64,000 nucleotides of DNA from Formosa haliotis. GTDB lineage: Bacteria; Bacteroidota; Bacteroidia; Flavobacteriales; Flavobacteriaceae. The notes beneath the pieces were generated by a model. The model was not told where the DNA came from and did not search any database. It saw nothing but the letters and a program-made list of their open reading frames with translations. This document shows, one piece after another, positions 1 to 64,000 of this stretch (positions are counted from its first letter, which is position 1; every line of letters begins with the position of its first letter). The stretch spans positions 2,849,501 through 2,913,500 of the forward strand of contig NZ_BDEL01000001.1 in NCBI RefSeq assembly GCF_001685485.1, read 5' to 3'. The translations under genes and the position numbers were made by a program.

Positions 1-360
1 AATCCAAAAATTGCGTAATGGTTTATCTTTTAAAAACAGAAAGGCTCCTATACCAACCCAAACAGGCGATAAATTGGTTAGTAGCGTAGCTTGTGTGGCC
101 GAAGATTCTTGAATGGCAATATTCCAAACGCCTACATCTAATCCGAAAACCACACCACAAAGCGAGGCTAACATAAAAATTTTTGTAGAGGGCATTTTAA
201 ACTGTTTTGTGATTAAAACATAAGGTAATATTACTGCCGAAGCAATAGCCATTCTGTAAAACGCAGATATTAATCCAGGCGTTAAACTAAGGCGTACCAA
301 TACCGGAAATATTGAAATACAAAGTATTCCAACTATTAAAGCAATCCTAGGCTTTGTCAT
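1..360 (-). CDS. EamA/DMT-family transporter, N-terminal part (runs off the window)
   Basis: The minus-strand frame opens with ATG at 358-360 and is still open at base 1, so only about 120 residues are visible. They start MTKPRIALIVGILCISIFPV and form several hydrophobic segments typical of the drug/metabolite transporter superfamily, with the early LVRLSLTPGLISAFYR-type helix and a later TNLSPVWVGIGAFLFLKDKP stretch characteristic of EamA repeats. It should be a ten-helix inner-membrane permease. The substrate cannot be told. The C-terminal repeat lies outside the window. Confidence 0.75.
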   Translation of the reverse strand, partial: MTKPRIALIVGILCISIFPVLVRLSLTPGLISAFYRMAIASAVILPYVLITKQFKMPSTKIFMLASLCGVVFGLDVGVWNIAIQESSATQATLLTNLSPVWVGIGAFLFLKDKPLRNFWI

Positions 361-538
361 TATAATGTGCAATTAAAAAGTCGGCAAAACTAAAGTTTTG
401 TTTTAAATAGAATTGATAGCGAGTATGCTAAATATGATGAAATATTATCCATATTTAGATTTCAGAAATAAAAACGTGGTAATGTGGTATAGTAGATTGC
501 AAACCGACACCTTTTAAAAAACAAAGTTTTGTTATTGT

Positions 539-1444
539 TTAGAAAAAAAGTTCTTGAGCCAAACGGTATGTATTTGCATGTGCGTCTATTATGGTTTTTA
601 TCTCCGGAGTGTATCCGCCACCCATACTGCACATAACTGGGATTGCATGAAGTTTACAAGTTTCTAAAACATATCGATCTCGAGCTTTACAACCATGAAT
701 AGTTAAGCCTAATTTTCCTAACTTATCAGATGCAATAACATCGACTCCAGATAAATAAAATATAAAGTCGGGTTTCTGTTCGTCTATTAAATGTGGTAAG
801 GTTTGTTTTAAGATGTTTAAATAAGTAGAATCTGTGGTGGCGTTATCTAATTCGATATCTAAATCGCTTTGTTCTTTTTTAAATGGATAGTTGTTTTTAC
901 CATGCATAGAAAAAGTGAAAATACGCGATTCATTTTTAAATATTTCTGCAGTCCCATTACCCTGATGCACATCTAAATCTACAATTAAAATGCGTTGCGC
1001 TTTATTTTGTAGTACTAATTGTTTGGCTGCTATAGCTTGATCGTTTAGCAAACAAAAGGCCTCGCCATGAGTGGAGTAGGCATGATGTGTTCCTCCTGCT
1101 ATATTCATTGCAATACCATGTTTTATGGCATAATCGCAGGCTTTTAGGGTGCCATCTGCAATAATAATTTCGCGCTGTATCAATTGCCGGCTTAAAGGAA
1201 ATCCCGTTTTTCTTGCAGCACGCTGATTTAAGGTTAAATTTAATAAATCGTAAAAATATGCTGCGTCATGAACCTCTAATATGGGTTTATGATTTACAAG
1301 TAACTCGGGTTCGAAAAAATTATCTTCGGTACAAGTGCCTTCATGCAATAATTGCTGCGGAAGCAAATCATATTTTTCCATAGGAAACCGATGTCCCTTA
1401 GGAAGCGGATGATTGTAAATGGGGTGATAGGCAATCTTCAGCAT
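539..1444 (-). CDS. Histone deacetylase family protein (AcuC/HDAC-like amidohydrolase)
   Basis: A 301-residue zinc amidohydrolase of the arginase/deacetylase fold. Metal and catalytic signatures are visible: AGGTHHA near residue 117, DLDVHQGNGTA near 156, a metal-binding Asp in SGVDV near 232, and MGGGY near 273. In bacteria these enzymes deacetylate small acetylated amines or acetyl-lysine proteins; the substrate here is unknown. Its start lies one base after the tex stop codon region on the same strand, so it is probably the second gene of a tex operon. Confidence 0.85.
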   Translation of the reverse strand: MLKIAYHPIYNHPLPKGHRFPMEKYDLLPQQLLHEGTCTEDNFFEPELLVNHKPILEVHDAAYFYDLLNLTLNQRAARKTGFPLSRQLIQREIIIADGTLKACDYAIKHGIAMNIAGGTHHAYSTHGEAFCLLNDQAIAAKQLVLQNKAQRILIVDLDVHQGNGTAEIFKNESRIFTFSMHGKNNYPFKKEQSDLDIELDNATTDSTYLNILKQTLPHLIDEQKPDFIFYLSGVDVIASDKLGKLGLTIHGCKARDRYVLETCKLHAIPVMCSMGGGYTPEIKTIIDAHANTYRLAQELFF

Positions 1445-1445
1445 A

Positions 1446-3569
1446 TTATTTATGCAACTTTAATTGTATACGCTTTCGCGGAACATCAACTTCGAGCACT
1501 TTTACAATAATTTGTTCATGTAAGTTTACGTGTTCGGTAACATCTTTCACAAAACTATCCGATAAATTAGACACGTGAATCAAGCCACTTTCTTTGATGC
1601 CTACATCTACAAAACAACCGAAATTGGTAATATTATTAACAATTCCAGGCAGCAATTGCCCTTCACGTAAATCGTTAATGGTTTTTATATTTTGATTAAA
1701 AGTAAATACTTTGGCTTGCTCTCGAATATCTAAACCTGGCTTTTCAAGTTCTTTAATAATATCTTCAAGCGTAAGCAAACCTACATTTTCCGTACAGTAC
1801 TGTTTTAAATTTATTTTTTGAAGTAGTGATGAATTCCCTATTAAATCCTGAACCGATTTCCCTAAATCTTTCGCCATTTTATTAACGATGGAATAACTTT
1901 CCGGATGTACTGAAGAATCATCTAAAGGATTTTTAGCGCCTTTAATTCTTAAAAAAGCAGCACCTTGCTCAAAAGCTTTTCCGCCTAAACGCGGTACTTT
2001 TTTAATATCATTTCTAGATGTAAATACCCCATTTTCATTTCTATGGTTAAAAATATTTTCGGCCAATTTAGGTCCAATTCCCGAAACATAACTCAACAGT
2101 GATTTGCTCGCCGTATTAATGTTTACACCAACCGCATTCACACAATTTTCAACCACCACATCCAATTGCTTTTGAAGCTTAGCCTGATCGACATCGTGTT
2201 GATACTGCCCAACGCCAATAGATTTGGCATCAATTTTAACCAATTCGGCTAGAGGATCTTGTAAGCGTCTACCAATAGATACCGAACCACGCACCGTAAC
2301 ATCGTAATTTGGGAATTCTTCACGGGCAATTTTAGATGCCGAATAAATACTGGCGCCTGCCTCGCTTACCACAAATACCTGAACATCGTTTTTAAAATGC
2401 ACTTTTCTAATTAAAGCTTCGGTTTCTCGTGATGCCGTGCCGTTTCCAATCGCGATAGCTTCAATTTTATAAGCATCGGCTAAAGAACTTATCTTTTTCA
2501 TAGCCCCCACACTATCACTTTTTGGCGGATGTGGATAAATGGTTTCGTTATATTTTAACTGCCCTTGCGCATCTAAGCAAACCACTTTGCAGCCTGTTCT
2601 AAAACCCGGATCTATGCCCATAATGCGTTTTTCTCCTAAAGGCGATCCCAACAACAACTGTTTTAAGTTTTTTGCAAAGACGCTAATGGCAGATTCGTCG
2701 GCTTTATCTTTAGCAATTTGAAGCGCTTCATTAACCAACGATGGCAGCAATAAGCGTTTATAACTATCTTTTATAGCCAGTTCGATATGTTCTGCGCAAG
2801 CGTTTCTAGAACGTATTATTTTTTGTTCAATTTTATCTAAAGCGCGGTCATCATCAATCGAAATTTTAACGCGAATAAAACCTTCTTTTTCTGCTCTTAA
2901 AATGGCTAAAAAACGATGCGAAGGCATGCGACTTAAGCTTTCTTCCCAATCGAAATAATCTCTGAATTTTTGAGCATTTTCATCATCGGCTTTTGTTTTT
3001 ATCACTTTCGTGGAAATCATAGCAAAACGCTCCAACTGGTGACGGATGTTATTTCGAATCTCACTACGCTCGTTAATCCATTCGGCAATAATATGTCTCG
3101 CACCTTCTAAAGCCTCGTCCACCGAAGTGATGTCGCCTTTTACATATTTATAAGCTATAGATTCTACATCATTAGCATTTTGCGACATGATAATCTTTGC
3201 TAAGGGCTCTAAACCTTGTTGTCTGGCTTTTTCGGCTTTTGTTTTTCGGCTTTTTTTATAAGGCAGATACAAATCTTCAAGCGCAGTTAAGTCCTGGGTT
3301 TTCTCAATTTTTTGTTCTAATTCAGGCGTTAAAACATCTTGATCTTCCAAAGCTTTTAAAATAGCTTTTTTTCGCTTTTCTAAGGCTTCAAATTGCTCTT
3401 TGAATTTTACAATTTCACCAATTTGAACTTCATCTAAATTACCTGTTCGTTCTTTTCGGTAACGTGAAATAAACGGAATGGTACAGTCTTCATTTAAGAG
3501 GGCTAAAGTGTTTTTTACCCCCGATTCTGGAAGTTGAGTTTGGGAAATGATATAGTGTAAAATACTCAT
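1446..3569 (-). CDS. tex: Tex family RNA-binding transcription accessory protein
   Basis: About 707 residues counted from the ATG at 3567-3569 (MSILHYIISQTQLPE). The frame extends upstream to 3680, but the extra 37 residues are poor protein sequence and overlap a terminator hairpin, so the internal start is preferred. The order is a helical Tex N-terminal domain, a YqgF/RuvC-like domain around GIDPGFRTGCKV, helix-hairpin-helix motifs (ISKSLLSYVSGIGPKLAENI region) and a C-terminal S1 domain (GIVNNITNFGCFVDVG). Tex binds nucleic acid and influences transcription and RNA decay in the cytoplasm. Confidence 0.93.
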   Translation of the reverse strand: MSILHYIISQTQLPESGVKNTLALLNEDCTIPFISRYRKERTGNLDEVQIGEIVKFKEQFEALEKRKKAILKALEDQDVLTPELEQKIEKTQDLTALEDLYLPYKKSRKTKAEKARQQGLEPLAKIIMSQNANDVESIAYKYVKGDITSVDEALEGARHIIAEWINERSEIRNNIRHQLERFAMISTKVIKTKADDENAQKFRDYFDWEESLSRMPSHRFLAILRAEKEGFIRVKISIDDDRALDKIEQKIIRSRNACAEHIELAIKDSYKRLLLPSLVNEALQIAKDKADESAISVFAKNLKQLLLGSPLGEKRIMGIDPGFRTGCKVVCLDAQGQLKYNETIYPHPPKSDSVGAMKKISSLADAYKIEAIAIGNGTASRETEALIRKVHFKNDVQVFVVSEAGASIYSASKIAREEFPNYDVTVRGSVSIGRRLQDPLAELVKIDAKSIGVGQYQHDVDQAKLQKQLDVVVENCVNAVGVNINTASKSLLSYVSGIGPKLAENIFNHRNENGVFTSRNDIKKVPRLGGKAFEQGAAFLRIKGAKNPLDDSSVHPESYSIVNKMAKDLGKSVQDLIGNSSLLQKINLKQYCTENVGLLTLEDIIKELEKPGLDIREQAKVFTFNQNIKTINDLREGQLLPGIVNNITNFGCFVDVGIKESGLIHVSNLSDSFVKDVTEHVNLHEQIIVKVLEVDVPRKRIQLKLHK

Positions 3570-3642
3570 ATTTAAATTTTGAAAAGGACTGTAAATATAA
3601 CGATGTTCGGTAGAAAAATATGGTCTTAATTTGTAGAAATAA

Positions 3643-3676
3643 AAAGACCTCTCAAATATAAACTTGAGAGGTCTTT
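3643..3676 (-). terminator. Rho-independent terminator after the NlpE/META lipoprotein gene
   Basis: A 13-bp perfect stem (AAAGACCTCTCAA and its complement) with an 8-base loop. Read on the minus strand it is followed by TTTTTATTT. It lies 26 bases past the stop of the lipoprotein gene. Confidence 0.8.
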
Positions 3677-3701
3677 GCAATCTGATTTAGGGCAAAAAAG
3701 A

Positions 3702-4472
3702 CTAGTTTACAAAGTAATCTACTTCAAATTTTGCCATAGTGGCCATACGACCTTTATTTAAGTTTAAAACTCCGTTTACAACCGAATAATTGTCTGCAAC
3801 TTCTAAAACTTTCATAAATTCATTTTCAACTTCCATATTTGGGCACGCCATCATGGTGTGCATCATTTTAGAAAATGTTATTCTATTGCCTTCCAAAAGC
3901 TCATACTCACCACCAAATCCATTACAACTTGTGTTTCCACTAACACGATGATCTTCGGTACCCAGTATTAAATAAGGTTGTTTAGAAACGTTTTCTATGG
4001 TTTTTCCGTTAAGTTGAACCAGTTTCCAGGGTGTATCTTTTAAGGTCTCGGCATTTTGTTGTTTTAAAATGTACTTATCGGCTAAATCTCCCGTGATTTT
4101 CTTCCCATTTAAATCTAAATGTGTTAGGGTATGTTCCCCGACAAAATAAGCTTGCGATGTTCCGTTCGATTTTAAAGTTACCGTATTGCCTAGGTTATTC
4201 CATGTAAACGAACCGGTTTCGGTGTTCACATCTGTCGATTTCCCTAAATACTGCGTTTTTTTAGTAAAGGTTAAATCCTTATTTAAGGTAATTACGGTTT
4301 TAAGGCCTTCGCAATCTGCACATGGTGTAGTGCCTACGTAGGTTCCATTCCAATCTAAACTTGTCATACTATTATCTCCATTAACAGGTGTAGAGGTAGA
4401 AGCTTCTTTGTTGCTTTTACAACTTGCAATTAAAATGGCAATCATTAAAAATGGTAATGCTTTTTTTATCAT
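3702..4472 (-). CDS. Lipoprotein with NlpE N-terminal and META domains
   Basis: A 256-residue protein starting with a lipoprotein signal (MIKKALPFLMIAILIASCKS, lipidated Cys at 18). Residues about 38-135 resemble the copper-resistance NlpE N-terminal barrel, including GTYVGTTPCADCEGLKT with its CxxC pair. Residues about 143-250 form a META/DUF306 domain (DTPWKLVQLNGK, then GNTSCNGFGGEYE and MMACPNMEVENEF). This domain pair is common in Bacteroidota and probably sits in the outer membrane or periplasm. Its role in envelope or heat/metal stress is inferred from family only. Confidence 0.85.
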   Translation of the reverse strand: MIKKALPFLMIAILIASCKSNKEASTSTPVNGDNSMTSLDWNGTYVGTTPCADCEGLKTVITLNKDLTFTKKTQYLGKSTDVNTETGSFTWNNLGNTVTLKSNGTSQAYFVGEHTLTHLDLNGKKITGDLADKYILKQQNAETLKDTPWKLVQLNGKTIENVSKQPYLILGTEDHRVSGNTSCNGFGGEYELLEGNRITFSKMMHTMMACPNMEVENEFMKVLEVADNYSVVNGVLNLNKGRMATMAKFEVDYFVN

Positions 4473-4511
4473 AATATTTTAGTTTAGACATTAATTTATA
4501 TTGAAAAAATT

Positions 4512-6563
4512 CTAACTAATTTGTAATCCGTTAGTCACTCCTTTTTCGTCTGGATTTACAAAAACAAGTTTCCCTTCGGCAGTTTCGGTCATTAAAATCA
4601 TTCCTTCACTTTCTACACCGCGTAGTGCTCTTGGCGCTAAATTAACCAATACCGTTACACGTTTTCCTATAACCTCTTCTGGGGTAAAACTTTCTGCAAT
4701 TCCAGAAACAATGGTGCGTACATCGATACCTGTATCGACTTTTAAAACCAATAATTTTTTTGCTTTAGGCATTTTCTCTGCTTCTAAAATCGTGCCAACT
4801 CGAAGGTCTAATTTAGAGAAGTCGTCGAAAGTAATGGTATCTTTTTGAGGTTCAGCAACTTTGTTGGCGGCTTCATTTGCTTTTTTACTCGCAATTAATT
4901 TATCTAATTGGTTTTGGATGGTTTCATCTTCAATTTTTGAAAACAATAACTCTGCCATTCCAATGTGATGATTTGCTGGAAGTAAAATATCGCTAGTTGA
5001 AATACTGCTCCAACTATTTTCATCTGAAAGGTTTAAAATTCCTTTTAATTTAGAAGAAGTAAATGGTAAAAATGGTTCGCAAAGTGTTGCTAATCCTGAA
5101 GCGATTTGAAGCGCAACAAACATAATCGTTTGCGTACGAGCTTCGTCTACTTTTATCATTTTCCATGGCTCTTCGTCGGCTAAATATTTGTTTCCTAGTC
5201 GGGCTAAATTCATTAATTCCTGACTTGCCTCGCGAAATCTGTAACGCTCGATAGAACTTGAAATTACGGCAGGATATGCTTTTAAAGCGGCCAATGTTTC
5301 TTCGTCTATTTGAGAATAATCACCTGGTGTAGGCACATTACCGTTATAATATTTATTTGTTAAGACCACCACGCGATTAATAAAGTTTCCGAAAATGGCA
5401 ACCAATTCATTATTATTTCTCGCCTGGAAATCTTTCCAAGTAAAGTCGTTATCTTTAGTTTCAGGAGCATTTGCTGTTAAGGCATAACGCAATACATCCT
5501 GCTGATTTGGAAACTCCTCTAGATATTCAGGTAACCAAACGGCCCAATTTTTAGACGTGGATAATTTGTTGCCTTCTAAATTTAAAAACTCGTTTGCTGG
5601 TACGTTTTCTGGTAAAATATAAGACCCTTCGGCTCTTAGCATGGCAGGAAAAATAATACAGTGAAAAACGATATTGTCTTTACCTATAAAATGAATTAAA
5701 GTGGTGTCTTTATCTTTCCAATACGGTTCCCAATCTTTACCTTCTCGAGCTGCCCATTCTTTGGTAGACGAGATGTAGCCAATAGGAGCATCGAACCACA
5801 CATACAATACTTTTCCATCGGCACCTTCTACAGGCACAGGAATTCCCCAATCTAAATCTCTAGTTACGGCACGTGGACGTAAACCATCGTCGATCCAAGA
5901 TTTTACTTGGCCGTAAACATTAGGTTTCCAATCTTTTTTATGTCCTTTTAAAATCCATTCTTTTAAAAAATCTTCATGCTTGTCTAAAGGTAAAAACCAG
6001 TGTTTTGTTTGTTTTAATGTGGGTACATTTCCTGTAATGGCAGATTTTGGATTTATTAAATCTGTAGCATTTAAACTGCTTCCACATTTTTCACACTGAT
6101 CGCCATAGGCTTCTTCGTAACCACATTTCGGACAGGTTCCTACAACAAATCGATCGGCTAAAAACTGATTAGCTTCTTCGTCGTATAACTGCTCTGTAGT
6201 CTCTTCAGTAAATTCACCTTTATTATACAACGTGGTAAAAAACTCAGACGCGGTATCGTGATGAATTTTTGCAGAGGTACGTGAATAATTATCGAAGGAT
6301 ACACCAAAATCTTCAAAAGATGTTTTTATAATGGCATGATATTTATCTACTATATCTTGAGGGGTAACCCCTTCTTTTTTCGCTTTAATCGTAATTGGAA
6401 CGCCATGTTCGTCGCTTCCGCAAATAAAAAGAACATCGTTTCCTGTTAAACGTAAATAACGTGCGTAAATATCGGCAGGAACATAAACACCTGCTAAATG
6501 CCCGATATGTATAGGGCCGTTGGTGTAAGGTAACGCTGCAGTAATGGTATATCTTTTAGACAT
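4512..6563 (-). CDS. metG: Methionine--tRNA ligase
   Basis: 683 residues from the ATG at 6561-6563 ([20 protein letters not shown]); the longer frame to 6611 adds an unlikely leader. It charges tRNA-Met. Visible parts are the HIGH signature (HIGHLAG), a zinc knuckle with paired CPKCGYE and CEKCGSS, the KMSKS-like NKLSTSK loop, the anticodon-binding helical domain and a C-terminal OB-fold tRNA-binding domain ([19 protein letters not shown]). Length and domain order fit the long dimeric bacterial form. Confidence 0.96.
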
Positions 6564-6586
6564 GTGTGATTTCTGTTTTAAAGCCA

Positions 6587-6594
6587 CAAAAGTA
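6587..6594 (-). promoter_or_regulatory. Putative -7 promoter box of metG
   Basis: The minus strand reads TACTTTTG, matching the Bacteroidota TAnnTTTG -7 box, 24 bases upstream of the chosen metG start. No clear -33 element is seen, so this is a motif match only. Confidence 0.4.
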
Positions 6595-6648
6595 CGCAAT
6601 TCATTAACCATTTAGAAAAAAAATGTACTTTTACAAAAAGCACATTTT

Positions 6649-7677
6649 ATGTCCTTAAACAAAGTATTTTTAGCCCTAATTTTTAGTGTTTTCAGTTTTA
6701 AAATTTGTCCTCTCATGGCCCAACAATCTATTGGACCTACATTTGTAGATGCCCAGAAATCGTATATAAAACCTCCCTATTTAAAAGTTGGCGATACCGT
6801 AGCCATAGTAGCACCTTCGGGGGTGTTAAAAAATAAAGAAGGTGAAGTTAATCGTGCCAAGGCACTGCTTAAAAGTTGGGGCCTACATGCCGTGGTAGGG
6901 AAACATGTGTTTACACAACATGGCCATTTTGCCGGTAGTGATAAACAACGCGCAGCCGATTTTCAGGAGGCTTTAGATGATCCTAAAGTCAAAGCCATTT
7001 GGTGTGCGAGAGGTGGGTACGGCACGGTAAGAATGATGGATTTGCTCGATTACACTAAGTTTAAAGCCCAGCCGAAATGGGTGATAGGCTATTCCGATAT
7101 TACCGGACTTCATAACCAAATTCATAATTTAGGCTATCAGTCACTACACGCTATGATGTGTAGTAGTTTGCCACAAAATCTAGATGATATCCCAGAAACC
7201 ATATCAAGTTTTAAAGATGCCATTTTTGGAACGCCATTAAGTTATAATCTTGCAGGATCGTCGTACAATAAAACTGGGACTGTAATCGCACCCCTAACTG
7301 GAGGAAATTTAACATTATTGCATACCATGTTGGGCTCGGAAACCAGTATAGATACTGCTGGCGAGATTTTATTTATTGAAGAAATTGGCGAATATGCTTA
7401 TCATATCGATAGGATGTTGCAAAGTTTAAAACGCGCTGGATATTTTGAACAGTGTAAAGGAATTCTCGTTGGCGATATGAGCAAGGTGAGAAAAAACACC
7501 ACAAATTTTGGTAGAACTATTGATGAAATTATTTTAGATGTTGTTGCCGAATATGATTTCCCCGTCGCTTTTAATATGCCTGCCGGACACGAAAAAGATA
7601 ACCGCGCCATGTATTTGGGAAGGATGGTTGAGCTGAAAGTGACTAAGGATGGTAGTATATTAAGGTTTTTAGACTAG
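6649..7677 (+). CDS. LD-carboxypeptidase (peptidase family S66)
   Basis: A 342-residue protein with an N-terminal signal peptide ending near LMAQQ, so periplasmic. Family S66 enzymes remove the terminal D-Ala from muropeptide tetrapeptides during murein recycling. The nucleophile motif GYSDITGL (Ser near 155), a preceding ARGGYGTVRMMDLL segment, FIEEIGEYAY with the catalytic Glu, and a C-terminal PAGHEKDNRA with the catalytic His are all present. It is transcribed divergently from metG with 85 bases between the starts. Confidence 0.9.
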   Translation: MSLNKVFLALIFSVFSFKICPLMAQQSIGPTFVDAQKSYIKPPYLKVGDTVAIVAPSGVLKNKEGEVNRAKALLKSWGLHAVVGKHVFTQHGHFAGSDKQRAADFQEALDDPKVKAIWCARGGYGTVRMMDLLDYTKFKAQPKWVIGYSDITGLHNQIHNLGYQSLHAMMCSSLPQNLDDIPETISSFKDAIFGTPLSYNLAGSSYNKTGTVIAPLTGGNLTLLHTMLGSETSIDTAGEILFIEEIGEYAYHIDRMLQSLKRAGYFEQCKGILVGDMSKVRKNTTNFGRTIDEIILDVVAEYDFPVAFNMPAGHEKDNRAMYLGRMVELKVTKDGSILRFLD

Positions 7678-7801
7678 CCTGATTAAAATATAATTTATTC
7701 AAGAGATAAAAAAAATCATTTCTTTGTTTTTGTAAAACTCTGATTTTTAGCTTGTAAGTTTGTATATTGGTATAGTGTTTATGAAAATTAGTTGTTTTAG
7801 A

Positions 7802-8566
7802 ATGAAGAAAATTGTTCTGCTTTTGGGTTCTGGAGTATCATCAAGGATTATATATAATGGTTTAAAGGATGAGTTTAAGATTGAAGCAGTAATTATTGAA
7901 AAAAGATTTTCTGTAAACAAGTTTATTAAAAGACGGATTAAAAAGTATGGCTATTGGACTGTTTTTGGTCAATTATTATTTCAAGTTTTTGGATTCCGAG
8001 TGTTAAGATATTTCTCAAGGAGTCGTATTAATCACATTAAGGATTCTTTTGGCCTTTGTGATGATTCTATTGTAGCTGAAAACCTATACAATATAGAATC
8101 AGTGAATTCAGAGGAGTGTTTGCGTATTTTAAATAAGATAAATCCTGATATTATAGTTGTTAATGGAACAAGAATTATTTCCAATAAAATTTTACGAGGT
8201 ATAAATTCTACTATAATAAATATGCACACAGGAATTACTCCAAAATATAGAGGTATTTTTTGTGGTTATTGGGCATTAGTTAATAAGGATGATTATAATT
8301 TCGGTGTAACCGTTCATCTTATAGATAAGGGTATTGATACAGGGGGAATTTTGAATCAAGGTCATGTAGACATTAGTGTGAAGGATAATTTTTCTACCTA
8401 TATGTATCTTCAGTTCGCAGAAGGTATTGTTCAACTAAAAAAAACCATTAATGAAATTCTTGAAACCACAAATACTATAAAAAAAGGATCTGGTGAAAGT
8501 AAGTTATGGTCACATCCTACCCTTTGGGAATATTTATATCACAGATGGGTTAATGGTGTGAAATGA
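7802..8566 (+). CDS. Formyltransferase-fold protein (Fmt/sugar N-formyltransferase-like)
   Basis: About 254 residues from ATG 7802 (MKKIVLLLGSGVSSRIIYNG); in-frame ATGs at 7760 and 7781 are alternatives. The formyl-transferase core is clear: NPDIIVVNGTRIIS, then the Asn-x-His pair in NMHTGITPKYRG, and the Asp in DKGIDTGGIL. The family transfers a formyl group from N10-formyl-tetrahydrofolate to an amine. It lacks the tRNA-binding C-terminal domain of Fmt, so a sugar or small-amine substrate is more likely. It stands alone and looks more AT-rich than its neighbours, suggesting acquisition. Confidence 0.7.
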   Translation: MKKIVLLLGSGVSSRIIYNGLKDEFKIEAVIIEKRFSVNKFIKRRIKKYGYWTVFGQLLFQVFGFRVLRYFSRSRINHIKDSFGLCDDSIVAENLYNIESVNSEECLRILNKINPDIIVVNGTRIISNKILRGINSTIINMHTGITPKYRGIFCGYWALVNKDDYNFGVTVHLIDKGIDTGGILNQGHVDISVKDNFSTYMYLQFAEGIVQLKKTINEILETTNTIKKGSGESKLWSHPTLWEYLYHRWVNGVK

Positions 8567-8596
8567 TTTTGTTTAATTGCTGAATTAGGTAACTAT

Positions 8597-9007
8597 TTAA
8601 AAGAATTTTATTTGAAACCTATAAAACACAAAGCTTCCTAAAGCATATAATAGCACATCTATCCAATCTGCGGTGTATCGCGGGTTCGATTTTGGTAGTA
8701 TCCACTCAAAGTAGAGGGCGTAAAAAAGAGTTAAAACAAGGATAGAGCGCCATGGTAAATACACGTTTTTGTTGCTTTTAATTATACGAACACCTAGTAA
8801 GCAAAAACTTAAAACTATAGGCATGCATAAAGCGTCATTCACATAAAAATAAATCCAATTGGGGAGCGGAAGCTTTATAATTTGTGCAGCATAAATTAAA
8901 AGCGCCACAGCTATACAGCATAAGAGTAGGGGCTGTTTAATAATTTCATGCTGCCAGAAAGGTGAATAACCAAGCGAAGAAGGCACCAATAGCCATAACC
9001 ACAACAC
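8597..9007 (-). CDS. Small multi-pass membrane protein (family often labelled magnesium citrate secondary transporter); start probably frameshifted
   Basis: The open frame (136 residues, GTG start) has about four hydrophobic segments and the conserved-looking YVNDALCMPIVLSFC stretch. It overlaps the upstream gene by 62 bases. A much better start is the ATG at 8947-8949, which overlaps the upstream TGA as ATGA, but it is out of frame by one base. Adding one A to the AAA at 8944-8946 would give MKIIKQPLLLCC directly. I infer a one-base loss or sequencing error. The transporter name is a database habit and I see no functional proof. Confidence 0.5.
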   Translation of the reverse strand: MLWLWLLVPSSLGYSPFWQHEIIKQPLLLCCIAVALLIYAAQIIKLPLPNWIYFYVNDALCMPIVLSFCLLGVRIIKSNKNVYLPWRSILVLTLFYALYFEWILPKSNPRYTADWIDVLLYALGSFVFYRFQIKFF

Positions 9008-9254
9008 CTATAGATTTTAAAACTTTTGTAAAAACACGTATAACTAAAAATTTGTTTGCTTCACCAGATTCTATGAAGGAAGGCGTCGATTTTTTCTCCT
9101 GTTCTCTGCGTAATCGACGGTTTTTTTCGTCTTGTTTAAAGGCTAATTCGCGCCTTTTTTTATATGATAGTAGGGTGCCACAGTTCGAACAATGGTCGGC
9201 ATTGGTGTTGAATAAACCACAATTCGGACATTTTATTTGAACAGTACCACCCAT
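8946..9254 (-). CDS. Zinc-ribbon membrane protein
   Basis: 102 residues. The N-terminus holds a zinc ribbon (CPNCGLFN then CSNCGTLL, residues about 9-29), followed by a basic, charged helix (KKRRELAFKQDEKNRRLRRE) and a C-terminal hydrophobic segment (residues about 80-102). It is probably an inner-membrane protein with a cytoplasmic metal-binding head. It is the first of a two-gene unit with the small membrane protein at 8597, sharing a stop/start overlap. Function unknown. Confidence 0.7.
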   Translation of the reverse strand: MGGTVQIKCPNCGLFNTNADHCSNCGTLLSYKKRRELAFKQDEKNRRLRREQEKKSTPSFIESGEANKFLVIRVFTKVLKSIGVVVMAIGAFFAWLFTFLAA

Positions 9255-9347
9255 ATCCTTATTTCGTTTAATATCTTTTATCTAATTTCATTTTGATTGC
9301 GTTGTAATTTAAAAAATGAATTCAGATATTTTTAACGTAAATGCAAT

Positions 9348-11255
9348 TTATAAGGTTTCTTTTAACCATTTAAAAAATTCATGTTGCCAAACCAATGCAT
9401 TCTGTGGTTGAAGCACCCAGTGATTTTCCTCAGGTAAATACAATAATTTACTTTTAATACCTCGTAATTGTGCCGCTTGGAAAGCTGCTAAACCTTGCTC
9501 GATTGGTACACGATAATCTTTTCCACCTTGGATAATTAAAATAGGAGTATCCCATTTATCTACGTGGTTAACAGGGTTAAATTCATTAAAGGCTTTTTGA
9601 GCTATGGTGTTCGATTTATCCCAATAATTGCCACCAAAATCATGGTTTGTGAAAAAGATTTCTTCTGTAGTTCCAGCCATGGTTCGGGTATCGAAAACCC
9701 CATCGTGGGCAATAAGCGTTTTAAAGCGTTTGTTGTGTATACCGGCTAAATATAACACCGAATATCCGCCGTAACTTGCACCAATTGCACCTAAGCGGTT
9801 ATTATCTACATACGGTTCTTTAGCAACATCATCTATAGCAGAAAGGTAATCATCCATAACTTGTCCGCCCCAATCTTTACTAATCGCTTCGTTCCATTCT
9901 ACACCATGACCAGGCATTCCTCTTCGGTTTGGAGCAACAATAATGTAGCCCTGCGATGCCATTAATTGGAAATTCCATCGGTAAGAATAAAACTGAGATA
10001 ATGGCGATTGTGGTCCGCCTTGCGCATATAATAAGGTCGGATATTTCTTATTCGGATCGAAGTTAGGTGGTAATATCACCCAAACTAACATTTTTTTATT
10101 GTCGGTAGTCGTTACATAGCGTTTTTCTACTTTAGGTAAATCTAAACCACTATAAAATGCATTGTTTACTGATGATAATTGCTTAAACGATTTGTCTTTC
10201 AACTGAAACGAATAAATCTCACTCGCATGATTCATATCACCTCGTGTAACAATTAGCGTGTTGTTAACTTCAGCAACAATTCCACGAATATCAAATTCAC
10301 CCTTAGATAATTGTTCTACTACAGGAGCCATTCGTTTTTTACCTGGATAATTCACACTAAATAACTGAATTGTACCATCTGTAGCTGCGGTAAAGTAAAG
10401 TTTAGTACCGTCGTTACTCCATTTAAAACTGTTTACCGTGCCGTCCCATTGCTGAGTTAGATTTTGTTTGATGCCATTTTCTAAAACAATAAGGTCGTTT
10501 TTATCGCTTTCGTAACCATCGGTTTTCATTTGCAACCAAGCTAAAGCCCCTGTCTTAGCGAATGCTGGATTTGTGTCGTACCCCTTGTTGCCTTCCGTAA
10601 TGTTAGTCGTGGTTTTAGTAGCAATATCGTATTTGTAAATATCGGTATTGGTACTCGTTGCGTAGGCCGTTCCTTTTAATTTTTTACTAACGTAGTAAAT
10701 ACTTTTACTGTCTGGCGACCAAATATAATCTTCGTCGCCTCCAAACGGACGTTGTGGCGAGTAATACGGTTCGTTAGGCATAATGTCTGTTGCGGTCTCA
10801 TCATCGGCATTTACGTCTTTGTAAAATACATGCTCGTAAGAGCCGTCGCTCCAAGCATCCCAATGGCGGTTATCTAACTCTGTAAACACATAAGCATCTG
10901 CTTTATCTAAATTTTTATATAAATCTGTAGCTTTTATATCTTGTATGTGCACCGCTTTATGAAACAGTTTTAAAGTGCCATCTGGCGATATGTTTTTATC
11001 TGCAACTAAAGCATCATCCTTCTCAATTTTAACAGCTGTACCTCCAGCGGTAGGTATTTTAAAATAGGTAGTATCGAAGTTATTATTTTCAATATTTGGG
11101 ATTTTCACACTATAAAAAATGTGTGAAGCATCGTTAGACATTCCCATTACACTAATGCGTTTTACGCTCCAAAGCAATTCGGGATTCATCACTTTTTGGG
11201 CGCTTGCTAAATTACTGGTAATCAATACGGTTAAAATTAAGATTAGTTTTTTCAT
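9348..11255 (-). CDS. S9 family serine peptidase (prolyl oligopeptidase/DPP-like), secreted
   Basis: 635 residues with a signal peptide (MKKLILILTVLITSNLASAQ). An N-terminal beta-propeller of WD40-like TolB repeats (residues about 30-370, for example IWSPDSKSIYYVSKK and FKWSNDGTKLYFTA) precedes an alpha/beta-hydrolase domain. The triad is visible as Ser in GASYGGYS, Asp in GGKDYRVP and His in EENHWV. Such enzymes clip dipeptides or oligopeptides in the periplasm, supporting peptide feeding. Confidence 0.92.
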   Translation of the reverse strand: MKKLILILTVLITSNLASAQKVMNPELLWSVKRISVMGMSNDASHIFYSVKIPNIENNNFDTTYFKIPTAGGTAVKIEKDDALVADKNISPDGTLKLFHKAVHIQDIKATDLYKNLDKADAYVFTELDNRHWDAWSDGSYEHVFYKDVNADDETATDIMPNEPYYSPQRPFGGDEDYIWSPDSKSIYYVSKKLKGTAYATSTNTDIYKYDIATKTTTNITEGNKGYDTNPAFAKTGALAWLQMKTDGYESDKNDLIVLENGIKQNLTQQWDGTVNSFKWSNDGTKLYFTAATDGTIQLFSVNYPGKKRMAPVVEQLSKGEFDIRGIVAEVNNTLIVTRGDMNHASEIYSFQLKDKSFKQLSSVNNAFYSGLDLPKVEKRYVTTTDNKKMLVWVILPPNFDPNKKYPTLLYAQGGPQSPLSQFYSYRWNFQLMASQGYIIVAPNRRGMPGHGVEWNEAISKDWGGQVMDDYLSAIDDVAKEPYVDNNRLGAIGASYGGYSVLYLAGIHNKRFKTLIAHDGVFDTRTMAGTTEEIFFTNHDFGGNYWDKSNTIAQKAFNEFNPVNHVDKWDTPILIIQGGKDYRVPIEQGLAAFQAAQLRGIKSKLLYLPEENHWVLQPQNALVWQHEFFKWLKETL

Positions 11256-11275
11256 TTTTAGGATATTAAAGATGC

Positions 11276-11283
11276 CAAATATA
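11276..11283 (-). promoter_or_regulatory. Putative -7 promoter box of the S9 peptidase gene
   Basis: The minus strand reads TATATTTG, a perfect match to the Bacteroidota TAnnTTTG -7 box, 21 bases before the ATG at 11255. No convincing -33 element was seen. Confidence 0.45.
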
Positions 11284-11442
11284 CGGTTTTACTAGGGTTT
11301 CATTTATTAAAGTTTTTATAAAGTATAGGGTTTCTCGCGAATTTACTCGGTTTATTTAGAGCTTTATTACAGCATTTCTGAATTATATTTTTAAGAGATA
11401 AATTATTAACTTGTAGGGAATATGTATTCTACAATTTAAATC

Positions 11443-11802
11443 ATGGCACAACATAACGATTTAGGTAAAGAAGGTGAGGGGATTGCGATGAATTTTCTTC
11501 TGAAAAATGGATATCAAATTTTAGAGCAAAATTACAGATACCAAAAAGCTGAAGTAGATATTTTGGCTAGAAAAGATGAGATCTTAGCCGTTGTTGAGGT
11601 AAAAACACGATCGACTTCAGAGTTTGGAAATCCACAAGATTTTGTAAAGCCAAAGCAAATTCAGCGCTTAGTGACTGCCGTAGATGCCTATGTTTTAGCT
11701 CATAATTTAGATGTAGAGGTGCGTTTTGATATTATTGCACTTATAAAAACCGCTAAAGGATTTGAAATAGAACATTTAGAAGACGCATTTTATTATTTTT
11801 AA
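11443..11802 (+). CDS. YraN family protein (UPF0102, endonuclease-like fold)
   Basis: 119 residues, the usual length of the family. The start MAQHNDLGKEGEGIAMNFLL, the ILEQNYRYQKAEVDILARKD segment with its Glu/Asp pair and VVEVKTRS match the restriction-endonuclease-like core of YraN/UPF0102. The biological role is unsettled. The hydroxyacid dehydrogenase follows after 28 bases, so the two may be co-transcribed. Confidence 0.9.
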   Translation: MAQHNDLGKEGEGIAMNFLLKNGYQILEQNYRYQKAEVDILARKDEILAVVEVKTRSTSEFGNPQDFVKPKQIQRLVTAVDAYVLAHNLDVEVRFDIIALIKTAKGFEIEHLEDAFYYF

Positions 11803-11830
11803 ATTCGCTTAAAACAATACTTAATAAGAT

Positions 11831-12790
11831 ATGAAGATTGTAATATTAGATGGATACACGCTAAATCCAGGAGATTTAAGTTGGGATGCTTTAAAAGCCA
11901 TTGCCGATATAGTTATTTACGACCGGATTGCTGTAGACACCAATTCTATAATTGAAGCCATAGGCGACGCCGAAGCAGTTTTAACAAATAAAGTTCCATT
12001 GTCGGCAGAAGTATTATCACAGTTACCTCAGTTAAAATATATTGGTGTAACTGCGACGGGTTATAATATCATCGATATAGAAGCTGCCAAAAAGCAAGGT
12101 GTGGTGGTAACCAATGTACCGGCTTATAGCACCAAATCGGTGGCACAATTTACCATGGCATTGCTGTTAGAACTTTGTCACCATGTAGGCGATCATAATC
12201 GTGCTGTTAAAGAAGGGCAATGGGAGCATTCGGAAGATTTTAGTTTCTGGAATTCACCTTTAATTGAATTGGAAGGAAAAACCATGGGACTCATTGGTTT
12301 TGGTCAAATAGGTCAAGCCACAGCGGCTTTAGCCCAGGCATTTGGCATGCAAGTTTTGGTTTATAATAGAACCGTTTATAAGGAGTTTGAAACCGATACC
12401 TTAACTTTTGTTGAATTAGATACTTTATTAGCTGAAGCAGATGTAATTAGTTTACATTGTCCCTTAACAAAAGATACCGAAGGACTTATAAATTCGGAAA
12501 CTATCGCTAAAATGAAAGCTGAGGTATTTTTAATAAACACCTCTAGAGGCGGCTTAGTTGTTGAAGCCGATTTAGCCGAGGCTTTAAATTCTGATAAGAT
12601 TGCAGCTGCCGCAGTAGATGTGGTTTCTCAAGAACCCATCACTTCAGACAACCCCTTGTTGAAAGCAAAAAACTGTATAATTACACCTCATATTGCTTGG
12701 GCACCTATAGAAGCACGCTCCCGATGTATGCAGATTGCCGTGTCTAATTTTGAATCGTTTTTAAATGATAAACCTCAGCATGTAGTTTGA
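11831..12790 (+). CDS. D-2-hydroxyacid dehydrogenase (glycerate dehydrogenase-like)
   Basis: 319 residues of the NAD-dependent D-isomer 2-hydroxyacid dehydrogenase family. The Rossmann motif GLIGFGQIGQATA (near residue 152), NTSRGGLVVEADL with the catalytic Arg, and ITPHIAWAPIEARSR with the catalytic His are visible. It probably reduces hydroxypyruvate or glyoxylate. A copy of its last 80 or so bases is found about 1.37 kb downstream, at 14083. Confidence 0.88.
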   Translation: MKIVILDGYTLNPGDLSWDALKAIADIVIYDRIAVDTNSIIEAIGDAEAVLTNKVPLSAEVLSQLPQLKYIGVTATGYNIIDIEAAKKQGVVVTNVPAYSTKSVAQFTMALLLELCHHVGDHNRAVKEGQWEHSEDFSFWNSPLIELEGKTMGLIGFGQIGQATAALAQAFGMQVLVYNRTVYKEFETDTLTFVELDTLLAEADVISLHCPLTKDTEGLINSETIAKMKAEVFLINTSRGGLVVEADLAEALNSDKIAAAAVDVVSQEPITSDNPLLKAKNCIITPHIAWAPIEARSRCMQIAVSNFESFLNDKPQHVV

Positions 12791-12955
12791 AGGACACTCA
12801 CTAAGTTAGAAGCCTAAATCTAGAGCCAAAGCTAAGATGAATGTGAACCGAGGGTTTTTCAATGTTTTAAAATCGGGATGATTAAGAATAATAACTAATT
12901 TAAGCCTTAGTGAGCGGTAATATTTAATTGCTGCCGACGAATTAATAAAAACTCA

Positions 12956-13366
12956 ATGATTATGAAATATTATACGAAAGCACAATCAGCTTCTAAGAAT
13001 ATCGCATCAATTAAAATAAAGGAATCAGACATTGGCTTCGGAATTACCCCAGAGTCGGCAGATCTTTTACCAAATCCAGCCGAATTATTTTTAGGATCAT
13101 TTTCGGCTTGTATACTAAAAAATGTGGAGCGTTTTTCTGCTATTATGAATTTTGAATATTCGAAAGCTGAAATAATAGTTAATGCTAGCCGGTTAGAGAA
13201 ACCTCCCAGAATGGAGGACATAAACTATGAATTAACCATTTATAGTAAAGACGATAATTTAAATATTAACTTACTTAAAAAGAATATCGAAAAATTTGGG
13301 ACTATATTTAATACGGTAAAATCTTCTTGTTCTATTACTGGAGAGATAAAAAAAGCGTCAGAATGA
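12956..13366 (+). CDS. OsmC family protein
   Basis: 136 residues (134 if the ATG at 12962 is used). The OsmC/Ohr fold is suggested by the length, by NPAELFLGSFSACILKNVE with the conserved helix Cys, and by a second Cys in TVKSSCSITGEI. Classical members reduce organic hydroperoxides with two cysteines; this subfamily is less well characterised. Its TGA overlaps the ATG of the next gene (ATGA), so the two are translationally coupled. Confidence 0.8.
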   Translation: MIMKYYTKAQSASKNIASIKIKESDIGFGITPESADLLPNPAELFLGSFSACILKNVERFSAIMNFEYSKAEIIVNASRLEKPPRMEDINYELTIYSKDDNLNINLLKKNIEKFGTIFNTVKSSCSITGEIKKASE

Positions 13367-13950
13367 AAAATGTAATTACCCTTTGGCTGTTAGCCTTGGT
13401 TTTGAGTTGTAATTCTTATAAAAAGGAAAATCAAAGCGAAGCTACAAATCAAAACCCCGAAACCAATAAAATTAATGGCAGTGTTAAACCTGAAATTCAA
13501 TCGCCAGAACCTATAATTTATCTAGCAGATAATCTAGACGAGAAAGACAAGTTAGGCTATTGTATCGATACCATGAGCAAAGGTTTTAACGATACGTTAC
13601 ATGTACATTCCTGCAAACCAAATGGTGAAGATGTGTTATTTTATTACGATGAAGACACTCAGCAAATTTGTTCGGCGACCTATCCAGGCTACTGTGCAGC
13701 TATGCTTGGTGGACCAAAAATTGGATTGACTATAAGTCTGGTTAAAAGCGACCCGGAATCTTCCAATCAAAAATTTGTTTACACTAAGGAAACGGGAGAA
13801 TTTAGCCCCAAAGAAGAACCTAGTCTTTGTCTTGCGGCGGGAAGTGAAAGCAGCAATGCAGGACCTTATATGTCGAGATCTTTAACGTTGCAGTCTCGAA
13901 AGACCACAGATAAAAGCCTAAAATCGTGGGTGATTAAAGGCTCAAAATAA
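13363..13950 (+). CDS. Lipoprotein with a ricin-B-like beta-trefoil segment
   Basis: 195 residues from the ATG at 13363, which overlaps the osmC-like stop. It begins with a lipoprotein signal (MKNVITLWLLALVLSCNSYK, Cys at 16). Two spaced Cys/Gln-W-like units (GYCIDTMSKGFNDTLHVHSC and a later EPSLCLAAGS block ending in SLTLQ) suggest a ricin-type beta-trefoil lectin fold. Binding to envelope sugars is only an inference. Confidence 0.6.
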   Translation: MKNVITLWLLALVLSCNSYKKENQSEATNQNPETNKINGSVKPEIQSPEPIIYLADNLDEKDKLGYCIDTMSKGFNDTLHVHSCKPNGEDVLFYYDEDTQQICSATYPGYCAAMLGGPKIGLTISLVKSDPESSNQKFVYTKETGEFSPKEEPSLCLAAGSESSNAGPYMSRSLTLQSRKTTDKSLKSWVIKGSK

Positions 13951-14069
13951 GGTCTAACTAGAAGGTGTTCTTATGCTTTGGAAGTTTTGTAGTTAGTGGT
14001 GTAAAGTTTAGCAACTTAATATATAGATTTTTTGGGCCCGAGTAGATATTTGTTCTGTTGCCTATGCTT

Positions 14070-14155
14070 GGTCACTTATAGTAGCACGCTCCCGATGTAT
14101 GCAGATTGCCGTGTCTAATTTTGAATCGTTTTTAAATTAAACCGCAGCATGAAGT
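14070..14155 (+). repeat. Duplicated 3' end of the D-2-hydroxyacid dehydrogenase gene
   Basis: Bases 14083-14137 are identical over 55 nt to 12712-12766, and flanking bases (TGCTTGG, CAC, TATAG before; CAGCATG after) also match imperfectly. It is a relic carrying no intact frame. It could be the remains of a tandem duplicate gene or of a local duplication spanning the osmC-like pair. Confidence 0.85.
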
Positions 14156-14237
14156 TGGGTAGTATGGGTGTATAAATTAAGGCGATCTGGTTAATCCTTG
14201 CGACTTGAAAAGCTATAAAACTGAAAAATAAAATAAC

Positions 14238-14273
14238 AAAAGACACCTTGAATGTGAGTTCAAGGTGTCTTTT
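14238..14273 (-). terminator. Terminator after the TlpA-like gene
   Basis: A 15-bp perfect stem (AAAAGACACCTTGAA with its complement) and 6-base loop. On the minus strand TTTTGTTATTTTATTTTT follows. It lies 35 bases after the stop at 14308 and could also act on plus-strand readthrough. Confidence 0.8.
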
Positions 14274-14307
14274 GGTTTGCATTAATTAAAGGACAGGTGT
14301 TTAAAAA

Positions 14308-15609
14308 TTAAAGTTTCGTATCTAAAAACGCCTTTAATTTTTCTACATCGTCTGGTTTAGCGATAATTTTTTTGTTTTTGTCCAGTACAAAGAACGACGG
14401 TGTACCTGAAACTCCATAAGCAATAGGAATTGGGTTATCCCATTTACCGTGACCATAAATTTGTGTAAACTCGGTGTAGTTTTTAATGGTATTTTCCCAA
14501 TTAGGGCGTTCATCTTCTAGACCAATAGCAAGTACCTGAATATTCGGTTTGTCTTTTAAATAGGCTTTTAAAACAGGTAATTCTGCCAAACAATGCGAGC
14601 AAGTACTGCTCCAAAACGTAACAATATAAAAATCTTTTCCACTCAACTGGCTAAGCTTTGTGCTACCCACTTTAGAGGGCCAAGAAAAGTCTGGAGCCGT
14701 TGCGCCAATAGCTGTATTTTGAAATGCTTTCATATCTGTAATTAGCATTTCGTCTTTTACGGGGTCTAATAATTTTTGAAGATATTTTGATGCAATATAA
14801 TTGGCAACCTCCTCGTTTTGGCGTTCTTTAAACTGTGTCCATAATACTTCTAAAATCGATTTCTGTATAACTTTTTCTTTTGAAGTAACTCGAACCACAT
14901 CGTCTATATTATTTTTATACGAAGTGTTTTTGTCGTCTTTATCTACAAAAATAAAAACGTAACTCATAGCAGAGTCCATTAAAAAACTGGAATTTTGTAA
15001 TACCGGATCGCTAAAATTAATTGGTTTAAAATAATGTTTTTTAAAGTTGTTGAAATAGGTTGGAGCATCTTCAAAGGTTGTAGGGATGTATGGTTTTTCT
15101 GCAACAATAAAATGATTCGCAATCATACCTTTGGATTCCTTTTCTGCTTGATCTTGAACAGCAGTTAGTTCTGCTATACAGTCCATATATTCCGATTCAT
15201 CTTGATTGGGTTGTCCGTAGAATGAATTGATTTTCGATTTTATAGCGAACATGTCACTTTTGTATTTGTTTAGAATCTGATTTTCTTTAGAGGTTAGAAA
15301 AGAAACTCCTTTTTGTTGATCGTAATTGAAAACAACATCTTCATTATTATAAATAAAATTGAAGTTATATTGTTCTTGTGGTAAGGCATAAACAATACGA
15401 TACATACCCGGTTTTAAAGTAGCGTCTAGATCGAGTTCGAATTGACCATTTACTATATCAGCATTACTGATGTATTCATTGTTCGACGGATTTAATTTGT
15501 ACAAAATGGCAGCTTTGTAACTCGCTGCGGGTGTAAAGGTTCCTGAAATTTTATGCTGAGCCAACATGAGCGTTGGAAGTATAAATAAGGCGAATAATAT
15601 CTTTTTCAT
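14308..15609 (-). CDS. TlpA-like thiol-disulfide oxidoreductase (DUF4369-type N-terminus)
   Basis: 433 residues with a signal peptide (MKKILFALFILPTLMLAQ). The N-terminal beta domain (ISGTFTPAASYKAAILYKLN) resembles the DUF4369 region, followed by a helical middle, and residues about 300-433 form a thioredoxin/TlpA domain with TFWSSTCSHCLAELPVLK (CxxC) and a cis-Pro loop (VSGTPSFFVLD). It should reduce or isomerise disulfides in the periplasm. It starts four bases after the mfd stop and so is likely in the mfd operon. Confidence 0.88.
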   Translation of the reverse strand: MKKILFALFILPTLMLAQHKISGTFTPAASYKAAILYKLNPSNNEYISNADIVNGQFELDLDATLKPGMYRIVYALPQEQYNFNFIYNNEDVVFNYDQQKGVSFLTSKENQILNKYKSDMFAIKSKINSFYGQPNQDESEYMDCIAELTAVQDQAEKESKGMIANHFIVAEKPYIPTTFEDAPTYFNNFKKHYFKPINFSDPVLQNSSFLMDSAMSYVFIFVDKDDKNTSYKNNIDDVVRVTSKEKVIQKSILEVLWTQFKERQNEEVANYIASKYLQKLLDPVKDEMLITDMKAFQNTAIGATAPDFSWPSKVGSTKLSQLSGKDFYIVTFWSSTCSHCLAELPVLKAYLKDKPNIQVLAIGLEDERPNWENTIKNYTEFTQIYGHGKWDNPIPIAYGVSGTPSFFVLDKNKKIIAKPDDVEKLKAFLDTKL

Positions 15610-15613
15610 AATT

Positions 15614-18600
15614 TTAATTTGATATAGGTTGAAGCGCTAATAAGGCTTGTTTTACTGTTTTTATATGATCGAAAGTTAAGAGTAATCGAAGGCCTGCACG
15701 TGTTTGTTTTTCTTTCATTTTACATGCTTTAGGATGGGATTGAACAAATTTTAAAACCTTGGTAAAGCTTTCGCTTTGGTAAAACGAACTTTGCTGATCG
15801 CTTACAAAATAGCCCACCATTTTACCTTGTTTCATCACGATTTTTTCTAAACCAATATGTATGGCAAGCCACTTAACACGTACACTGTTTAGTAAATCTA
15901 CAACTTGCGTTGGCAATTCACCAAATCTATCTATTAATTCTTTTTCGAAGGTAATTAACTCAGCTTCCGTTTTTAAATTATTTAGTTGGGTGTATAGGTT
16001 TAAACGTTCGGCAATGTTATTTACATAGTCGTCTGGGAATAACAATTCAAAGTCGGTGTCTATAGAAATGTCTTTAACATATTCTTTTGGTTTATCATCA
16101 TCCGGATATAAATCTTTAAATTCGTTTTCCTTTAATTCTTCAATGGCTTCGCTCAAAATTTTCTGATACGTATCGAAACCAATATCATTTATAAAACCGC
16201 TTTGTTCGCCTCCTAATAAATCGCCAGCCCCTCGAATTTCTAAATCTTTCATGGCAATATTAAAGCCGCTTCCTAGTTCTGTAAATTGTTCTAATGCGGT
16301 AATTCGTTTTCTAGCATCTTCTGTCATTGCAGAATATTCTGGTGTTATAAAATAACAGAAGGCTTTTTTGTTACTTCGTCCTACACGACCTCGCATTTGG
16401 TGCAAATCGCTGAGTCCAAAATTATTCGCATTATTAATAAAAATGGTGTTGGCATTAGGGACATCTAAACCACTTTCTACTATGGTTGTACTTACTAAGA
16501 CGTCGAATTCACCATTCATAAAAGACAACATTAATGCTTCTAATTTTTTACCTTCCATTTGGCCGTGACCAATGCCAACTTTTGCATCGGGAACTAGGCG
16601 CTGAATTAAACCAGCAACTTCTTTAATATTTTCAATACGATTATGAATGAAATAAATTTGTCCGCCACGCTGAATTTCGTAACTCACGGCATCGCGAATG
16701 GTTTCTTCTTCAAAACGAATAACGTGACTTTCTATAGGGTATCTATTGGGTGGAGGTGTGGTGATTACCGATAAATCTCGGGCCGCCATTAAACTAAACT
16801 GAAGTGTTCTAGGAATTGGTGTGGCGGTTAAGGTTAACACATCCACATTTTCTTTGAGTGTTTTAAGTTTCTCTTTAACGGCTACTCCAAATTTTTGTTC
16901 TTCATCGACAATTAATAATCCTAAATCTTTAAACACTACACTTTTATTAACCAGTTGGTGTGTCCCGATAATAATATCGACATGCCCTTTTTCTAAACGT
17001 TCTAAAGTATCTCGTTTTTCTTTAGCCGATCTAAATCGGTTTACATAATCTACCGTAACAGGAAAATCTTTTAAACGCTCGCTAAAAGTTTTATGGTGTT
17101 GGTAGGCTAAAATGGTTGTGGGTACTAAAACAGCCACTTGTTTACCATTATCTACAGCTTTAAAAGCGGCACGAATGGCGACTTCCGTTTTTCCGAAACC
17201 AACATCACCACAAACTAAACGATCCATGGGGCGCTCGCTTTCCATATCCGATTTAATGTCTGCTGTCGAGGTGCTTTGGTCTGGAGTGTCTTCGTAAATA
17301 AAAGAAGCCTCTAACTCGTGTTGCAAATAGCTATCTGGATTGTATTGATAACCTTTCTCTAGCTTACGTTTGGCGTAAAGCTGAATTAAATTAAAGGCAA
17401 TTTCTTTAACCCGAGTTTTTGTTTTTTGTTTTAAAACCTTCCAAGCGTTACTTCCTAGTTTATGGACTTTAGGTGGTTTGCCGTCCTTCCCGTTAAACTT
17501 TGTTATTTTATGAAGCGCATGTATGCTTAAATACAAAATATCTCGCTCGCCATAAATTAGTTTTATAGCTTCTTGTTTTTTGCCTTCAACATCAATTTTT
17601 TGAAGTCCGCCAAAACGGCCTACACCATGGTCTATATGGGTAACGTAATCGCCAATTTCTAAATTTGTAAGCTCCTTTAAGGTTATGGCTTGCTTTTTTG
17701 CATAGCCGTTTTTAAGACTGAACTTATGGTAACGTTCAAAGATTTGATGATCGGTATAACACAACACTTTATTGTCGTGATCTATAAACCCTTGATTTAA
17801 AGACAGGACTAAGGTTTGGTACGATACGCCTTGCTCTATATCTTTAAAAATATCGTGAAAACGTTTGGCCTGCTGCTCGCTTACACAAGCAATATAATTG
17901 GTAAATCCTTTATTGTGATTGCTGTTTAAATCTTCAATTAAAAGATCGAATTGTTTATTGAATGAGGGTTGCGGTGTGGTGTGGTAAACAATAGTTTCGT
18001 CTGTGTCTTTATGGAAATAATATCCGCTACCAAACTCTACAACCGTGAATTTTAAAAGTTGTTTTTTTAGTAATTCCGAATTACAAAACAACTCGTTTGG
18101 AGTATGGTGTTTAATTTCAGAATTAAGGGTTTTAAAAGCATCTTCTGCTTTGCCAAATAGCACATCGCTTCCAGAAAAAAGCAACTGACTGTTTTTAGAA
18201 AACACCACTGTTTTACTTGCGATATATTCTAGAAAACTTTCTCGACTTTCATCTAAAAATTTATTTTCAACATTAGGAATAATGCTAATTTTCTTGATTT
18301 GCTCGGTAGAGAGTTGGGTTTCTACATCGAAGGTTCTTATGCTATCTACATCATCTCCAAAAAATTCTATACGATAAGGTTCGTCGTGCGAAAAAGAAAA
18401 GACATCTACAATTCCCCCACGAACAGAAAATTCGCCAGGTTCTGTAACAAAATCTACACGTTTAAACTTGTATTCGAACAACATTTCGTTTACAAATTCT
18501 ATCGATAAATTGTCGTTTATGGCAATTTTTAAGGTGTTGCGTTCTAGCTCTTTCTTGGTAACAACTTTTTCAAATAGGGCATCGGTATAGGTAACAATTA

Positions 18601-18958
18601 TGGCTGGTTTTTTACGCGAATTTATACGGTTTAAAACCTCGGCACGTAAGAGTACGTTGGCGTTATCGGTTTCCTCTATTTGGTATGGTCTACGGTAACT
18701 TCCAGGGTAGAAAAGAACATCTTTTGTGTTTAATAGTTGTTCTAAATCGTTTAAATGGTAGGCCGCTTCTTCCTTATCGTTAAAAATAAGAAGAAAAGGT
18801 TTTTCGGCATACTTAAAAACTTCGGCAACAACTAGAGAAAATGACGACCCTACAAGCCCTTTAACAACGGTTTTGTTTTCGTTTATGGCAATAGCATTTT
18901 GCAAATTTTGCGTTTGCAAAGTTTGTGCAAATGTTTGCAAGAGATTGTTTTTACTCAA
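15614..18958 (-). CDS. mfd: Transcription-repair coupling factor
   Basis: 1114 residues, the expected size. It removes stalled RNA polymerase from lesions and recruits UvrA. Visible in order: a UvrB-like N-terminal module (FPGSYRRPYQIEE), the RNA-polymerase-interacting CarD-like domain (IGDYVTHIDHGVGRFGGLQ), the helicase with GDVGFGKTEVAIR (Walker A), DEEQKFGV (Walker B) and LTATPIPRTL, the MRGRVGRSNKKAFCY motif VI, and a C-terminal TRCF domain. Tightly linked to the TlpA-like gene downstream. Confidence 0.96.
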   Translation of the reverse strand: MSKNNLLQTFAQTLQTQNLQNAIAINENKTVVKGLVGSSFSLVVAEVFKYAEKPFLLIFNDKEEAAYHLNDLEQLLNTKDVLFYPGSYRRPYQIEETDNANVLLRAEVLNRINSRKKPAIIVTYTDALFEKVVTKKELERNTLKIAINDNLSIEFVNEMLFEYKFKRVDFVTEPGEFSVRGGIVDVFSFSHDEPYRIEFFGDDVDSIRTFDVETQLSTEQIKKISIIPNVENKFLDESRESFLEYIASKTVVFSKNSQLLFSGSDVLFGKAEDAFKTLNSEIKHHTPNELFCNSELLKKQLLKFTVVEFGSGYYFHKDTDETIVYHTTPQPSFNKQFDLLIEDLNSNHNKGFTNYIACVSEQQAKRFHDIFKDIEQGVSYQTLVLSLNQGFIDHDNKVLCYTDHQIFERYHKFSLKNGYAKKQAITLKELTNLEIGDYVTHIDHGVGRFGGLQKIDVEGKKQEAIKLIYGERDILYLSIHALHKITKFNGKDGKPPKVHKLGSNAWKVLKQKTKTRVKEIAFNLIQLYAKRKLEKGYQYNPDSYLQHELEASFIYEDTPDQSTSTADIKSDMESERPMDRLVCGDVGFGKTEVAIRAAFKAVDNGKQVAVLVPTTILAYQHHKTFSERLKDFPVTVDYVNRFRSAKEKRDTLERLEKGHVDIIIGTHQLVNKSVVFKDLGLLIVDEEQKFGVAVKEKLKTLKENVDVLTLTATPIPRTLQFSLMAARDLSVITTPPPNRYPIESHVIRFEEETIRDAVSYEIQRGGQIYFIHNRIENIKEVAGLIQRLVPDAKVGIGHGQMEGKKLEALMLSFMNGEFDVLVSTTIVESGLDVPNANTIFINNANNFGLSDLHQMRGRVGRSNKKAFCYFITPEYSAMTEDARKRITALEQFTELGSGFNIAMKDLEIRGAGDLLGGEQSGFINDIGFDTYQKILSEAIEELKENEFKDLYPDDDKPKEYVKDISIDTDFELLFPDDYVNNIAERLNLYTQLNNLKTEAELITFEKELIDRFGELPTQVVDLLNSVRVKWLAIHIGLEKIVMKQGKMVGYFVSDQQSSFYQSESFTKVLKFVQSHPKACKMKEKQTRAGLRLLLTFDHIKTVKQALLALQPISN

Positions 18959-18974
18959 GACAATTTATTTTGTG

Positions 18975-18982
18975 CAAATATA
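18975..18982 (-). promoter_or_regulatory. Putative -7 promoter box of mfd
   Basis: The minus strand reads TATATTTG, matching the TAnnTTTG box, 17 bases before the mfd ATG. This would give a very short leader. Motif match only. Confidence 0.4.
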
Positions 18983-19134
18983 ATGTATGTGAAAAGAAAA
19001 AATGTTAACGATTTATGAATTTAAAGTGCTTAAATATTTTGAATTTTATTAAATTTAGCCTCAAAAATTGATGATATTTAAACATGTTAGGCATGTGTCG
19101 TTAATTTTATTAGATATTTTAAAAAGTAAAACAT

Positions 19135-19566
19135 ATGTCTTATTCAAAATTATTTGATAGCGGATTTACAGAGCGTAATAAAGATCATTTTGCGGCTATT
19201 GTTCGTGTAGCTATGGATGATGGTATAATTTCTAATGATGAAAAAGCATTCTTAGATCGATTGGCTAGAAATTTACACATACATGATAACGATTACGAGC
19301 AAATTTTAAAGGATTATAAATCGCACCCTATAAATCCACCAGTAGATTATACTAGACGATTAGAGCGTTTATACGATTTGGCGCGTATGGTCGCTGTAGA
19401 TCATATTAAAGGAGATCACGAGGAAATACTAATTCGTAAAATTGGTATAGGTCTAGGGTTTTCTCCAGAAAATGTAAAGTATATTGTAGATAAAGCTTTA
19501 ACACTGGTAACAGATGGTGTTGATTTAGACACCTTTATTGAAGAAATAAAATTAATGAACAGATAA
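19135..19566 (+). CDS. TerB-like helical protein
   Basis: 143 residues, entirely helical in character, with the acidic metal-binding pattern of the TerB/tellurite-resistance fold: AMDDGIISNDEKAFLDRLA early, and VDHIKGDHEEILIRKIGIGLGF later. In other bacteria TerB domains are linked to metal sensing and envelope stress. Here it is single and faces fbp convergently with a shared terminator between. Confidence 0.7.
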   Translation: MSYSKLFDSGFTERNKDHFAAIVRVAMDDGIISNDEKAFLDRLARNLHIHDNDYEQILKDYKSHPINPPVDYTRRLERLYDLARMVAVDHIKGDHEEILIRKIGIGLGFSPENVKYIVDKALTLVTDGVDLDTFIEEIKLMNR

Positions 19567-19590
19567 TAAAGTCTGTTTTTACGATATAAA

Positions 19591-19619
19591 AAAAGCGATC
19601 ATATTGAATGATCGCTTTT
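19591..19619 (+). terminator. Bidirectional terminator between the TerB-like gene and fbp
   Basis: 12-bp stem (AAAAGCGATCAT and complement) with a 5-base loop, flanked by A and T runs on both sides, so it can serve both convergent genes. Confidence 0.85.
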
Positions 19620-19634
19620 TTTTATGGGCTTTAA

Positions 19635-20642
19635 TTACTTTGCGTTACGCATAAATTCTTCAGCTTTTTCAACCATGTGTTTACTTCCACAAATAAAAGG
19701 AACACGTTCGTGTAATTCTGTAGGTTTTATATCCATTATACGATTAAAACCATCGCTAGCTTTTCCGTTAGCTTGTTCGGCCAAGAATGCCATTGGGTTA
19801 CATTCGTAAAGTAAACGTAATTTTCCTTTTTCGTTTTTAGAACTTTTAGGGTATAAATAAATTCCTCCTTTAATCATGTTTCTATGGAAATCTGATACTA
19901 ACGATCCAATGTATCTAGAAGTATAAGGTCTGTCGCCTTCATCTTTTTGGCAATACTTAATGTAGTCTTTTATACCTTGAGGGAAATGAATATAGTTTCC
20001 TTCGTTACACGAGTAAATATTTCCATCTACAGGAAAAGACATGTCTGGATGCGACAAGTAAAATGTTCCAATAGCAGGGTTTAACGTAAAACCGTTAACA
20101 CCGGCACCAGTAGTATACACTAACATAGTAGAAGTACCGTAAACAATATATCCGGCAGCAACTTGTTGGTTACCTTCTTGCAAGAAATCGTCTATAGTAA
20201 CAGGAGTTCCAATAGGAGTAACACGTCTGTAAACAGAAAAAATAGTTCCTACAGATACGTTTACATCGATATTAGAAGAGCCATCTAAAGGGTCTATTAA
20301 TACCACATATTTATTCTGGTTATTAGAATCTAAACTGTTAATTGAAATAAAATCGTCTTCCTCTTCACTAGCAATTCCACAAACAATATTTCTATTGGTT
20401 AAGGTTTGAATAAAGGTGTCGTTAGCATACACATCTAGTTTTTGCTGATCTTCACCTTGTATATTTACATCGCCGGCTAATCCTATAATATCTACTAATC
20501 CCGCTTTATTTACTTCGTAGTTTACAACCTTTGCGGCTAAACGGATGGAGTTAAGTAATCGTGTTAATTCACCTGTGGTGTATTTAAAAGCGTGTTGGTG
20601 TTCGATAATAAATTCACCTAATGTTTTGTTCTTTTTTGACAT
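19635..20642 (-). CDS. fbp: Fructose-1,6-bisphosphatase class 1
   Basis: 335 residues, standard length. It hydrolyses fructose-1,6-bisphosphate in gluconeogenesis. The metal-binding SEEEDDF, the [26 protein letters not shown] segment (split signature DPLDGSSN) and the substrate-binding [12 protein letters not shown] and [21 protein letters not shown] regions are clear. Confidence 0.96.
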
Positions 20643-20729
20643 TGTATGAGTAGCGTTTGTTTGTGCAAATATCGTGTTTTTTGTTAAATTACAACGTTTG
20701 AGTTAAAATTATAATCCACACATTTTACA

Positions 20730-20737
20730 TATATTTG
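20730..20737 (+). promoter_or_regulatory. Putative -7 promoter box for the acetyltransferase-aspartate kinase pair
   Basis: TATATTTG matches TAnnTTTG and lies 19 bases before the ATG at 20756. A TTTG upstream at 20697 is too far away for the usual -33 spacing. Confidence 0.4.
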
Positions 20738-20755
20738 AAGTCTTAAAAAAATATT

Positions 20756-21235
20756 ATGAATTTTAAAATTAGACCGGCAAAAATTGAAGATATGTCGGCA
20801 GTATTGCAATTAATTAATGAATTAGCAATTTTTGAAAAAGAGCCAAATGCGGTAGAAGTCACTTTAAGCGATTTAGAACGTGATGGATTTGGAGAACAAC
20901 CTTTATTTAAGTGTTTTGTAGCCGAAGTTGAGGGCGAAGTAAAAGGTATTGCATTGGTGTATAATAGGTATTCTACATGGAAAGGACCTATAATTCATTT
21001 AGAAGATTTAATTGTAAACAAAGATTTTAGAGGAACAGGAATGGGTACAGCTTTGCTTAACGAAGTTGTGAAATATGGCCATAGTCGTGGAGCCAAACGT
21101 ATTAATTGGGAAGTTATAGATTGGAACCAGCCAGCCATTGCTTTTTACGAAAGTAAAGGGGCTACCGTATTACGCGACTGGGATGTGGTGCAATTAAATG
21201 AAGCGGCTATAAAATCTTATATCGATAAGCTGTAA
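20756..21235 (+). CDS. GNAT N-acetyltransferase (diamine acetyltransferase-like)
   Basis: 159 residues. It begins MNFKIRPAKIEDMSAVLQLI and has the GNAT acetyl-CoA loop in LEDLIVNKDFRGTGMGTALLNE (R-G-x-G-x-G/A pattern) followed by INWEVIDWNQPAIAFYESKGA, which resembles the spermidine/spermine acetyltransferase subfamily. Substrate not determinable. The aspartate kinase gene starts one base after its stop, so the two are surely co-transcribed. Confidence 0.88.
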   Translation: MNFKIRPAKIEDMSAVLQLINELAIFEKEPNAVEVTLSDLERDGFGEQPLFKCFVAEVEGEVKGIALVYNRYSTWKGPIIHLEDLIVNKDFRGTGMGTALLNEVVKYGHSRGAKRINWEVIDWNQPAIAFYESKGATVLRDWDVVQLNEAAIKSYIDKL

Positions 21236-21236
21236 C

Positions 21237-22484
21237 ATGAAAGTATTTAAATTTGGAGGCGCTTCTGTAAAAGATGCTGCTAGTGTTAAAAATCTTGCAC
21301 AGATTTTAAAACACTATGCAGACAAAAACACAGTGGTTATCGTGTCTGCAATGGGAAAAATGACGAATGCTTTTGAAGGCCTTATAGATAATTATCTTAA
21401 TAACAGTTCAGATTTAGAAGCCTCTATAATGGCTATCCAGCAGTATCACCATACGATAGCTTCAGACCTTTTTTCAGATTTAAATCATCCAATTTTTAAA
21501 GCCATACAAACACATTTTGACGCTTTAACTTCTATTTTAAACACTAACGATTCTACCGATTTCGATTTTGTTTACGATCAAATTATTGGTTTCGGCGAAT
21601 TGCTGTCTACTACCATTGTAAGTGCCTATTTAAACGATTTTGGTGTAGAAAACAAATGGTTAGATGTCCGCGATTTTATAAAAACCGATTCCAATTATAG
21701 GCGAGCCACAGTAGATTGGGAAGTCACCACTCGTTTAATAGAACCCTTGCAGAGCGTCTCCTCGATGGTAGTTACCCAGGGATTTTTAGGAAGTCATACA
21801 AAACATACCACCACTTTAGGGCGAGAAGGTAGCGATTACAGTGCTGCGATTTTTGCATATGGTTTACACGCAGAAAGTGTAACGATCTGGAAAGATGTGC
21901 CCGGGGTTTTAAATGCCGACCCTAGACATTTTCTAGAAGCTCAACTTTTAGAACAATTGTCTTATCGCGAAGCTATAGAGCTAGCTTTTTACGGTGCCAG
22001 TGTTATTCATCCTAAAACGCTGCAACCTTTGCAACAAAAAGGAATTCCGTTATTTGTAAAATCATTTTTAAATCCGGAAGCAAAAGGCACTAAAGTACAA
22101 GCAGAAAATGGCAATACACCTCAGATTCCGTGTTATATAGTTAAGAAAAATCAACTATTAATTGGTTTAACTTCTTTAGATTTTTCATACATTGTAGAAG
22201 AGAATATCAGCGATATTTTTAATATTTTACATCTTTTTAAAATGAAAGTTGATCTTATTCAGAATTCAGCCATTAGTTTTTCTGTATGTGTAGAAGATGG
22301 TTTTCATAACATAGAACAGGTTGTAAAACATTTTCAAATTAAATATAAAGTAACACTAGTTAAAAACGTTTCACTTTATACCGTTAGGCATTATAATGCC
22401 GAAGCCATTGCTTTAATTGAAAAAAATAAAGATATTTTACTAAAACAACGCACTCAAGATACGGTTCAAATAGTAACTATTTAA
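21237..22484 (+). CDS. Aspartate kinase
   Basis: 415 residues. It phosphorylates L-aspartate at the head of the Lys/Thr/Met pathway. MKVFKFGGASVKDAASV carries the KFGGxS nucleotide motif; TTLGREGSDYSAAIFA and WKDVPGVLNADPR are the Asp- and ATP-binding signatures; the C-terminal 110 residues look like ACT regulatory repeats. It is monofunctional (no homoserine dehydrogenase domain). Confidence 0.92.
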   Translation: MKVFKFGGASVKDAASVKNLAQILKHYADKNTVVIVSAMGKMTNAFEGLIDNYLNNSSDLEASIMAIQQYHHTIASDLFSDLNHPIFKAIQTHFDALTSILNTNDSTDFDFVYDQIIGFGELLSTTIVSAYLNDFGVENKWLDVRDFIKTDSNYRRATVDWEVTTRLIEPLQSVSSMVVTQGFLGSHTKHTTTLGREGSDYSAAIFAYGLHAESVTIWKDVPGVLNADPRHFLEAQLLEQLSYREAIELAFYGASVIHPKTLQPLQQKGIPLFVKSFLNPEAKGTKVQAENGNTPQIPCYIVKKNQLLIGLTSLDFSYIVEENISDIFNILHLFKMKVDLIQNSAISFSVCVEDGFHNIEQVVKHFQIKYKVTLVKNVSLYTVRHYNAEAIALIEKNKDILLKQRTQDTVQIVTI

Positions 22485-22505
22485 ACAATTCACTACATTT
22501 GCTGC

Positions 22506-24356
22506 ATGGCTAAAAAGATAGAAAAAGGATTAGTAACTCCAAAGGAGATAGCAAAAGCTATTAAGGCCGATAAATTCGGGTTTTTTGGGACTTTTGCCGG
22601 ATGGGGATTGATGAAACTCCTTAGAATTTCTAGATTAAATAAAATTTATTTACGGAATAAACATTTATCTAATGTTGAGTTTCTGGACAGTATATTAGAC
22701 GAATTTAAAGTTAAGTTCGAAATCCCTGAAGAAGATTTAAAGCGCTTGCCAAAAGACGGAGCGTTTATAACAGTTTCTAATCATCCGTTAGGAGGGATTG
22801 ATGGTATTTTATTATTAAAATTAATGCTAGAACAGCGCCCCGATTATAAAATTATGGCGAATTTCTTGTTACACCGTATCGAGCCCTTGAAGCCATTTGT
22901 TATGCCTGTTAACCCGTTTGAAGACAGGAAAGACATACAGTCTAGTGTTGCTGGTTTTAAAAATGCTTTGTCGCATTTACGCGACGGTCATCCGTTGGGT
23001 GTATTTCCTGCAGGTGAAGTCTCTACCTACCGCGAAGGGAAATTGGTAGTAGATCGCCCTTGGGAAGCCGCGGCTTTAAAATTGGTAAAACGTGCCGAAG
23101 TACCTGTAGTGCCAATTTATTTTCACGCTAAAAATAGTAAGTTGTTTTACGAACTTTCTAAAATGAGCGATACCTTAAGAACGGCAAAATTACCTTCGGA
23201 ATTACTTAACCAAAAACGTCGTATAATTAAAGTGCGTATTGGAAAAGCAATTACGGTTTCAGACCAAAAGGAGCATGCCACTTTACCTGAATTTTCGGAA
23301 TTTTTAAGACGAAAAACCTATATGTTAGCCAATGCTTTCGAGGAAAAGTCTAAAATTCTAGACAGTTTAACGTCTACTTTAAATTTAAAGTCTACAAAGC
23401 CTCCAGCACGTATTGTAACTCCGGTAGATTCTATTTTAATGAATGAAGAGGTCGATCATTTACGAACTTCAGATTGTCGTTTGCTACAAAGTAAGAATTA
23501 CGAGGTGTTTTTGGCATCAGCAAAAGAAATACCTAATATCCTTCGTGAAATTGGTCGTTTGCGTGAAATAACATTTCGTGAAGTTGGCGAAGGGACTAAC
23601 GAATCTATAGATTTAGATAAGTTTGATAGTTACTATCACCATATGTTTCTTTGGGATGACGAGCAGAAAGTAATTGCGGGGGCCTATAGAATGGGACTTG
23701 GTTCCGAAATTTATAAAAAGTTTGGAATAGACGGATTTTATCTTCAAGATTTATTCCGATTCGAGCCTGAATTACATAAAATGATGAGCGAATCTATAGA
23801 AATGGGTCGCGCATTTATAATTAAAGAATTTCAATTAAAACCGATGCCGTTGTTTTTACTTTGGCGAGGAATTGTGCACACCACATTAAGATACCCAGAG
23901 CATAAATATTTAATAGGCGGGGTAAGTATTAGTAATCAGTTTTCTAATTTTTCGAAATCCTTGATGATCGAATTTATGAAATCGCACTATTACGATCCAT
24001 ATGTGGCGCAATATGTGCATCCTAAAAAAGAGTTTAAGGTTAAACTAAAAGATGCAGATAAGGATTTTGTTTTCGATTCTACGGAAGCCGATTTAAATAA
24101 ATTCGATAAAATTATTGATGAGGTAGAACCAGGAAATTTAAGATTACCAGTACTCCTTAAAAAGTATATTAAACAGAATGCAAGGTTAGTGGCCTTTAAT
24201 GTGGACCCCTTATTTAATAATGCCGTAGATGGTTTGATGTATATAAAAATAGCCGACTTACCAGAAAGTACGGTACGCCCTGTTATGGAAGAGTTTCAAG
24301 AAGAATTGGAACGCAGATTCTCGGGGAATGGAGGCGAACCACCACAGCATACCTAA
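22506..24356 (+). CDS. Bifunctional acyltransferase fusion (PlsC-like + GNAT), OlsF-type ornithine/amino-lipid synthase
   Basis: 616 residues. Residues about 70-270 are a PlsC/lysophospholipid acyltransferase domain with VSNHPLGGIDGI (His at 93) and a later VFPAGEVST motif. Residues about 325-600 resemble the OlsB-type GNAT N-acyltransferase (EIGRLREITFREVGEGTNES, then DLFRFEPELHKM, and GRAFIIKEFQ). The fusion matches OlsF, described in Flavobacterium johnsoniae and Serratia, which makes ornithine lipid by N- then O-acylation. A glycine-lipid role cannot be excluded. Confidence 0.85.
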   Translation: MAKKIEKGLVTPKEIAKAIKADKFGFFGTFAGWGLMKLLRISRLNKIYLRNKHLSNVEFLDSILDEFKVKFEIPEEDLKRLPKDGAFITVSNHPLGGIDGILLLKLMLEQRPDYKIMANFLLHRIEPLKPFVMPVNPFEDRKDIQSSVAGFKNALSHLRDGHPLGVFPAGEVSTYREGKLVVDRPWEAAALKLVKRAEVPVVPIYFHAKNSKLFYELSKMSDTLRTAKLPSELLNQKRRIIKVRIGKAITVSDQKEHATLPEFSEFLRRKTYMLANAFEEKSKILDSLTSTLNLKSTKPPARIVTPVDSILMNEEVDHLRTSDCRLLQSKNYEVFLASAKEIPNILREIGRLREITFREVGEGTNESIDLDKFDSYYHHMFLWDDEQKVIAGAYRMGLGSEIYKKFGIDGFYLQDLFRFEPELHKMMSESIEMGRAFIIKEFQLKPMPLFLLWRGIVHTTLRYPEHKYLIGGVSISNQFSNFSKSLMIEFMKSHYYDPYVAQYVHPKKEFKVKLKDADKDFVFDSTEADLNKFDKIIDEVEPGNLRLPVLLKKYIKQNARLVAFNVDPLFNNAVDGLMYIKIADLPESTVRPVMEEFQEELERRFSGNGGEPPQHT

Positions 24357-24856
24357 AATTTTAATACAAGATAATCTAAGAATGATGTTTGCTTAAAATC
24401 TTGATTTTTTTTAAAAGCATTTAAATAAACATCATTTTTGGGTTTTATAGCTTGCTTTAGCGAGAGCAAACCTTCTGTGATTTTGATTTCTGAAATGAAA
24501 CCCCATATCGTTCTGCTATATTTAAATTAAGCTTTAACCATATTTTGGTAACCCCATTTTTTTGTTTGTAGGGAGCTTCAAGATTACGACTTAAAAATCA
24601 TAACCGATCAAAAACATGCATAACCTATTTAAACGGTATGCTCGTGGTTCTCTAAATGCGTTAATATTCCTCGCGATATCGTTCCTAAGTCTTATTAACT
24701 TTAAGTTTCTTTGACTAGTTATTTAAAAAGGAATCTGCTCCAGGTCTAATTGCTAGCAAACACTAAACTTATATTAAACTCTACTCACGTCTGCTAATTT
24801 AATATCATTTTTGCAAGCTTATAAGATCCTTGTAGCGGTTTATTAATAAAATAAAT
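24357..24856. other. 500-base intergenic region
   Basis: No credible gene on either strand. It holds a terminator-like hairpin just after the OlsF-type gene (24381-24436). The remaining 420 bases before the AsmA gene show stops in every frame and no promoter-like motif I trust. It may be a decayed gene. Confidence 0.5.
24381..24440 (+). terminator. Possible terminator after the OlsF-type gene
   Basis: AATGATGTTT at 24381 pairs with AAACATCATT at 24427, with weaker inner pairing (GCTT/AAGC), and a T run follows. The loop is large, so support is moderate. Confidence 0.45.
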
Positions 24857-27523
24857 ATGAAAAAGACACTCAAAATTATAGGTATTGTAATCGGATTGCT
24901 TTTGGTTTTTCTTATTGCTGCTCCTTTTCTATTTGAAGACAAAATATTAAACATTGTAAAGCAGACTATTAACAAAAATATCGATGCAGAATTCGATTTT
25001 GCCGATGCCGATATTAGTTTTATTCGTAGTTTTCCAGAACTTAGCGTAGCCGTTAACGATATGCATATTGTTAATACAGGCGCATTTTCTGGGCAAACGT
25101 TAGTATCAGCCAAAGCCGCCAATATTACAGTACCTCTAAATCAGCTTTTTAAGGATGAAGGTGAGCCATATACAGTAAATGCATTTAGTATTGATGGTGC
25201 CGTTTTAAATATACTTGTAGATAAAAATGGCAATGTGAATTACGACATCGCTAAAAAAGGTGAGGTCGAAGCTCCAAAGCAAAACAATACCGAAACATCA
25301 GAGATAGCGCTTTCAATTCAACATTACGAAATCACAAATACACAAATTAAATACCTTGACGAACAAGGCGGTATTCATGTGGAACTAAACGATTTTAACC
25401 ATTCGGGAACTGGTGATTTGTCGGCAATCGTTTCAGAATTAGACACCAAAACAAGTGGGAAATTATCGTTAGATATGGGAGGTACGAATTATTTAAAAAA
25501 TACTCCTATTAAATTAGACGCTAAACTAGGTGTAGATTTAGAGCAAAATACATATACATTTCTAGAAAATACAGCTTTAATTAATCAGTTAGAATTGGTT
25601 TTTGATGGGGTTGTAAAAGTTAATGAGGGCAGTCAGGATATCAATCTTACATTTAAAACGCCCTCGACAGATTTTAAAAACTTTTTAGCCCTAATTCCGG
25701 AAGCATACTCTAAAGAAATTGATCAGGTGCAAACCACAGGGGATTTTGCGGTTGATGGTCAGATAAACGGAACGCTAGATGAAACACATATACCTAAGTT
25801 CAATATTGGCATAACCTCAAACAATGCATCTTTTAAATATCCAGATTTGCCAGAATCGGTATCTCAAATAACAATCGATACAAAAATTGCTAACAATACT
25901 GGGGTGAAAGAAGATACTTATGTTAATATTAATGCCCTTAGTTTTAAAATAGCACAAGATGTGTTTAATGCCAATGCGAGTATCAAGGAGTTAATGGGTA
26001 ATCCATTGGTGAATGCCAATTTAAAAGGACGCATAAATTTAAGTAAACTATCGCAAGCTTACCCATTTTCGGTAGAGCAGCAATTACAAGGGATTTTAGA
26101 TGCCGATATTCATACGGCTTTCGATATGAAATCTGTAGAAGAGGGCAGGTATCAAGATACAAGAAACAAGGGATCTTTAAAATTAAGCAATTTCGAAATT
26201 AATTCTGAAGAACAGATTCATCCTATTCAAATTTCTAAAGCAGATTTAAGTTTTAATAGCGAAGATGTTGGTTTGAATGCTTTTGAAGCCAAAACGGGTA
26301 GTACCGATTTGTCGGCTACCGGAACAATTAAAAATGTATTGGGTTATATGTTTAACAACGAGGTTTTAAAAGGTGATTTTAAGCTGAATTCCAAAACTTT
26401 TGCAGTTAATGATTTTATGACGAAAGCTATTTCAGACGATAATTCCGAAGCAAAAACAGATACCCCAAGAGACCTTGAGACAGAAAAATCTAAGCAAGCT
26501 ACAGGTGCAGAACATATTAAAATTCCCGCTTTTTTAGATGCAACTATTGTAGCCAATGCACAACAGGTTATTTACGACGATTTAATCTTAGAGCAAGCAT
26601 CCGGAATCTTAGTTATTAAGGATGAAACGGTAAAGATTTCAAATTTTAAATCGAATATTTTTGATGGCCAGATTGGTTTAGATGGGATGGTCGCTACAAA
26701 GTCGGAGACTCCAACATTTAATTTTAAATTGAATATGAATCAACTTGATATGGCTAAGTCTTTTAAAGGATTAGACATGTTAAAAGCAATAGCCCCAATA
26801 GCGCAAGCGTTTCAGGGTGTTTTAAATTCTAAATTCGAATTTAATGGCGATTTAAATTCAGATTTTACTCCAAATTTAAATACCATTTCGGGTACTGCTT
26901 TGGCCGAAGTTTTGGTCAATGATGTTACTCCAGAAGAAAACCAGGTGCTTTCTAGCTTAGTAGATCGCTTAACGTTTTTAAATTTTAAAGAAGGCGAAAC
27001 CAAAACCATAAAAACTACCTTAAGTTTTAGCGATGGTCAGGTTCATGTACCACCGTTTAACCTTAAATTCGACGATATTGCCGTTCAGGTTTCTGGGCGT
27101 CACGGATTTGACCAGTCTATAGATTATCGAGCAACTTTTGATGTGCCTGCAAAATATTTAGGAAAAGAGGCCCAAAAGCTGTTGACTAAGTTAGACGATA
27201 CCGAAGCTCAAAATATAACCGTACCGGTAACCGCCGATATTGGTGGGCGAGTGAATAGCCCGTCGATTTCTACAGATTTAAATGCTACTGTCTCTGCATT
27301 ATCTAATAAAATAGTAGACATGCAAAAAGATAAATTACTTAACGAAGGTGCAAATAAAGTTACCGAGGCTTTAAATAGTTTCTTAAAAGGTAGTGATGAA
27401 AAAGATGGTGATAAAACCACGGATTCCAATAAATCTAAAGATTCCGTGAGCCAAGATCGTATAAAAAAGGCAGCCGATAATTTATTAAATGGCCTGTTTA
27501 AATCGCGTAAAGAATCAGAGTAA
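24857..27523 (+). CDS. AsmA family envelope protein
   Basis: 888 residues. One N-terminal transmembrane helix (ITL-type: IIGIVIGLLLVFLIAAPFLF) anchors a long periplasmic beta-rich body. The AsmA signature is seen both N-terminally (ISFIRSFPELSVAVNDM) and in the C-terminal AsmA domain (ISGTALAEVLVNDVTPEENQVLS and FDDIAVQVSGRHGFDQ). AsmA-like proteins are thought to move phospholipids between membranes. The C-terminus is Lys/Asp/Ser-rich. Confidence 0.88.
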   Translation: MKKTLKIIGIVIGLLLVFLIAAPFLFEDKILNIVKQTINKNIDAEFDFADADISFIRSFPELSVAVNDMHIVNTGAFSGQTLVSAKAANITVPLNQLFKDEGEPYTVNAFSIDGAVLNILVDKNGNVNYDIAKKGEVEAPKQNNTETSEIALSIQHYEITNTQIKYLDEQGGIHVELNDFNHSGTGDLSAIVSELDTKTSGKLSLDMGGTNYLKNTPIKLDAKLGVDLEQNTYTFLENTALINQLELVFDGVVKVNEGSQDINLTFKTPSTDFKNFLALIPEAYSKEIDQVQTTGDFAVDGQINGTLDETHIPKFNIGITSNNASFKYPDLPESVSQITIDTKIANNTGVKEDTYVNINALSFKIAQDVFNANASIKELMGNPLVNANLKGRINLSKLSQAYPFSVEQQLQGILDADIHTAFDMKSVEEGRYQDTRNKGSLKLSNFEINSEEQIHPIQISKADLSFNSEDVGLNAFEAKTGSTDLSATGTIKNVLGYMFNNEVLKGDFKLNSKTFAVNDFMTKAISDDNSEAKTDTPRDLETEKSKQATGAEHIKIPAFLDATIVANAQQVIYDDLILEQASGILVIKDETVKISNFKSNIFDGQIGLDGMVATKSETPTFNFKLNMNQLDMAKSFKGLDMLKAIAPIAQAFQGVLNSKFEFNGDLNSDFTPNLNTISGTALAEVLVNDVTPEENQVLSSLVDRLTFLNFKEGETKTIKTTLSFSDGQVHVPPFNLKFDDIAVQVSGRHGFDQSIDYRATFDVPAKYLGKEAQKLLTKLDDTEAQNITVPVTADIGGRVNSPSISTDLNATVSALSNKIVDMQKDKLLNEGANKVTEALNSFLKGSDEKDGDKTTDSNKSKDSVSQDRIKKAADNLLNGLFKSRKESE

Positions 27524-27542
27524 GAAAAGGAGTTAAATATTT

Positions 27543-27580
27543 AAAAAGCCTTCAAAAAATTAATTCTGAAGGCCTTTTTT
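27543..27580 (+). terminator. Bidirectional terminator between the AsmA and DUF4870 genes
   Basis: GCCTTCA at 27548 pairs with TGAAGGC at 27567, flanked by five As on the left and six Ts on the right. It lies between two convergent genes. Confidence 0.8.
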
Positions 27581-27584
27581 GCTA

Positions 27585-28595
27585 TTAGATTGAAGAAAAC
27601 CATTCTTGAAATTTATCTCCTACTGCGAATACGGGTTTCATGTTTCCGCCAAGGGCATTAACTAAACTTATAATCCACAATACAAAAGCGAAAATTCCAA
27701 TTAACCATCCTATAAGTGGGATAAAGCTTAATAGTCCCATAATTCCTATTCCTAATGTTTGTCTTATATAAAAAGAAGAATAGGGTGTTTTATTTTGATT
27801 GCTTAATATTAATGCAATTACAAATCCAATAATGGTTAAATGCGCAATAATGGCTACGTTTTTACCATCGGTTAAAATATGTTTGGCATCTTCTGCAAAT
27901 TCGTTTGCTGCTTTTTTACTTTCTTGGGCAAAGTCTGAAGCTTTTCCTTTGGCGTCTTCAAAAGACTTTTTTGCGTCTTCAGAAAACTCATCGGCTTTCT
28001 TTTTGGATTCTTCTGAAAAATGATTTGCTTTTTCTTTTGTCTCGTTAGAATACTCATCGAATTTCTTTTTAGTTTTTTCAGAGAATTCAGAAGCCTCCTT
28101 TTTTAAATCTTCAACATCTTTTTTAATTTCATTTTCAACCTCTTCGACTTTCTTTTTAGTGTCGGCAGCAAATTCGTTTGCTGCTTTTTTGCTATCATCG
28201 GAAAGTTTGTCAAACTCTTTTTTTACTTTATCTGCTGTTTCCGAAGCCTCTTTTTTAAGTTCTGAGGCCTCATTTTTTAGGTCGTTTTCTAATTTTTTAC
28301 CTTCGGCTTTCGACTTTGCAATAAAGTCTTCGGCCTTAGCTTTTGCGTTGTTAATTGATTTTTTACTATCGTTAGAGAGCTCATCAAAGGCCTTTGTAGC
28401 TTCATCATTTAACTCTGAAGCTTCATTTTTAAGGTCGTTTACACCCTCCTTTATATCGTTTTTAAATTCTGAAGCTTTTACTTCAGCATCGTCAATAATT
28501 TCTCGCGTGTCTTCGGTGAATGCATTTGCCTCTTTGTTAATTTCATTTTTAGCATCATCTAACTTATCATCTAGATTTTTATTTTTATCGGCCAT
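27585..28595 (-). CDS. Coiled-coil (LEA/apolipoprotein-like) protein with a DUF4870-type membrane tail
   Basis: 336 residues with two unlike halves. Residues 1-235 are almost only Lys, Glu, Asp, Ala, Ser and Asn in a repeating 11-residue-like pattern (units such as KKANEFAEDAKK and KADEFSEDAKKS) and should form a long amphipathic helix or coiled coil. Residues 236-336 hold about three hydrophobic segments typical of DUF4870 (IAHLTIIGFVIALILS, YIRQTLGIGIMGLLSFIPLI, FVLWIISLVNALGG). The helix may coat membranes or protect against stress; this is inference. Confidence 0.75.
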   Translation of the reverse strand: MADKNKNLDDKLDDAKNEINKEANAFTEDTREIIDDAEVKASEFKNDIKEGVNDLKNEASELNDEATKAFDELSNDSKKSINNAKAKAEDFIAKSKAEGKKLENDLKNEASELKKEASETADKVKKEFDKLSDDSKKAANEFAADTKKKVEEVENEIKKDVEDLKKEASEFSEKTKKKFDEYSNETKEKANHFSEESKKKADEFSEDAKKSFEDAKGKASDFAQESKKAANEFAEDAKHILTDGKNVAIIAHLTIIGFVIALILSNQNKTPYSSFYIRQTLGIGIMGLLSFIPLIGWLIGIFAFVLWIISLVNALGGNMKPVFAVGDKFQEWFSSI

Positions 28596-28652
28596 AAGAC
28601 GGTTGGTTTTAAAGGGTTAGTGAAATAAAGGTAATAAAAAAATTAAATTGAA

Positions 28653-29039
28653 TTACAAAAAAGCAGCATCTATAGGTTCCCAAAGTTCAATCTTATTGCC
28701 TTCGGGGTCTAGAATCCAGCCGAATTTACCATATTCGTATTCTTCTAATTCGCCAACAACAGTCACGCCTTCCTCTTTTAAAACGGCTAGTAATTCAACT
28801 AAATTTTCTACCCTAAAATTCATCATAAAAGGTTTATCGCTAGGGTCGAAATAGTTGGTAGATTCTTTAAAAGGCGACCATTGGGTAGAGCAATTATTAC
28901 CGGTTTTGTCTTTCCACCAAAAGGTGCAGCCGTAATCGTCTACGGGCAGTCCTAAATGTTTGCCGTACCACGCTTTGGTAGCTTCTGGGTTTTTGGTTTT
29001 AAAAAAAATGCCGCCTAGTCCTGTTACACGTTTTTTCAT
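28653..29039 (-). CDS. VOC (glyoxalase/bleomycin-resistance) family protein
   Basis: About 128 residues from ATG 29037-29039 (MKKRVTGLGGIFFKTKNPEA); an ATG three codons earlier at 29048 is also possible. The paired beta-alpha-beta-beta-beta modules of the VOC fold are suggested by IFFKTKNPEATKAWYGKHLGL and the C-terminal GWILDPEGNKIELWEP with a metal-binding Glu. Substrate unknown. It follows the DUF1801 gene with almost no gap. Confidence 0.85.
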   Translation of the reverse strand: MKKRVTGLGGIFFKTKNPEATKAWYGKHLGLPVDDYGCTFWWKDKTGNNCSTQWSPFKESTNYFDPSDKPFMMNFRVENLVELLAVLKEEGVTVVGELEEYEYGKFGWILDPEGNKIELWEPIDAAFL

Positions 29040-29048
29040 GGTATACAT

Positions 29049-29504
29049 TTATTTTTTAATCGTTTTCTCGTAGGTGTCTATCCACTGATTAACTTTTATT
29101 TTTGAAACAAGCTGGCCAATAAGCTCAAAGGGGATGTCCTCCGGTTTTTTAAATCGGATACAGCTTTTTCCCATATCGAGTTTGTATTTAGAGTGTTTAG
29201 GGTATTCTGTTTTAAACCATTGAAGTAGTGCTTCGTCTGCGTAAATACCCATGTGGTATAAAGCAATAAAGTTTTTTTGTGATGCTATGTTTATAAATGG
29301 TAAGGGTAATTTTGGGTCGCAATGATACCCGTTAGGATATAGCTTATGCGGTACGACATAGCCAATCATACCATAGTTCATGGTTTCTTGAAACCCCTCG
29401 GGAATATGTTGTAAAATAACTTGCCTTAATGCCTTAACGGGTTCTTTGCGGTTTTCAGGAAGTTGGCTAATGTACTCTTCTGGAGTGTCGGCATCGTAAG
29501 TCAT
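29049..29504 (-). CDS. DUF1801 family protein
   Basis: 151 residues. The pattern DTPEEYISQLPENRKEPVKA, ETMNYGMIGYVVPH, a central NIASQKNFIALYHMG and the MGKSCIRFKKPEDIP motif are typical of DUF1801, a fold related to frataxin-like iron chaperones in some annotations. Function unproven. Co-oriented with and abutting the VOC gene downstream. Confidence 0.85.
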   Translation of the reverse strand: MTYDADTPEEYISQLPENRKEPVKALRQVILQHIPEGFQETMNYGMIGYVVPHKLYPNGYHCDPKLPLPFINIASQKNFIALYHMGIYADEALLQWFKTEYPKHSKYKLDMGKSCIRFKKPEDIPFELIGQLVSKIKVNQWIDTYEKTIKK

Positions 29505-29531
29505 ATAGCTAAAGGTTAGTTTAGCCTAAAG

Positions 29532-30488
29532 TTACGCAAATTTTTCTTTTATTTTGGCGACAATGGTTTGGGCCAATTTCTCTTTGCTTTCTATAGTCCA
29601 ACCCGCTACATGTGGGGTTAATAATACCTGTTCTGACTGAATTAAATATTGAAAGGCTTCGGGCATTTCGACTGCACTCGAGGTGGTATTTTTTCTGAAT
29701 AAGTTCTCGAACGACGATTTTTCATATTCCAAAACATCTAAACCGGCACCTAAAATTTGTCCCGATTTTAGAGCCGAGACTAAATCTGCTGTAACTACAC
29801 TTTTGCCTCTTGCGGTGTTTAAAAACCAAAAGGGTTTTTTAAACTTATTAATAAAGTCGCTGTTAATCATGTTTAGGGTAAGTGGGGTTTGTGGTGTATG
29901 TAAACTTACCACATCGACGCTGTTTTGAAAGTCTTCTAAAGATACTTGTTTGGCATTTTCGTTGCCTACACCGTCTTTAATATCGTAACATAATACGTCT
30001 ACATCGAAACCGCGAAGCTTTTTAGCAAAGGCATTCCCCATGTTTCCGTAACCAATTATCCCAACAGTTTTTCCGTCTAGTTCCAGTCCGCGATTGTCTT
30101 CGCGCAACCATTTTCCTTCGCGTACTTCGCGATCGGCTTTATTGAGTTTATTGAATAAAGAGAGTAGCATGCCTAAGGTATGTTCGCCAACGGCATTGCG
30201 GTTGCCTTCTGGAGCAGAGATGAGGTAGATGCCTTTAGATTCTGCATACTCGCAATCTATATTTTCTAGACCAGCGCCTACACGCCCAATAAATTTTAAA
30301 TTGGTAGCAGCATCTAGAAATTGTTTGTCTATTGTGAATCTACTTCGGATGATGATGCCTTGATATTGATGTATTTTAGCTTCAATTTCTGATTTTGAGG
30401 ATGTAAAATCGTCGTGATTGGTGAATCCTAAATCTGATAATTGATTTTTTAAAAGAGGGTGATTGCTGTCTAGGTGTAGGATGTTCAT
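29532..30488 (-). CDS. 2-hydroxyacid dehydrogenase (phosphoglycerate dehydrogenase-like)
   Basis: 318 residues. NAD-binding motif GIIGYGNMGNAFAKK, catalytic Arg in NTARGKSVVTADL, and catalytic His in LTPHVAGWTIES are visible, as is RVGAGLENIDCEYAESKGI. Length fits a D-3-phosphoglycerate dehydrogenase without the ACT domain; the serine pathway is likely but not certain. It probably leads a unit with the DUF1801 and VOC genes (27-base gap). Confidence 0.85.
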   Translation of the reverse strand: MNILHLDSNHPLLKNQLSDLGFTNHDDFTSSKSEIEAKIHQYQGIIIRSRFTIDKQFLDAATNLKFIGRVGAGLENIDCEYAESKGIYLISAPEGNRNAVGEHTLGMLLSLFNKLNKADREVREGKWLREDNRGLELDGKTVGIIGYGNMGNAFAKKLRGFDVDVLCYDIKDGVGNENAKQVSLEDFQNSVDVVSLHTPQTPLTLNMINSDFINKFKKPFWFLNTARGKSVVTADLVSALKSGQILGAGLDVLEYEKSSFENLFRKNTTSSAVEMPEAFQYLIQSEQVLLTPHVAGWTIESKEKLAQTIVAKIKEKFA

Positions 30489-30555
30489 AAGTTTGAATAA
30501 TGATTGTCAAAGTTACGAACTTTTGCGTTAAGGATTGAGCGATTTGTTTGAGCTC

Positions 30556-30578
30556 TTGTTGGGCATAATGCCCAACAA
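30556..30578. repeat. Perfect palindrome downstream of mgtE
   Basis: TTGTTGGGCAT and its exact complement surround a single base. Next to it (30580-30612) is a GC-rich stretch with AAGCCTGCCCGATAGGGAAC, resembling extragenic palindromic repeats in this phylum. There is no T run, so it is not a standard terminator. Confidence 0.5.
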
Positions 30579-30617
30579 AGCGAGTCGCGAAAGCCTGCCC
30601 GATAGGGAACGCCCAAA

Positions 30618-31991
30618 TTAAAACCCTAGGATAAATTTTGCGATAAGGAAGTAAATTAATATTCCGAAAACATCGTTGCTTGTGGTGATGAAGGGTCCGG
30701 TTGCAACAGCAGGGTCTATACCACGTTTATCTAGGAAAATAGGGATAAAAGTACCAATTAAGGCCGCCATTACGATTACCGAAATTAGAGCAATACATAT
30801 GGTTGCAGATACTAAATATGAGGTTTGAAATATAAAATGACTAATAATTAATACGATGGCTGCTATGGCAACACCGTTAACTAAAGCGAGGATAAACTCT
30901 TTAAGAAGCCGTTTAAAAATTTCGCCTTTTACGGTGTCGTTGGCTAGACCTTGAACCACAATGGCAGAGGATTGTACCCCCACGTTACCAGCGGTTGCTT
31001 GCACCAAAGGAATAAAGATTAGGAGTTTAGGAAATTCGGTCATGGCATAACTAAAACCGTTTATAATACTTGCAGCACCCAGACCGCCAAACATACCAAT
31101 AAGTAGCCAAGGCAAACGGGCTTTTGTAAGTTTCCAGATGCTATCGTCGGCTTCTACATCGCGTGTAATACCGGCCGCTAACTGGTAATCTTTTTCGGCT
31201 TCTTCGCGAATAACATCTACGATATCGTCGATGGTTATACGGCCTAAAAGGGTTTTATTTTTGTCGACTACAGGTATGGCCTCTAGGTCGTATTTTTGCA
31301 TAATTTTTGCGACCTCTTCAATATCTTCATCGACATAAACATAGTCTACTTTAGGAATGTAAATATCTGAAATATGGTCGCGTGTAGGCGCAATTAATAA
31401 GTCTTTAAGCGATAACCTACCAATTAGTTTGTTGTCGTTATCTACCACGTAAATGGAATGTACGCGGGTAACGTCTTCGGCTTGGGCACGCATTTCTTTC
31501 ACACAACGGGTAATGCGCCAATTTTCGTTAACCTTAACCAATTCTTTCGCCATAAGTCCACCTGCAACTCTGTCGTCGTAACGCAATAAGTCTTTAATGT
31601 CTTGGGCGTGTTCTTGATCTTCGATTTGAGAAATTACATGCTGTTGACGATCTTGAGGGAGTTCGGAAATAATGTCGGCAGCATCATCAGTGTCAAGCTC
31701 TTCAATTTCTTCGGCAATTTCTTTTGCAGATAGGGTGGCAAGGATTTTTTCACGCGTATCCTCGTCAAGTTCCATTAAAACATCGGAGGTTTTTTCGCTG
31801 TCGAGAAGTTTTATAACATAGGTGGCGTGGTCTATGTCTGTTTCTTCTAAAATTTCGGCAATATCAGCGTGGTGGAAATCATTTAAAAGGGCTAAGATAT
31901 TGGTGTCATCTTTAGCTTCAATTAATTGTTCCACGTTTTCTATAAGCTCGTCGCTTATTTTAAACTGAATATTGTCGTCGTTTTCTTCCAC
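30618..31991 (-). CDS. mgtE: Magnesium transporter MgtE
   Basis: 457 residues. A cytoplasmic Mg-sensing N-domain rich in Glu and Asp (ELDTDDAADIISELPQD), two CBS domains (RVHSIYVVDNDNKLIGRLSL and KYDLEAIPVVDKNKTLLGRI) and five C-terminal membrane helices (PLVQATAGNVGVQSSAIVVQ) are in the family order. It imports Mg2+ and closes when the sensor is loaded. The start is GTG at 31989-31991, overlapping the rsmA TAG by one base. Confidence 0.94.
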   Translation of the reverse strand: MEENDDNIQFKISDELIENVEQLIEAKDDTNILALLNDFHHADIAEILEETDIDHATYVIKLLDSEKTSDVLMELDEDTREKILATLSAKEIAEEIEELDTDDAADIISELPQDRQQHVISQIEDQEHAQDIKDLLRYDDRVAGGLMAKELVKVNENWRITRCVKEMRAQAEDVTRVHSIYVVDNDNKLIGRLSLKDLLIAPTRDHISDIYIPKVDYVYVDEDIEEVAKIMQKYDLEAIPVVDKNKTLLGRITIDDIVDVIREEAEKDYQLAAGITRDVEADDSIWKLTKARLPWLLIGMFGGLGAASIINGFSYAMTEFPKLLIFIPLVQATAGNVGVQSSAIVVQGLANDTVKGEIFKRLLKEFILALVNGVAIAAIVLIISHFIFQTSYLVSATICIALISVIVMAALIGTFIPIFLDKRGIDPAVATGPFITTSNDVFGILIYFLIAKFILGF

Positions 31992-32776
31992 TAAGGTTGT
32001 GTTTTAAGGTCGTTTTCTATACGTTGTGTTAGCTCTATAAATTGAGCAACCGAAAGTTGTTCTGGACGTTGGCCAAAGATACTATCTTCTCTTAAATTAT
32101 CGGACAAATTGAATGTTTTTAAACTGTTACGAAGTGTTTTTCGTCGTTGTTGAAAGGCTGCTTTTACCACTTTAAATAACATGTCTTCGTTACAAGGCAG
32201 GGTGTAATTTGTTTTGCGGGTTAAACGCAGTACCCCAGAATCTACTTTAGGTGGCGGATTAAACACTTGCGGTGGAACGGTAAATAAATACTCGGCATCG
32301 TAGAAGGCTTGAGTTAACACCGATAAGATACCATAGGTTTTACTGCCTTCTTTTTCGCAAATACGCTGAGCGACTTCTTTTTGAAACATGCCCGAAAATT
32401 CCGGAATTTGATCGCGAAGTTCTAAGGTTTTAAAAACAATTTGTGTTGAAATATTATATGGGTAATTGCCAATTACAGCAAAGGACTCGCCTTTAAAAAT
32501 CTCATTTATATCGTATTTTAAGAAATCTTTTTCAATAACTCTATCGGCTAAATTTAGGTAGTTTGCTTTTAGGTAATCTACAGATTCACTATCAATTTCT
32601 ATAACATAGGTTTTTGTTGGCTTGTCAAGCAAATATTTAGTTAGAACACCCATACCTGGACCAATTTCTAAGACATTTTTATAGCCTTGAAACGATAATG
32701 AATTTGCAATTTGTTCTGCAATATTTTCATCGTTTAGAAAGTGCTGACCTAAATGTTTTTTTGCTTTTACCGTCAT
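31991..32776 (-). CDS. rsmA: 16S rRNA dimethyladenosine transferase RsmA (KsgA)
   Basis: 261 residues. It dimethylates two adenosines near the 3' end of 16S r[23 protein letters not shown], the SAM-binding [16 protein letters not shown], and the catalytic GNYPYNIST are all present. Middle gene of DUF4286-rsmA-mgtE, with one-base overlap to mgtE. Confidence 0.96.
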
Positions 32777-32781
32777 AATAA

Positions 32782-33108
32782 TTAGTCTTTTTTAACTGTA
32801 TAAATATCGACAACTTCGAGTTCTGTTCTAAAAGCTAATACATTTTCGCCAAATTTTCTTAAAGCTTCATTTCGTAATACATCAGCAAATCGAGTATAAT
32901 AGCGATCTAAGTCTTCACGTGTTTTTGCACGATATTGTACAGAGTATGTTTGGCCTCCCATTTCTTCTTCAACAAGGACCCGCGTTAATTTGGCTTCGTA
33001 AAAGGTACCAACAGATAACACCTGCGGGATATGTACGTGTTTCATCCAGGTTAACCAATCCTCGAGGACGGCATCGCTTACATTTGAGGTTACATTATAA
33101 ATATACAT
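32782..33108 (-). CDS. DUF4286 family protein
   Basis: 108 residues. [40 protein letters not shown] and [20 protein letters not shown] match the DUF4286 family, a small ferredoxin-like alpha/beta fold found across Bacteroidota. Function unknown. Its stop lies five bases before the rsmA start, suggesting one transcript. Confidence 0.85.
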
Positions 33109-33275
33109 TGCATTTATATTTTATTGCAAATAACAACATTGCTTGGGCATTGGCAAAACGAATTGTTGTTTTTTGGTAAGTTAGTTCTAATTTCTAAGAA
33201 TTTTACGCTAAGTGCGAATTAGTAAATTACTAAAAGGTTAAAATTTTATCGAATTTTAAAATGGTGAGGAAGGCT

Positions 33276-33788
33276 TTAAAAGCGTTTAGAGAACAATAAT
33301 AATTCTTTTTTGTCGGGAAAAGGCGTTACCTTTTTTTGATAGCTTAAACCTAATTTTTCGAGTAATTTAATAGAATTGGAATTCTCTGGAGAAACGATAG
33401 CTATCACCTCTTTTAAATGGAATGTGTTTTCGGCTAGCTTTAAAATTTCTGTCGCCGATTCAAACCCGAAACCTTTACCTTCAAACTCTGGAAGCAGCGC
33501 AAAGCCAATATCTACACCATCGAGTTCTTCTCGTTTTATTAACCCGCAAACACCTATCGGGATTAGATTTTCAGATTTTAAAAGTAATTTATAAAATCCA
33601 AATCCGTTTTCGCGATAGCTTTTTAGATGTGTATTTTTTATTGCACGTTCTGCATGATGTAATGTTTTAACATTGCGGTCGCCTATATATGCCAACCAAT
33701 GTGGGGTGTTCATTAATTCCAGAATAAATTGGGCATCGGCAATAGTTATAGCTTCAATAACTAAACGCTCTGTAGTGGCTATGGACAT
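33276..33788 (-). CDS. GNAT N-acetyltransferase (RimJ/RimL-like)
   Basis: 170 residues. TTERLVIEAITIADAQFILE is the usual start of this subfamily, DIGFALLPEFEGKGFGFESA contains the acetyl-CoA loop and AIVSPENSNSIKLLEKLG the last GNAT motif. Probably acetylates a protein N-terminus or small amine. Follows the TPR gene after three bases. Confidence 0.88.
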   Translation of the reverse strand: MSIATTERLVIEAITIADAQFILELMNTPHWLAYIGDRNVKTLHHAERAIKNTHLKSYRENGFGFYKLLLKSENLIPIGVCGLIKREELDGVDIGFALLPEFEGKGFGFESATEILKLAENTFHLKEVIAIVSPENSNSIKLLEKLGLSYQKKVTPFPDKKELLLFSKRF

Positions 33789-33791
33789 AAG

Positions 33792-35570
33792 TTATTGATT
33801 TAAATTATCGCCACGTAAGGTTCTATACTGTTTTCTGGCTTCAACAAAATAGATGCTATCGGCAAAATTAAAGATGATATATTCGTACAGCGGTTGCGCT
33901 TTTTCGGGCTGATTTAGCACATGATTATACAATTCTGCTAAGGCGAAATACGCATCGTCTGCCAGCAAGCCTTTTTTGTGATTTGAAATTAGTAACTGAT
34001 AATTGTTTTCGGCTTTACTGTATTCTTTTTGGTTTTCAAATAATTGGGCTTGTTTGTAAAGCGCTTGTTCTGCGATGGGTTCTGTGCTGTGCAGATCTAG
34101 TATGGTTTGTAAACTAGAAATAGCCTCTATAGGTTTATTTTGGTAAGCCAATAAATCGGCTTTAGCATAAAGTTTTAAGGCTGTTTGTGTAGAGTCCTCA
34201 TATTTATTATCAGAAATCAGAAGTTTTAAATCTAAAGCATCGTTGGCAATAAGTTGCGATGTAGATTGTTTTAAAATATTTAATTGCGATTCTGCCCACT
34301 TAAAATCGCCTTTATAATAACTTGTTCTTGCTACTCTAAACCGTGCTTCTTGCGAAATGGTACTATTTTTTAAATTGCGTTGTATTTGAGTGTAGTATAT
34401 AAGGGCTTCGTTAAATTTTTCTTGAAGCACTAAAATATCTGCGAGTTCTAATTTTATTTCGGCAACTTGAGTATCGTTTAAATTTTGTTCTAACGACTGT
34501 TTTAAAAAATCCTCGGCTGTTTTAGGTTGATGCAGATTAAAGGCTAAAAAATGACCATAGGCTATTTGAAGCTTTAAGGTTTGCGAGTGTGCGCCGTAAA
34601 TTTCGAATAGTTTTAAATATTCCGACTGAATGTTTTTATATTCTTTTTCTGAAGCTAATTTAGTTTTGAATTGAAGCAGATTATAATGCGCATCTAACAC
34701 CGTTTTGGTGTCTTGCGAGGTGTCTATAATATAGTTATAAATGCTGGTCGCCGTTTCATAATCTTTCTCATGGGTGGCAATAGAAGCCAATTCTTCCATA
34801 CGGGTTAAACTTTCTGGTCTTCTGTTGTAAATCGCTTTTTCTTGCTGAAATGCTTTAGGGAATTCTTTTTGCTGAATAAATAACCAGCTTAATAATTCGT
34901 TCCAAATTAAATCTGGATTTTGTTGGATTTTTCTCAGTAGTGTTTTTCTTAGTAAAATATTGTTGTCGTTACTCGGGTTTTCGTTTAAGAAATCGCCAAA
35001 GGCCCGTTTTAAATCGTTGCTATAAATTGGATTTTTTTCTAAGAAATCGACATAGCTAACAAACATTTTTTCAATATCGCCTTGCTCGCCATAAATTTGA
35101 GCTAATTGCATGCTAAAGTCTAATTTTTCGTTTAAACTCGTCGCTTTTTCATACGCTCGAATGGCGTAATCTAACAAGGAATGGTTTTGAAAATGTCGCG
35201 CTACAGAATATACATAATTCGGGTTTGTGTTTATGCTTTCTATGGCTTTTTCGTAATAAGAGTTCGCTTGGGCTATATTGTTTTGTAACTGAAAATTATA
35301 TCCCAATTCTACATAAAAGGCAGGAAACTGCATTTTGGTTAAAGCGGTTTCTAAAACCAATTGTGCCTCGTCGTATTTCTGTAATTGCTGCTGTGTTTCA
35401 ACTAAAGCGTAGGTGTAATTAACGTTTGTTGGTGTTTTTTCGTGTAACTTTTGGTAAGAGATTAAAGCTTTTTCAAAATCGCCATTTTTAAAATATTCTT
35501 TGGCAAGAAGATCCTCTTGCGAGAATCCGCAAAGCGTAAAAAGGAAGCAACAAAAAAATATAAATCTCAT
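33792..35570 (-). CDS. Secreted tetratricopeptide-repeat protein
   Basis: 592 residues from the ATG at 35568-35570, which gives a clean signal peptide (MRFIFFCCFLFTLCGFSQ); the longer frame to 35654 runs into a terminator hairpin. About a dozen TPR-like helix pairs are visible, for example KNGDFEKALISYQKLHEKTP and KPIEAISSLQTILDLHSTEP. Likely a periplasmic scaffold. Co-oriented with the GNAT gene downstream. Confidence 0.85.
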   Translation of the reverse strand: MRFIFFCCFLFTLCGFSQEDLLAKEYFKNGDFEKALISYQKLHEKTPTNVNYTYALVETQQQLQKYDEAQLVLETALTKMQFPAFYVELGYNFQLQNNIAQANSYYEKAIESINTNPNYVYSVARHFQNHSLLDYAIRAYEKATSLNEKLDFSMQLAQIYGEQGDIEKMFVSYVDFLEKNPIYSNDLKRAFGDFLNENPSNDNNILLRKTLLRKIQQNPDLIWNELLSWLFIQQKEFPKAFQQEKAIYNRRPESLTRMEELASIATHEKDYETATSIYNYIIDTSQDTKTVLDAHYNLLQFKTKLASEKEYKNIQSEYLKLFEIYGAHSQTLKLQIAYGHFLAFNLHQPKTAEDFLKQSLEQNLNDTQVAEIKLELADILVLQEKFNEALIYYTQIQRNLKNSTISQEARFRVARTSYYKGDFKWAESQLNILKQSTSQLIANDALDLKLLISDNKYEDSTQTALKLYAKADLLAYQNKPIEAISSLQTILDLHSTEPIAEQALYKQAQLFENQKEYSKAENNYQLLISNHKKGLLADDAYFALAELYNHVLNQPEKAQPLYEYIIFNFADSIYFVEARKQYRTLRGDNLNQ

Positions 35571-35633
35571 AGTATTTAGCTTCTTGTAAAGATAGGAAAG
35601 GCGTAGTAACCTACGAAAAATACAGACATAAAA

Positions 35634-35655
35634 AATGCCTGATAAATCAGGCATT
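35634..35655 (-). terminator. Terminator of the serS transcript
   Basis: A 10-bp stem (AATGCCTGAT and complement) with a 2-base loop, followed on the minus strand by TTTTTTATG. Confidence 0.75.
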
Positions 35656-35741
35656 CATACCAACCAAAATAAAAGTGCTATTAATCTACTGTCAATCTAA
35701 GTATGATTCAATTACTTTGTTGGGTTTCTTGTAAATATATT

Positions 35742-35867
35742 TTAATTGCGACTCACGGTTAAAATCTCGCGATTTTCCGAAGTCCATATTTCAATCTCTG
35801 TTGTTAAAACTTTACTTGCAATAATTATAAGCACTACAAGCAAAATCAGGCGTGTTAGATTTTTCAA
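35742..35867 (-). CDS. Possible small membrane peptide (41 residues, TTG start)
   Basis: Starting from TTG it would read MKNLTRLILLVVLIIIASKV and then a short polar tail ending SENREILTVSRN. The single hydrophobic helix after a basic start is typical of small membrane peptides, and it lies between serS and the serS terminator. There is no ATG and no clear ribosome binding site, so support is weak. Confidence 0.25.
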   Translation of the reverse strand: MKNLTRLILLVVLIIIASKVLTTEIEIWTSENREILTVSRN

Positions 35868-36030
35868 AGTCGTAGGTTCTTAAATTTGGTAATACGAAAT
35901 TCAAAAGAAATATTTAGACTACAAAATTTTAAGCCAAATAATCGACAAACGACCGTTTTATTTAGCATTTAAACGACTATAATATGGTTTTGCCGTACTA
36001 TTTTGTAGGGCAAATAGTATTTTGGTAGGA

Positions 36031-37302
36031 TTAGTCTATAATTGAAAAACCTGTGTAAGGCACTAAAACTTCAGGAATAACAATACCTTTGTCTGTCTGG
36101 TAATTTTCTAAAATTCCAGCCAAAACTCTAGGTAAGGCTAATGCGCTTCCGTTTAAGGTATGTGCCAATTCGTTTTTACCCTCTTTGTTTTTAAAACGTA
36201 ATTTTAAGCGGTTCGCTTGGAAAGTTTCAAAATTAGATACCGATGAAATTTCTAACCAACGATCTTGAGCTGTAGAAAATACTTCAAAATCGAACGTTAA
36301 TGCCGATGTAAATCCTAAATCGCCACCACATAATCTTAAAATCCTGTATGGCAGTTTTAAATCTTCAAGAATAGTTTTTACATGAGCCACCATACTGTCT
36401 AAAGCTTTATAAGAATTATCTGGATGTTCTACACGTAAAATCTCAACCTTATCAAATTGGTGTAATCTATTTAAACCTCTTACGTGCGCTCCATAACTTC
36501 CAGCTTCACGTCTAAAACAAGGGGTGTAACCTGTAATTCCAATAGGTAATTCGCTTTCATTTAAAACCACATCTCTAAAAATGTTGGTTCCTGGTACTTC
36601 TGCGGTCGGGATTAAATATAAATTATCTGCCGTTACGTGGTACATTTGCCCTTCTTTATCTGGCAACTGTCCGGTACCAAAACCAGAAGCTTCGTTTACC
36701 AAGTGTGGTAACTGATATTCTGTATATCCAGCAGCTGTATTTTTATCTAAAAAGTAAGCAATTAAGGCACGTTGTAAGCGAGCTCCTTTTCCTTTGTAAA
36801 CCGGAAATCCAGCGCCTGCAATTTTGTTACCCAATTCAAAATCTATAATGTCGTATTTTTTGGCTAATTCCCAGTGAGGCATAGCGCCGTCATAAAGGGT
36901 AGGGATGTCTCCAGCTCTAAAAACCTCTTCATTATCATCTTCGGTGTTTCCTGCAGGAACGGTATCGTTTGGTACATTCGGAATTTTGAAAAGTAACTGA
37001 CTTAAAGCTTCTGTTTTTTCATTTAAAGTATCAGATAATTCTTTAGATAATTCCTTTAAATTCCCGCTTTTTTCCTTTAATATGTTAGCCTTTTGTGTTT
37101 CTCCGCTTTTAAATAAGCTACCAATTTCTTTCGATAAGGCATTTGCCTCGGCCAAGGTATTATCCAATTGAGCCTGTGTGCTTCTACGCGCTTCATCAAG
37201 GTCAAGAACTTCAGAAATCATGTCGGTTGCATCAATATTTCGCTTTGCTAAATTTGCAATTACACGATCTTTATGGTCTCTTATAAAAGGTATTTGTAAC
37301 AT
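36031..37302 (-). CDS. serS: Serine--tRNA ligase
   Basis: 423 residues. The N-terminal coiled-coil tRNA arm (residues about 30-100), class II motifs 2 and 3 (FRREAGSYG and NGSALALPRVLAGILEN) and the TAEVP serine-binding loop are visible. Charges tRNA-Ser. Start MLQIPFIRDHKDRVIANLAK is typical of the family. Confidence 0.97.
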   Translation of the reverse strand: MLQIPFIRDHKDRVIANLAKRNIDATDMISEVLDLDEARRSTQAQLDNTLAEANALSKEIGSLFKSGETQKANILKEKSGNLKELSKELSDTLNEKTEALSQLLFKIPNVPNDTVPAGNTEDDNEEVFRAGDIPTLYDGAMPHWELAKKYDIIDFELGNKIAGAGFPVYKGKGARLQRALIAYFLDKNTAAGYTEYQLPHLVNEASGFGTGQLPDKEGQMYHVTADNLYLIPTAEVPGTNIFRDVVLNESELPIGITGYTPCFRREAGSYGAHVRGLNRLHQFDKVEILRVEHPDNSYKALDSMVAHVKTILEDLKLPYRILRLCGGDLGFTSALTFDFEVFSTAQDRWLEISSVSNFETFQANRLKLRFKNKEGKNELAHTLNGSALALPRVLAGILENYQTDKGIVIPEVLVPYTGFSIID

Positions 37303-37536
37303 GTTTAGTTATAATTTGGGCGTTTCTTGTTTGCAACAAGACCAGGCTTTCCGCTGTATCTTTTTTACTGTGTTTTAAGTTGAACTTAGTTATAAATCGC
37401 AAGTTGCGAACTTTATAGTAATCTGGCTTAAAATCGAAAAGTAAAAAAGGATGCCGCTGCAATCCTTAACGCAGGGTGAAACTTACTTACCGGCAAAAGT
37501 AATAAGATTTTAGGTTGAAAGAAATAAAATGTAAAC

Positions 37537-38849
37537 CTATTTTGATGGTAATATCCAATCGCTATGTTTCCAAGGAGACCACTTTACTTGTGCTAGATCT
37601 ACTTCGGGGTTTATAAGTGTTTTTGCGGGCTTACCATTTACACGAACACGGGCTTTAACATACACCGATATGGAATCGCCTTTGGCAGCATATTCAGATT
37701 TTAAACGCTGTGCAAATTGCCACATCACATCGGGTTTGCTTGATGCCAAGCGTATTTGTTTGGGTGTTAAATAATCTTTTAAGTTTACTTTTTTGAGGTG
37801 TTTTGGGTGTGATTTTTAATGGTATAGGTGGTGTATCCGCTTTTCGAGCGTAGCATCATTCGCCACGATAATCTATGGCCTTCTTCTGTCCAAAGCACAT
37901 TGTCTTTAAAAAAATGATGCCGGATGGGTAATAATAATTGTACTATAAAATAAACACACATAACACTTAACATGGCTGTTTTGTATGTCGGTACAATAAC
38001 TTCGGCCGCATCATAAAACGGTTTTTTTGTTTTTAAAAAGATATTATGAATGGTCTTTGGTTCGAAAAAGAACAAGGTAAGCGCTAAAGATAAATACGGG
38101 AAAATACCGATATGGAATATAAAGGAGTTAAATAAATGGAAAAAAATAGATGCCATAAACGCCCATTTGCGGGTGCGTTTTATTAGTAACAACGGGACAA
38201 TAAAACCATCGAATATTATACCGCCATAGGCTAAAAAGTAATGCACTGCTTTTTGTTGTAGCAGTTCGCCCACAATATAGTAATTCGCCTTACTTTTCAT
38301 TAAAAGGGTGATTACGGTAGTATCGAGCCAATCTGGGTAAAGTTTAGCAATAGCCCCATAGGTGTATACAATAAACATTTGCACGATAAATACCAAACTA
38401 CACCAACGCGGCATAGAAATCGCTTTTAGTTTTGGGTTTAATTTAGCATCTACAGAACAATAAGTGTTTGCAGGTTGTATGGCCATTAATGCACTTAAAA
38501 GGACCAATAAATAATAATGGTTATTATAGGATGCTTTTTGCATAAAATAGGAGCCCGCCCAAAGCAAGGTAAAAGCAATGGTGCTCCAACGGTATTTGTA
38601 ACCTACCATAATAAACAGGCCTAAAAGTCCCATTACACCGTAATAGAAATACATACCATTTCCAGGAAGCGGTTGTAACCATTCTAAACCAATAAACGAA
38701 AAGGTAAAATCGGGATCGATTAATGTACGCTTAATCCAGCCGGTAAAAATAGCACCAACGGTTTCTAAAAAACATAAAAGTCCGAAAAGAATCCGGAAGA
38801 CTATTAAAGCCGAATTGTCTATGTGTTTAAAGAGCAGTTTATTAATCAT
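37537..38849 (-). pseudogene. HTTM-domain (vitamin K-dependent gamma-carboxylase-like) protein, frameshifted
   Basis: The frame 37785-38849 (354 residues) has seven or so membrane helices of the HTTM domain (DNSALIVFRILFGLLCFLET start). It ends at a premature stop just after SKK, but the next frame down to 37537 continues the protein (VNLKDYLTPKQIRLASSKPD, to SDWILPSK). One extra A in the six-A run (37789-37794 on the plus strand) would join them. So either a real mutation or a homopolymer error. It overlaps the ribF stop by eight bases. Function of bacterial HTTM proteins is unclear. Confidence 0.8.
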
Positions 38850-39780
38850 GCAAGGTGTTAATAAAGCGTAGCGATTCGTGTTCGTCTTGTTGTAATTGTG
38901 TTTTTAGGTCTTCAACAGAATTGAATTTTTTTTCATCACGAAGGCGGTGTAACATTTCAATCTTTAATGATTTTCCATAAAGATCGTCATCAAAATTAAA
39001 GAAATGAATTTCAATATGCTGTTGTGTGCTGTCGGTAATAGTAGGGTTGGTGCCTATATTCATCATCCCAAAAACCGTTTTGTTGTTCATTTCAGATTTT
39101 ACCACATAAACACCATGTTTTGGTATAATCTTATAAGCTTCTTCTATTTTTAAATTAGCGGTAGGGTATTGTAATTGTTTTCCAATTTTTTTACCCGAGA
39201 CAACAGTGCCATTTAAACAAAACGGATACCCGAGATAGGTGTTTGCTTTGGTAATGTCTCCTGCATCTAGCGCTTTTCGTATTTTGGTAGAACTTACGGC
39301 AACTTCGTTAACATCCTCGGCAGAAATTTCTTCTACTTCAAATCCGTAAAGCTCACCAAACTTGCGTAAATCATCAATATTAGCCGATCGGTTTCTTCCA
39401 AAATGATGATCGTATCCTATAATAACGCGCTTAGCGTTTAGCTGATCTACTAATATGGTTTTTACAAAATCTTCGGCAGTCAATCTAGAAAAGTCTTTGG
39501 TAAATTTTTGTACACATAAATAATCGACTCCCGATTGCTCTAAAATTGTAGAGCGTTCTTCTATGGTGTTAATCATTTTTATATTCGCATCGTTTTGAAG
39601 TACCATTCTAGGGTGCGGGAAAAAGGTTAAAACAACCGATTTTAAATGGGTTTCTTTTGCTGTATTTACAAGGCGTTTTAAGATTTTTTGATGTCCTAAA
39701 TGAACGCCATCAAAGGTGCCAATAGTTACAACTGTTAAAATATTGGAGTCTAGATTATTAAAATTTCTGACTTTTTCCAT
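38842..39780 (-). CDS. ribF: Bifunctional riboflavin kinase/FAD synthetase
   Basis: 312 residues. The nucleotidyltransferase half has TIGTFDGVHLGHQKIL and GYDHHFGRNRSA; the flavokinase half has GKKIGKQLQYPTANL and IHFFNFDDDLYGKSLKIEML. Makes FMN and FAD from riboflavin. First gene of a pair with the HTTM gene. Confidence 0.95.
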   Translation of the reverse strand: MEKVRNFNNLDSNILTVVTIGTFDGVHLGHQKILKRLVNTAKETHLKSVVLTFFPHPRMVLQNDANIKMINTIEERSTILEQSGVDYLCVQKFTKDFSRLTAEDFVKTILVDQLNAKRVIIGYDHHFGRNRSANIDDLRKFGELYGFEVEEISAEDVNEVAVSSTKIRKALDAGDITKANTYLGYPFCLNGTVVSGKKIGKQLQYPTANLKIEEAYKIIPKHGVYVVKSEMNNKTVFGMMNIGTNPTITDSTQQHIEIHFFNFDDDLYGKSLKIEMLHRLRDEKKFNSVEDLKTQLQQDEHESLRFINTLHD

Positions 39781-39958
39781 TTAATTAAGAGTAATCGTTA
39801 AGTAATTATTTAAAAACATTATTTTCGCTTACATTAAAGCAAACATTTAATGATGTAATTTAAAATTTAAGCAAAACTACGTCATGTTTTTACAATGACC
39901 ATAATTTATATTAAATTAAAATACTGTTTTAATTGCCTAATATAAAAGATTTATATTT

Positions 39959-42900
39959 ATGAAAACCCATTATACGAAAACCCTTTTCTTGCTTTTAGCT
40001 CTGTCTTTTAATGCTAACCTTATTTTTGCACAATCGGGTTCGAAATTTTGGAAAGATGTTTCTCAAGAACGTGTTGCGAGTAAAACGTTAAGTAGAAAAA
40101 CAAACCCTGAAAGTTTTAAAGTATATCAATTAGATTTAGAGGGATTAAAAACGGCTTTACAACAATCGCAAGGAAGCCAAACGCGAAGACATGCAGCGGT
40201 TATGGTTATGGAATTCCCTATGGAAGACGGGACATTCCAGAAATTTCAGGTAACAGAATCGTCTATTATGGGACCGAAATTGGCGGCTAAATTCCCGATG
40301 ATTAAAACGTACAAAGCTGTGGGGTTAGATGATAAAACAGCAACCATGCGCTTTAGTATTACCCAACAAGGCTTGCATGCCTTTTCGCTTTCAGGAAAAA
40401 GAAGTTCTGTTTTTATAGATCCTTATACCGTAGATGGGAATAAATATATGGTGTATAACCGTTCGGCTTTAGGCATAGATACGCAAGATTTTGAATGTTT
40501 GGTAGATGATAATATCGATTTGAAATCTTTAAAAAATGATCAAGGATCAAGATTGCAAAACACAGACGATCGTACTTTACGCACGTATCGTTTGGCCTTA
40601 TCGTGTAACGCAAAATACGGTGCTTTGTTTGCCGGTTCGGGTACAGATGCTCAAAAGAAAGCCAATATACAAGCCCAAATGGCTATTACCATAAATCGTG
40701 TTAATGAAATTTACGAACGCGATTTGGCGATTAAATTGGTATTTATAGACAGAAATGATGAGTTAATTTATTACGATGTAGACAACGATCCGTGGGGAAC
40801 CGAGTTTAACGAAAAAACACAACAAGTCATTTCAACCACTTTAGGCGATGAGTCTTTATATGATATCGGACATAATTTTAATACCTCAAACGGAGGAAAC
40901 TCGGGGTGTGTGGGTTGTGTTTGTGTAGATGCTGTAGCGCCTTATACTGGAGAAGTGTCTAAAGGAAGAGGGTATACCGGAACGGCTAATCCTACGGGAG
41001 ATGCTTTCGATATTGATTATGTGGCGCATGAAATGGGACATCAATTTGGTGGATTTCACACTATGAACACTTGTTCGCGTTCTGGAAATGGAAAAACAGA
41101 AGTAGAGCCTGCATCGGGAAGTTCGATAATGGGATATGCCGGAATTTGCGGTTCAAATAACGTCCAAGCAAATACCGATGCGCATTTTAATTATGTAAAT
41201 ATTAGAGATATTTCTGAAGAAATACAACCGGGAGGGGTTAGCGCTTGTGGCGAACAAACGGCTCTAGATAATAGTCCTCCTGTGGCAAATGCAGGGCAGG
41301 ATTATACCATACCGGTATCTACACCTTATGTTTTAAGAGGTGCCGCAACCGATCCAGACGGGATAGAAACCTTAACCTATAATTGGTCTCAAAACGATCC
41401 GCAACGTGCGCCAGCAGATGGTGCGCCACAACCTACTTGGACGGTCGGGCCTTTATATCGTTCTTTTTTGCCAACAACATCGCCTAATCGTTATATGCCA
41501 AATATTCAAGATGTTGCAGCTGGTAATATTACTCCAAAATGGGAGGTAACTCCTGCTGTAGCTCGCACCATGAATTTTGCTCTTACAGTAAGAGATAATG
41601 GTAGTGGTTATCCTATAGGAGTTGGGCAAACGGATAGCGATTTAATGACCGTTACTGTAGTAGATGGCACACCTTTTACAGTAAATAAACCAAATACTGC
41701 TGTCGATTGGTATGTTGGGATGACACGTGATATTGCTTGGCAAGTAGGGGAAACTTTTAATGCACCCATAAATTGTAAAAAAGTAAATATTAAGCTGTCT
41801 TTAGATGGTGGAATAACCTATCCAATTACTTTGGCTTCAAATGTGGATAACGATGGATTAGAGACTATAACTGTTCCAGATAACGAAAGTGCTAACTGTA
41901 GAATTATGGTAGAAGCAGCCGATAATATTTTCTATGATATTTCTGATGTTGATTTTAGTATTATAAAATCTGGACCAAAATTTGTTTTAGAGCAAACAAA
42001 CGAGGATGACATGTATACCGTTTGTAATAATTCTGAAACGTTTAATATTCCGTTTAAATATATTACCGTTTCGGGTTTTAACGAGCAAACCACGTTTAAT
42101 GTATCGAATTTACCTGAAGGTGTTACAGCCTCTTTTGCACCAGCATCTACACAAACAGATACCGATGTTGTGTTAACGCTAAGTAATTTTGATTCAGCAA
42201 TAATTGGGAGTCAGGTTATTTCAATTACCGGGGTTGCTAGTTCATTATCATCGACTGTTACCGCAACTTTAAATATTGAAGCTTCAGAAATAGATAGTCC
42301 AAATTTAATAAGTCCGGAAAATGCACTTTCCGAAGTTTCGGAAACTGTTACTTTAACTTGGGAAGCTTCACTTCACGCCATGCAATATGAGTTAGAAGTG
42401 TCTACCGCTTTAGATTTTTCAACTAATGTGGACAGCTATGTATTAACAGACACCTTTTTTAATTTAACCGATTTAAAATTGTTAACCACTTACTATTGGC
42501 GTGTTAGTGCTATTAATAATTGCACGGTAAGCGACAATTCGCCGACCTTTAGTTTTTCAACCATAAATTGCAAGGCTTGTGAATCTTATGGTAACACCTT
42601 GTTTAAATTAGAAACATCTACTACCCGAGTTGTTTTTAATACTATAGACAATGTTTCAGGAAAAACCGACTATAGCGATTTTACATCTATATCGACTACG
42701 TTGAACAGGGGAGAAGATTATAGTTTATCTACCTATGTAAATACTTCTGGAAACCATACCACCAACACGGTGGTTTGGATAGATTGGAATGACAATTGTA
42801 GTTTTGATGATGCAGGGGAAATGTATGAACTTGGCGAAGCTACCAATGTAAGTAATGGCATTACTTCTGCGTCTCCTTTAATTATTACTGTGCCTCTTGA

Positions 42901-43291
42901 TGCTGTATTAACAGAAAAAACTACAATGCGCGTTGCGACGAAGTTTATGACTAAGCCTACCGCTTGTGAAATAGATTATGATGGCGAAGTGGAAGATTAC
43001 AGTTTACAAATAGAACCAACCTTAAGCATAAAAGATTCTGAGTTTAGTGATTTTAATATTTGGCCAAACCCGAACAAAGGCGTGTTTACGGTATCTTTAA
43101 AAGCGACCTCGGCTAATGATGTGCATATGGTGTTATACGACATTAGCGGAAGGCAAGTGTTTTCTAAATCGTATGTAAGTAGCTATAATTTTAGTCAGCA
43201 TGTTGAGCTTAAAAGTGTAGCTTCTGGAATGTATTTGTTAGAGGTTAATAATGGCGTGCATAAAACCATAAAAAAGGTACTAATTAAGTAG
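39959..43291 (+). CDS. Secreted M12-type (reprolysin-like) metallopeptidase with GEVED and T9SS sorting domains
   Basis: 1110 residues with a signal peptide (to IFAQ). A propeptide precedes a zinc protease domain with HEMGHQFGGFH (His 357, 361, 367; Glu 358). Then come an Ig-like segment (PPVANAGQDYTIPVST), further beta-sandwich domains, a fibronectin-type stretch, a GEVED domain (DYDGEVEDYSLQIEP near 1006) and a type A T9SS C-terminal sorting domain (FNIWPNPNKGVFTVSL to the end). It should be exported through type IX secretion to the surface or medium to degrade protein. Confidence 0.9.
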   Translation: MKTHYTKTLFLLLALSFNANLIFAQSGSKFWKDVSQERVASKTLSRKTNPESFKVYQLDLEGLKTALQQSQGSQTRRHAAVMVMEFPMEDGTFQKFQVTESSIMGPKLAAKFPMIKTYKAVGLDDKTATMRFSITQQGLHAFSLSGKRSSVFIDPYTVDGNKYMVYNRSALGIDTQDFECLVDDNIDLKSLKNDQGSRLQNTDDRTLRTYRLALSCNAKYGALFAGSGTDAQKKANIQAQMAITINRVNEIYERDLAIKLVFIDRNDELIYYDVDNDPWGTEFNEKTQQVISTTLGDESLYDIGHNFNTSNGGNSGCVGCVCVDAVAPYTGEVSKGRGYTGTANPTGDAFDIDYVAHEMGHQFGGFHTMNTCSRSGNGKTEVEPASGSSIMGYAGICGSNNVQANTDAHFNYVNIRDISEEIQPGGVSACGEQTALDNSPPVANAGQDYTIPVSTPYVLRGAATDPDGIETLTYNWSQNDPQRAPADGAPQPTWTVGPLYRSFLPTTSPNRYMPNIQDVAAGNITPKWEVTPAVARTMNFALTVRDNGSGYPIGVGQTDSDLMTVTVVDGTPFTVNKPNTAVDWYVGMTRDIAWQVGETFNAPINCKKVNIKLSLDGGITYPITLASNVDNDGLETITVPDNESANCRIMVEAADNIFYDISDVDFSIIKSGPKFVLEQTNEDDMYTVCNNSETFNIPFKYITVSGFNEQTTFNVSNLPEGVTASFAPASTQTDTDVVLTLSNFDSAIIGSQVISITGVASSLSSTVTATLNIEASEIDSPNLISPENALSEVSETVTLTWEASLHAMQYELEVSTALDFSTNVDSYVLTDTFFNLTDLKLLTTYYWRVSAINNCTVSDNSPTFSFSTINCKACESYGNTLFKLETSTTRVVFNTIDNVSGKTDYSDFTSISTTLNRGEDYSLSTYVNTSGNHTTNTVVWIDWNDNCSFDDAGEMYELGEATNVSNGITSASPLIITVPLDAVLTEKTTMRVATKFMTKPTACEIDYDGEVEDYSLQIEPTLSIKDSEFSDFNIWPNPNKGVFTVSLKATSANDVHMVLYDISGRQVFSKSYVSSYNFSQHVELKSVASGMYLLEVNNGVHKTIKKVLIK

Positions 43292-43461
43292 TTAGTATCT
43301 TTTAAGAATACTAAGAGCTTGGCTGGAACCTTGTTTATGAATTAGAACTCCTGTCTACCAGTAAGCATGGCAATGCACATTCTCTCCTGAATACTTATTA
43401 CTGTGATGTGATTCTGAAATACATTTAGAATAACGAATATTAATATTTTTCGGAGAATTTC

Positions 43462-44091
43462 CTACTTTCCGTTAAACGTATTCATGGTGTTGTTAAGACC
43501 TGCAGTTCCGAAAGATTTAATAAGTTCTACAGATTTGTCTAAACGTTCTGGAAGTGTCTCGTTTTCTTCAACAGTCCATTCGCCTAATACATAATCTATT
43601 TGGCGACCTTTGCTAAAGGCATCACTAATACCAAATCGGAAACGGTTGTATTGTGTGGTTTGTAATTTATCCTGAATATCTTTAAGTCCGTTATGTCCAC
43701 CATCGCTACCTTTTCCTTTAAGACGAATACTACCGAAGGCTAAATTTAAATCGTCTGTAATAACAAGTAAGTTTTCTAACGGAATATTTTCTTTTGTTAG
43801 CCAGTACTGCACAGCTTTTCCGCTTAAATTCATATACGTACTAGGTTTTAGTAGTATAAATGTGCGTCCTTTAAATTTATAGGTTGTTAAGTCGCCTAAT
43901 TTTTGAGTTTCGAAGGTTAGCGCTTCTTTTTTAGCTAAATGGTCTAATATTTTAAAGCCAATATTATGACGTGTGTTTTCGTATTTTTCGCCAATATTAC
44001 CAAGGCCAACCACTAAGAATTTTTTCATAATGTCTTCCGTTTTTATGTTCGTAGATTTTGGTTTAAACAGGGATTTTATAAAAGAGAACAT
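43462..44091 (-). CDS. pth: Peptidyl-tRNA hydrolase
   Basis: 209 residues with ATG 44091; an inner ATG at 44028 begins the canonical MKKFLVVGLGNIGEKYENTR. The catalytic His lies in TRHNIGF, and LKPSTYMNLSG, DDLNLAFGSIRLK and GGHNGLKDI complete the family signatures. It rescues peptidyl-tRNAs dropped by ribosomes. The N-terminal extension is short and basic. Sits just after rplY on the same strand. Confidence 0.94.
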   Translation of the reverse strand: MFSFIKSLFKPKSTNIKTEDIMKKFLVVGLGNIGEKYENTRHNIGFKILDHLAKKEALTFETQKLGDLTTYKFKGRTFILLKPSTYMNLSGKAVQYWLTKENIPLENLLVITDDLNLAFGSIRLKGKGSDGGHNGLKDIQDKLQTTQYNRFRFGISDAFSKGRQIDYVLGEWTVEENETLPERLDKSVELIKSFGTAGLNNTMNTFNGK

Positions 44092-44117
44092 AACACTTTA
44101 GTTTTTGCTAAAATAAA

Positions 44118-44144
44118 AAAAGCATCCTGAATACAGAATGCTTT
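44118..44144 (-). terminator. Terminator between rplY and pth
   Basis: AAAAGCAT, one mismatch, CTG, 4-base loop, CAG, then ATGCTTTT; on the minus strand a TTTTTTTATTTT tract follows. Confidence 0.75.
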
Positions 44145-44166
44145 TAATTTTATTGAATGTTAAAGA

Positions 44167-44787
44167 CTAAGCTTCAGCAGTAGCTTCTGGAGCTGCAGCA
44201 TCTGTTCCTTCTTCTTCATCTTCTTCATCATCCATAACAGCTGCTCTAGAACGTCTTACTTGACATACTACAGTGTTGTCTGGGTGCATAAATTTGTAAG
44301 CATCATTCTCTAAAGTAGTGATGTATAATTTACCACCAATTTTAAGAGGAGAAATATCTGCTTCTACAGTATCTGGTAAGTTAGCAGGTAAAGCTTTAAC
44401 TCTTAAACTACGCTTGTTTTTACGTAAAACACCACCATTTCTAACACCACGAGAGTTACCTACGAAAGTTACAGGAATGTCCATAGTGATTTCTTTGTCA
44501 TCAAATAATTGATAGAAATCTACGTGTAAAATTCTGTCAGTTACCGGGTGAAACTGAATGTCTTGCATGATTGCATTGAAAGATTCTCCACTAGCTAAAG
44601 TAATTACAACTGTATGCGCATTAGGTGTGTATACAAGTTTAGAGAATGCCAATTCTTCTGCTGTAAAATGAACTGGTTTATCTCCTCCGTATAATACGCA
44701 AGGAACCTGACCAGCATTACGTAAGGCTTTTGTTGCTTTCTTGCCCACGCTTTCTCTAAGAGATCCGTTGATTGTAATTGATTTCAT
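44167..44787 (-). CDS. rplY: Large ribosomal subunit protein bL25 (Ctc form)
   Basis: 206 residues, long Ctc type. N-terminal 5S-rRNA-binding L25 domain ([20 protein letters not shown] and [18 protein letters not shown]), a C-terminal TL5-like beta domain ([20 protein letters not shown]) and an acidic tail rich in Glu and Ala. The order prs-rplY-pth is a common arrangement. Confidence 0.95.
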
Positions 44788-44848
44788 TTTTATTTATAAT
44801 ATTTAATTAATATTCACTTTTAATCACAACATTTTGGTGTTGTTTAAA

Positions 44849-45790
44849 CTACATTACAAATTTAGAACTGATAGATTTGTTGTAGTGTACATTTTGCATA
44901 ACCCCTGCAAATAAATCGGCACAGGTTAACACTCTTATCTTATCGCTTTTTTGGCGTAACGGAATAGAGTCTGTAACGATTAATTCTTGAAGTTTAGATT
45001 TTTCTAATTTTTCGTAAGCATCACCAGACAAAATCGGGTGTGTACAAATAGCTCTAACGCTTAAGGCTCCGCGTTCCATCATTAAATCGGCAGCTTTAGT
45101 AAGCGTTCCTGCAGTATCTACCATATCGTCTACTAACACAACATTTTTTCCTGTAACGTCTCCAATTAATTCCATATAAGAAATAACATTGGCTTTAGCA
45201 CGCTGCTTATAACAAATAACAACATCGCTTTCTAAGGCTTTAGAATATGCATAAGCACGTTTAGAGCCTCCCATGTCTGGAGATGCAATGGTTAAGTTGT
45301 CTAAGTTTAGGGATCTTAGGTAAGGTAAAAAGATTGTGGATGCAAAAAGGTGATCGACTGGTTTTTCGAAAAACCCTTGAATTTGATCGGCGTGTAAATC
45401 CATAGTAATAATACGCGTTGCACCAGCAGTTTCTAGCATTTTAGCTACTAATTTAGCAGCAATTGGTACTCTAGGTTTATCTTTACGGTCTTGTCTTGCC
45501 CAACCAAAATAAGGTAAAACAGCGGTAATGTGTCTGGCAGAGGCGCGCTTAGCGGCATCTATCATTAACAACATTTCCATTAAATTTTGCGGACCTGGAT
45601 GTGTAGAACCTATAATAAATATACGTGTACCACGAATAGATTCTTCGTAAGAAGGCTGAAATTCGCCATCGCTATACGTTGAGGTAATAACATTTCCTAG
45701 GTGTGTCCCGTAAGAAGCTGCAATTTTCTCGGCTAACTCTCTACTTTGCGTACAGGTAAATATTTTAGCGTCTGTTGTAACGTTAGGCAT
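44849..45790 (-). CDS. prs: Ribose-phosphate pyrophosphokinase
   Basis: 313 residues. Makes PRPP from ribose-5-phosphate and ATP. STYSDGEFQPSYEESIRG, YFGWARQDRKDKPRVPI, DLHADQIQGFF, and the PRPP loop DDMVDTAGTLTKAA are clear. First gene of prs-rplY-pth. Confidence 0.96.
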   Translation of the reverse strand: MPNVTTDAKIFTCTQSRELAEKIAASYGTHLGNVITSTYSDGEFQPSYEESIRGTRIFIIGSTHPGPQNLMEMLLMIDAAKRASARHITAVLPYFGWARQDRKDKPRVPIAAKLVAKMLETAGATRIITMDLHADQIQGFFEKPVDHLFASTIFLPYLRSLNLDNLTIASPDMGGSKRAYAYSKALESDVVICYKQRAKANVISYMELIGDVTGKNVVLVDDMVDTAGTLTKAADLMMERGALSVRAICTHPILSGDAYEKLEKSKLQELIVTDSIPLRQKSDKIRVLTCADLFAGVMQNVHYNKSISSKFVM

Positions 45791-45841
45791 GGTAACTTAT
45801 TGTTTATTAGTGTAAAACACTACAGGTTTTTAAATTGGCTG

Positions 45842-45849
45842 CAAATTTA
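45842..45849 (-). promoter_or_regulatory. Putative -7 promoter box of prs
   Basis: The minus strand reads TAAATTTG, matching TAnnTTTG, about 50 bases before the prs ATG. No -33 element was recognised. Confidence 0.35.
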
Positions 45850-45953
45850 GGGATTTATTTTTACTTGGATAGAATTATATGCTGAATTTTTTAGGAAGTT
45901 TAAATAAAAATGAATTATTTTTGTGCTCTCTCGGAATGAAAATTCTAAGTAAT

Positions 45954-46019
45954 GCTCAAGTGGTGGGTTAACCTGCCGTAAGCAGGATTGGTAGACCTGT
46001 CTGCCGACAGGCAGGCGCG
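45954..46019 (+). pseudogene. Broken copy of the tRNA-Leu 5' half with palindromic inserts
   Basis: GCTCAAGTGG at 45954, ATTGGTAGAC at 45987 and GCGCG at 46015 are the first pieces of the intact tRNA-Leu at 46314, in order. They are separated by two short hairpins: CCTGC-5nt-GCAGG (45972-45986) and CCTGTC-4nt-GACAGG (45996-46011). The anticodon arm and 3' half are missing. The bases just before (AATGCTCAAG) also match the intact locus. Confidence 0.7.
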
Positions 46020-46044
46020 TTAAAAGTGGTAAGTTCTTAATAAT

Positions 46045-46293
46045 ATGTTTTATATTTACGCCATATCAAGTATTCATAGAAATTATATTTATGTTGGTAT
46101 GACTGAAAATTTGGAAGCTCGAGTTGAAAGACATAATAGCGGAAGAGAAAAAACAACCAAACCTTATAGGCCTTTTGAATTGATTTTCACGGAGTCTTTG
46201 GACGTAGAAAGAATGGAAGCTAGGAAAAGAGAAAAATATTGGAAATCTGGAATTGGTAAAGAGAAGCTAAGACAGATTAGAGATTGTAAATAA
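46045..46293 (+). CDS. GIY-YIG nuclease family protein
   Basis: 82 residues. FYIYAISSIHRNYIYVGMTE carries the variant GIY-YIG core (IYAIS, YIYVG), then RVERHNSGREKTTKPYRPFE with the catalytic Arg/His, and the Glu in ARKREKYWKSGIGKEKLRQI. Single-domain UvrC-N/YhbQ-like nuclease. It lies between a broken tRNA-Leu fragment and the intact tRNA-Leu, a setting that suggests mobility around tRNA genes. Confidence 0.88.
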   Translation: MFYIYAISSIHRNYIYVGMTENLEARVERHNSGREKTTKPYRPFELIFTESLDVERMEARKREKYWKSGIGKEKLRQIRDCK

Positions 46294-46313
46294 TATACCA
46301 AAATAATATAAAT

Positions 46314-46395
46314 GCTCAAGTGGCGGAATTGGTAGACGCGCTGGATTCAAAATCCAGTTCTTTCGGGAGTGTGGGTTCGATTCCCACCTTGAGTA
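46314..46395 (+). tRNA. tRNA-Leu (anticodon CAA)
   Basis: 82 nt including the discriminator A. Acceptor GCTCAAG pairs with CTTGAGT; anticodon arm CTGGA-TTCAAAA-TCCAG has CAA at its centre; a variable arm (TTCTTTCGGGAGT region) and T-loop GGTTCGATTCC are normal for class II tRNA-Leu. No CCA is encoded. The 3' end serves as the attachment site of the element that follows. Confidence 0.93.
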
Positions 46396-46399
46396 CTTT
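46382..46399 (+). repeat. attL core: direct repeat overlapping the tRNA-Leu 3' end
   Basis: TCCCACCTTGAGTACTTT, an 18-base sequence found again exactly at 54184-54201. It covers the tRNA 3' end, the usual target of tyrosine integrases. Confidence 0.9.
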
Positions 46400-46697
46400 T
46401 TAAAATCGTAATTGCTTTATTTATAAAGTGTTACGGTTTTTTTGTCGCAAAAAATGAACACGTTTTGCACACAAAGAAAAAAAAGAGAGGTATGTCAGCC
46501 TCTCTTTTCTTATTTGTTGAATACTAAACTCCCGCGTGTAGTATGTCATAGCAATATACAAAAAGAATAATGTTAACCTTAACAATACTTGACAATTATA
46601 ATCCCAGTAATTCTCAGTAATTTTTAGAGAAACATAATTTTCAATTCGGTCAATTTCGGTCAATTTTAACCCGAGTAATTCCGAGTATCTTTCTGAA
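46397..46697. other. attL-proximal noncoding region with substitute terminator and phased repeats
   Basis: No credible gene. It holds the hairpin at 46402-46440, TTTGCACACAAA at 46464, and pairs of repeats with 10-base spacing (AGTAATT at 46606 and 46616; TTCGGTCAAT at 46645 and 46655; AGTAATT/AGTATCT at 46674 and 46684). Confidence 0.6.
46402..46440 (+). terminator. Element-borne terminator just after tRNA-Leu
   Basis: AAAATCGTAA pairs with TTACGGTTTT (one G-T pair) around an inner CTTTAT/ATAAAG stem, then TTT. It takes the place of the host terminator now displaced to 54202. Confidence 0.65.
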
Positions 46698-46997
46698 TCA
46701 CATCTTTAAATGTTTATTGATATCCCTATCAGCTTTTCGATCCAGACTGGTTTTCCATTTTTCAAAAGGAATATCCCCGCCATTTTTGTCTAACCATTCA
46801 ATGTATTCGTCATACATGGCATCGTTTTCAAACTTCAATCGGTGCATTTGGATATAAGGATTGTCAGCTTTGGAAAGGCGTTGTTTTTTAATCTCTAGGC
46901 GTTTAATTATAGGATTAAAAATAGCATTTATGAGCTTCACCCATCCATAAATTAGAGCTGCCCCGACTAATACAAGTAAGGTTATTACAAAACCCAT
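46698..46997 (-). CDS. Small membrane-anchored protein of the element
   Basis: 99 residues. One N-terminal membrane helix (VITLLVLVGAALIYGWVKLI) and a charged cytoplasmic part ending EKWKTSLDRKADRDINKHLK. No family recognised. It seems to be a separate transcription unit: two hairpins precede it on the minus strand (47221-47278) and a near-palindrome shared with the integrase promoter region lies 24 bases before its start. Confidence 0.6.
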   Translation of the reverse strand: MGFVITLLVLVGAALIYGWVKLINAIFNPIIKRLEIKKQRLSKADNPYIQMHRLKFENDAMYDEYIEWLDKNGGDIPFEKWKTSLDRKADRDINKHLKM

Positions 46998-47020
46998 AAA
47001 ATCTTCTTTAGAAGTAAATT

Positions 47021-47042
47021 AGTAATGTAATATATTACTTTT
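47021..47042 (-). promoter_or_regulatory. Near-palindromic operator candidate, copy 1
   Basis: A 22-base site containing GTAAT-GTAATAT-ATTAC, identical in 20 of 22 positions to 54099-54120. It lies 24 bases upstream of the 99-residue membrane protein gene. Confidence 0.55.
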
Positions 47043-47220
47043 TTCTATGTCAAAAAAACCTCATTCAATTCCTATAGGTCATAAAATACCATAAAGAGTT
47101 CTGGTTATAATAGAAATTTATTGAAAAGGAAATTAAAAAAGCAGCATGTTTAAAGGGCTCAAGGAGTGTTAACTGTTAATAATTTAATATAAGTGAGAAT
47201 TGCGTTAGGTTCATAATTTA

Positions 47221-47278
47221 TGGCATTAGAAATGCCATTTTATGCAAAAGCGGATGTAAATTGCCTTACACCCGCTTT
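47221..47278 (-). terminator. Tandem hairpins ending the main element operon
   Basis: AAAGCGGATGTAA (47247) pairs with TTACACCCGCTTT (47266) with one mismatch, and TGGCATT pairs with AATGCCA at 47221-47237. They lie 57-114 bases past the last gene of the long minus-strand operon. Confidence 0.6.
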
Positions 47279-47334
47279 CTATTTAATCCAATTAACAAAT
47301 TTTTTTGTCTCAAAAATGACACAAAAACTATATT

Positions 47335-47937
47335 TTACTTCATTATCCTAATGTTTTTTAGATTTGGTACAACTTCATGGTTTTCATTTCCAGTATTTTT
47401 ACTTTCAACTATTTTTAGCCTAAAACAAGTTTGATAAACATCAATGTTAGCAATGATTTTGTTCCCAATTAATTTATTCATTAAGTCGCTTAATTGTTTT
47501 GCATCTTCCAATAATTCATTCTGTTGGATTGATTTAGTATAATAAGTATATTCTTGTTCAATCATCTTTTGAACGTCTTCACTCATGATAACATTACCTG
47601 AAGAAATGCTGGCATTTATAGTCTTACTTCTATTTACTACATGGTTAAGGGCTAATTTTGCATTGGTTCCATCCTTTCCGTTAAGATCCAGTAGGGTCTC
47701 TATTTTTGCATTTGGAAAATTTAACTTTTCTCTCATGAGGCCCTCAACAGCTTTCCAACCTCCGGACATAATATTTGTTAGCTGTTCATCTGTAAGAGGC
47801 TCATCAAACAACTCTTTTGTAACGTCAAGCCCTTTTTGAATGTAAACTAACCATTCTTGATATAATTTGTTTGTGGCTGTAATTCGCTCTTCTTCTCGAT
47901 ATAAAAAGATTGGTGTAAATTCTGTTTTTGTGTTCAT
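47335..47937 (-). CDS. Element protein of unknown function (200 residues)
   Basis: A soluble, mostly helical protein starting MNTKTEFTPIFLYREEERIT. It has an acidic helix (DVTKELFDEPLTDEQLTNIM) and later KMIEQEYTYYTKSIQQNELL that could form a coiled coil. No catalytic motif is seen. It is the last gene of the main operon, next to the virion-like 187-residue protein, so a structural or assembly-interference role is possible but unproven. Confidence 0.55.
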   Translation of the reverse strand: MNTKTEFTPIFLYREEERITATNKLYQEWLVYIQKGLDVTKELFDEPLTDEQLTNIMSGGWKAVEGLMREKLNFPNAKIETLLDLNGKDGTNAKLALNHVVNRSKTINASISSGNVIMSEDVQKMIEQEYTYYTKSIQQNELLEDAKQLSDLMNKLIGNKIIANIDVYQTCFRLKIVESKNTGNENHEVVPNLKNIRIMK

Positions 47938-47956
47938 TTTTATAAAATTTTATTGA

Positions 47957-48520
47957 TTAATTTCCTTTATCTACTGTGAATGCAAACAGTTCTATTCGCA
48001 ATTTATTAACAGCTCCTGCTATTTCACGAATACCAATCTTTACGGCTTGGGAGTGAACTACTCTAATAATTGGCGCACAAAAATCATTATGACTATTTAA
48101 ATTTGTGTTATCAGTAAAATAACTAACAACTAGTTTCTTGTTAGAAATTGACTTAGATAAGTTAAGAGTTATTTCGCAATCTGGACCTCCTAAACTTAAA
48201 TAACTCATGCTCTGAACTATTCCAGTACCGTTACCGTTATCGTTATACTCAACAATATTACCATCTGTAGATCCTGGGTCAAAGAAATCTGAAGAACCCC
48301 ACAATGGAGGTACGTTTGCTGATTGCGCCAATATCTCGGCTAAAGTGTATTGATTGTCATACTTTAAGTTTGCTAGATAATCATCAATAAGGTTGAAATA
48401 AGAATCCCTGAAATCAGCAAGAACACTTCTAATCATCTCAGCGGTGATTTCCTTATTGTTGTTGTCGCGAACATTACCTTCGATCGCTTGTGTAATATTG
48501 TTCCTGTCTTTTTGTGCCAT
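47957..48520 (-). CDS. Virion-like protein (phage tail-fibre/structural N-terminus)
   Basis: 187 residues. The start, with NNITQAIEGNVRDNNNKEIT and AEMIRSVLADFRDSYFNLID, resembles the N-terminal segment I associate with putative structural or fibre proteins in Bacteroidota phages. The C-terminal half is beta-rich (CEITLNLSKSISNKKLVVSY). Recognition is from memory of a pattern, not from a search. It is the main hint that the element is phage-related. Confidence 0.5.
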   Translation of the reverse strand: MAQKDRNNITQAIEGNVRDNNNKEITAEMIRSVLADFRDSYFNLIDDYLANLKYDNQYTLAEILAQSANVPPLWGSSDFFDPGSTDGNIVEYNDNGNGTGIVQSMSYLSLGGPDCEITLNLSKSISNKKLVVSYFTDNTNLNSHNDFCAPIIRVVHSQAVKIGIREIAGAVNKLRIELFAFTVDKGN

Positions 48521-48557
48521 AGTATTTAATTTAGATTTTGTTTTATGTAGTTAACAA

Positions 48558-48785
48558 TTACATATTCGCACCATTAACTACTGAGTTATAATTATTGACT
48601 CCTGAAATAATGTCTTTAACATCGGTTACTTTTAGCAAATCGAAGTACCTCCAGAAAAACTTCATTGAAAGAACATATCGTGTTATTTCAGCTAATTGCA
48701 GATCGTTTAAATCGTTATCTTCTTTAGCCAGGGTTAGAATTTTAACCCTAATTCTATCTATGTCTAACTCTTCATTAAAAGCCAT
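48558..48785 (-). CDS. Small element protein (75 residues)
   Basis: Helical 75-residue protein, MAFNEELDIDRIRVKILTLA then LNDLQLAEITRYVLSMKFFW. No family recognised. It lies in the tightly packed minus-strand operon, 37 bases before the virion-like gene. Confidence 0.5.
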   Translation of the reverse strand: MAFNEELDIDRIRVKILTLAKEDNDLNDLQLAEITRYVLSMKFFWRYFDLLKVTDVKDIISGVNNYNSVVNGANM

Positions 48786-48810
48786 TGTTTCTCATTTACG
48801 TCGTTAACAT

Positions 48811-49275
48811 CTATTTTCTTTTAAAAGTGAATCTGGAATTGGTCTTTGATGACTTAGGTACGCTTATGTAGGTAATTGTGCCTTTGTTGATAAGCATTAG
48901 AATATTACCAACCTTAAAATTCCCTAAGATGTTTCCTTTGCCGTTTACCAGGACCTTGTTGTTTACTTTATACGCGGAGTCCTTCATAGCAAAAATTTCA
49001 ATTTTGTTGCCTTTTGAACACCTTAATGTTGTCTCTGGCTTAATTGGGAAATGAATGAGTTTAGAACTTGTGGGATCTAGTTGTTCTATGGAGGTAATAA
49101 TCCCGTTTTCATACTTAATCAATCTTAGATCCGGCATTAGCGCTTCCCCTGTTAGGTTCTGTTTTTCGTTAACCCAAATTTCGTCACCCACTTCTGGAAC
49201 GTCATTGATATCAACTGTTGGAAAAGTTAATTCGTCTCCTGTGCAATCGAACTCTAATTTGTTTTTAATTTTCAT
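48811..49275 (-). CDS. Beta-rich element protein (154 residues)
   Basis: Begins MKIKNKLEFDCTGDELTFPT and is dominated by alternating beta-strand-like segments (VGDEIWVNEKQNL, KVNNKVLVNGKGNILGNFKV) with a basic C-terminus (RFTFKRK). This suggests a compact barrel or capsid-decoration-like fold, but no family is recognised. It starts four bases after the 59-residue gene. Confidence 0.5.
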   Translation of the reverse strand: MKIKNKLEFDCTGDELTFPTVDINDVPEVGDEIWVNEKQNLTGEALMPDLRLIKYENGIITSIEQLDPTSSKLIHFPIKPETTLRCSKGNKIEIFAMKDSAYKVNNKVLVNGKGNILGNFKVGNILMLINKGTITYISVPKSSKTNSRFTFKRK

Positions 49276-49278
49276 GAT

Positions 49279-49458
49279 TTATTGTGGTTTTTGGTATTTG
49301 CCTAAGGCAATTCGTTTTATAGACTCTGTAATAATGCCGTATTCTATAACGGTGTTTGCTGTGCTGATGCTGTACCCTTCTTTTATTACCAGTTTTAGTA
49401 AATCCTTTCTGGTAAATTCATTTGGTAGCTTACTGATAAAGTAATCGTGTGTTTCCAT
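49279..49458 (-). CDS. Small HTH-like element protein (59 residues)
   Basis: ATG at 49456-49458, stop at 49279. Sequence starts METHDYFISKLPNEFTRKDL and continues LKLVIKEGYSISTANTVIEY; the pattern of a helix, a turn (GYSISTAN) and a second helix looks like a small helix-turn-helix. It fits neatly between the 147- and 154-residue genes with gaps of 11 and 3 bases, which supports it being real. Confidence 0.6.
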   Translation of the reverse strand: METHDYFISKLPNEFTRKDLLKLVIKEGYSISTANTVIEYGIITESIKRIALGKYQKPQ

Positions 49459-49469
49459 TTATACTTGGT

Positions 49470-49913
49470 TTAAAATTGATTAGGCCTGTTTTTAAAGAGC
49501 TCTTTATATTTTAAGTACCTGTTGAGCACTTTGGTCACGTATTCCGCATTAAATAATTGAAAATGGGGTGTAGGGTCGCCATGATATCCGTGTCTGTCAA
49601 TCTTAAAAGCAAAACTTAATTCGTTTAAGCTAATTGTTTTGAACCTAGTCAATAGTAAATCTGTAATATCCTCTTTGTTGATCTCTGGAATTTCACCTTT
49701 AAAGCCTGATAAAATAGCTACACGAGAAAAGATATAGCCTAGCCCAGCTTTTCTCGTGTCTGGATCAAGGTTTCGTAATTGTGTTTCTGGCTCCCGGTAT
49801 TCGCAAATTTCTTTGCTTCCAAATGGTCTATTAACCAAATCCAATGCTGTTTTTTGTAGCGCTGGTAAATGTTTGTCCGTTAACTCTAGGCTCTTGTTGA
49901 TTTTTCTTGTCAT
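49470..49913 (-). CDS. Element protein downstream of the replication initiator (147 residues)
   Basis: MTRKINKSLELTDKHLPALQ, then LRNLDPDTRKAGLGYIFSRV and FAFKIDRHGYHGDPTPHFQL. Position directly after the initiator, and overlapping it by 83 bases in another frame, suggests a replication partner such as a helicase loader, but no motif proves it. There is no later ATG that would avoid the overlap. Confidence 0.5.
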   Translation of the reverse strand: MTRKINKSLELTDKHLPALQKTALDLVNRPFGSKEICEYREPETQLRNLDPDTRKAGLGYIFSRVAILSGFKGEIPEINKEDITDLLLTRFKTISLNELSFAFKIDRHGYHGDPTPHFQLFNAEYVTKVLNRYLKYKELFKNRPNQF

Positions 49914-50559
49914 TTTGATTGTTATTTTGATTGTTATTTGGGTTATTATTATCGGTTGCGTTCCATTTTCTAACTGCAGCTTTCCAATCTTTCATTTTAT
50001 TTTTACCTACCATCCATCCGTTACTTTCATAATGATTCCAAAATTTCTTTGGATTAACGGTTTGGTAATTCTTATCCATTATAAATTGTTCAACTTCATA
50101 AAGCTCTGGGGGCGTGAACTTCTCTCTCTTTGTTTTAGGTTTATTGGTTAAATGGTTAAATGGTTTATTTATATTACCTCCGCTGTATTCTTGCTGTATA
50201 ATTGCCGAATCAAGTGGTGACTTACTCGCTGACTTACTCGCTGACTTACTCGCTGACGCATTTTTTGATACACCGTTTATTCTGATTAAATTAGGTGTGT
50301 TTTGGTTTGTAGCCTTTTCAATAATATCTATGAAACCCCAATCTGCTAAGTCATGAAATGCCTTGTAATAAGTGTTCTTTGAGCTAATTCCAGAGGCTTC
50401 CATAGAATGTAGAGTTGGAAGCCTGAATTTTTCTTTCCATCCTAAACGATTGCATAACTCTATCATCCAAAAATATACTGCATAATGTGATGTCTTTGCT
50501 TTACCTGGATTCTCAAAACACCAGTCAAACCATTCTCTGGAAAGTGCGTATCCGTTCAT
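49831..50559 (-). CDS. Replication initiator/DnaD-like phage protein
   Basis: 242 residues. The N-terminal winged-helix region (YALSREWFDWCFENPGKAKT, then LCNRLGWKEKFRLPTLHSME) and the C-terminal motif NPKKFWNHYESNGWMVGKNK with MKDWKAAVRKW are typical of replication proteins of Bacteroidota phages and plasmids. Between them is a SKSA tandem repeat encoded by three copies of a 12-base unit. The tail is Asn/Gln rich. Confidence 0.65.
   Translation of the reverse strand: MNGYALSREWFDWCFENPGKAKTSHYAVYFWMIELCNRLGWKEKFRLPTLHSMEASGISSKNTYYKAFHDLADWGFIDIIEKATNQNTPNLIRINGVSKNASASKSASKSASKSPLDSAIIQQEYSGGNINKPFNHLTNKPKTKREKFTPPELYEVEQFIMDKNYQTVNPKKFWNHYESNGWMVGKNKMKDWKAAVRKWNATDNNNPNNNQNNNQNDKKNQQEPRVNGQTFTSATKNSIGFG
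50219..50257. repeat. 12-base tandem repeat inside the replication initiator gene
   Basis: GACTTACTCGCT three times in a row (50219, 50231, 50243), then a partial unit. Multiples of three keep the frame and add SKSA units to the linker. Confidence 0.85.
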
Positions 50560-50560
50560 T

Positions 50561-50872
50561 TTAATTCAATATTGATTCCGTAAATAAATCAGGATTGGTT
50601 GTATAGTAATTAGCCTCATGTTTTGAGATCTTACAAAGCCCATTTTTAACCACCATAATTTTATCCTCAAAGCGCAATTCTGCCACATATCTACAAATAC
50701 TCGCTCGGTAGATCCCTGTTTCCCTACTAACCATTAGCATGGTCTTTGGTGCATTGAAAAATGCCTGAAAAACCCTGTTGATTTGTGAATGGGAAAGCGT
50801 ATCTTTACGCTTGTCATTTACTTGATTAAGACGATTGTTACTATTAGTGCTATGGGGTTTCTTTAATCTCAT
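50561..50872 (-). CDS. Winged-helix DNA-binding protein of the element
   Basis: 103 residues. RVFQAFFNAPKTMLMVSRET followed by GIYRASICRYVAELRFEDKI is a clear helix-turn-helix/wing pattern as in phage regulators that sense or switch. The first 30 residues are basic. It lies between the excisionase-like gene and the initiator, with a one-base gap to the latter. Confidence 0.65.
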   Translation of the reverse strand: MRLKKPHSTNSNNRLNQVNDKRKDTLSHSQINRVFQAFFNAPKTMLMVSRETGIYRASICRYVAELRFEDKIMVVKNGLCKISKHEANYYTTNPDLFTESILN

Positions 50873-50876
50873 AGCA

Positions 50877-51164
50877 TTACTTGTTTACGGCTGTAATAGC
50901 ACTCTCAATGTCTGAACGTTTGTAGTATCGCTTACCACCAATAGCATAACTTTTTAGTTTGCCTTTATTTTCCCAGCGGTATAGGGTGGGATTAGAAACC
51001 CCAAGGAGTTCTCGGGCTTCTTTCTTTTCGATGAAGTTTTTTAGAGGGTCGGGCTCTTGCTCATGGTTTAAATTAAGATTGTTTAAGCGCTTTGTTAGCC
51101 TCTCTTCAATAATGTCGACCAGATCACTGGCTGTTATCCCTTGTAAAATTATTTGATGGCTCAT
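50877..51164 (-). CDS. Excisionase-like helix-turn-helix protein (AlpA/MerR-type)
   Basis: 95 residues. EARELLGVSNPTLYRWENKG then GKRYYKRSDIESAI is the standard HTH_17 excisionase pattern. In satellites and prophages such proteins direct integrase towards excision or act as regulators. The N-terminus (SDLVDIIEERLTKRLNNLNL) is helical. Confidence 0.75.
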   Translation of the reverse strand: MSHQIILQGITASDLVDIIEERLTKRLNNLNLNHEQEPDPLKNFIEKKEARELLGVSNPTLYRWENKGKLKSYAIGGKRYYKRSDIESAITAVNK

Positions 51165-51239
51165 GTGTCCTAGATTTTGATTTCTAGAACAAAGGAAGTA
51201 TTGTGTTTGGCCTACAGCAAGGCCGAATTTAGCCTATTT

Positions 51240-52052
51240 TTAGGCTTTATGCTTTTTATGAAACCATTCTAACGCCTTTGATAGGTTATTTTCCCTTTCA
51301 ATGCTATCAGATTTATCTAAAGATTTGATTTGAGAAACTTCTACACCATATTTCCTTATAAGGAAATTTATGAATTCAGGTTGTGTCGAGATGATATATT
51401 TAGGATCTGAAAAACATAGACGTTGATAATAGTAGCTTACAACAGTTTGAAACCCTCTTTGATTAGGTTTTTCTAGGTAGTATTTTATATTATTTTCAAA
51501 TAAGTGCTCCCAAAGGACATAGCCGTTATTAGCAAATATATCATCATGTTTCGGAATTTGAGGTGTGCTGCTTGTAATGCCAGAATCACTTGTTTCAACC
51601 TCTGGAATTCTCTGGAATTCATCAATCAAACCATACTGCTCATCCAAAGTATTTTTGACGTAAAGCTCAACAAAATATTCCTCAAGCCGTAACAAGGTAT
51701 CTGAATCGCATGGGATCTTGTTAAGCTCACTTCGTAAAGAATCATAAAAATAAGTAAGGAGTTCATCTGTATTCCTTAAATGGTATTGCTGAAGGGTAGT
51801 TGCTATCATTTCCGTTTCCCAAAAACGATCAATTAATTTTTCATTCCATTTATTCGAGAGATAACTATCAATTTGTCTTTTATAATCATTAAATATCCTT
51901 TCTGATCGTTCATGATTACAACTTGATCTAATCGCCTTCAAGTGCTCTTTAAATTGATCAATATAATCCCAGTAGAAAGTCTTAGGGATATCCTCTTTAA
52001 ATAGATTTTTTACATCTTGGACTAAGTCGAGTATTTTAATTTCTTGCTTCAT
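51240..52052 (-). CDS. Element protein of unknown function (270 residues)
   Basis: Starts MKQEIKILDLVQDVKNLFKE and ends KALEWFHKKHKA. A conserved-looking segment (FANNGYVLWEHLFENNIKYY, then RGFQTVVSYYYQRL) is familiar from proteins beside integrases in flavobacterial islands, but no function is known. Its start overlaps the previous stop by one base. Confidence 0.55.
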   Translation of the reverse strand: MKQEIKILDLVQDVKNLFKEDIPKTFYWDYIDQFKEHLKAIRSSCNHERSERIFNDYKRQIDSYLSNKWNEKLIDRFWETEMIATTLQQYHLRNTDELLTYFYDSLRSELNKIPCDSDTLLRLEEYFVELYVKNTLDEQYGLIDEFQRIPEVETSDSGITSSTPQIPKHDDIFANNGYVLWEHLFENNIKYYLEKPNQRGFQTVVSYYYQRLCFSDPKYIISTQPEFINFLIRKYGVEVSQIKSLDKSDSIERENNLSKALEWFHKKHKA

Positions 52053-52405
52053 TAGTTTAATTGTTGCTGATCAAGCCATTTCATAATTTCTTCATCTTGA
52101 TCAGTCGCTGGATGGATAATATCTTCATACATCATTGCCATGCTTAAATCGTGTTCGTACTCGATCTCATTAAAGTTTATTTTAGATTCCATATCAATGA
52201 TCGCTTTTCTAACTACAGACCATTTTTTACCTAAATTAGAAATCAGGGTTTCTTTTAAAAGGTTACTGTATTGATCATCAAACTCATTTAATCGATTAAT
52301 AAGATACTCTGAGCATGATTTTGTGTACTGCTGTAATGATACTACTTCCCCAGTGTTAAGGGTTATGTTTGCTTTGTCTAAAAGATTTTCAATAGTTGTT
52401 TTCAT
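52052..52405 (-). CDS. Element protein of unknown function (117 residues)
   Basis: Acidic helical protein, MKTTIENLLDKANITLNTGE to KWLDQQQLN. No motif is recognised. Overlaps the next gene by one base (TAATG), so coupled with it. Could be a regulator or anti-host protein; there is no sequence proof. Confidence 0.5.
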   Translation of the reverse strand: MKTTIENLLDKANITLNTGEVVSLQQYTKSCSEYLINRLNEFDDQYSNLLKETLISNLGKKWSVVRKAIIDMESKINFNEIEYEHDLSMAMMYEDIIHPATDQDEEIMKWLDQQQLN

Positions 52406-52422
52406 GTTTTTTATATTTTACG

Positions 52423-52710
52423 TTAATCGATCCACATTGTTATTGCACCGGACTGGTTAATTATTGGAAGAACCCTGTTTTCGCCAAACATTTCTTGGCC
52501 TTTGTAGTAGTCTTTAATTTTCTTCTTGTAATACTGTTTTTGACTATCTGAAAATGTAGGGTTGTTTGATAACTCAAATATTTCTTGAATTGAAATATCG
52601 ATAGTAATCTCAATTGGAACTCCCTCTTTATTCTTGTTGAGTTCGAAAAACTGGGATATTCTCTCTCTTTCGTTGGATAACTTGTGCCTTATTGCTTTTG
52701 TTGTTTTCAT
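52423..52710 (-). CDS. Element protein of unknown function (95 residues)
   Basis: MKTTKAIRHKLSNERERISQ, then a short beta strand EGVPIEITIDISIQEIFEL and QKQYYKKKIKDYYKGQ. Small charged protein between the integrase and the 117-residue gene; ten bases separate it from the integrase stop. No family recognised. Confidence 0.5.
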   Translation of the reverse strand: MKTTKAIRHKLSNERERISQFFELNKNKEGVPIEITIDISIQEIFELSNNPTFSDSQKQYYKKKIKDYYKGQEMFGENRVLPIINQSGAITMWID

Positions 52711-52719
52711 TATTGTTAT

Positions 52720-54003
52720 TTATTTTTGATTCATTTTTAGAAAATATTCGTAGGCATCAAATGCCAGGTCTTTTTGTCCTTTACCAATGTATTCGAGGAA
52801 CATTTTTTCAGCAGAATGACCAGTTATACCAATTAAAAAAGTCGTTGGTAATTTTCCATAATAGTTTGTAGCGAAGGAACGCCTCCCGATGTGGCTTGTT
52901 ATTAGTTTGTATTTAGGGTAGGAGCCTTCAACCTTTCTCATGATTGTTTGGTGCTCATCCTCTGAAATGTTTTTGGTGATACGTCCTTTGATCATTTCGT
53001 TAATTTCAGCTCTCTTGCATACGTCTTTAATGTATTGGTTGTATTTCTGATCACTTATTGGGGTTGGAAATTCTCCAGAGCGCTTGTCAAGTATTGCCCT
53101 TACTTCTGGAAGTACGGGGATGGACATATTCTTGTCGGTCTTAATTTGGGTGAATTCTAAAAGAGGTACACCGCTTTCAAATCTCAGCATTGATTTGTTA
53201 AACCTCATGAAATCGCTTATTCTCTGACCTGTATAACATGAAATTAAAAGCCAGTCGCGAGCATTGTTTAAGTAGTTTGGTAGATCCGCTAGTTCTTGAA
53301 TTGCTTCCAGCTCTTTGAAACTTAAAAATATTTTGGGTGCTTTTTCTTTTTTGAGGTTTATAGTTTCGAATTCGGGATTGATTTCTAGTCCTTTCATACG
53401 GGCGTGCTTCACTATGGTTTTTACGTATTTTAAATCCCTGTGAATGGTGTTCTGTGAATAATTTTCTTGATTACACCAGGAAACGAAAAGTTTATTAAAG
53501 TCTTCGTTAACGTGTTTTATCATCAAATTAGGATTATACCTTAGTAATTTGTTTTTAACGACATTGTAGCGACCTTTGTGAGCTTCTGTTAATTCGTGTT
53601 CTCTGGTTGTTAAATAGAAATCTATGTATTCAGATACTTTTTCAGGTATTTTAATCTCTTTTGGTTTAACATAGAAGGTTTCAATCGTGTTTTTGAACCA
53701 TTCTTTGTTCACATCAGAAAGATTGACCTTGTCTAATTCTTCAAGGACGTGCTTCTGTAAATCATAAATATGATCGTTAATTTCTTTTCGAAGATTTATC
53801 TTTTCCTCATCCTTGAAGTTTGTATTCTTCTTGAGTTCATTCCAAAATTCTTTAGTGACTTCAATTCTGGAACGCTTATAAAATGAGAATGGCATTTCTT
53901 TTCCAGACTTAGATAGGTTCTTTCCTGGGATTCTAAATGACAAGCGAGCCTCTAAAAAGGCTTTTGGCTTATCGGAGCGATAAGAAAAAGTGACTGTGGA
54001 CAT
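52720..54003 (-). CDS. Tyrosine recombinase (phage-type integrase)
   Basis: 427 residues. N-terminal arm-binding region, a SAM-like core-binding domain (KVSEYIDFYLTTREHELTEA), and a catalytic domain with Arg in TGQRISDFMRF, HxxR in HIGRRSF and the Tyr in MFLEYIG. It should catalyse integration at the tRNA-Leu att sites. It sits 181 bases from the attR core and reads away from it, as in many tRNA-integrated islands. Confidence 0.9.
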   Translation of the reverse strand: MSTVTFSYRSDKPKAFLEARLSFRIPGKNLSKSGKEMPFSFYKRSRIEVTKEFWNELKKNTNFKDEEKINLRKEINDHIYDLQKHVLEELDKVNLSDVNKEWFKNTIETFYVKPKEIKIPEKVSEYIDFYLTTREHELTEAHKGRYNVVKNKLLRYNPNLMIKHVNEDFNKLFVSWCNQENYSQNTIHRDLKYVKTIVKHARMKGLEINPEFETINLKKEKAPKIFLSFKELEAIQELADLPNYLNNARDWLLISCYTGQRISDFMRFNKSMLRFESGVPLLEFTQIKTDKNMSIPVLPEVRAILDKRSGEFPTPISDQKYNQYIKDVCKRAEINEMIKGRITKNISEDEHQTIMRKVEGSYPKYKLITSHIGRRSFATNYYGKLPTTFLIGITGHSAEKMFLEYIGKGQKDLAFDAYEYFLKMNQK

Positions 54004-54033
54004 ATTTTAGTATTCAACATGTCTAAGGTAAAA

Positions 54034-54059
54034 CAATTTGCACACAATTTGCACACAAA
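54034..54059. repeat. Integrase arm-site candidates near attR
   Basis: CAATTTGCACA occurs twice in tandem (54034 and 54045). TTTGCACACAAA within it (54048) also occurs near attL at 46464. Confidence 0.5.
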
Positions 54060-54098
54060 AATGAAATTATTTGAAATGGAATGATGATATTTTTTGAA

Positions 54099-54120
54099 AG
54101 TAATGTAATGTGTTACTTTT
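54099..54120 (-). promoter_or_regulatory. Near-palindromic operator candidate, copy 2
   Basis: Same 22-base site as at 47021 with two changes, 96 bases upstream of the integrase start. Probably a shared operator or promoter of the two transcription units of the element. Confidence 0.55.
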
Positions 54121-54183
54121 GATTATAAGGTTTTGTGTTAAAATTTTATATCATAGTGTTTCAAGTTGAATCATTTAACTTGC

Positions 54184-54201
54184 TCCCACCTTGAGTACTT
54201 T
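54184..54201 (+). repeat. attR core: direct repeat of the tRNA-Leu 3' end
   Basis: Exact copy of TCCCACCTTGAGTACTTT at 46382-46399, marking the right end of the element. Confidence 0.9.
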
Positions 54202-54236
54202 AAAACCCTTATAAGCACAGTGTTTGTAAGGGTTTT
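54202..54236 (+). terminator. Original tRNA-Leu terminator, displaced by the element
   Basis: AAAACCCTTA pairs with TAAGGGTTTT, then TTATTTT. It directly follows the attR copy of the tRNA end, where the host tRNA terminator would have been before integration. Confidence 0.7.
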
Positions 54237-54492
54237 TTATTTTATGGGGCAACAAAAGGGGCAATGTATATTCTACCATTCCTATTTTTCAATCTTTATT
54301 TTTTGAGCTGCTACGTTTAAAATCCTAAGAATATTACTATAACTGCATTATCCTCATTATCCACATTTTTATTTGTAAAACACATATATTCAATTATTTA
54401 AGGGTGTTTCAAAATGCAATCAAAATGCACAAAATGCAAAGAGAACAGTAAAATAATGCAAAAATGGGGCTAAGATAAAAACTAACTAACAT

Positions 54493-54531
54493 ATTCTCTC
54501 ATCTTTACGTCCAGTCTAATATAGGAAGTCC
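54493..54531. repeat. Relic of an IS3-type terminal repeat
   Basis: Bases 54493-54524 match 26 of 32 bases of the right end of the intact IS3 element (57610-57641), and the end reads GGACTT on the minus strand as in the left end of that IS. No transposase remains nearby. Confidence 0.5.
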
Positions 54532-54752
54532 AACAGCGGTTTTTTTGTTTTGGGGTGTGGAATATTGCAAGAATTAAAATTTAAAATGAAGTGTTCTGAG
54601 CAACTTCACTAAGCAAGGTTAATTTATAAAACGGTTTGTTTTTACGGTAAGCCGTAATATTTCTTACAAGAAAGTAATATATTTAGAGATTAAATGAACG
54701 ATATCTCTTTATCTTCTCTAGATATTGTGAGATTTAGTGCGGATAAAAGGAG

Positions 54753-54759
54753 TTAGGCA
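54753..54759 (+). repeat. First cassette boundary core (GTTAGGC)
   Basis: GTTAGGCAC here is the exact reverse complement of GTGCCTAAC at 55541, the left end of the first attC-like site. It marks the left end of cassette 1, matching the GTTRRRY integron core. Confidence 0.7.
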
Positions 54760-54782
54760 CAATACGAAAATCCTTCTGCAAA

Positions 54783-55534
54783 TTGAAAAACATCGCTAAA
54801 ATCTTTTATCTCTGTCTAATAATCCAACTTTATGGTTGTGGATTTGGAGATTGGGACGTAACACTTTACGAACAAAAAATAGAAGATTCTTCAAACGTTA
54901 TCTATGAATTCGATGCTTGGGGTGGATTAGATTCACATAGCGCAGGATATGTTATAATGGATTCTACTAAACAATTTAAAGTCAATTCTGCGAGAAAATT
55001 GCCGATTTATTATCTAACATCACTTCCGAACAAAAGAAAAATAAAAGCAATCGGATTAAAAAACCAGTAAACAATGACAGTATTTCATTAAATATTATTG
55101 ATAGTAAAAAAATCAAAGAATCTGGAATTGATATTGAAATAGACTATTATGAGAAATATTCTGGATATTCGAATGCTACTTGCCTTTTAAATGAATATAA
55201 GTTTTCAGAATTTAAGGAAGTGAAAGACAGTATTTATTTCTACGGTATTGAGAAAAAATTTGGGAATAATAAAAAAGACACTACCAATGTTTCTTTTCAA
55301 AAAGGGAATATTAAGATAATTGCAGATGACAATGGAAAAATATTTCGTTTAGAAATTAGCGAACTTTTTAAAGACAATGCTACTAAATTTAAATACAAAA
55401 AAGGAACTAATGAACTGACTGAAAAAATTGAAAATAGTCCAGTAGTTTGCATTCGAACTTATTATCTAATTCCAAAAAATGAAATTTATGAATCTGAATT
55501 TTCTAATTATGGAATTTATAAACGTGTAAAATAA
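54783..55534 (+). pseudogene. Cassette 1: lipoprotein of unknown function, frameshifted
   Basis: Starts at TTG 54783 with a lipoprotein signal (KIFYLCLIIQLYGC). The first frame stops at 55070, but the protein continues in another frame (EKIADLLSNITSEQKK from 54992, through SIYFYGIEKKFGNNKK, to 55534). A single base missing between 54991 and 54992 (GCG GAG read as GCGAG) would restore about 250 residues. No family recognised. The gene begins 24 bases after the cassette core and ends 7 bases before its attC-like site. Confidence 0.65.
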
Positions 55535-55540
55535 AGTACT

Positions 55541-55674
55541 GTGCCTAACATTGTGTATAATTCATTACTAGTAAAGGCTTACTTACGAAAATTCCGCTGG
55601 AATTTTCTATCCGTGATTATTTGCTAACTTTAGTGCCTAAACACGCAACGAAATCATACACTTTACCGTTGTGG
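55541..55674 (+). repeat. attC-like site 1
   Basis: 134 nt from GCCTAAC-type core to GTTGTGG. Outer arms GTGTAT (55552) and ATACAC pair, and an inner hairpin is formed by GAAAATTCC and GGAATTTTC. It resembles sites 2-4 in layout and length. Confidence 0.75.
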
Positions 55675-56400
55675 CTAATACCAAAAAAAGTGATTTCTAT
55701 TTAAAATGTTTAAATACACACCAATAAATTCATATTCTTTGCGAAATCTTCAGAACGGACAGATTTATTTCAACAGTCCGTTAAATTTCAATGACCCTTT
55801 TGATACTTTTCACCCAGCCAGAATAACTGAAATAGGTAATTCCAAATTCATTGAACTTTACTGCAAATCAAACAAACGTACATTCAATAAAAAGCATTTA
55901 ATCGGAATTCTAGATAAAACTATTTCAAAGAAAGAATTCTACAACTTCTGCGAAGAACATATTGATTATATCTTCGATTTCGATAAAACCAATGAAAATC
56001 AATTATTTCATAATAAGACTGATTTTTTAAATCAACTCAAAAATGTAGAGGAAACAGAAAATGACTTCCTTGAGAATATTAGTCGGTTTTTTATGACCGT
56101 TAAGTCAAGACTTCAAAATACTATTCTCGAAACACTTTTTAATATTCGACAAGAGAAATTTGCAAAGATTGGTGTTTGTTGTTTTTCAAGAAATAACGAT
56201 AACCTTTTAATGTGGTCTCATTATGCTGATAGTCATCAAGGTATTTGTCTGGAATTTGATACAGAATACGAACCTTTTTCAAAGGCATTTGATGTAGAAT
56301 ATCAAACTGAAATCCCTGATGTGAATTCTGACTTATTATTTGAGGAAGAGGATAATGCAGAGTGGACTTGCAACAAAAAACTGGACAATTAGTTGAATGA

Positions 56401-57234
56401 CTATGCTGCTAGTTCATGATTATACATATCTAATTCAAATTCTCTAATACTTCTGTTTCCTAAAAAGGAATGTCTTCGTCTATTATTATACCATGTTTCT
56501 ATCCATTCGAAGATAGATAACTCAGCTTCGGACCTTAGTTTATAGTTGTGTCTATATACCCATTCTACTTTTAATGATTTAAAAAAGGATTCTGCCACAG
56601 CGTTATCCCAACAGTTTCCTTTGCGACTCATAGATTGCTTGACTAACCCTTCATAGCTTTTAATAATAGAGGTAAACTTTTGGCTTGCATATTGTACACC
56701 TCTATCAGAATGAAAAATTAGAGGTTCTTGCAAGGTTGTGTTTTTAATAGCCATGTTCCAAGCTCTTACAATAGTGTTATCTGTAGTAAGATCTTTGCTT
56801 AAAGACCATCCAACCACTTTTCTATTAAATAAATCGATAATAACCGTAAGATACAGCCAACCTTGTTTGGTTTGAATATAAGTGAGGTCACTTACCCAAA
56901 CTTGTTTTTCTCGATTAACATCAAAGCATTGGTTAAGCAAATTAGGAGCTATTGGATAATTATGATTACTATCTGTGGTTGTTTTAAATTTACGTTTTCG
57001 TTTAGCAAACAAATAATTAGCGCTCATAATACGGGCTACTCTAGGTTTAGACACCTTATAGCCTAATGCCTCCAATTCTGATTTTATCCTTGGAGAACCA
57101 TAGCTTTGAAAACTCTTCTCAAATATGCTTCTAACAAGCGAGCTTATCTTTTGGTTTTCTATCCACAACTTACTTGGTCCTGATTGTAACCAGTGATAAT
57201 AACCGCTTTTGCTTACCTTTAATACTTTGCACAT
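56401..57234 (-). CDS. IS3 family transposase OrfB (DDE catalytic part)
   Basis: 277 residues from the internal ATG; the true product is a fusion made by -1 frameshifting from OrfA. HTH_21 region (GSPRIKSELEALGYKVSKPR) then the rve core with Asp in VSDLTYIQT, Asp in HSDRGVQYAS and Glu in AVAESFFKSLK. The C-terminus is complete (YNHELAA). Confidence 0.93.
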   Translation of the reverse strand: MCKVLKVSKSGYYHWLQSGPSKLWIENQKISSLVRSIFEKSFQSYGSPRIKSELEALGYKVSKPRVARIMSANYLFAKRKRKFKTTTDSNHNYPIAPNLLNQCFDVNREKQVWVSDLTYIQTKQGWLYLTVIIDLFNRKVVGWSLSKDLTTDNTIVRAWNMAIKNTTLQEPLIFHSDRGVQYASQKFTSIIKSYEGLVKQSMSRKGNCWDNAVAESFFKSLKVEWVYRHNYKLRSEAELSIFEWIETWYNNRRRHSFLGNRSIREFELDMYNHELAA

Positions 57235-57266
57235 CGCCTCAACAGGAAATTTTAATAGGTGTTGTT

Positions 57267-57581
57267 TTATAAACCTGTATTTTTCTTGTCGCTCACGGAG
57301 AAGATGCCAATCGCCTTTTTTAAGATATCACGCTCTAATTCGGCTTCTTTTAAAGCCTTTTTTAAACGATCTATCTCTTTCTCTTCATCTGTCATTTTAG
57401 GCTTACCCCGACCAGGAAAACTGTTTTTACCGTAATCTTTTAACTCTTTACGCCAACGATAAAGCACAGATGGAAATATGTCCAAGTCTTCACAGACTTG
57501 CTTTACATTGTCTTTGGCATAACTTAATTCTACTGCCTTTTGCTTAAACTCTAATGTGTAATGTTTCGGTTTACTTCTCAT
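57267..57581 (-). CDS. IS3 family transposase OrfA
   Basis: 104 residues: an HTH_Tnp_1 domain (YTLEFKQKAVELSYAKDNVK) and a leucine-zipper-like helix (IDRLKKALKEAELERDILKK). An A AAA AAG slippery heptamer lies at 57315-57321 in the correct frame; slipping back one base leads through GDWHLLRERQEKYRFIKQ into OrfB, giving the fused transposase. Confidence 0.9.
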   Translation of the reverse strand: MRSKPKHYTLEFKQKAVELSYAKDNVKQVCEDLDIFPSVLYRWRKELKDYGKNSFPGRGKPKMTDEEKEIDRLKKALKEAELERDILKKAIGIFSVSDKKNTGL

Positions 57582-58116
57582 AATTGCTAAATTAATAACT
57601 AGAAAACAAATTCTCTCAACTTAGTGTCTAGTCTAATGTAGTAATTCCAGAGTCAATCAAAAAATTACTCTCTTTTAAGTCCATAGATTGGAAACACGAA
57701 GAAGAAATGAGAATTTTTCATCAAGAATCTAACAAAAGTTACTTCTATCCTATTCGTTCGCTAAAAGCAATTTATTTCGGCCTTAAAACAAATTCTAGTG
57801 ATATCGAAATGATTTGCTCGCTTTTCAAATCTAAAAACCCTGACGTAAAGTTTTATCGAATGAAAAAGTTAGATAAAACTTTCGGAATCGTTCCGGAACA
57901 ATTTCATTATAGCACAGTAATTGAAATTCAATCAAATCTGATTTTAATTATTTCTCATTTGTTTAGCAATAATGAATTTACTCAAGAACAGCTTGTATCG
58001 AAAGGAAAAGTCGAAATTCCAGAAGTGCAATTAAAGGCTCATTTAGAGGATTTAAAAAACAAGAATATTTTAATCAAACAGAACGAAAAATATAAATTGA
58101 ATAGATAAAGTACTAG

Positions 58117-58249
58117 CCACAACAACGTGTAAGCGCAATAACGGCGGAATTTTCTGTAGAAAATTCTCGCCTTTTTGCTATCTTGTTTGTGTCAACGGAA
58201 AATACTCGCGTATTTTTCCGTTACTGACGCTTACACAAAACCGTTGCCA
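58117..58249 (+). repeat. attC-like site 2
   Basis: 133 nt from CCACAAC to GTTGCCA. Outer arms GTGTAAGCG and CGCTTACAC are perfectly complementary; inner hairpin GAATTTTC/GAAAATTC, and a further AACGGAAAA/TTTTCCGTT pair. Confidence 0.8.
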
Positions 58250-58254
58250 GTAAT

Positions 58255-59040
58255 TTGAAAAAACAGCAGAATTTGAAAAAAACAGCATATTTAGATAATA
58301 ATATTTTCGTTGACATTGAACAGAATTCATTGTCGATTAACAACTTGTTGAAAAATATTGACCAAAATATAACTGATTTTTTCTATTCAGCATCGCATCT
58401 TCAAGAAGCGAATGAAATGACTGCTAAAACAAAAAGCGAACTGAATAATAGACTTATAAAGCGTTTTCAAACAATAAGTTCTGTAACAAACAACAACTAT
58501 CTTTTTCAAGAATTACCTTCAAATAAAGTTCATAAATTAAAAGAAAAACCTAACGTAGTTTATAACACAATTAATGATGTTCCATTCGCAAGAAATATGA
58601 TGAAAGGAATGATGAGCACAGTAAATGAAGAACAAAAAGCGGAATTTAGAAAACAACTGAATATAGACCCAATCCGAATTAATAATTATTCGCCTAAAGA
58701 AGTTATTGAACAAATCAACTCGAAAAGTGACTTAATGGGAGGATTTTCTCTTGTTGGAATGATTGAGAAAGCAGTTGAACTTCATCCTCAAGGCAAAGAA
58801 ATGGGACTACATAATCGGTTCGCAGGAATTTTTGAAATGTTAGATATGGTTGGTTATTGGAAAGACAAATTCAATGAAAAATCTAATTACGCTAGACTTT
58901 GGGATTCAAGCCATAGTCATTTTTCAAGTTACTGTGATTATTTTATATGTAATGACAAACGAACAAGAAATAAAGCAAAAGTAGTTTTTGAAATATATGG
59001 AATTGAAACTAAAGTGTTAGATTCAAGCGGAAAGGAATAA
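58255..59040 (+). CDS. Cassette 3: PIN-like nuclease-fold protein
   Basis: 261 residues from a TTG start just after the cassette core (KKQQNLKKTAYLDNNIFVDI). The early Asp in YLDNN, a Glu in SASHLQEANEM and the late SYCDYFICNDKRTRNKAKVV (Asp-x-x-x-x-x-Asp before a KAK helix) match the acidic pocket of PIN-like RNases. Such genes act as toxins or defence effectors; no partner antitoxin is visible in the cassette. Its stop lies seven bases before attC-like site 3. Confidence 0.65.
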   Translation: MKKQQNLKKTAYLDNNIFVDIEQNSLSINNLLKNIDQNITDFFYSASHLQEANEMTAKTKSELNNRLIKRFQTISSVTNNNYLFQELPSNKVHKLKEKPNVVYNTINDVPFARNMMKGMMSTVNEEQKAEFRKQLNIDPIRINNYSPKEVIEQINSKSDLMGGFSLVGMIEKAVELHPQGKEMGLHNRFAGIFEMLDMVGYWKDKFNEKSNYARLWDSSHSHFSSYCDYFICNDKRTRNKAKVVFEIYGIETKVLDSSGKE

Positions 59041-59047
59041 AAACTAC

Positions 59048-59178
59048 TGGCAACAACGTGTATAATTAATGGCTGGTTCTCGCCTACTTACGAAAATCCT
59101 CGCGGATTTTCTATTCGGTTTTTATTTGCTAAATTAGGTGCTTAAACACGCCACTAATCATACACAAAACCGTTGTAC
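59048..59178 (+). repeat. attC-like site 3
   Basis: 131 nt from TGGCAAC to GTTGTAC. Outer arms GTGTAT and ATACAC, inner hairpin GAAAATCC/GGATTTTC. Very close in sequence to site 1. Confidence 0.8.
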
Positions 59179-59181
59179 GCA

Positions 59182-60017
59182 ATGATGAAAAACCTACTTA
59201 TAATATTCTTTCTAACTTTTACAATTATAGCTTGTAAAGAAAAATCATCGGAAACCAAACCGAATGAAAAACTGGAATTTTATTCTGAAAACAGTAATTT
59301 GACTTTCAAGAAAATAGTTGAATTTGAGAATCACGATAGCCTTTACAAATTCTACAGAAACGGGAAAATTTTTAAGAAAGGGAAAATCAAAAAAAACGGA
59401 AACCATTTGGAATTTGGAACTTATATTCCAATGATGGAAAGTTAAGGGAAATTAGAGAATGGTTTGTGATAGACGAACATTCAAGAATTAATAGAGCTTG
59501 GTTTCTCAATAAAAAAGGAGATACACTAGCTTGGAGAGACCAAGATTCCATTTTTAAACAAAAGGAATTTATCAATGACACTTTAGGAACACGAGCAACT
59601 GACTACAATGTTTTCAATTTTAACAAAGACACTATCTACTTGAATGAACCAATTCGTGGAGTGGTTTATTGTAATTCTCGCCGAATAAGAGATTATGATT
59701 CTCAAATCAGAGTTTTTTTACACAGCGAAAGTGAAAATTTCAATTCACCTTTTCCAAACGATAGCCTCATTAGAACTGACCATTTTGAAAACTTAGAAAC
59801 TGACAGTATTAATCAAAAATGGTTTACTAATATTGACCCAGAAAGATATGGACACGTGGCAATTTTTGGAGCTTGGTTTAAAAATCCAGGAAAAAAACTT
59901 TTGAGAGGATATATGGAAGAATACTCTTATGGACCATTTAAGGAAAAAGAATTTGATAGTATTACCGCAAAAGTGTATTTTGAGAAAACTATTTATGTAA
60001 AAGACACAATTGAATGA
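59182..60017 (+). pseudogene. Cassette 4: lipoprotein of unknown function, frameshifted
   Basis: Starts at ATG 59182, immediately after the cassette core, with a lipoprotein signal (MMKNLLIIFFLTFTIIACKE). The first frame stops at 59445; the protein continues in another frame through DGKLREIREWFVIDEHSRIN to 60017. One A missing near 59430 (CCAATGATGG for CCAAATGATGG) would give about 278 residues. The repeated NLLSFKKIVEFEN/KNGNHLEFG style recalls toxin-antitoxin-repeat-like outer proteins, but no family is recognised. Confidence 0.65.
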
Positions 60018-60026
60018 AATCACTGC

Positions 60027-60159
60027 GTACAACAATGTATAACCGCAATTACGGCGGATTCGACTATGTCCGAATCCACTCGGAATTGCTAAAGTCAGTG
60101 CTAAACCGAAAATTAACGCATATTAACCCGTAACTGACGGTTATACGAGACCGTTGGCA
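60027..60159 (+). repeat. attC-like site 4
   Basis: 133 nt from GTACAAC to GTTGGCA. Outer arms TGTATAACCG and CGGTTATACG pair; inner hairpin GGATTCG/CCGAATCC. Confidence 0.78.
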
Positions 60160-60178
60160 ACAAGTTAAGAGCAGCATT

Positions 60179-60973
60179 ATGAAAATTGACAGAACAATAG
60201 AAATTTTAGAAGCATTGGCTTCAGGATGTTCACCTCAAACTGGCGAATTAATTGAAAGTGATAGTGTTTTAAATGAAAGAGATGTAATAAGAGCATTAGA
60301 AAAAGCAATTTCCGAATTGGAAAGAATTAATCAATCAACAGAAAATGAAAATCAACCTTCTGAATTAAATATTAGTGCAGAAGAAGCTGACAAAGCTATT
60401 AAATTGTTTCAGAGTGTTGAATATAATCCGACTTACAGTCGCTTAACTCATTTCTTTTTAAAATCAAAGGAATTTGAATTTCCTATTCTAAACTCAAATG
60501 AACTATATGGAAAATATTTTGGTTACTACACTAAACAAGATTTACATAAATTTTTCAAACATTATTTAATTGAAAACGGTTTTTCACTTCACGGAAAAGT
60601 AAAAAAAGAAAGGAAACCACAACCTTGGAAAGATATTGACTTTTTTCAAAAAGAGAAATTTAACAATCTGACAGAAAAAGCAATTGACCAACTAAAAAGC
60701 AAAATAAACGAAATCGGAATTTTAAAAACGGAAGATTTATCTGAATATATAATTAACTCAAGAGTAAGACACTTTAGGGCATACGAAAGTTGGACAGACA
60801 AAGAAAAAGAATTACTCGAAAAAGCAATGGAATACACGAATGACCTTGAATTATTGTCAGAGTGTTTTCAAAGAGGAATTGGTTCAATCGAATCTTGTGG
60901 AAAAAGATTAATTTATGAAAAAAACCAGTTGCCAACAAAGTACTGTGGTAAAAAACAAGTAAAAAAGCATTAA
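60179..60973 (+). CDS. Cassette 5: unknown helical protein, C-terminus altered by IS110 insertion
   Basis: 264 residues. The first 45 (MKIDRTIEILEALASGCSPQ, then ESDSVLNERDVIRALEKAIS) form a recurring N-terminal module in bacterial proteins of unknown role; the rest is helical with KFFKHYLIENGFSLHGKVKK. The reading frame enters attC-like site 5 (QLPTK) and then IS110, so the last 12 or so residues are encoded by the IS. Loss of the native end is likely. Confidence 0.6.
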   Translation: MKIDRTIEILEALASGCSPQTGELIESDSVLNERDVIRALEKAISELERINQSTENENQPSELNISAEEADKAIKLFQSVEYNPTYSRLTHFFLKSKEFEFPILNSNELYGKYFGYYTKQDLHKFFKHYLIENGFSLHGKVKKERKPQPWKDIDFFQKEKFNNLTEKAIDQLKSKINEIGILKTEDLSEYIINSRVRHFRAYESWTDKEKELLEKAMEYTNDLELLSECFQRGIGSIESCGKRLIYEKNQLPTKYCGKKQVKKH

Positions 60974-61940
60974 CTTTTCACTAAAGTACTTCTATAAGAA
61001 TCATCATATATTAAACCTGATTTGGCGATGGCAAAAGCCTGTTTTAGAAGCTTATTACACACAGCAATTAAAGCCAGTTTTTACTCTTCCCTTTTGCTAC
61101 AATTCGTTCATAAATATCTCTGCATGCTTTGTTGTATTTACAGGCATTAAAACTGCACATAAATAATAAATTACGAAGCTTTTGATTTCCTATTTTACTT
61201 ATTCTACTGCGTCCATTTACACTGCTACCGCTCTTTCTAACCACAGGAGTCAAGCCGGCATAGCTACAGAGTTCACTACCACTTGTAAAGCGCTCAAATC
61301 CATCGGTAAGAACCACAAGCATCAATGCTGTTTTATTTCCAATCCCTGGTATACTTTTTAAGCGAGTTAATACATCTTGGTGAACTTCTTTTACTAACAC
61401 CAATAGCTTATTCTCCAAGATTTCTATCTCTTTTTGTACGTGTTTTAAACTCCGCTTTATAGAACTTACAACTGCTTTGCTAGGGTTTCCTAAAACAGCC
61501 TCTCCGTGTAATTTATTTTTAAGCATAGTGCTCTGTTTTGTATATACAGCAAGGAGTCTGGTCATTTGAAGACATTCTGTTTGATGTTTGGATTGACCTT
61601 CCCAAAGCTTTAATTCTACTTGTTTTGCATATTCACAAATAAGTTTAGAGTCACTTTTATCCGTCTTGACCTTAGACAACTTCATTTGGATAAAACGTTT
61701 GACAGCTAAAGGATTTTCTACAGAAACTTGTACCCCAGATTCAAGTAAATAATAGGCCAATTGATAGTGGTAGTATCCCGTGGCTTCCATAACACAATGA
61801 CTATCCAAATCTAAGAGTTTTGTAAATTTTTTAAAGCCAGAAATTGTGTTTTTAAATTGGTAGTAATTGCCATCTGAATCTGTCACATCAAAAACTAAAT
61901 GGCTAATATCAATTCCAAAATATTTAATATCTTTATTCAT
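60969..61940 (-). pseudogene. IS110 family transposase, C-terminus frameshifted
   Basis: The main frame 61068-61940 has the RuvC-like DEDD domain (FGIDIS, VMEATGYYHY, KTDKSDSKLICEYA) and the Tnp_20 Ser domain (SYAGLTPVVRKSGSSVNGRS). It stops early after GKSKNWL. Adding one A to the AAAAA run (minus strand, about 61079-61083) restores GKSKKLALIAVCNKLLKQAF and so on to the TAA at 60969-60971. So this copy may be defective or the base is miscalled. Confidence 0.8.
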
Positions 61941-62163
61941 AAGAAAATGATTTTTGAAAGGACGACTACGCGAGTTTCAACGACTTAAAATCGAGGTCTA
62001 AAAGCCTCATAGAACTGTACGAAATCTGGGTAGTAAAAGAGAGGGGATTTTCAATGTTGACGAGATCTCTAGTCTCTCCGTATATAATAACCTTATTCCT
62101 CTCTTTTGTTCTTTCTAATTTATAGATCTTAATTTAGTGTTTTTATTAAAATGCTAACTTAAG
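61941..62163 (-). other. Noncoding region of IS110 upstream of the transposase (possible bridge RNA locus)
   Basis: About 220 bases without an ORF. In IS110-group elements this region encodes the bridge RNA that selects target and donor. Hairpin-forming stretches such as GAGATCTCTAGTCTC-like pairs around 62060-62090 are seen, but no structure was computed. Confidence 0.35.
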
Positions 62164-62279
62164 ACGTATATAAAAAATAGCGGTTTAATCGCTTAAACAA
62201 AAGTAAATGAATAAATTAAAGGTCATTGTCAAGCTGAAAAATTAGTGCTTAAAATCCGCTACTTTTCATATACAAACCC

Positions 62280-63944
62280 GTCAGACTGTCTAATAACTAT
62301 TGCTTTTTTAGTTACATTTTTTAGAAGTTCTCAAGTAATTTCCAGGTGATTTTTGTATCTTTTAGTTATGAAATTCATACCTGGAAAAGACCGAAAACAG
62401 ACCTGCCTTTTTCCTGTTTCTCTTGATGATTCTATAGAATATGAGAACAGCGTAAGGTCTATAGATCAATTTGTAGATTCACTTAACCTTGCAGAACTAG
62501 GATTCCGTTCAAACTTTACCGAAAATGGTCCTCCGACCTATAACCCAGCTGTTCTTCTCAAACTTTACATCTATGGATACATGAACCGTATTCGTTCTTC
62601 AAGACAATTAGAAAAAGAATGCAGGCGTAACATTGAAGTCATGTGGCTGCTTGAATCGCTAGCTCCAGATCACAACACCATCAGCAATTTCAGAAAAGAT
62701 AATGCAAAGGCTATTAAAAAAGTGTTCTTTGCTACCGTGCAAATGGCACGTAATTTTGGGCTTATAGGCGCTACACTTATTGCTGGAGACAGTACTAAGT
62801 TTAGAGCTCAGAATAGTAAGAAAAACAATTTTAATAAGAAGAAAATACAGCGTCACATAGATTATATTGACAATAAATTAGAACAATACAACAAAGCTCT
62901 TGAACAAAGTGATAGTGAAAATGAAAAAGAGGAAATTAAGAAAGATATTGATAAGCATCAAGGTCGCAGAAAAGAATACGAAAAACTAAATGCACAGTTG
63001 AAGGCTTCGGGAGAACCACAAATTTCTACCTCTGATCCCGATAGCAAACATTTAATTGTGCGTAACAATATTACTGAAGTTGCTTACTGTGTACAATCTA
63101 CTGTAGACGCAGATCACAATATTCCGTTCGACTACTTGGTTACCAATAAAAACGACTCCAAGGCTATGGGACAGATGTTACAGAGAGCTAAAACTATTTT
63201 AGGAACGAACACCTTTACGGCGCTCTATGACAAAGGATATCATACGGGAAGTGAATTTAAAACTGCTAATAAACTAGGTATTAAAACCCTTGTTGCTATC
63301 CCTGGAATAGGAAGAGCATCGCAAGCTCCAGATCCTAACTATAACTCAGAACATTTTAAATATAATAAAGAACACGACACCTATACTTGCCCACAAGGAA
63401 ACATACTTAAAAGTAATGGCAGCACTTATAAAGGGCGTAATTATCGTTTCAAACAATACAAAACAAACAAATGTAAAGCTTGCCCCGCAAGAGCATTATG
63501 CACAACGTCTAAAGCAAATGGAAAAGTAGTACAACGCAGTGAATTCCATAAATATATTGAAGCCAACGCAAAGAGTGTATTGCAAAATCCTGATGCTTAT
63601 AAAAAACGCCAAGCCATTGTAGAGCATCCTTACGGAACCATAAAACGTCAGTGGAGTTTTGATCATATCATGACTAAAAAAACGATGCAACGCGCTAGTG
63701 CAGATGTAGGGTTTATGTTTATTGCCTATAACTTAAAAAGAATTTGGAATATCATTAGAAATACGAATACACTTCTTGTTCAAGCTCGCTGGTCTTTAAT
63801 TAGGCTTATTAAAGCTATTCTAACAGGTTTAGAAGAAGCTTACAAACAAAATTCAAAATATAGAATCTTAGCTGCCAACTAATAGAAAAAACTGTATTTT
63901 AGTAGAAATATATAAAATTGCAGTCGGTTATTAGACGGACTGAC
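62280..63944 (+). mobile_element. IS1182 family element inside attC-like site 5
   Basis: 1665 bp with terminal inverted repeats GTCAGACTGTCTAATAAC (left) and GTCAGTCCGTCTAATAAC (right, minus strand), 16 of 18 matching. No target duplication seen. It is inserted exactly before the GTTGGCA core of the site. Confidence 0.88.
62368..63882 (+). CDS. IS1182 family transposase
   Basis: 504 residues from the ATG at 62368 (MKFIPGKDRKQTCLFPVSLD); a TTG five codons earlier is less likely. DUF772-type N-terminus (YNPAVLLKLYIYGYMNRIRS), Asp in LIAGDSTKFRAQ, Asp in YDKGYHTGSEF, the zinc-binding CKACPARALC and Glu in IVEHPYGTIKRQW fit the DDE catalytic core. Frame intact. Confidence 0.93.
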   Translation: MKFIPGKDRKQTCLFPVSLDDSIEYENSVRSIDQFVDSLNLAELGFRSNFTENGPPTYNPAVLLKLYIYGYMNRIRSSRQLEKECRRNIEVMWLLESLAPDHNTISNFRKDNAKAIKKVFFATVQMARNFGLIGATLIAGDSTKFRAQNSKKNNFNKKKIQRHIDYIDNKLEQYNKALEQSDSENEKEEIKKDIDKHQGRRKEYEKLNAQLKASGEPQISTSDPDSKHLIVRNNITEVAYCVQSTVDADHNIPFDYLVTNKNDSKAMGQMLQRAKTILGTNTFTALYDKGYHTGSEFKTANKLGIKTLVAIPGIGRASQAPDPNYNSEHFKYNKEHDTYTCPQGNILKSNGSTYKGRNYRFKQYKTNKCKACPARALCTTSKANGKVVQRSEFHKYIEANAKSVLQNPDAYKKRQAIVEHPYGTIKRQWSFDHIMTKKTMQRASADVGFMFIAYNLKRIWNIIRNTNTLLVQARWSLIRLIKAILTGLEEAYKQNSKYRILAAN

Positions 63945-64000
63945 GTTGGCAGCAAGTTGACCCCAAAATAACGTGAGTAAGAAAAAGAAAAAATATTATG

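Follow-up and report, generated by a model that had tools for sequence, protein, structure and literature searches.

An integron-like cassette array of Formosa haliotis and an apparent gene-capture platform of Bacteroidota run by a recombinase other than IntI

The gene cassette array found in the window, i.e., the 64,000-nucleotide stretch of the Formosa haliotis genome analyzed here, is very probably part, judging from its sequence organization, of a Bacteroidota platform for gene capture of the integron type, and this platform appears to be run by a recombinase other than IntI. The system looks like an integron and probably also works like one. In the proposed mechanism, a XerA-like tyrosine recombinase would capture circular cassettes at an attI site located just downstream of its own gene, while the same recombinase would excise or shuffle cassettes through attC-like sites of ~130 nt. 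In the circle, the GTT-box at the start of a cassette would pair with the box-AAC at its end, and the bottom strand would fold into a bulged hairpin to be cut by the recombinase at G|TT. An integron-like interpretation of this array had been advanced by a sequence-only reading, and it is supported by the current analysis, passing most of the tests which that reading had proposed.

No route for the acquisition of single genes by bacteria is better known than the integron. The papers listed in a literature search include no description of a cassette system such as the one described here. Excerpts of reviews name Bacteroidota among the integron-bearing phyla without providing detail, while an excerpt of the IntegronFinder 2.0 report (PMC9024848) records for Bacteroidetes integrase-alone elements from earlier work as well as a single complete integron, that of Salinibacter ruber. 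If the proposed mechanism holds, the phylum possesses a gene-capture system and a cassette pool of its own, folded cassette sites can be handled without the IntI insertion, and a structural assumption about integrons becomes directly testable.

Cassettes and sites in the window and beyond

The window contains four intact sites and a fifth that is split by two insertion sequences, all located on the plus strand, with the cassettes joined head to tail (Table 1). The observation of an integron-like array is thereby confirmed, four intact sites being recognized by the covariance model R1 and the cassette ends being complementary, and its extent is greater than had been claimed. The earlier statement that the window holds no integron integrase is also true for the system of this array: a tyrosine recombinase encoded at 52720-54003 (minus strand) was rejected as the array recombinase on account of its family, as it carries SAM_5 and Phage_integrase domains, and the matches listed for it include none to integron-integrase models. 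The window array is a recombinase-less and partly decayed side array, and is in this respect CALIN-like.

Table 1. Features of the window array (positions within the window). R1 scores of training sites follow by construction, since R1 was built from these sites.
Feature	Position	Strand	Remarks
Cassette 1	54752..55667	+	Lipoprotein-like gene, two ORFs in different frames; start GTTAGGCAC, end GTGCCTAAC before site; complementary over 7 bases by script, 9 as read from sequence
attC-like site 1	55538..55678	+	R1 109.7 bits, training site
Cassette 2	55668..58242	+	DUF2971 gene interrupted by IS3-family element; ends complementary 6/6
IS3-family element in cassette 2	transposase ORFs 56401-57581	-	
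attC-like site 2	58112..58253	+	R1 107.3 bits, training site
Cassette 3	58243..59171	+	261-aa protein of unknown function; ends complementary 6/6
attC-like site 3	59043..59182	+	R1 147.9 bits, training site
Cassette 4	59172..60152	+	Lipoprotein-like gene, two ORFs in different frames; ends complementary 6/6
attC-like site 4	60022..60163	+	R1 90.0 bits, training site
Cassette 5	60153..60936	+	264-aa protein; extends to R'' box GTTGCCAAC (60928-60936); ends GTTGGCAAC/GTTGCCAAC complementary as read from sequence
IS110-family element	transposase 61068-61940	-	Parts site 5 remainder from R''
Site 5 remainder	62166..62281	+	R1 66.5 bits, model positions 16-133
IS1182-family element	transposase ORF 62353-63882	+	Cuts site 5 at supposed crossover
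Cassette 6, start	63945..64000	+	GTTGGCAGCAAG, past IS1182 element, by sequence; end beyond window

The assertion that each cassette holds one ORF did not stand in view of the interrupted gene in cassette 2 and the two-frame genes in cassettes 1 and 4. With regard to the cargo, the DUF2971 assignment was upheld for the cassette 2 protein (24.6 bits, cut-off 22), while the PIN-like assignment was not, as the matches listed for the cassette 3 protein at E<=0.01 include none to a PIN domain. The earlier reading had missed the complementarity specific to the ends of each cassette, the existence of two further arrays, the presence of the recombinase gene at another genomic location, and the partial decay of the window array.

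Model R1 was trained on the four window sites and 18 sites elsewhere in the same genome, and, being derived from F. haliotis only, its E-values are rough. Scanning of this and related genomes, as had been suggested, indicated that the sites cluster in arrays: the 4.3-Mb genome holds three arrays found in this way, including that of the window, the largest with 47 sites across ~59 kb, and at least one site was present in 221 of 249 sampled Flavobacteriaceae genomes. Scattered matches were observed in some genomes, e.g., G157. None of the sites matched a family in an Rfam search; a lone sub-threshold match to RF02706 located outside the array (25.1 bits versus a gathering score of 86) was taken as chance. 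An exact 9-mer chain search, which missed many arrays and is strand-symmetric by construction, was used only to show arrays in distant loci. Its reversed controls gave at most 3 links with 9-mers and up to 10 with 8-mers, and because of the latter figure the 8-mer chain of locus L056 rests also on repeated sites of ~53 nt.

Pairing of cassette ends, strand asymmetry and cargo

Each cassette starts with GTT followed by cassette-specific bases, and carries the reverse complement of these bases at its end, ahead of the ~130-nt hairpin site. Among 277 cassettes from this and other genomes, defined by successive sites spaced by 100-4000 nt for which both GTT and AAC were located, 79% exhibited pairing at all six variable positions, compared to 1.5% with shuffled ends. 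The mean was 5.57 of 6 within a cassette, as opposed to 2.2 when either shuffled ends or both ends of a single site (n=320) were compared. R' and R'' are complementary at five or more of six positions in 93% of these cassettes, while 14 of the 277 pair at two bases or fewer; these and the other counts of sites and cassettes do not represent independent events, since sites and cassettes are related by descent. The integron R box consensus is GTTRRRY/RYYYAAC, and the earlier suspicion that the core departs from it proved right: among the 258 cassettes with at least 5/6 pairing, GTTRRRY was fitted in only 14 (5 of 90 distinct boxes), where the random expectation is ~1 in 16.

In integrons, the folded bottom strand is the recombination substrate, and in the arrays described here the asymmetry in sequence points strongly to the bottom strand as the putative folded form. 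In 291 distinct sites, selected for arm pairing at no fewer than 9 of 12 positions, long-arm mismatches comprised 532 of the A.C type, equivalent to G.T wobble on the bottom strand, 49 top-strand wobbles and 84 others, and the box mismatches of these sites numbered 22, 2 and 18 in the same three classes. Furthermore, among 210 sites reconstructed as in the circle (cassettes with at least 5/6 pairing, sites of up to 160 nt), the bottom strand was the more stable of the two in 97%. RNAalifold returned only 12 pairs for the first 13 sites, which is attributed to the two ends of a given site stemming from different cassettes.

Of 291 cassettes, 89% have their longest ORF in cassette orientation, the median length being 197 aa on this strand versus 58 aa on the opposite one. 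The cargo is diverse and includes defence genes, 76 Pfam families being represented among 113 cassette proteins scanned (from 143 listed, out of 251 in total). Some cassettes are found again elsewhere in their own array, and 16 pairs of similar cassettes were found between genomes. Border inspection covered the eight inter-genome pairs of similar length, which represent three cassette families and are 82-94% identical; the homologous stretch begins no more than 27 nt from the cassette start and, in two of the pairs, extends as far as the cassette end.

The recombinase at the head of the arrays

The largest array begins 30 nt downstream of a gene (genome position 1,113,798-1,115,003) encoding a 401-aa tyrosine recombinase. 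Across 40 Flavobacteriaceae recombinase neighbourhoods, picked for long contigs among the recombinase places, all 280 sites are located downstream of the recombinase and on its strand, while the 201 kb upstream contain none; in 11 of the 40 a site near the recombinase had already been seen before picking, and in a twelfth (G168) the site had been seen 1.3 Mb off. The distance from recombinase to first site has a median of 736 nt and a maximum of 4313 nt. With regard to the expectation that a tyrosine recombinase tracks with the sites, the recombinase heads the array in 37 of these neighbourhoods, the other three contigs stopping within 180 nt. The linkage is not universal, however: of 169 sampled genomes in which no recombinase match reached 1e-70, 143 nonetheless carry sites, while 2 of 80 genomes with such a match lack them. 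A different arrangement was observed in several other Bacteroidota, where the recombinase listed nearest to the sites is shorter and is encoded divergently from them rather than codirectionally.

In 27 of 41 loci, the beginning of the first cassette could be resolved at no more than 250 nt past the recombinase stop, while it was not resolved in the remaining 14; ATATAA precedes the cassette in 24 of the 27 resolved loci, compared to a background of 0.35% of GTTs. A candidate attI, defined by this motif, adjoins the recombinase at the junction with the first cassette. In the F. haliotis genome, the third array is preceded by what is left of the same recombinase, 60 aa with 92% identity, after which the same 30 nt, with one difference, lead into a different cassette.

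The catalytic R-K-H-R-H-Y set is present in 20 of 20 array recombinases, which would catalyze the recombination in the proposed mechanism, and the protein carries an N-terminal extension of ~95 aa that presumably has a function in this system. Scores against the XerA model NF040815 were 201-243 bits in 11 array recombinases, so that the cut-off of 220 is reached or nearly so, while the F. haliotis protein lies below the XerD (188.6 bits, cut-off 329.6) and XerC (187.6 bits, cut-off 335.15) equivalogs; the genome possesses separate XerC- and XerD-like genes. The predicted structure is of moderate quality (pLDDT 77.8, pTM 0.51), and among PDB structures it is matched best by XerA, followed by IntI4 (2a3v).

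Alternative explanations and comparison with known systems

It is extremely unlikely that the sites are ordinary extragenic palindromic repeats of the REP/BIME type that lie between genes by chance: they are indeed palindromic, intergenic and numerous, with the scattered matches mentioned above, but their variable ends pair across the gene and not inside the repeat, in the 40 neighbourhoods they share a single orientation with the recombinase at the head, and the DNA shared between genomes begins at cassette borders in the eight pairs inspected. Scarcely more credible is a tandem pile of small non-autonomous transposons, each cassette being one unit with terminal inverted repeats. A short inverted repeat of 9 bases or more does bound each unit, yet its sequence is not constant among the units (97 distinct 6-mers across the 277 cassettes), where a transposase would need a shared one, and the units stand in series, in one orientation, from a fixed motif.

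A canonical IntI integron, the integrase and attC sites of which have simply diverged within the known class, would account for the overall anatomy and for a related recombinase, as the IntI4 match illustrates, and an AU test does not reject a single clade of core array recombinases and IntI (p 0.25). This reading is nevertheless unlikely. The IntI insertion is missing in 20 of 20 array recombinases, which have 89-90 residues between catalytic R and H compared to 131 in seven of eight IntI proteins and 112 in the eighth; the TIGR02249 cut-off of 265 bits is reached by none of 11 array recombinases (180-209 bits) and by all eight IntI controls; IntI groups with a single Nitrospinota protein in a clade supported at 100/99 that excludes the array recombinases; and few R boxes fit GTTRRRY. 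According to an excerpt of PMC8138268, the insertion is not fully conserved in the integron-like subgroup, yet is essential for integron function, and its lack in the array recombinases speaks against the mechanism proposed here. It is somewhat more likely than not that integron-type capture is not specific to IntI: several XerA-like clades without the insertion would run arrays across Bacteroidota, and IntI integrons would therefore be a single branch within a class that is older or has evolved more than once.

The platform proposed here shares with integrons a recombinase, an adjacent attI and tandem codirectional cassettes, R' and R'' boxes whose pairing would occur in the circular cassette only, a varied cargo that includes defence genes, and side arrays without a recombinase. 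The bulged hairpin with a bottom-strand preference also appears to be common to both, and the crossover, which in integrons occurs at G|TT, is probably alike. In contrast to IntI, the array recombinase lacks the insertion and bears the N-terminal extension; in the Flavobacteriaceae loci, unlike in integrons, recombinase gene and cassettes point in the same direction; and the GTTRRRY box is replaced by GTT and ~6 free paired bases. XerA/Xer recombinases (NF040815, TIGR02224/02225) have the core and catalytic domains in common with the array recombinase, which differs from them by its cassette-array linkage and its extension. Finally, the window array resembles a CALIN in having several sites without a recombinase of the system, although CALINs are defined by canonical attC models, whereas the term CALIN-like is applied here on the basis of R1 sites.

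Paired cassette ends and folded sites

The array lying in the window consists of plus-strand cassettes with attC-like sites between them, in which each cassette starts with GTT and some six bases of its own, the reverse complement of which is located at the cassette end, just 5' of the site. For example, cassette 1 starts with GTTAGGCAC and ends with its reverse complement GTGCCTAAC, directly 5' of the site, and the boxes of cassettes 2, 3 and 4, i.e., GTTGTGGCT, GTTGCCAGT and GTTGTACGC, each have a perfect partner at the cassette end. The telling feature of this array is the paired cassette ends, rather than the repeat itself. Across 277 cassettes, all six variable box bases were found to be paired in 79% and at least five of the six in 93%; control comparisons of both ends within one site, or of shuffled ends, average 2.2 paired bases of six, and the boxes therefore belong to the cassette and not to the junction. 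Integron cassettes are circular, carry a single hairpin site and are opened inside this site upon insertion, and end pairing is the trace that would be expected of such a circular, one-hairpin cassette.

In the inspected folds, the box helix is followed by an asymmetric bulge, then a long helix and, lastly, a variable tip, which is also the order of these elements in attC. Long-arm mismatches of 291 distinct sites, read on the top strand, comprise 532 A.C, 49 G.T and 84 others, and box mismatches comprise 22 A.C, two G.T and 18 others; the bottom strand thus retains wobble pairs where the top strand is mismatched. For reconstructed circle sites, the bottom strand was predicted to be more stable than the top strand in 97% of 210 cases (median 3.9 kcal/mol, DNA parameters), with a mean bottom-strand fold of -26.4 for the circle versus -21.0 for the array junction. 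Catalysis by the recombinase, cassette circles and strand use are what we infer from these sequences.

Locations of cassette arrays and associated features
Feature	Location	Strand	Remarks
Window array	window 54,752-64,000	+	5 sites, one a fragment; 2 more just beyond window (covariance model)
attC-like site 1	window 55538-55678	+	covariance model
attC-like site 2	window 58112-58253	+	covariance model
attC-like site 3	window 59043-59182	+	covariance model
attC-like site 4	window 60022-60163	+	covariance model
IS110-family element	window 60936-62165		in 5' arm of site 5, immediately after R'' (cassette-end) box
IS110-element fragment	L014:3277-3369		93 nt, same end of element, adjoining another R''-like box
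IS1182-family element	window 62275-63950; L010:16566-18236; L011:1023-2696; L012:3643-5315		between CCG and TT of attC-like site (BLAST)
Tyrosine recombinase gene (SAM_5 type) belonging to a different element	window 52720-54003		begins ~750 nt before head of window array
Array recombinase gene	contig 1,113,798-1,115,003		401 aa, heads large array
Large array	contig ~1.115-1.174 Mb		~59 kb, 47 sites (covariance model)
Third array	contig 3.905-3.916 Mb		at least 9 sites; fetched stretch starts at array edge, array may extend (covariance model)
Rufibacter array	L056:11590-20171		sites mostly ~53 nt, beside 489-aa recombinase
Array of locus L072	L072:8693-15804		beside 683-aa recombinase frame

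The window array lacks a recombinase of the array type, and of its five cassette genes three seem disrupted: one is interrupted by an IS3 element, and two read as ORFs in differing frames. Its fifth site is split in two by insertion sequences, with IS110 and IS1182 elements located within it. This decay, together with the insertion sequences, fits a side array without a recombinase. Upstream of the array start there is GGATAAAAGGA in place of the usual ATATAAC-like motif. All four BLAST places of the IS1182 element are at the supposed crossover of an attC-like site, and the element may target such sites, although the DNA searched consisted mostly of arrays. Certain IS1111 elements are described in PMC11187229 as targeting attC in integrons.

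Insertion point and cassette content

A covariance model built from 22 sites was run on fetched stretches of the F. haliotis genome, whose window-bearing contig measures 4,305,801 bp (window at 2,849,501-2,913,500), and returned 63 sites in total (47 + 9 + 5 + 2); at E<=0.1 the initial 55 kb of the window was free of sites, as were the fetched stretches L009, L013 and L016. The first cassette of the large array begins 30 nt past the recombinase stop codon, and the third array starts behind a 60-residue remnant of the array recombinase (92% identical). The 30 nt following both stop codons exhibit one difference, after which the sequences diverge at GTT into different cassettes; the two heads represent two states of one insertion point within one genome. 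For 27 of the 41 loci, a first-cassette start could be located no more than 250 nt past the recombinase stop, and 24 of these 27 possess ATATAA 2-4 nt 5' of that start, against a background of 0.35% of all GTTs.

Some cassettes are repeated at 100% identity at non-adjacent positions within arrays. Sixteen similar pairs were found between genomes, and borders were compared for the eight of similar length (three cassette families): these are 82-94% identical, their homology setting in no more than 27 nt from the cassette start and, for two of the eight, extending to the cassette end. In 89% of 291 cassettes, the longest ORF has the orientation of the cassette. The cargo is varied, with 76 Pfam families represented among 113 cassette proteins, including restriction-modification, AbiH and AbiU2. 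A cassette of ~641 nt (longest ORF 45 codons) is present in six copies in the large array of this genome, G000 (first from L010:2624), and in two in the third array (L015), at 96-100% identity; it contains a T-run following a G+C-rich stretch, and may bear regulatory signals.

Distribution in Bacteroidota

When the best 12 candidates per genome were scored, at least one site (E<=0.001) was found in 221 of 249 Flavobacteriaceae genomes. A close recombinase (E<=1e-70) is encoded by 80 of these, 78 of which also harbor sites, as do 143 of the 169 genomes without such a match. Sites were present in 37 of 40 fetched recombinase neighbourhoods, in 11 of which a nearby site had already been seen before selection, and the remaining three contigs stop within 180 nt; among those chosen without prior site knowledge the count was 26 of 29, the three others being short contigs. 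All 280 sites (E<=0.001) in the 40 neighbourhoods are downstream of the recombinase on the same strand, with none at this threshold in 201 kb upstream. Draft contigs L177, L196 and L212 stop 128-175 nt past the recombinase match. Assemblies could break in such arrays, and draft surveys could under-count them.

A draw of 198 Bacteroidota genomes, Flavobacteriaceae members included, returned site matches (E<=1e-4) in 65 and a recombinase (E<=1e-50) in 57. Six genomes (G299, G284, G292, G001, G399 and G415) encode a shorter recombinase, with a frame of ~280-335 aa (366 aa in locus L067), that is oriented divergently from the sites listed. Divergent orientation is also the arrangement of classical integrons; it would constitute a second architecture in other Bacteroidota. 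Among 80 named loci with recombinase relatives, site matches (E<=0.01) occur in 14, all with Bacteroidota titles, including Zunongwangia mangrovi, Algibacter onchidii, Winogradskyella ursingii, Seonamhaeicola aphaedonensis, Algoriphagus ornithinivorans and Rufibacter sp.; no match fell within IntI or Xer loci from other phyla.

The array recombinase and its relation to integrons

The 401-aa recombinase possesses SAM-like and Phage_integrase domains with complete catalytic residues. Its scores are 223 bits for NF040815 (cut-off 220), 204 bits for the integron-integrase model TIGR02249, i.e., below the cut-off of 265, and 188-189 bits for the XerC and XerD models. Ten further array recombinases reach 180-209 bits against TIGR02249, and eight IntI controls 373-488. 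Between the catalytic R and H lie 89 residues in the 401-aa protein and 89-90 in 20 of 20 array recombinases, in contrast to 131 in seven of eight IntI proteins and 112 in the eighth; array recombinases also carry an N-terminal extension of 89-113 residues ahead of the aligned core. In a tree of 40 rows, whose backbone is without resolution, ten array recombinases group together (86/90) and are joined by four sister rows in a clade supported at 99/98; IntI and one Nitrospinota protein constitute a separate clade at 100/99. A second Bacteroidota clade (L041, L043, L054 and L063), with arrays at three of its four loci, is apart or weakly joined (66/50). The array recombinase is thus not an IntI. 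Grouping IntI with the core array recombinases in one clade was not rejected (p 0.25), and a common cassette-handling ancestor is conceivable.

The NCBI product name of some relatives, 'site-specific tyrosine recombinase/integron integrase', is the wording of the NF040815 model. The complete integron that IntegronFinder 2.0 names for Bacteroidetes is that of Salinibacter ruber (PMC9024848). An earlier survey mentions the Bacteroidetes/Chlorobi group (PMC2426708), the phylum appears with no further detail in PMC8618304 and PMC9668308, and Bacteroidota are absent from the taxon-specific attC models of PMC8352920. No title or abstract among the matches listed in open-access full text, a scope with preprints and most subscription papers outside it, concerned such arrays. 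By the open-access literature searched, the Bacteroidota arrays are a previously undescribed, integron-like variant. They share the build of the integron, yet differ from the IntI type in both their recombinase and their boxes, which depart from GTTRRRY, and are therefore classed as a variant of the integron kind, apart from the IntI type.
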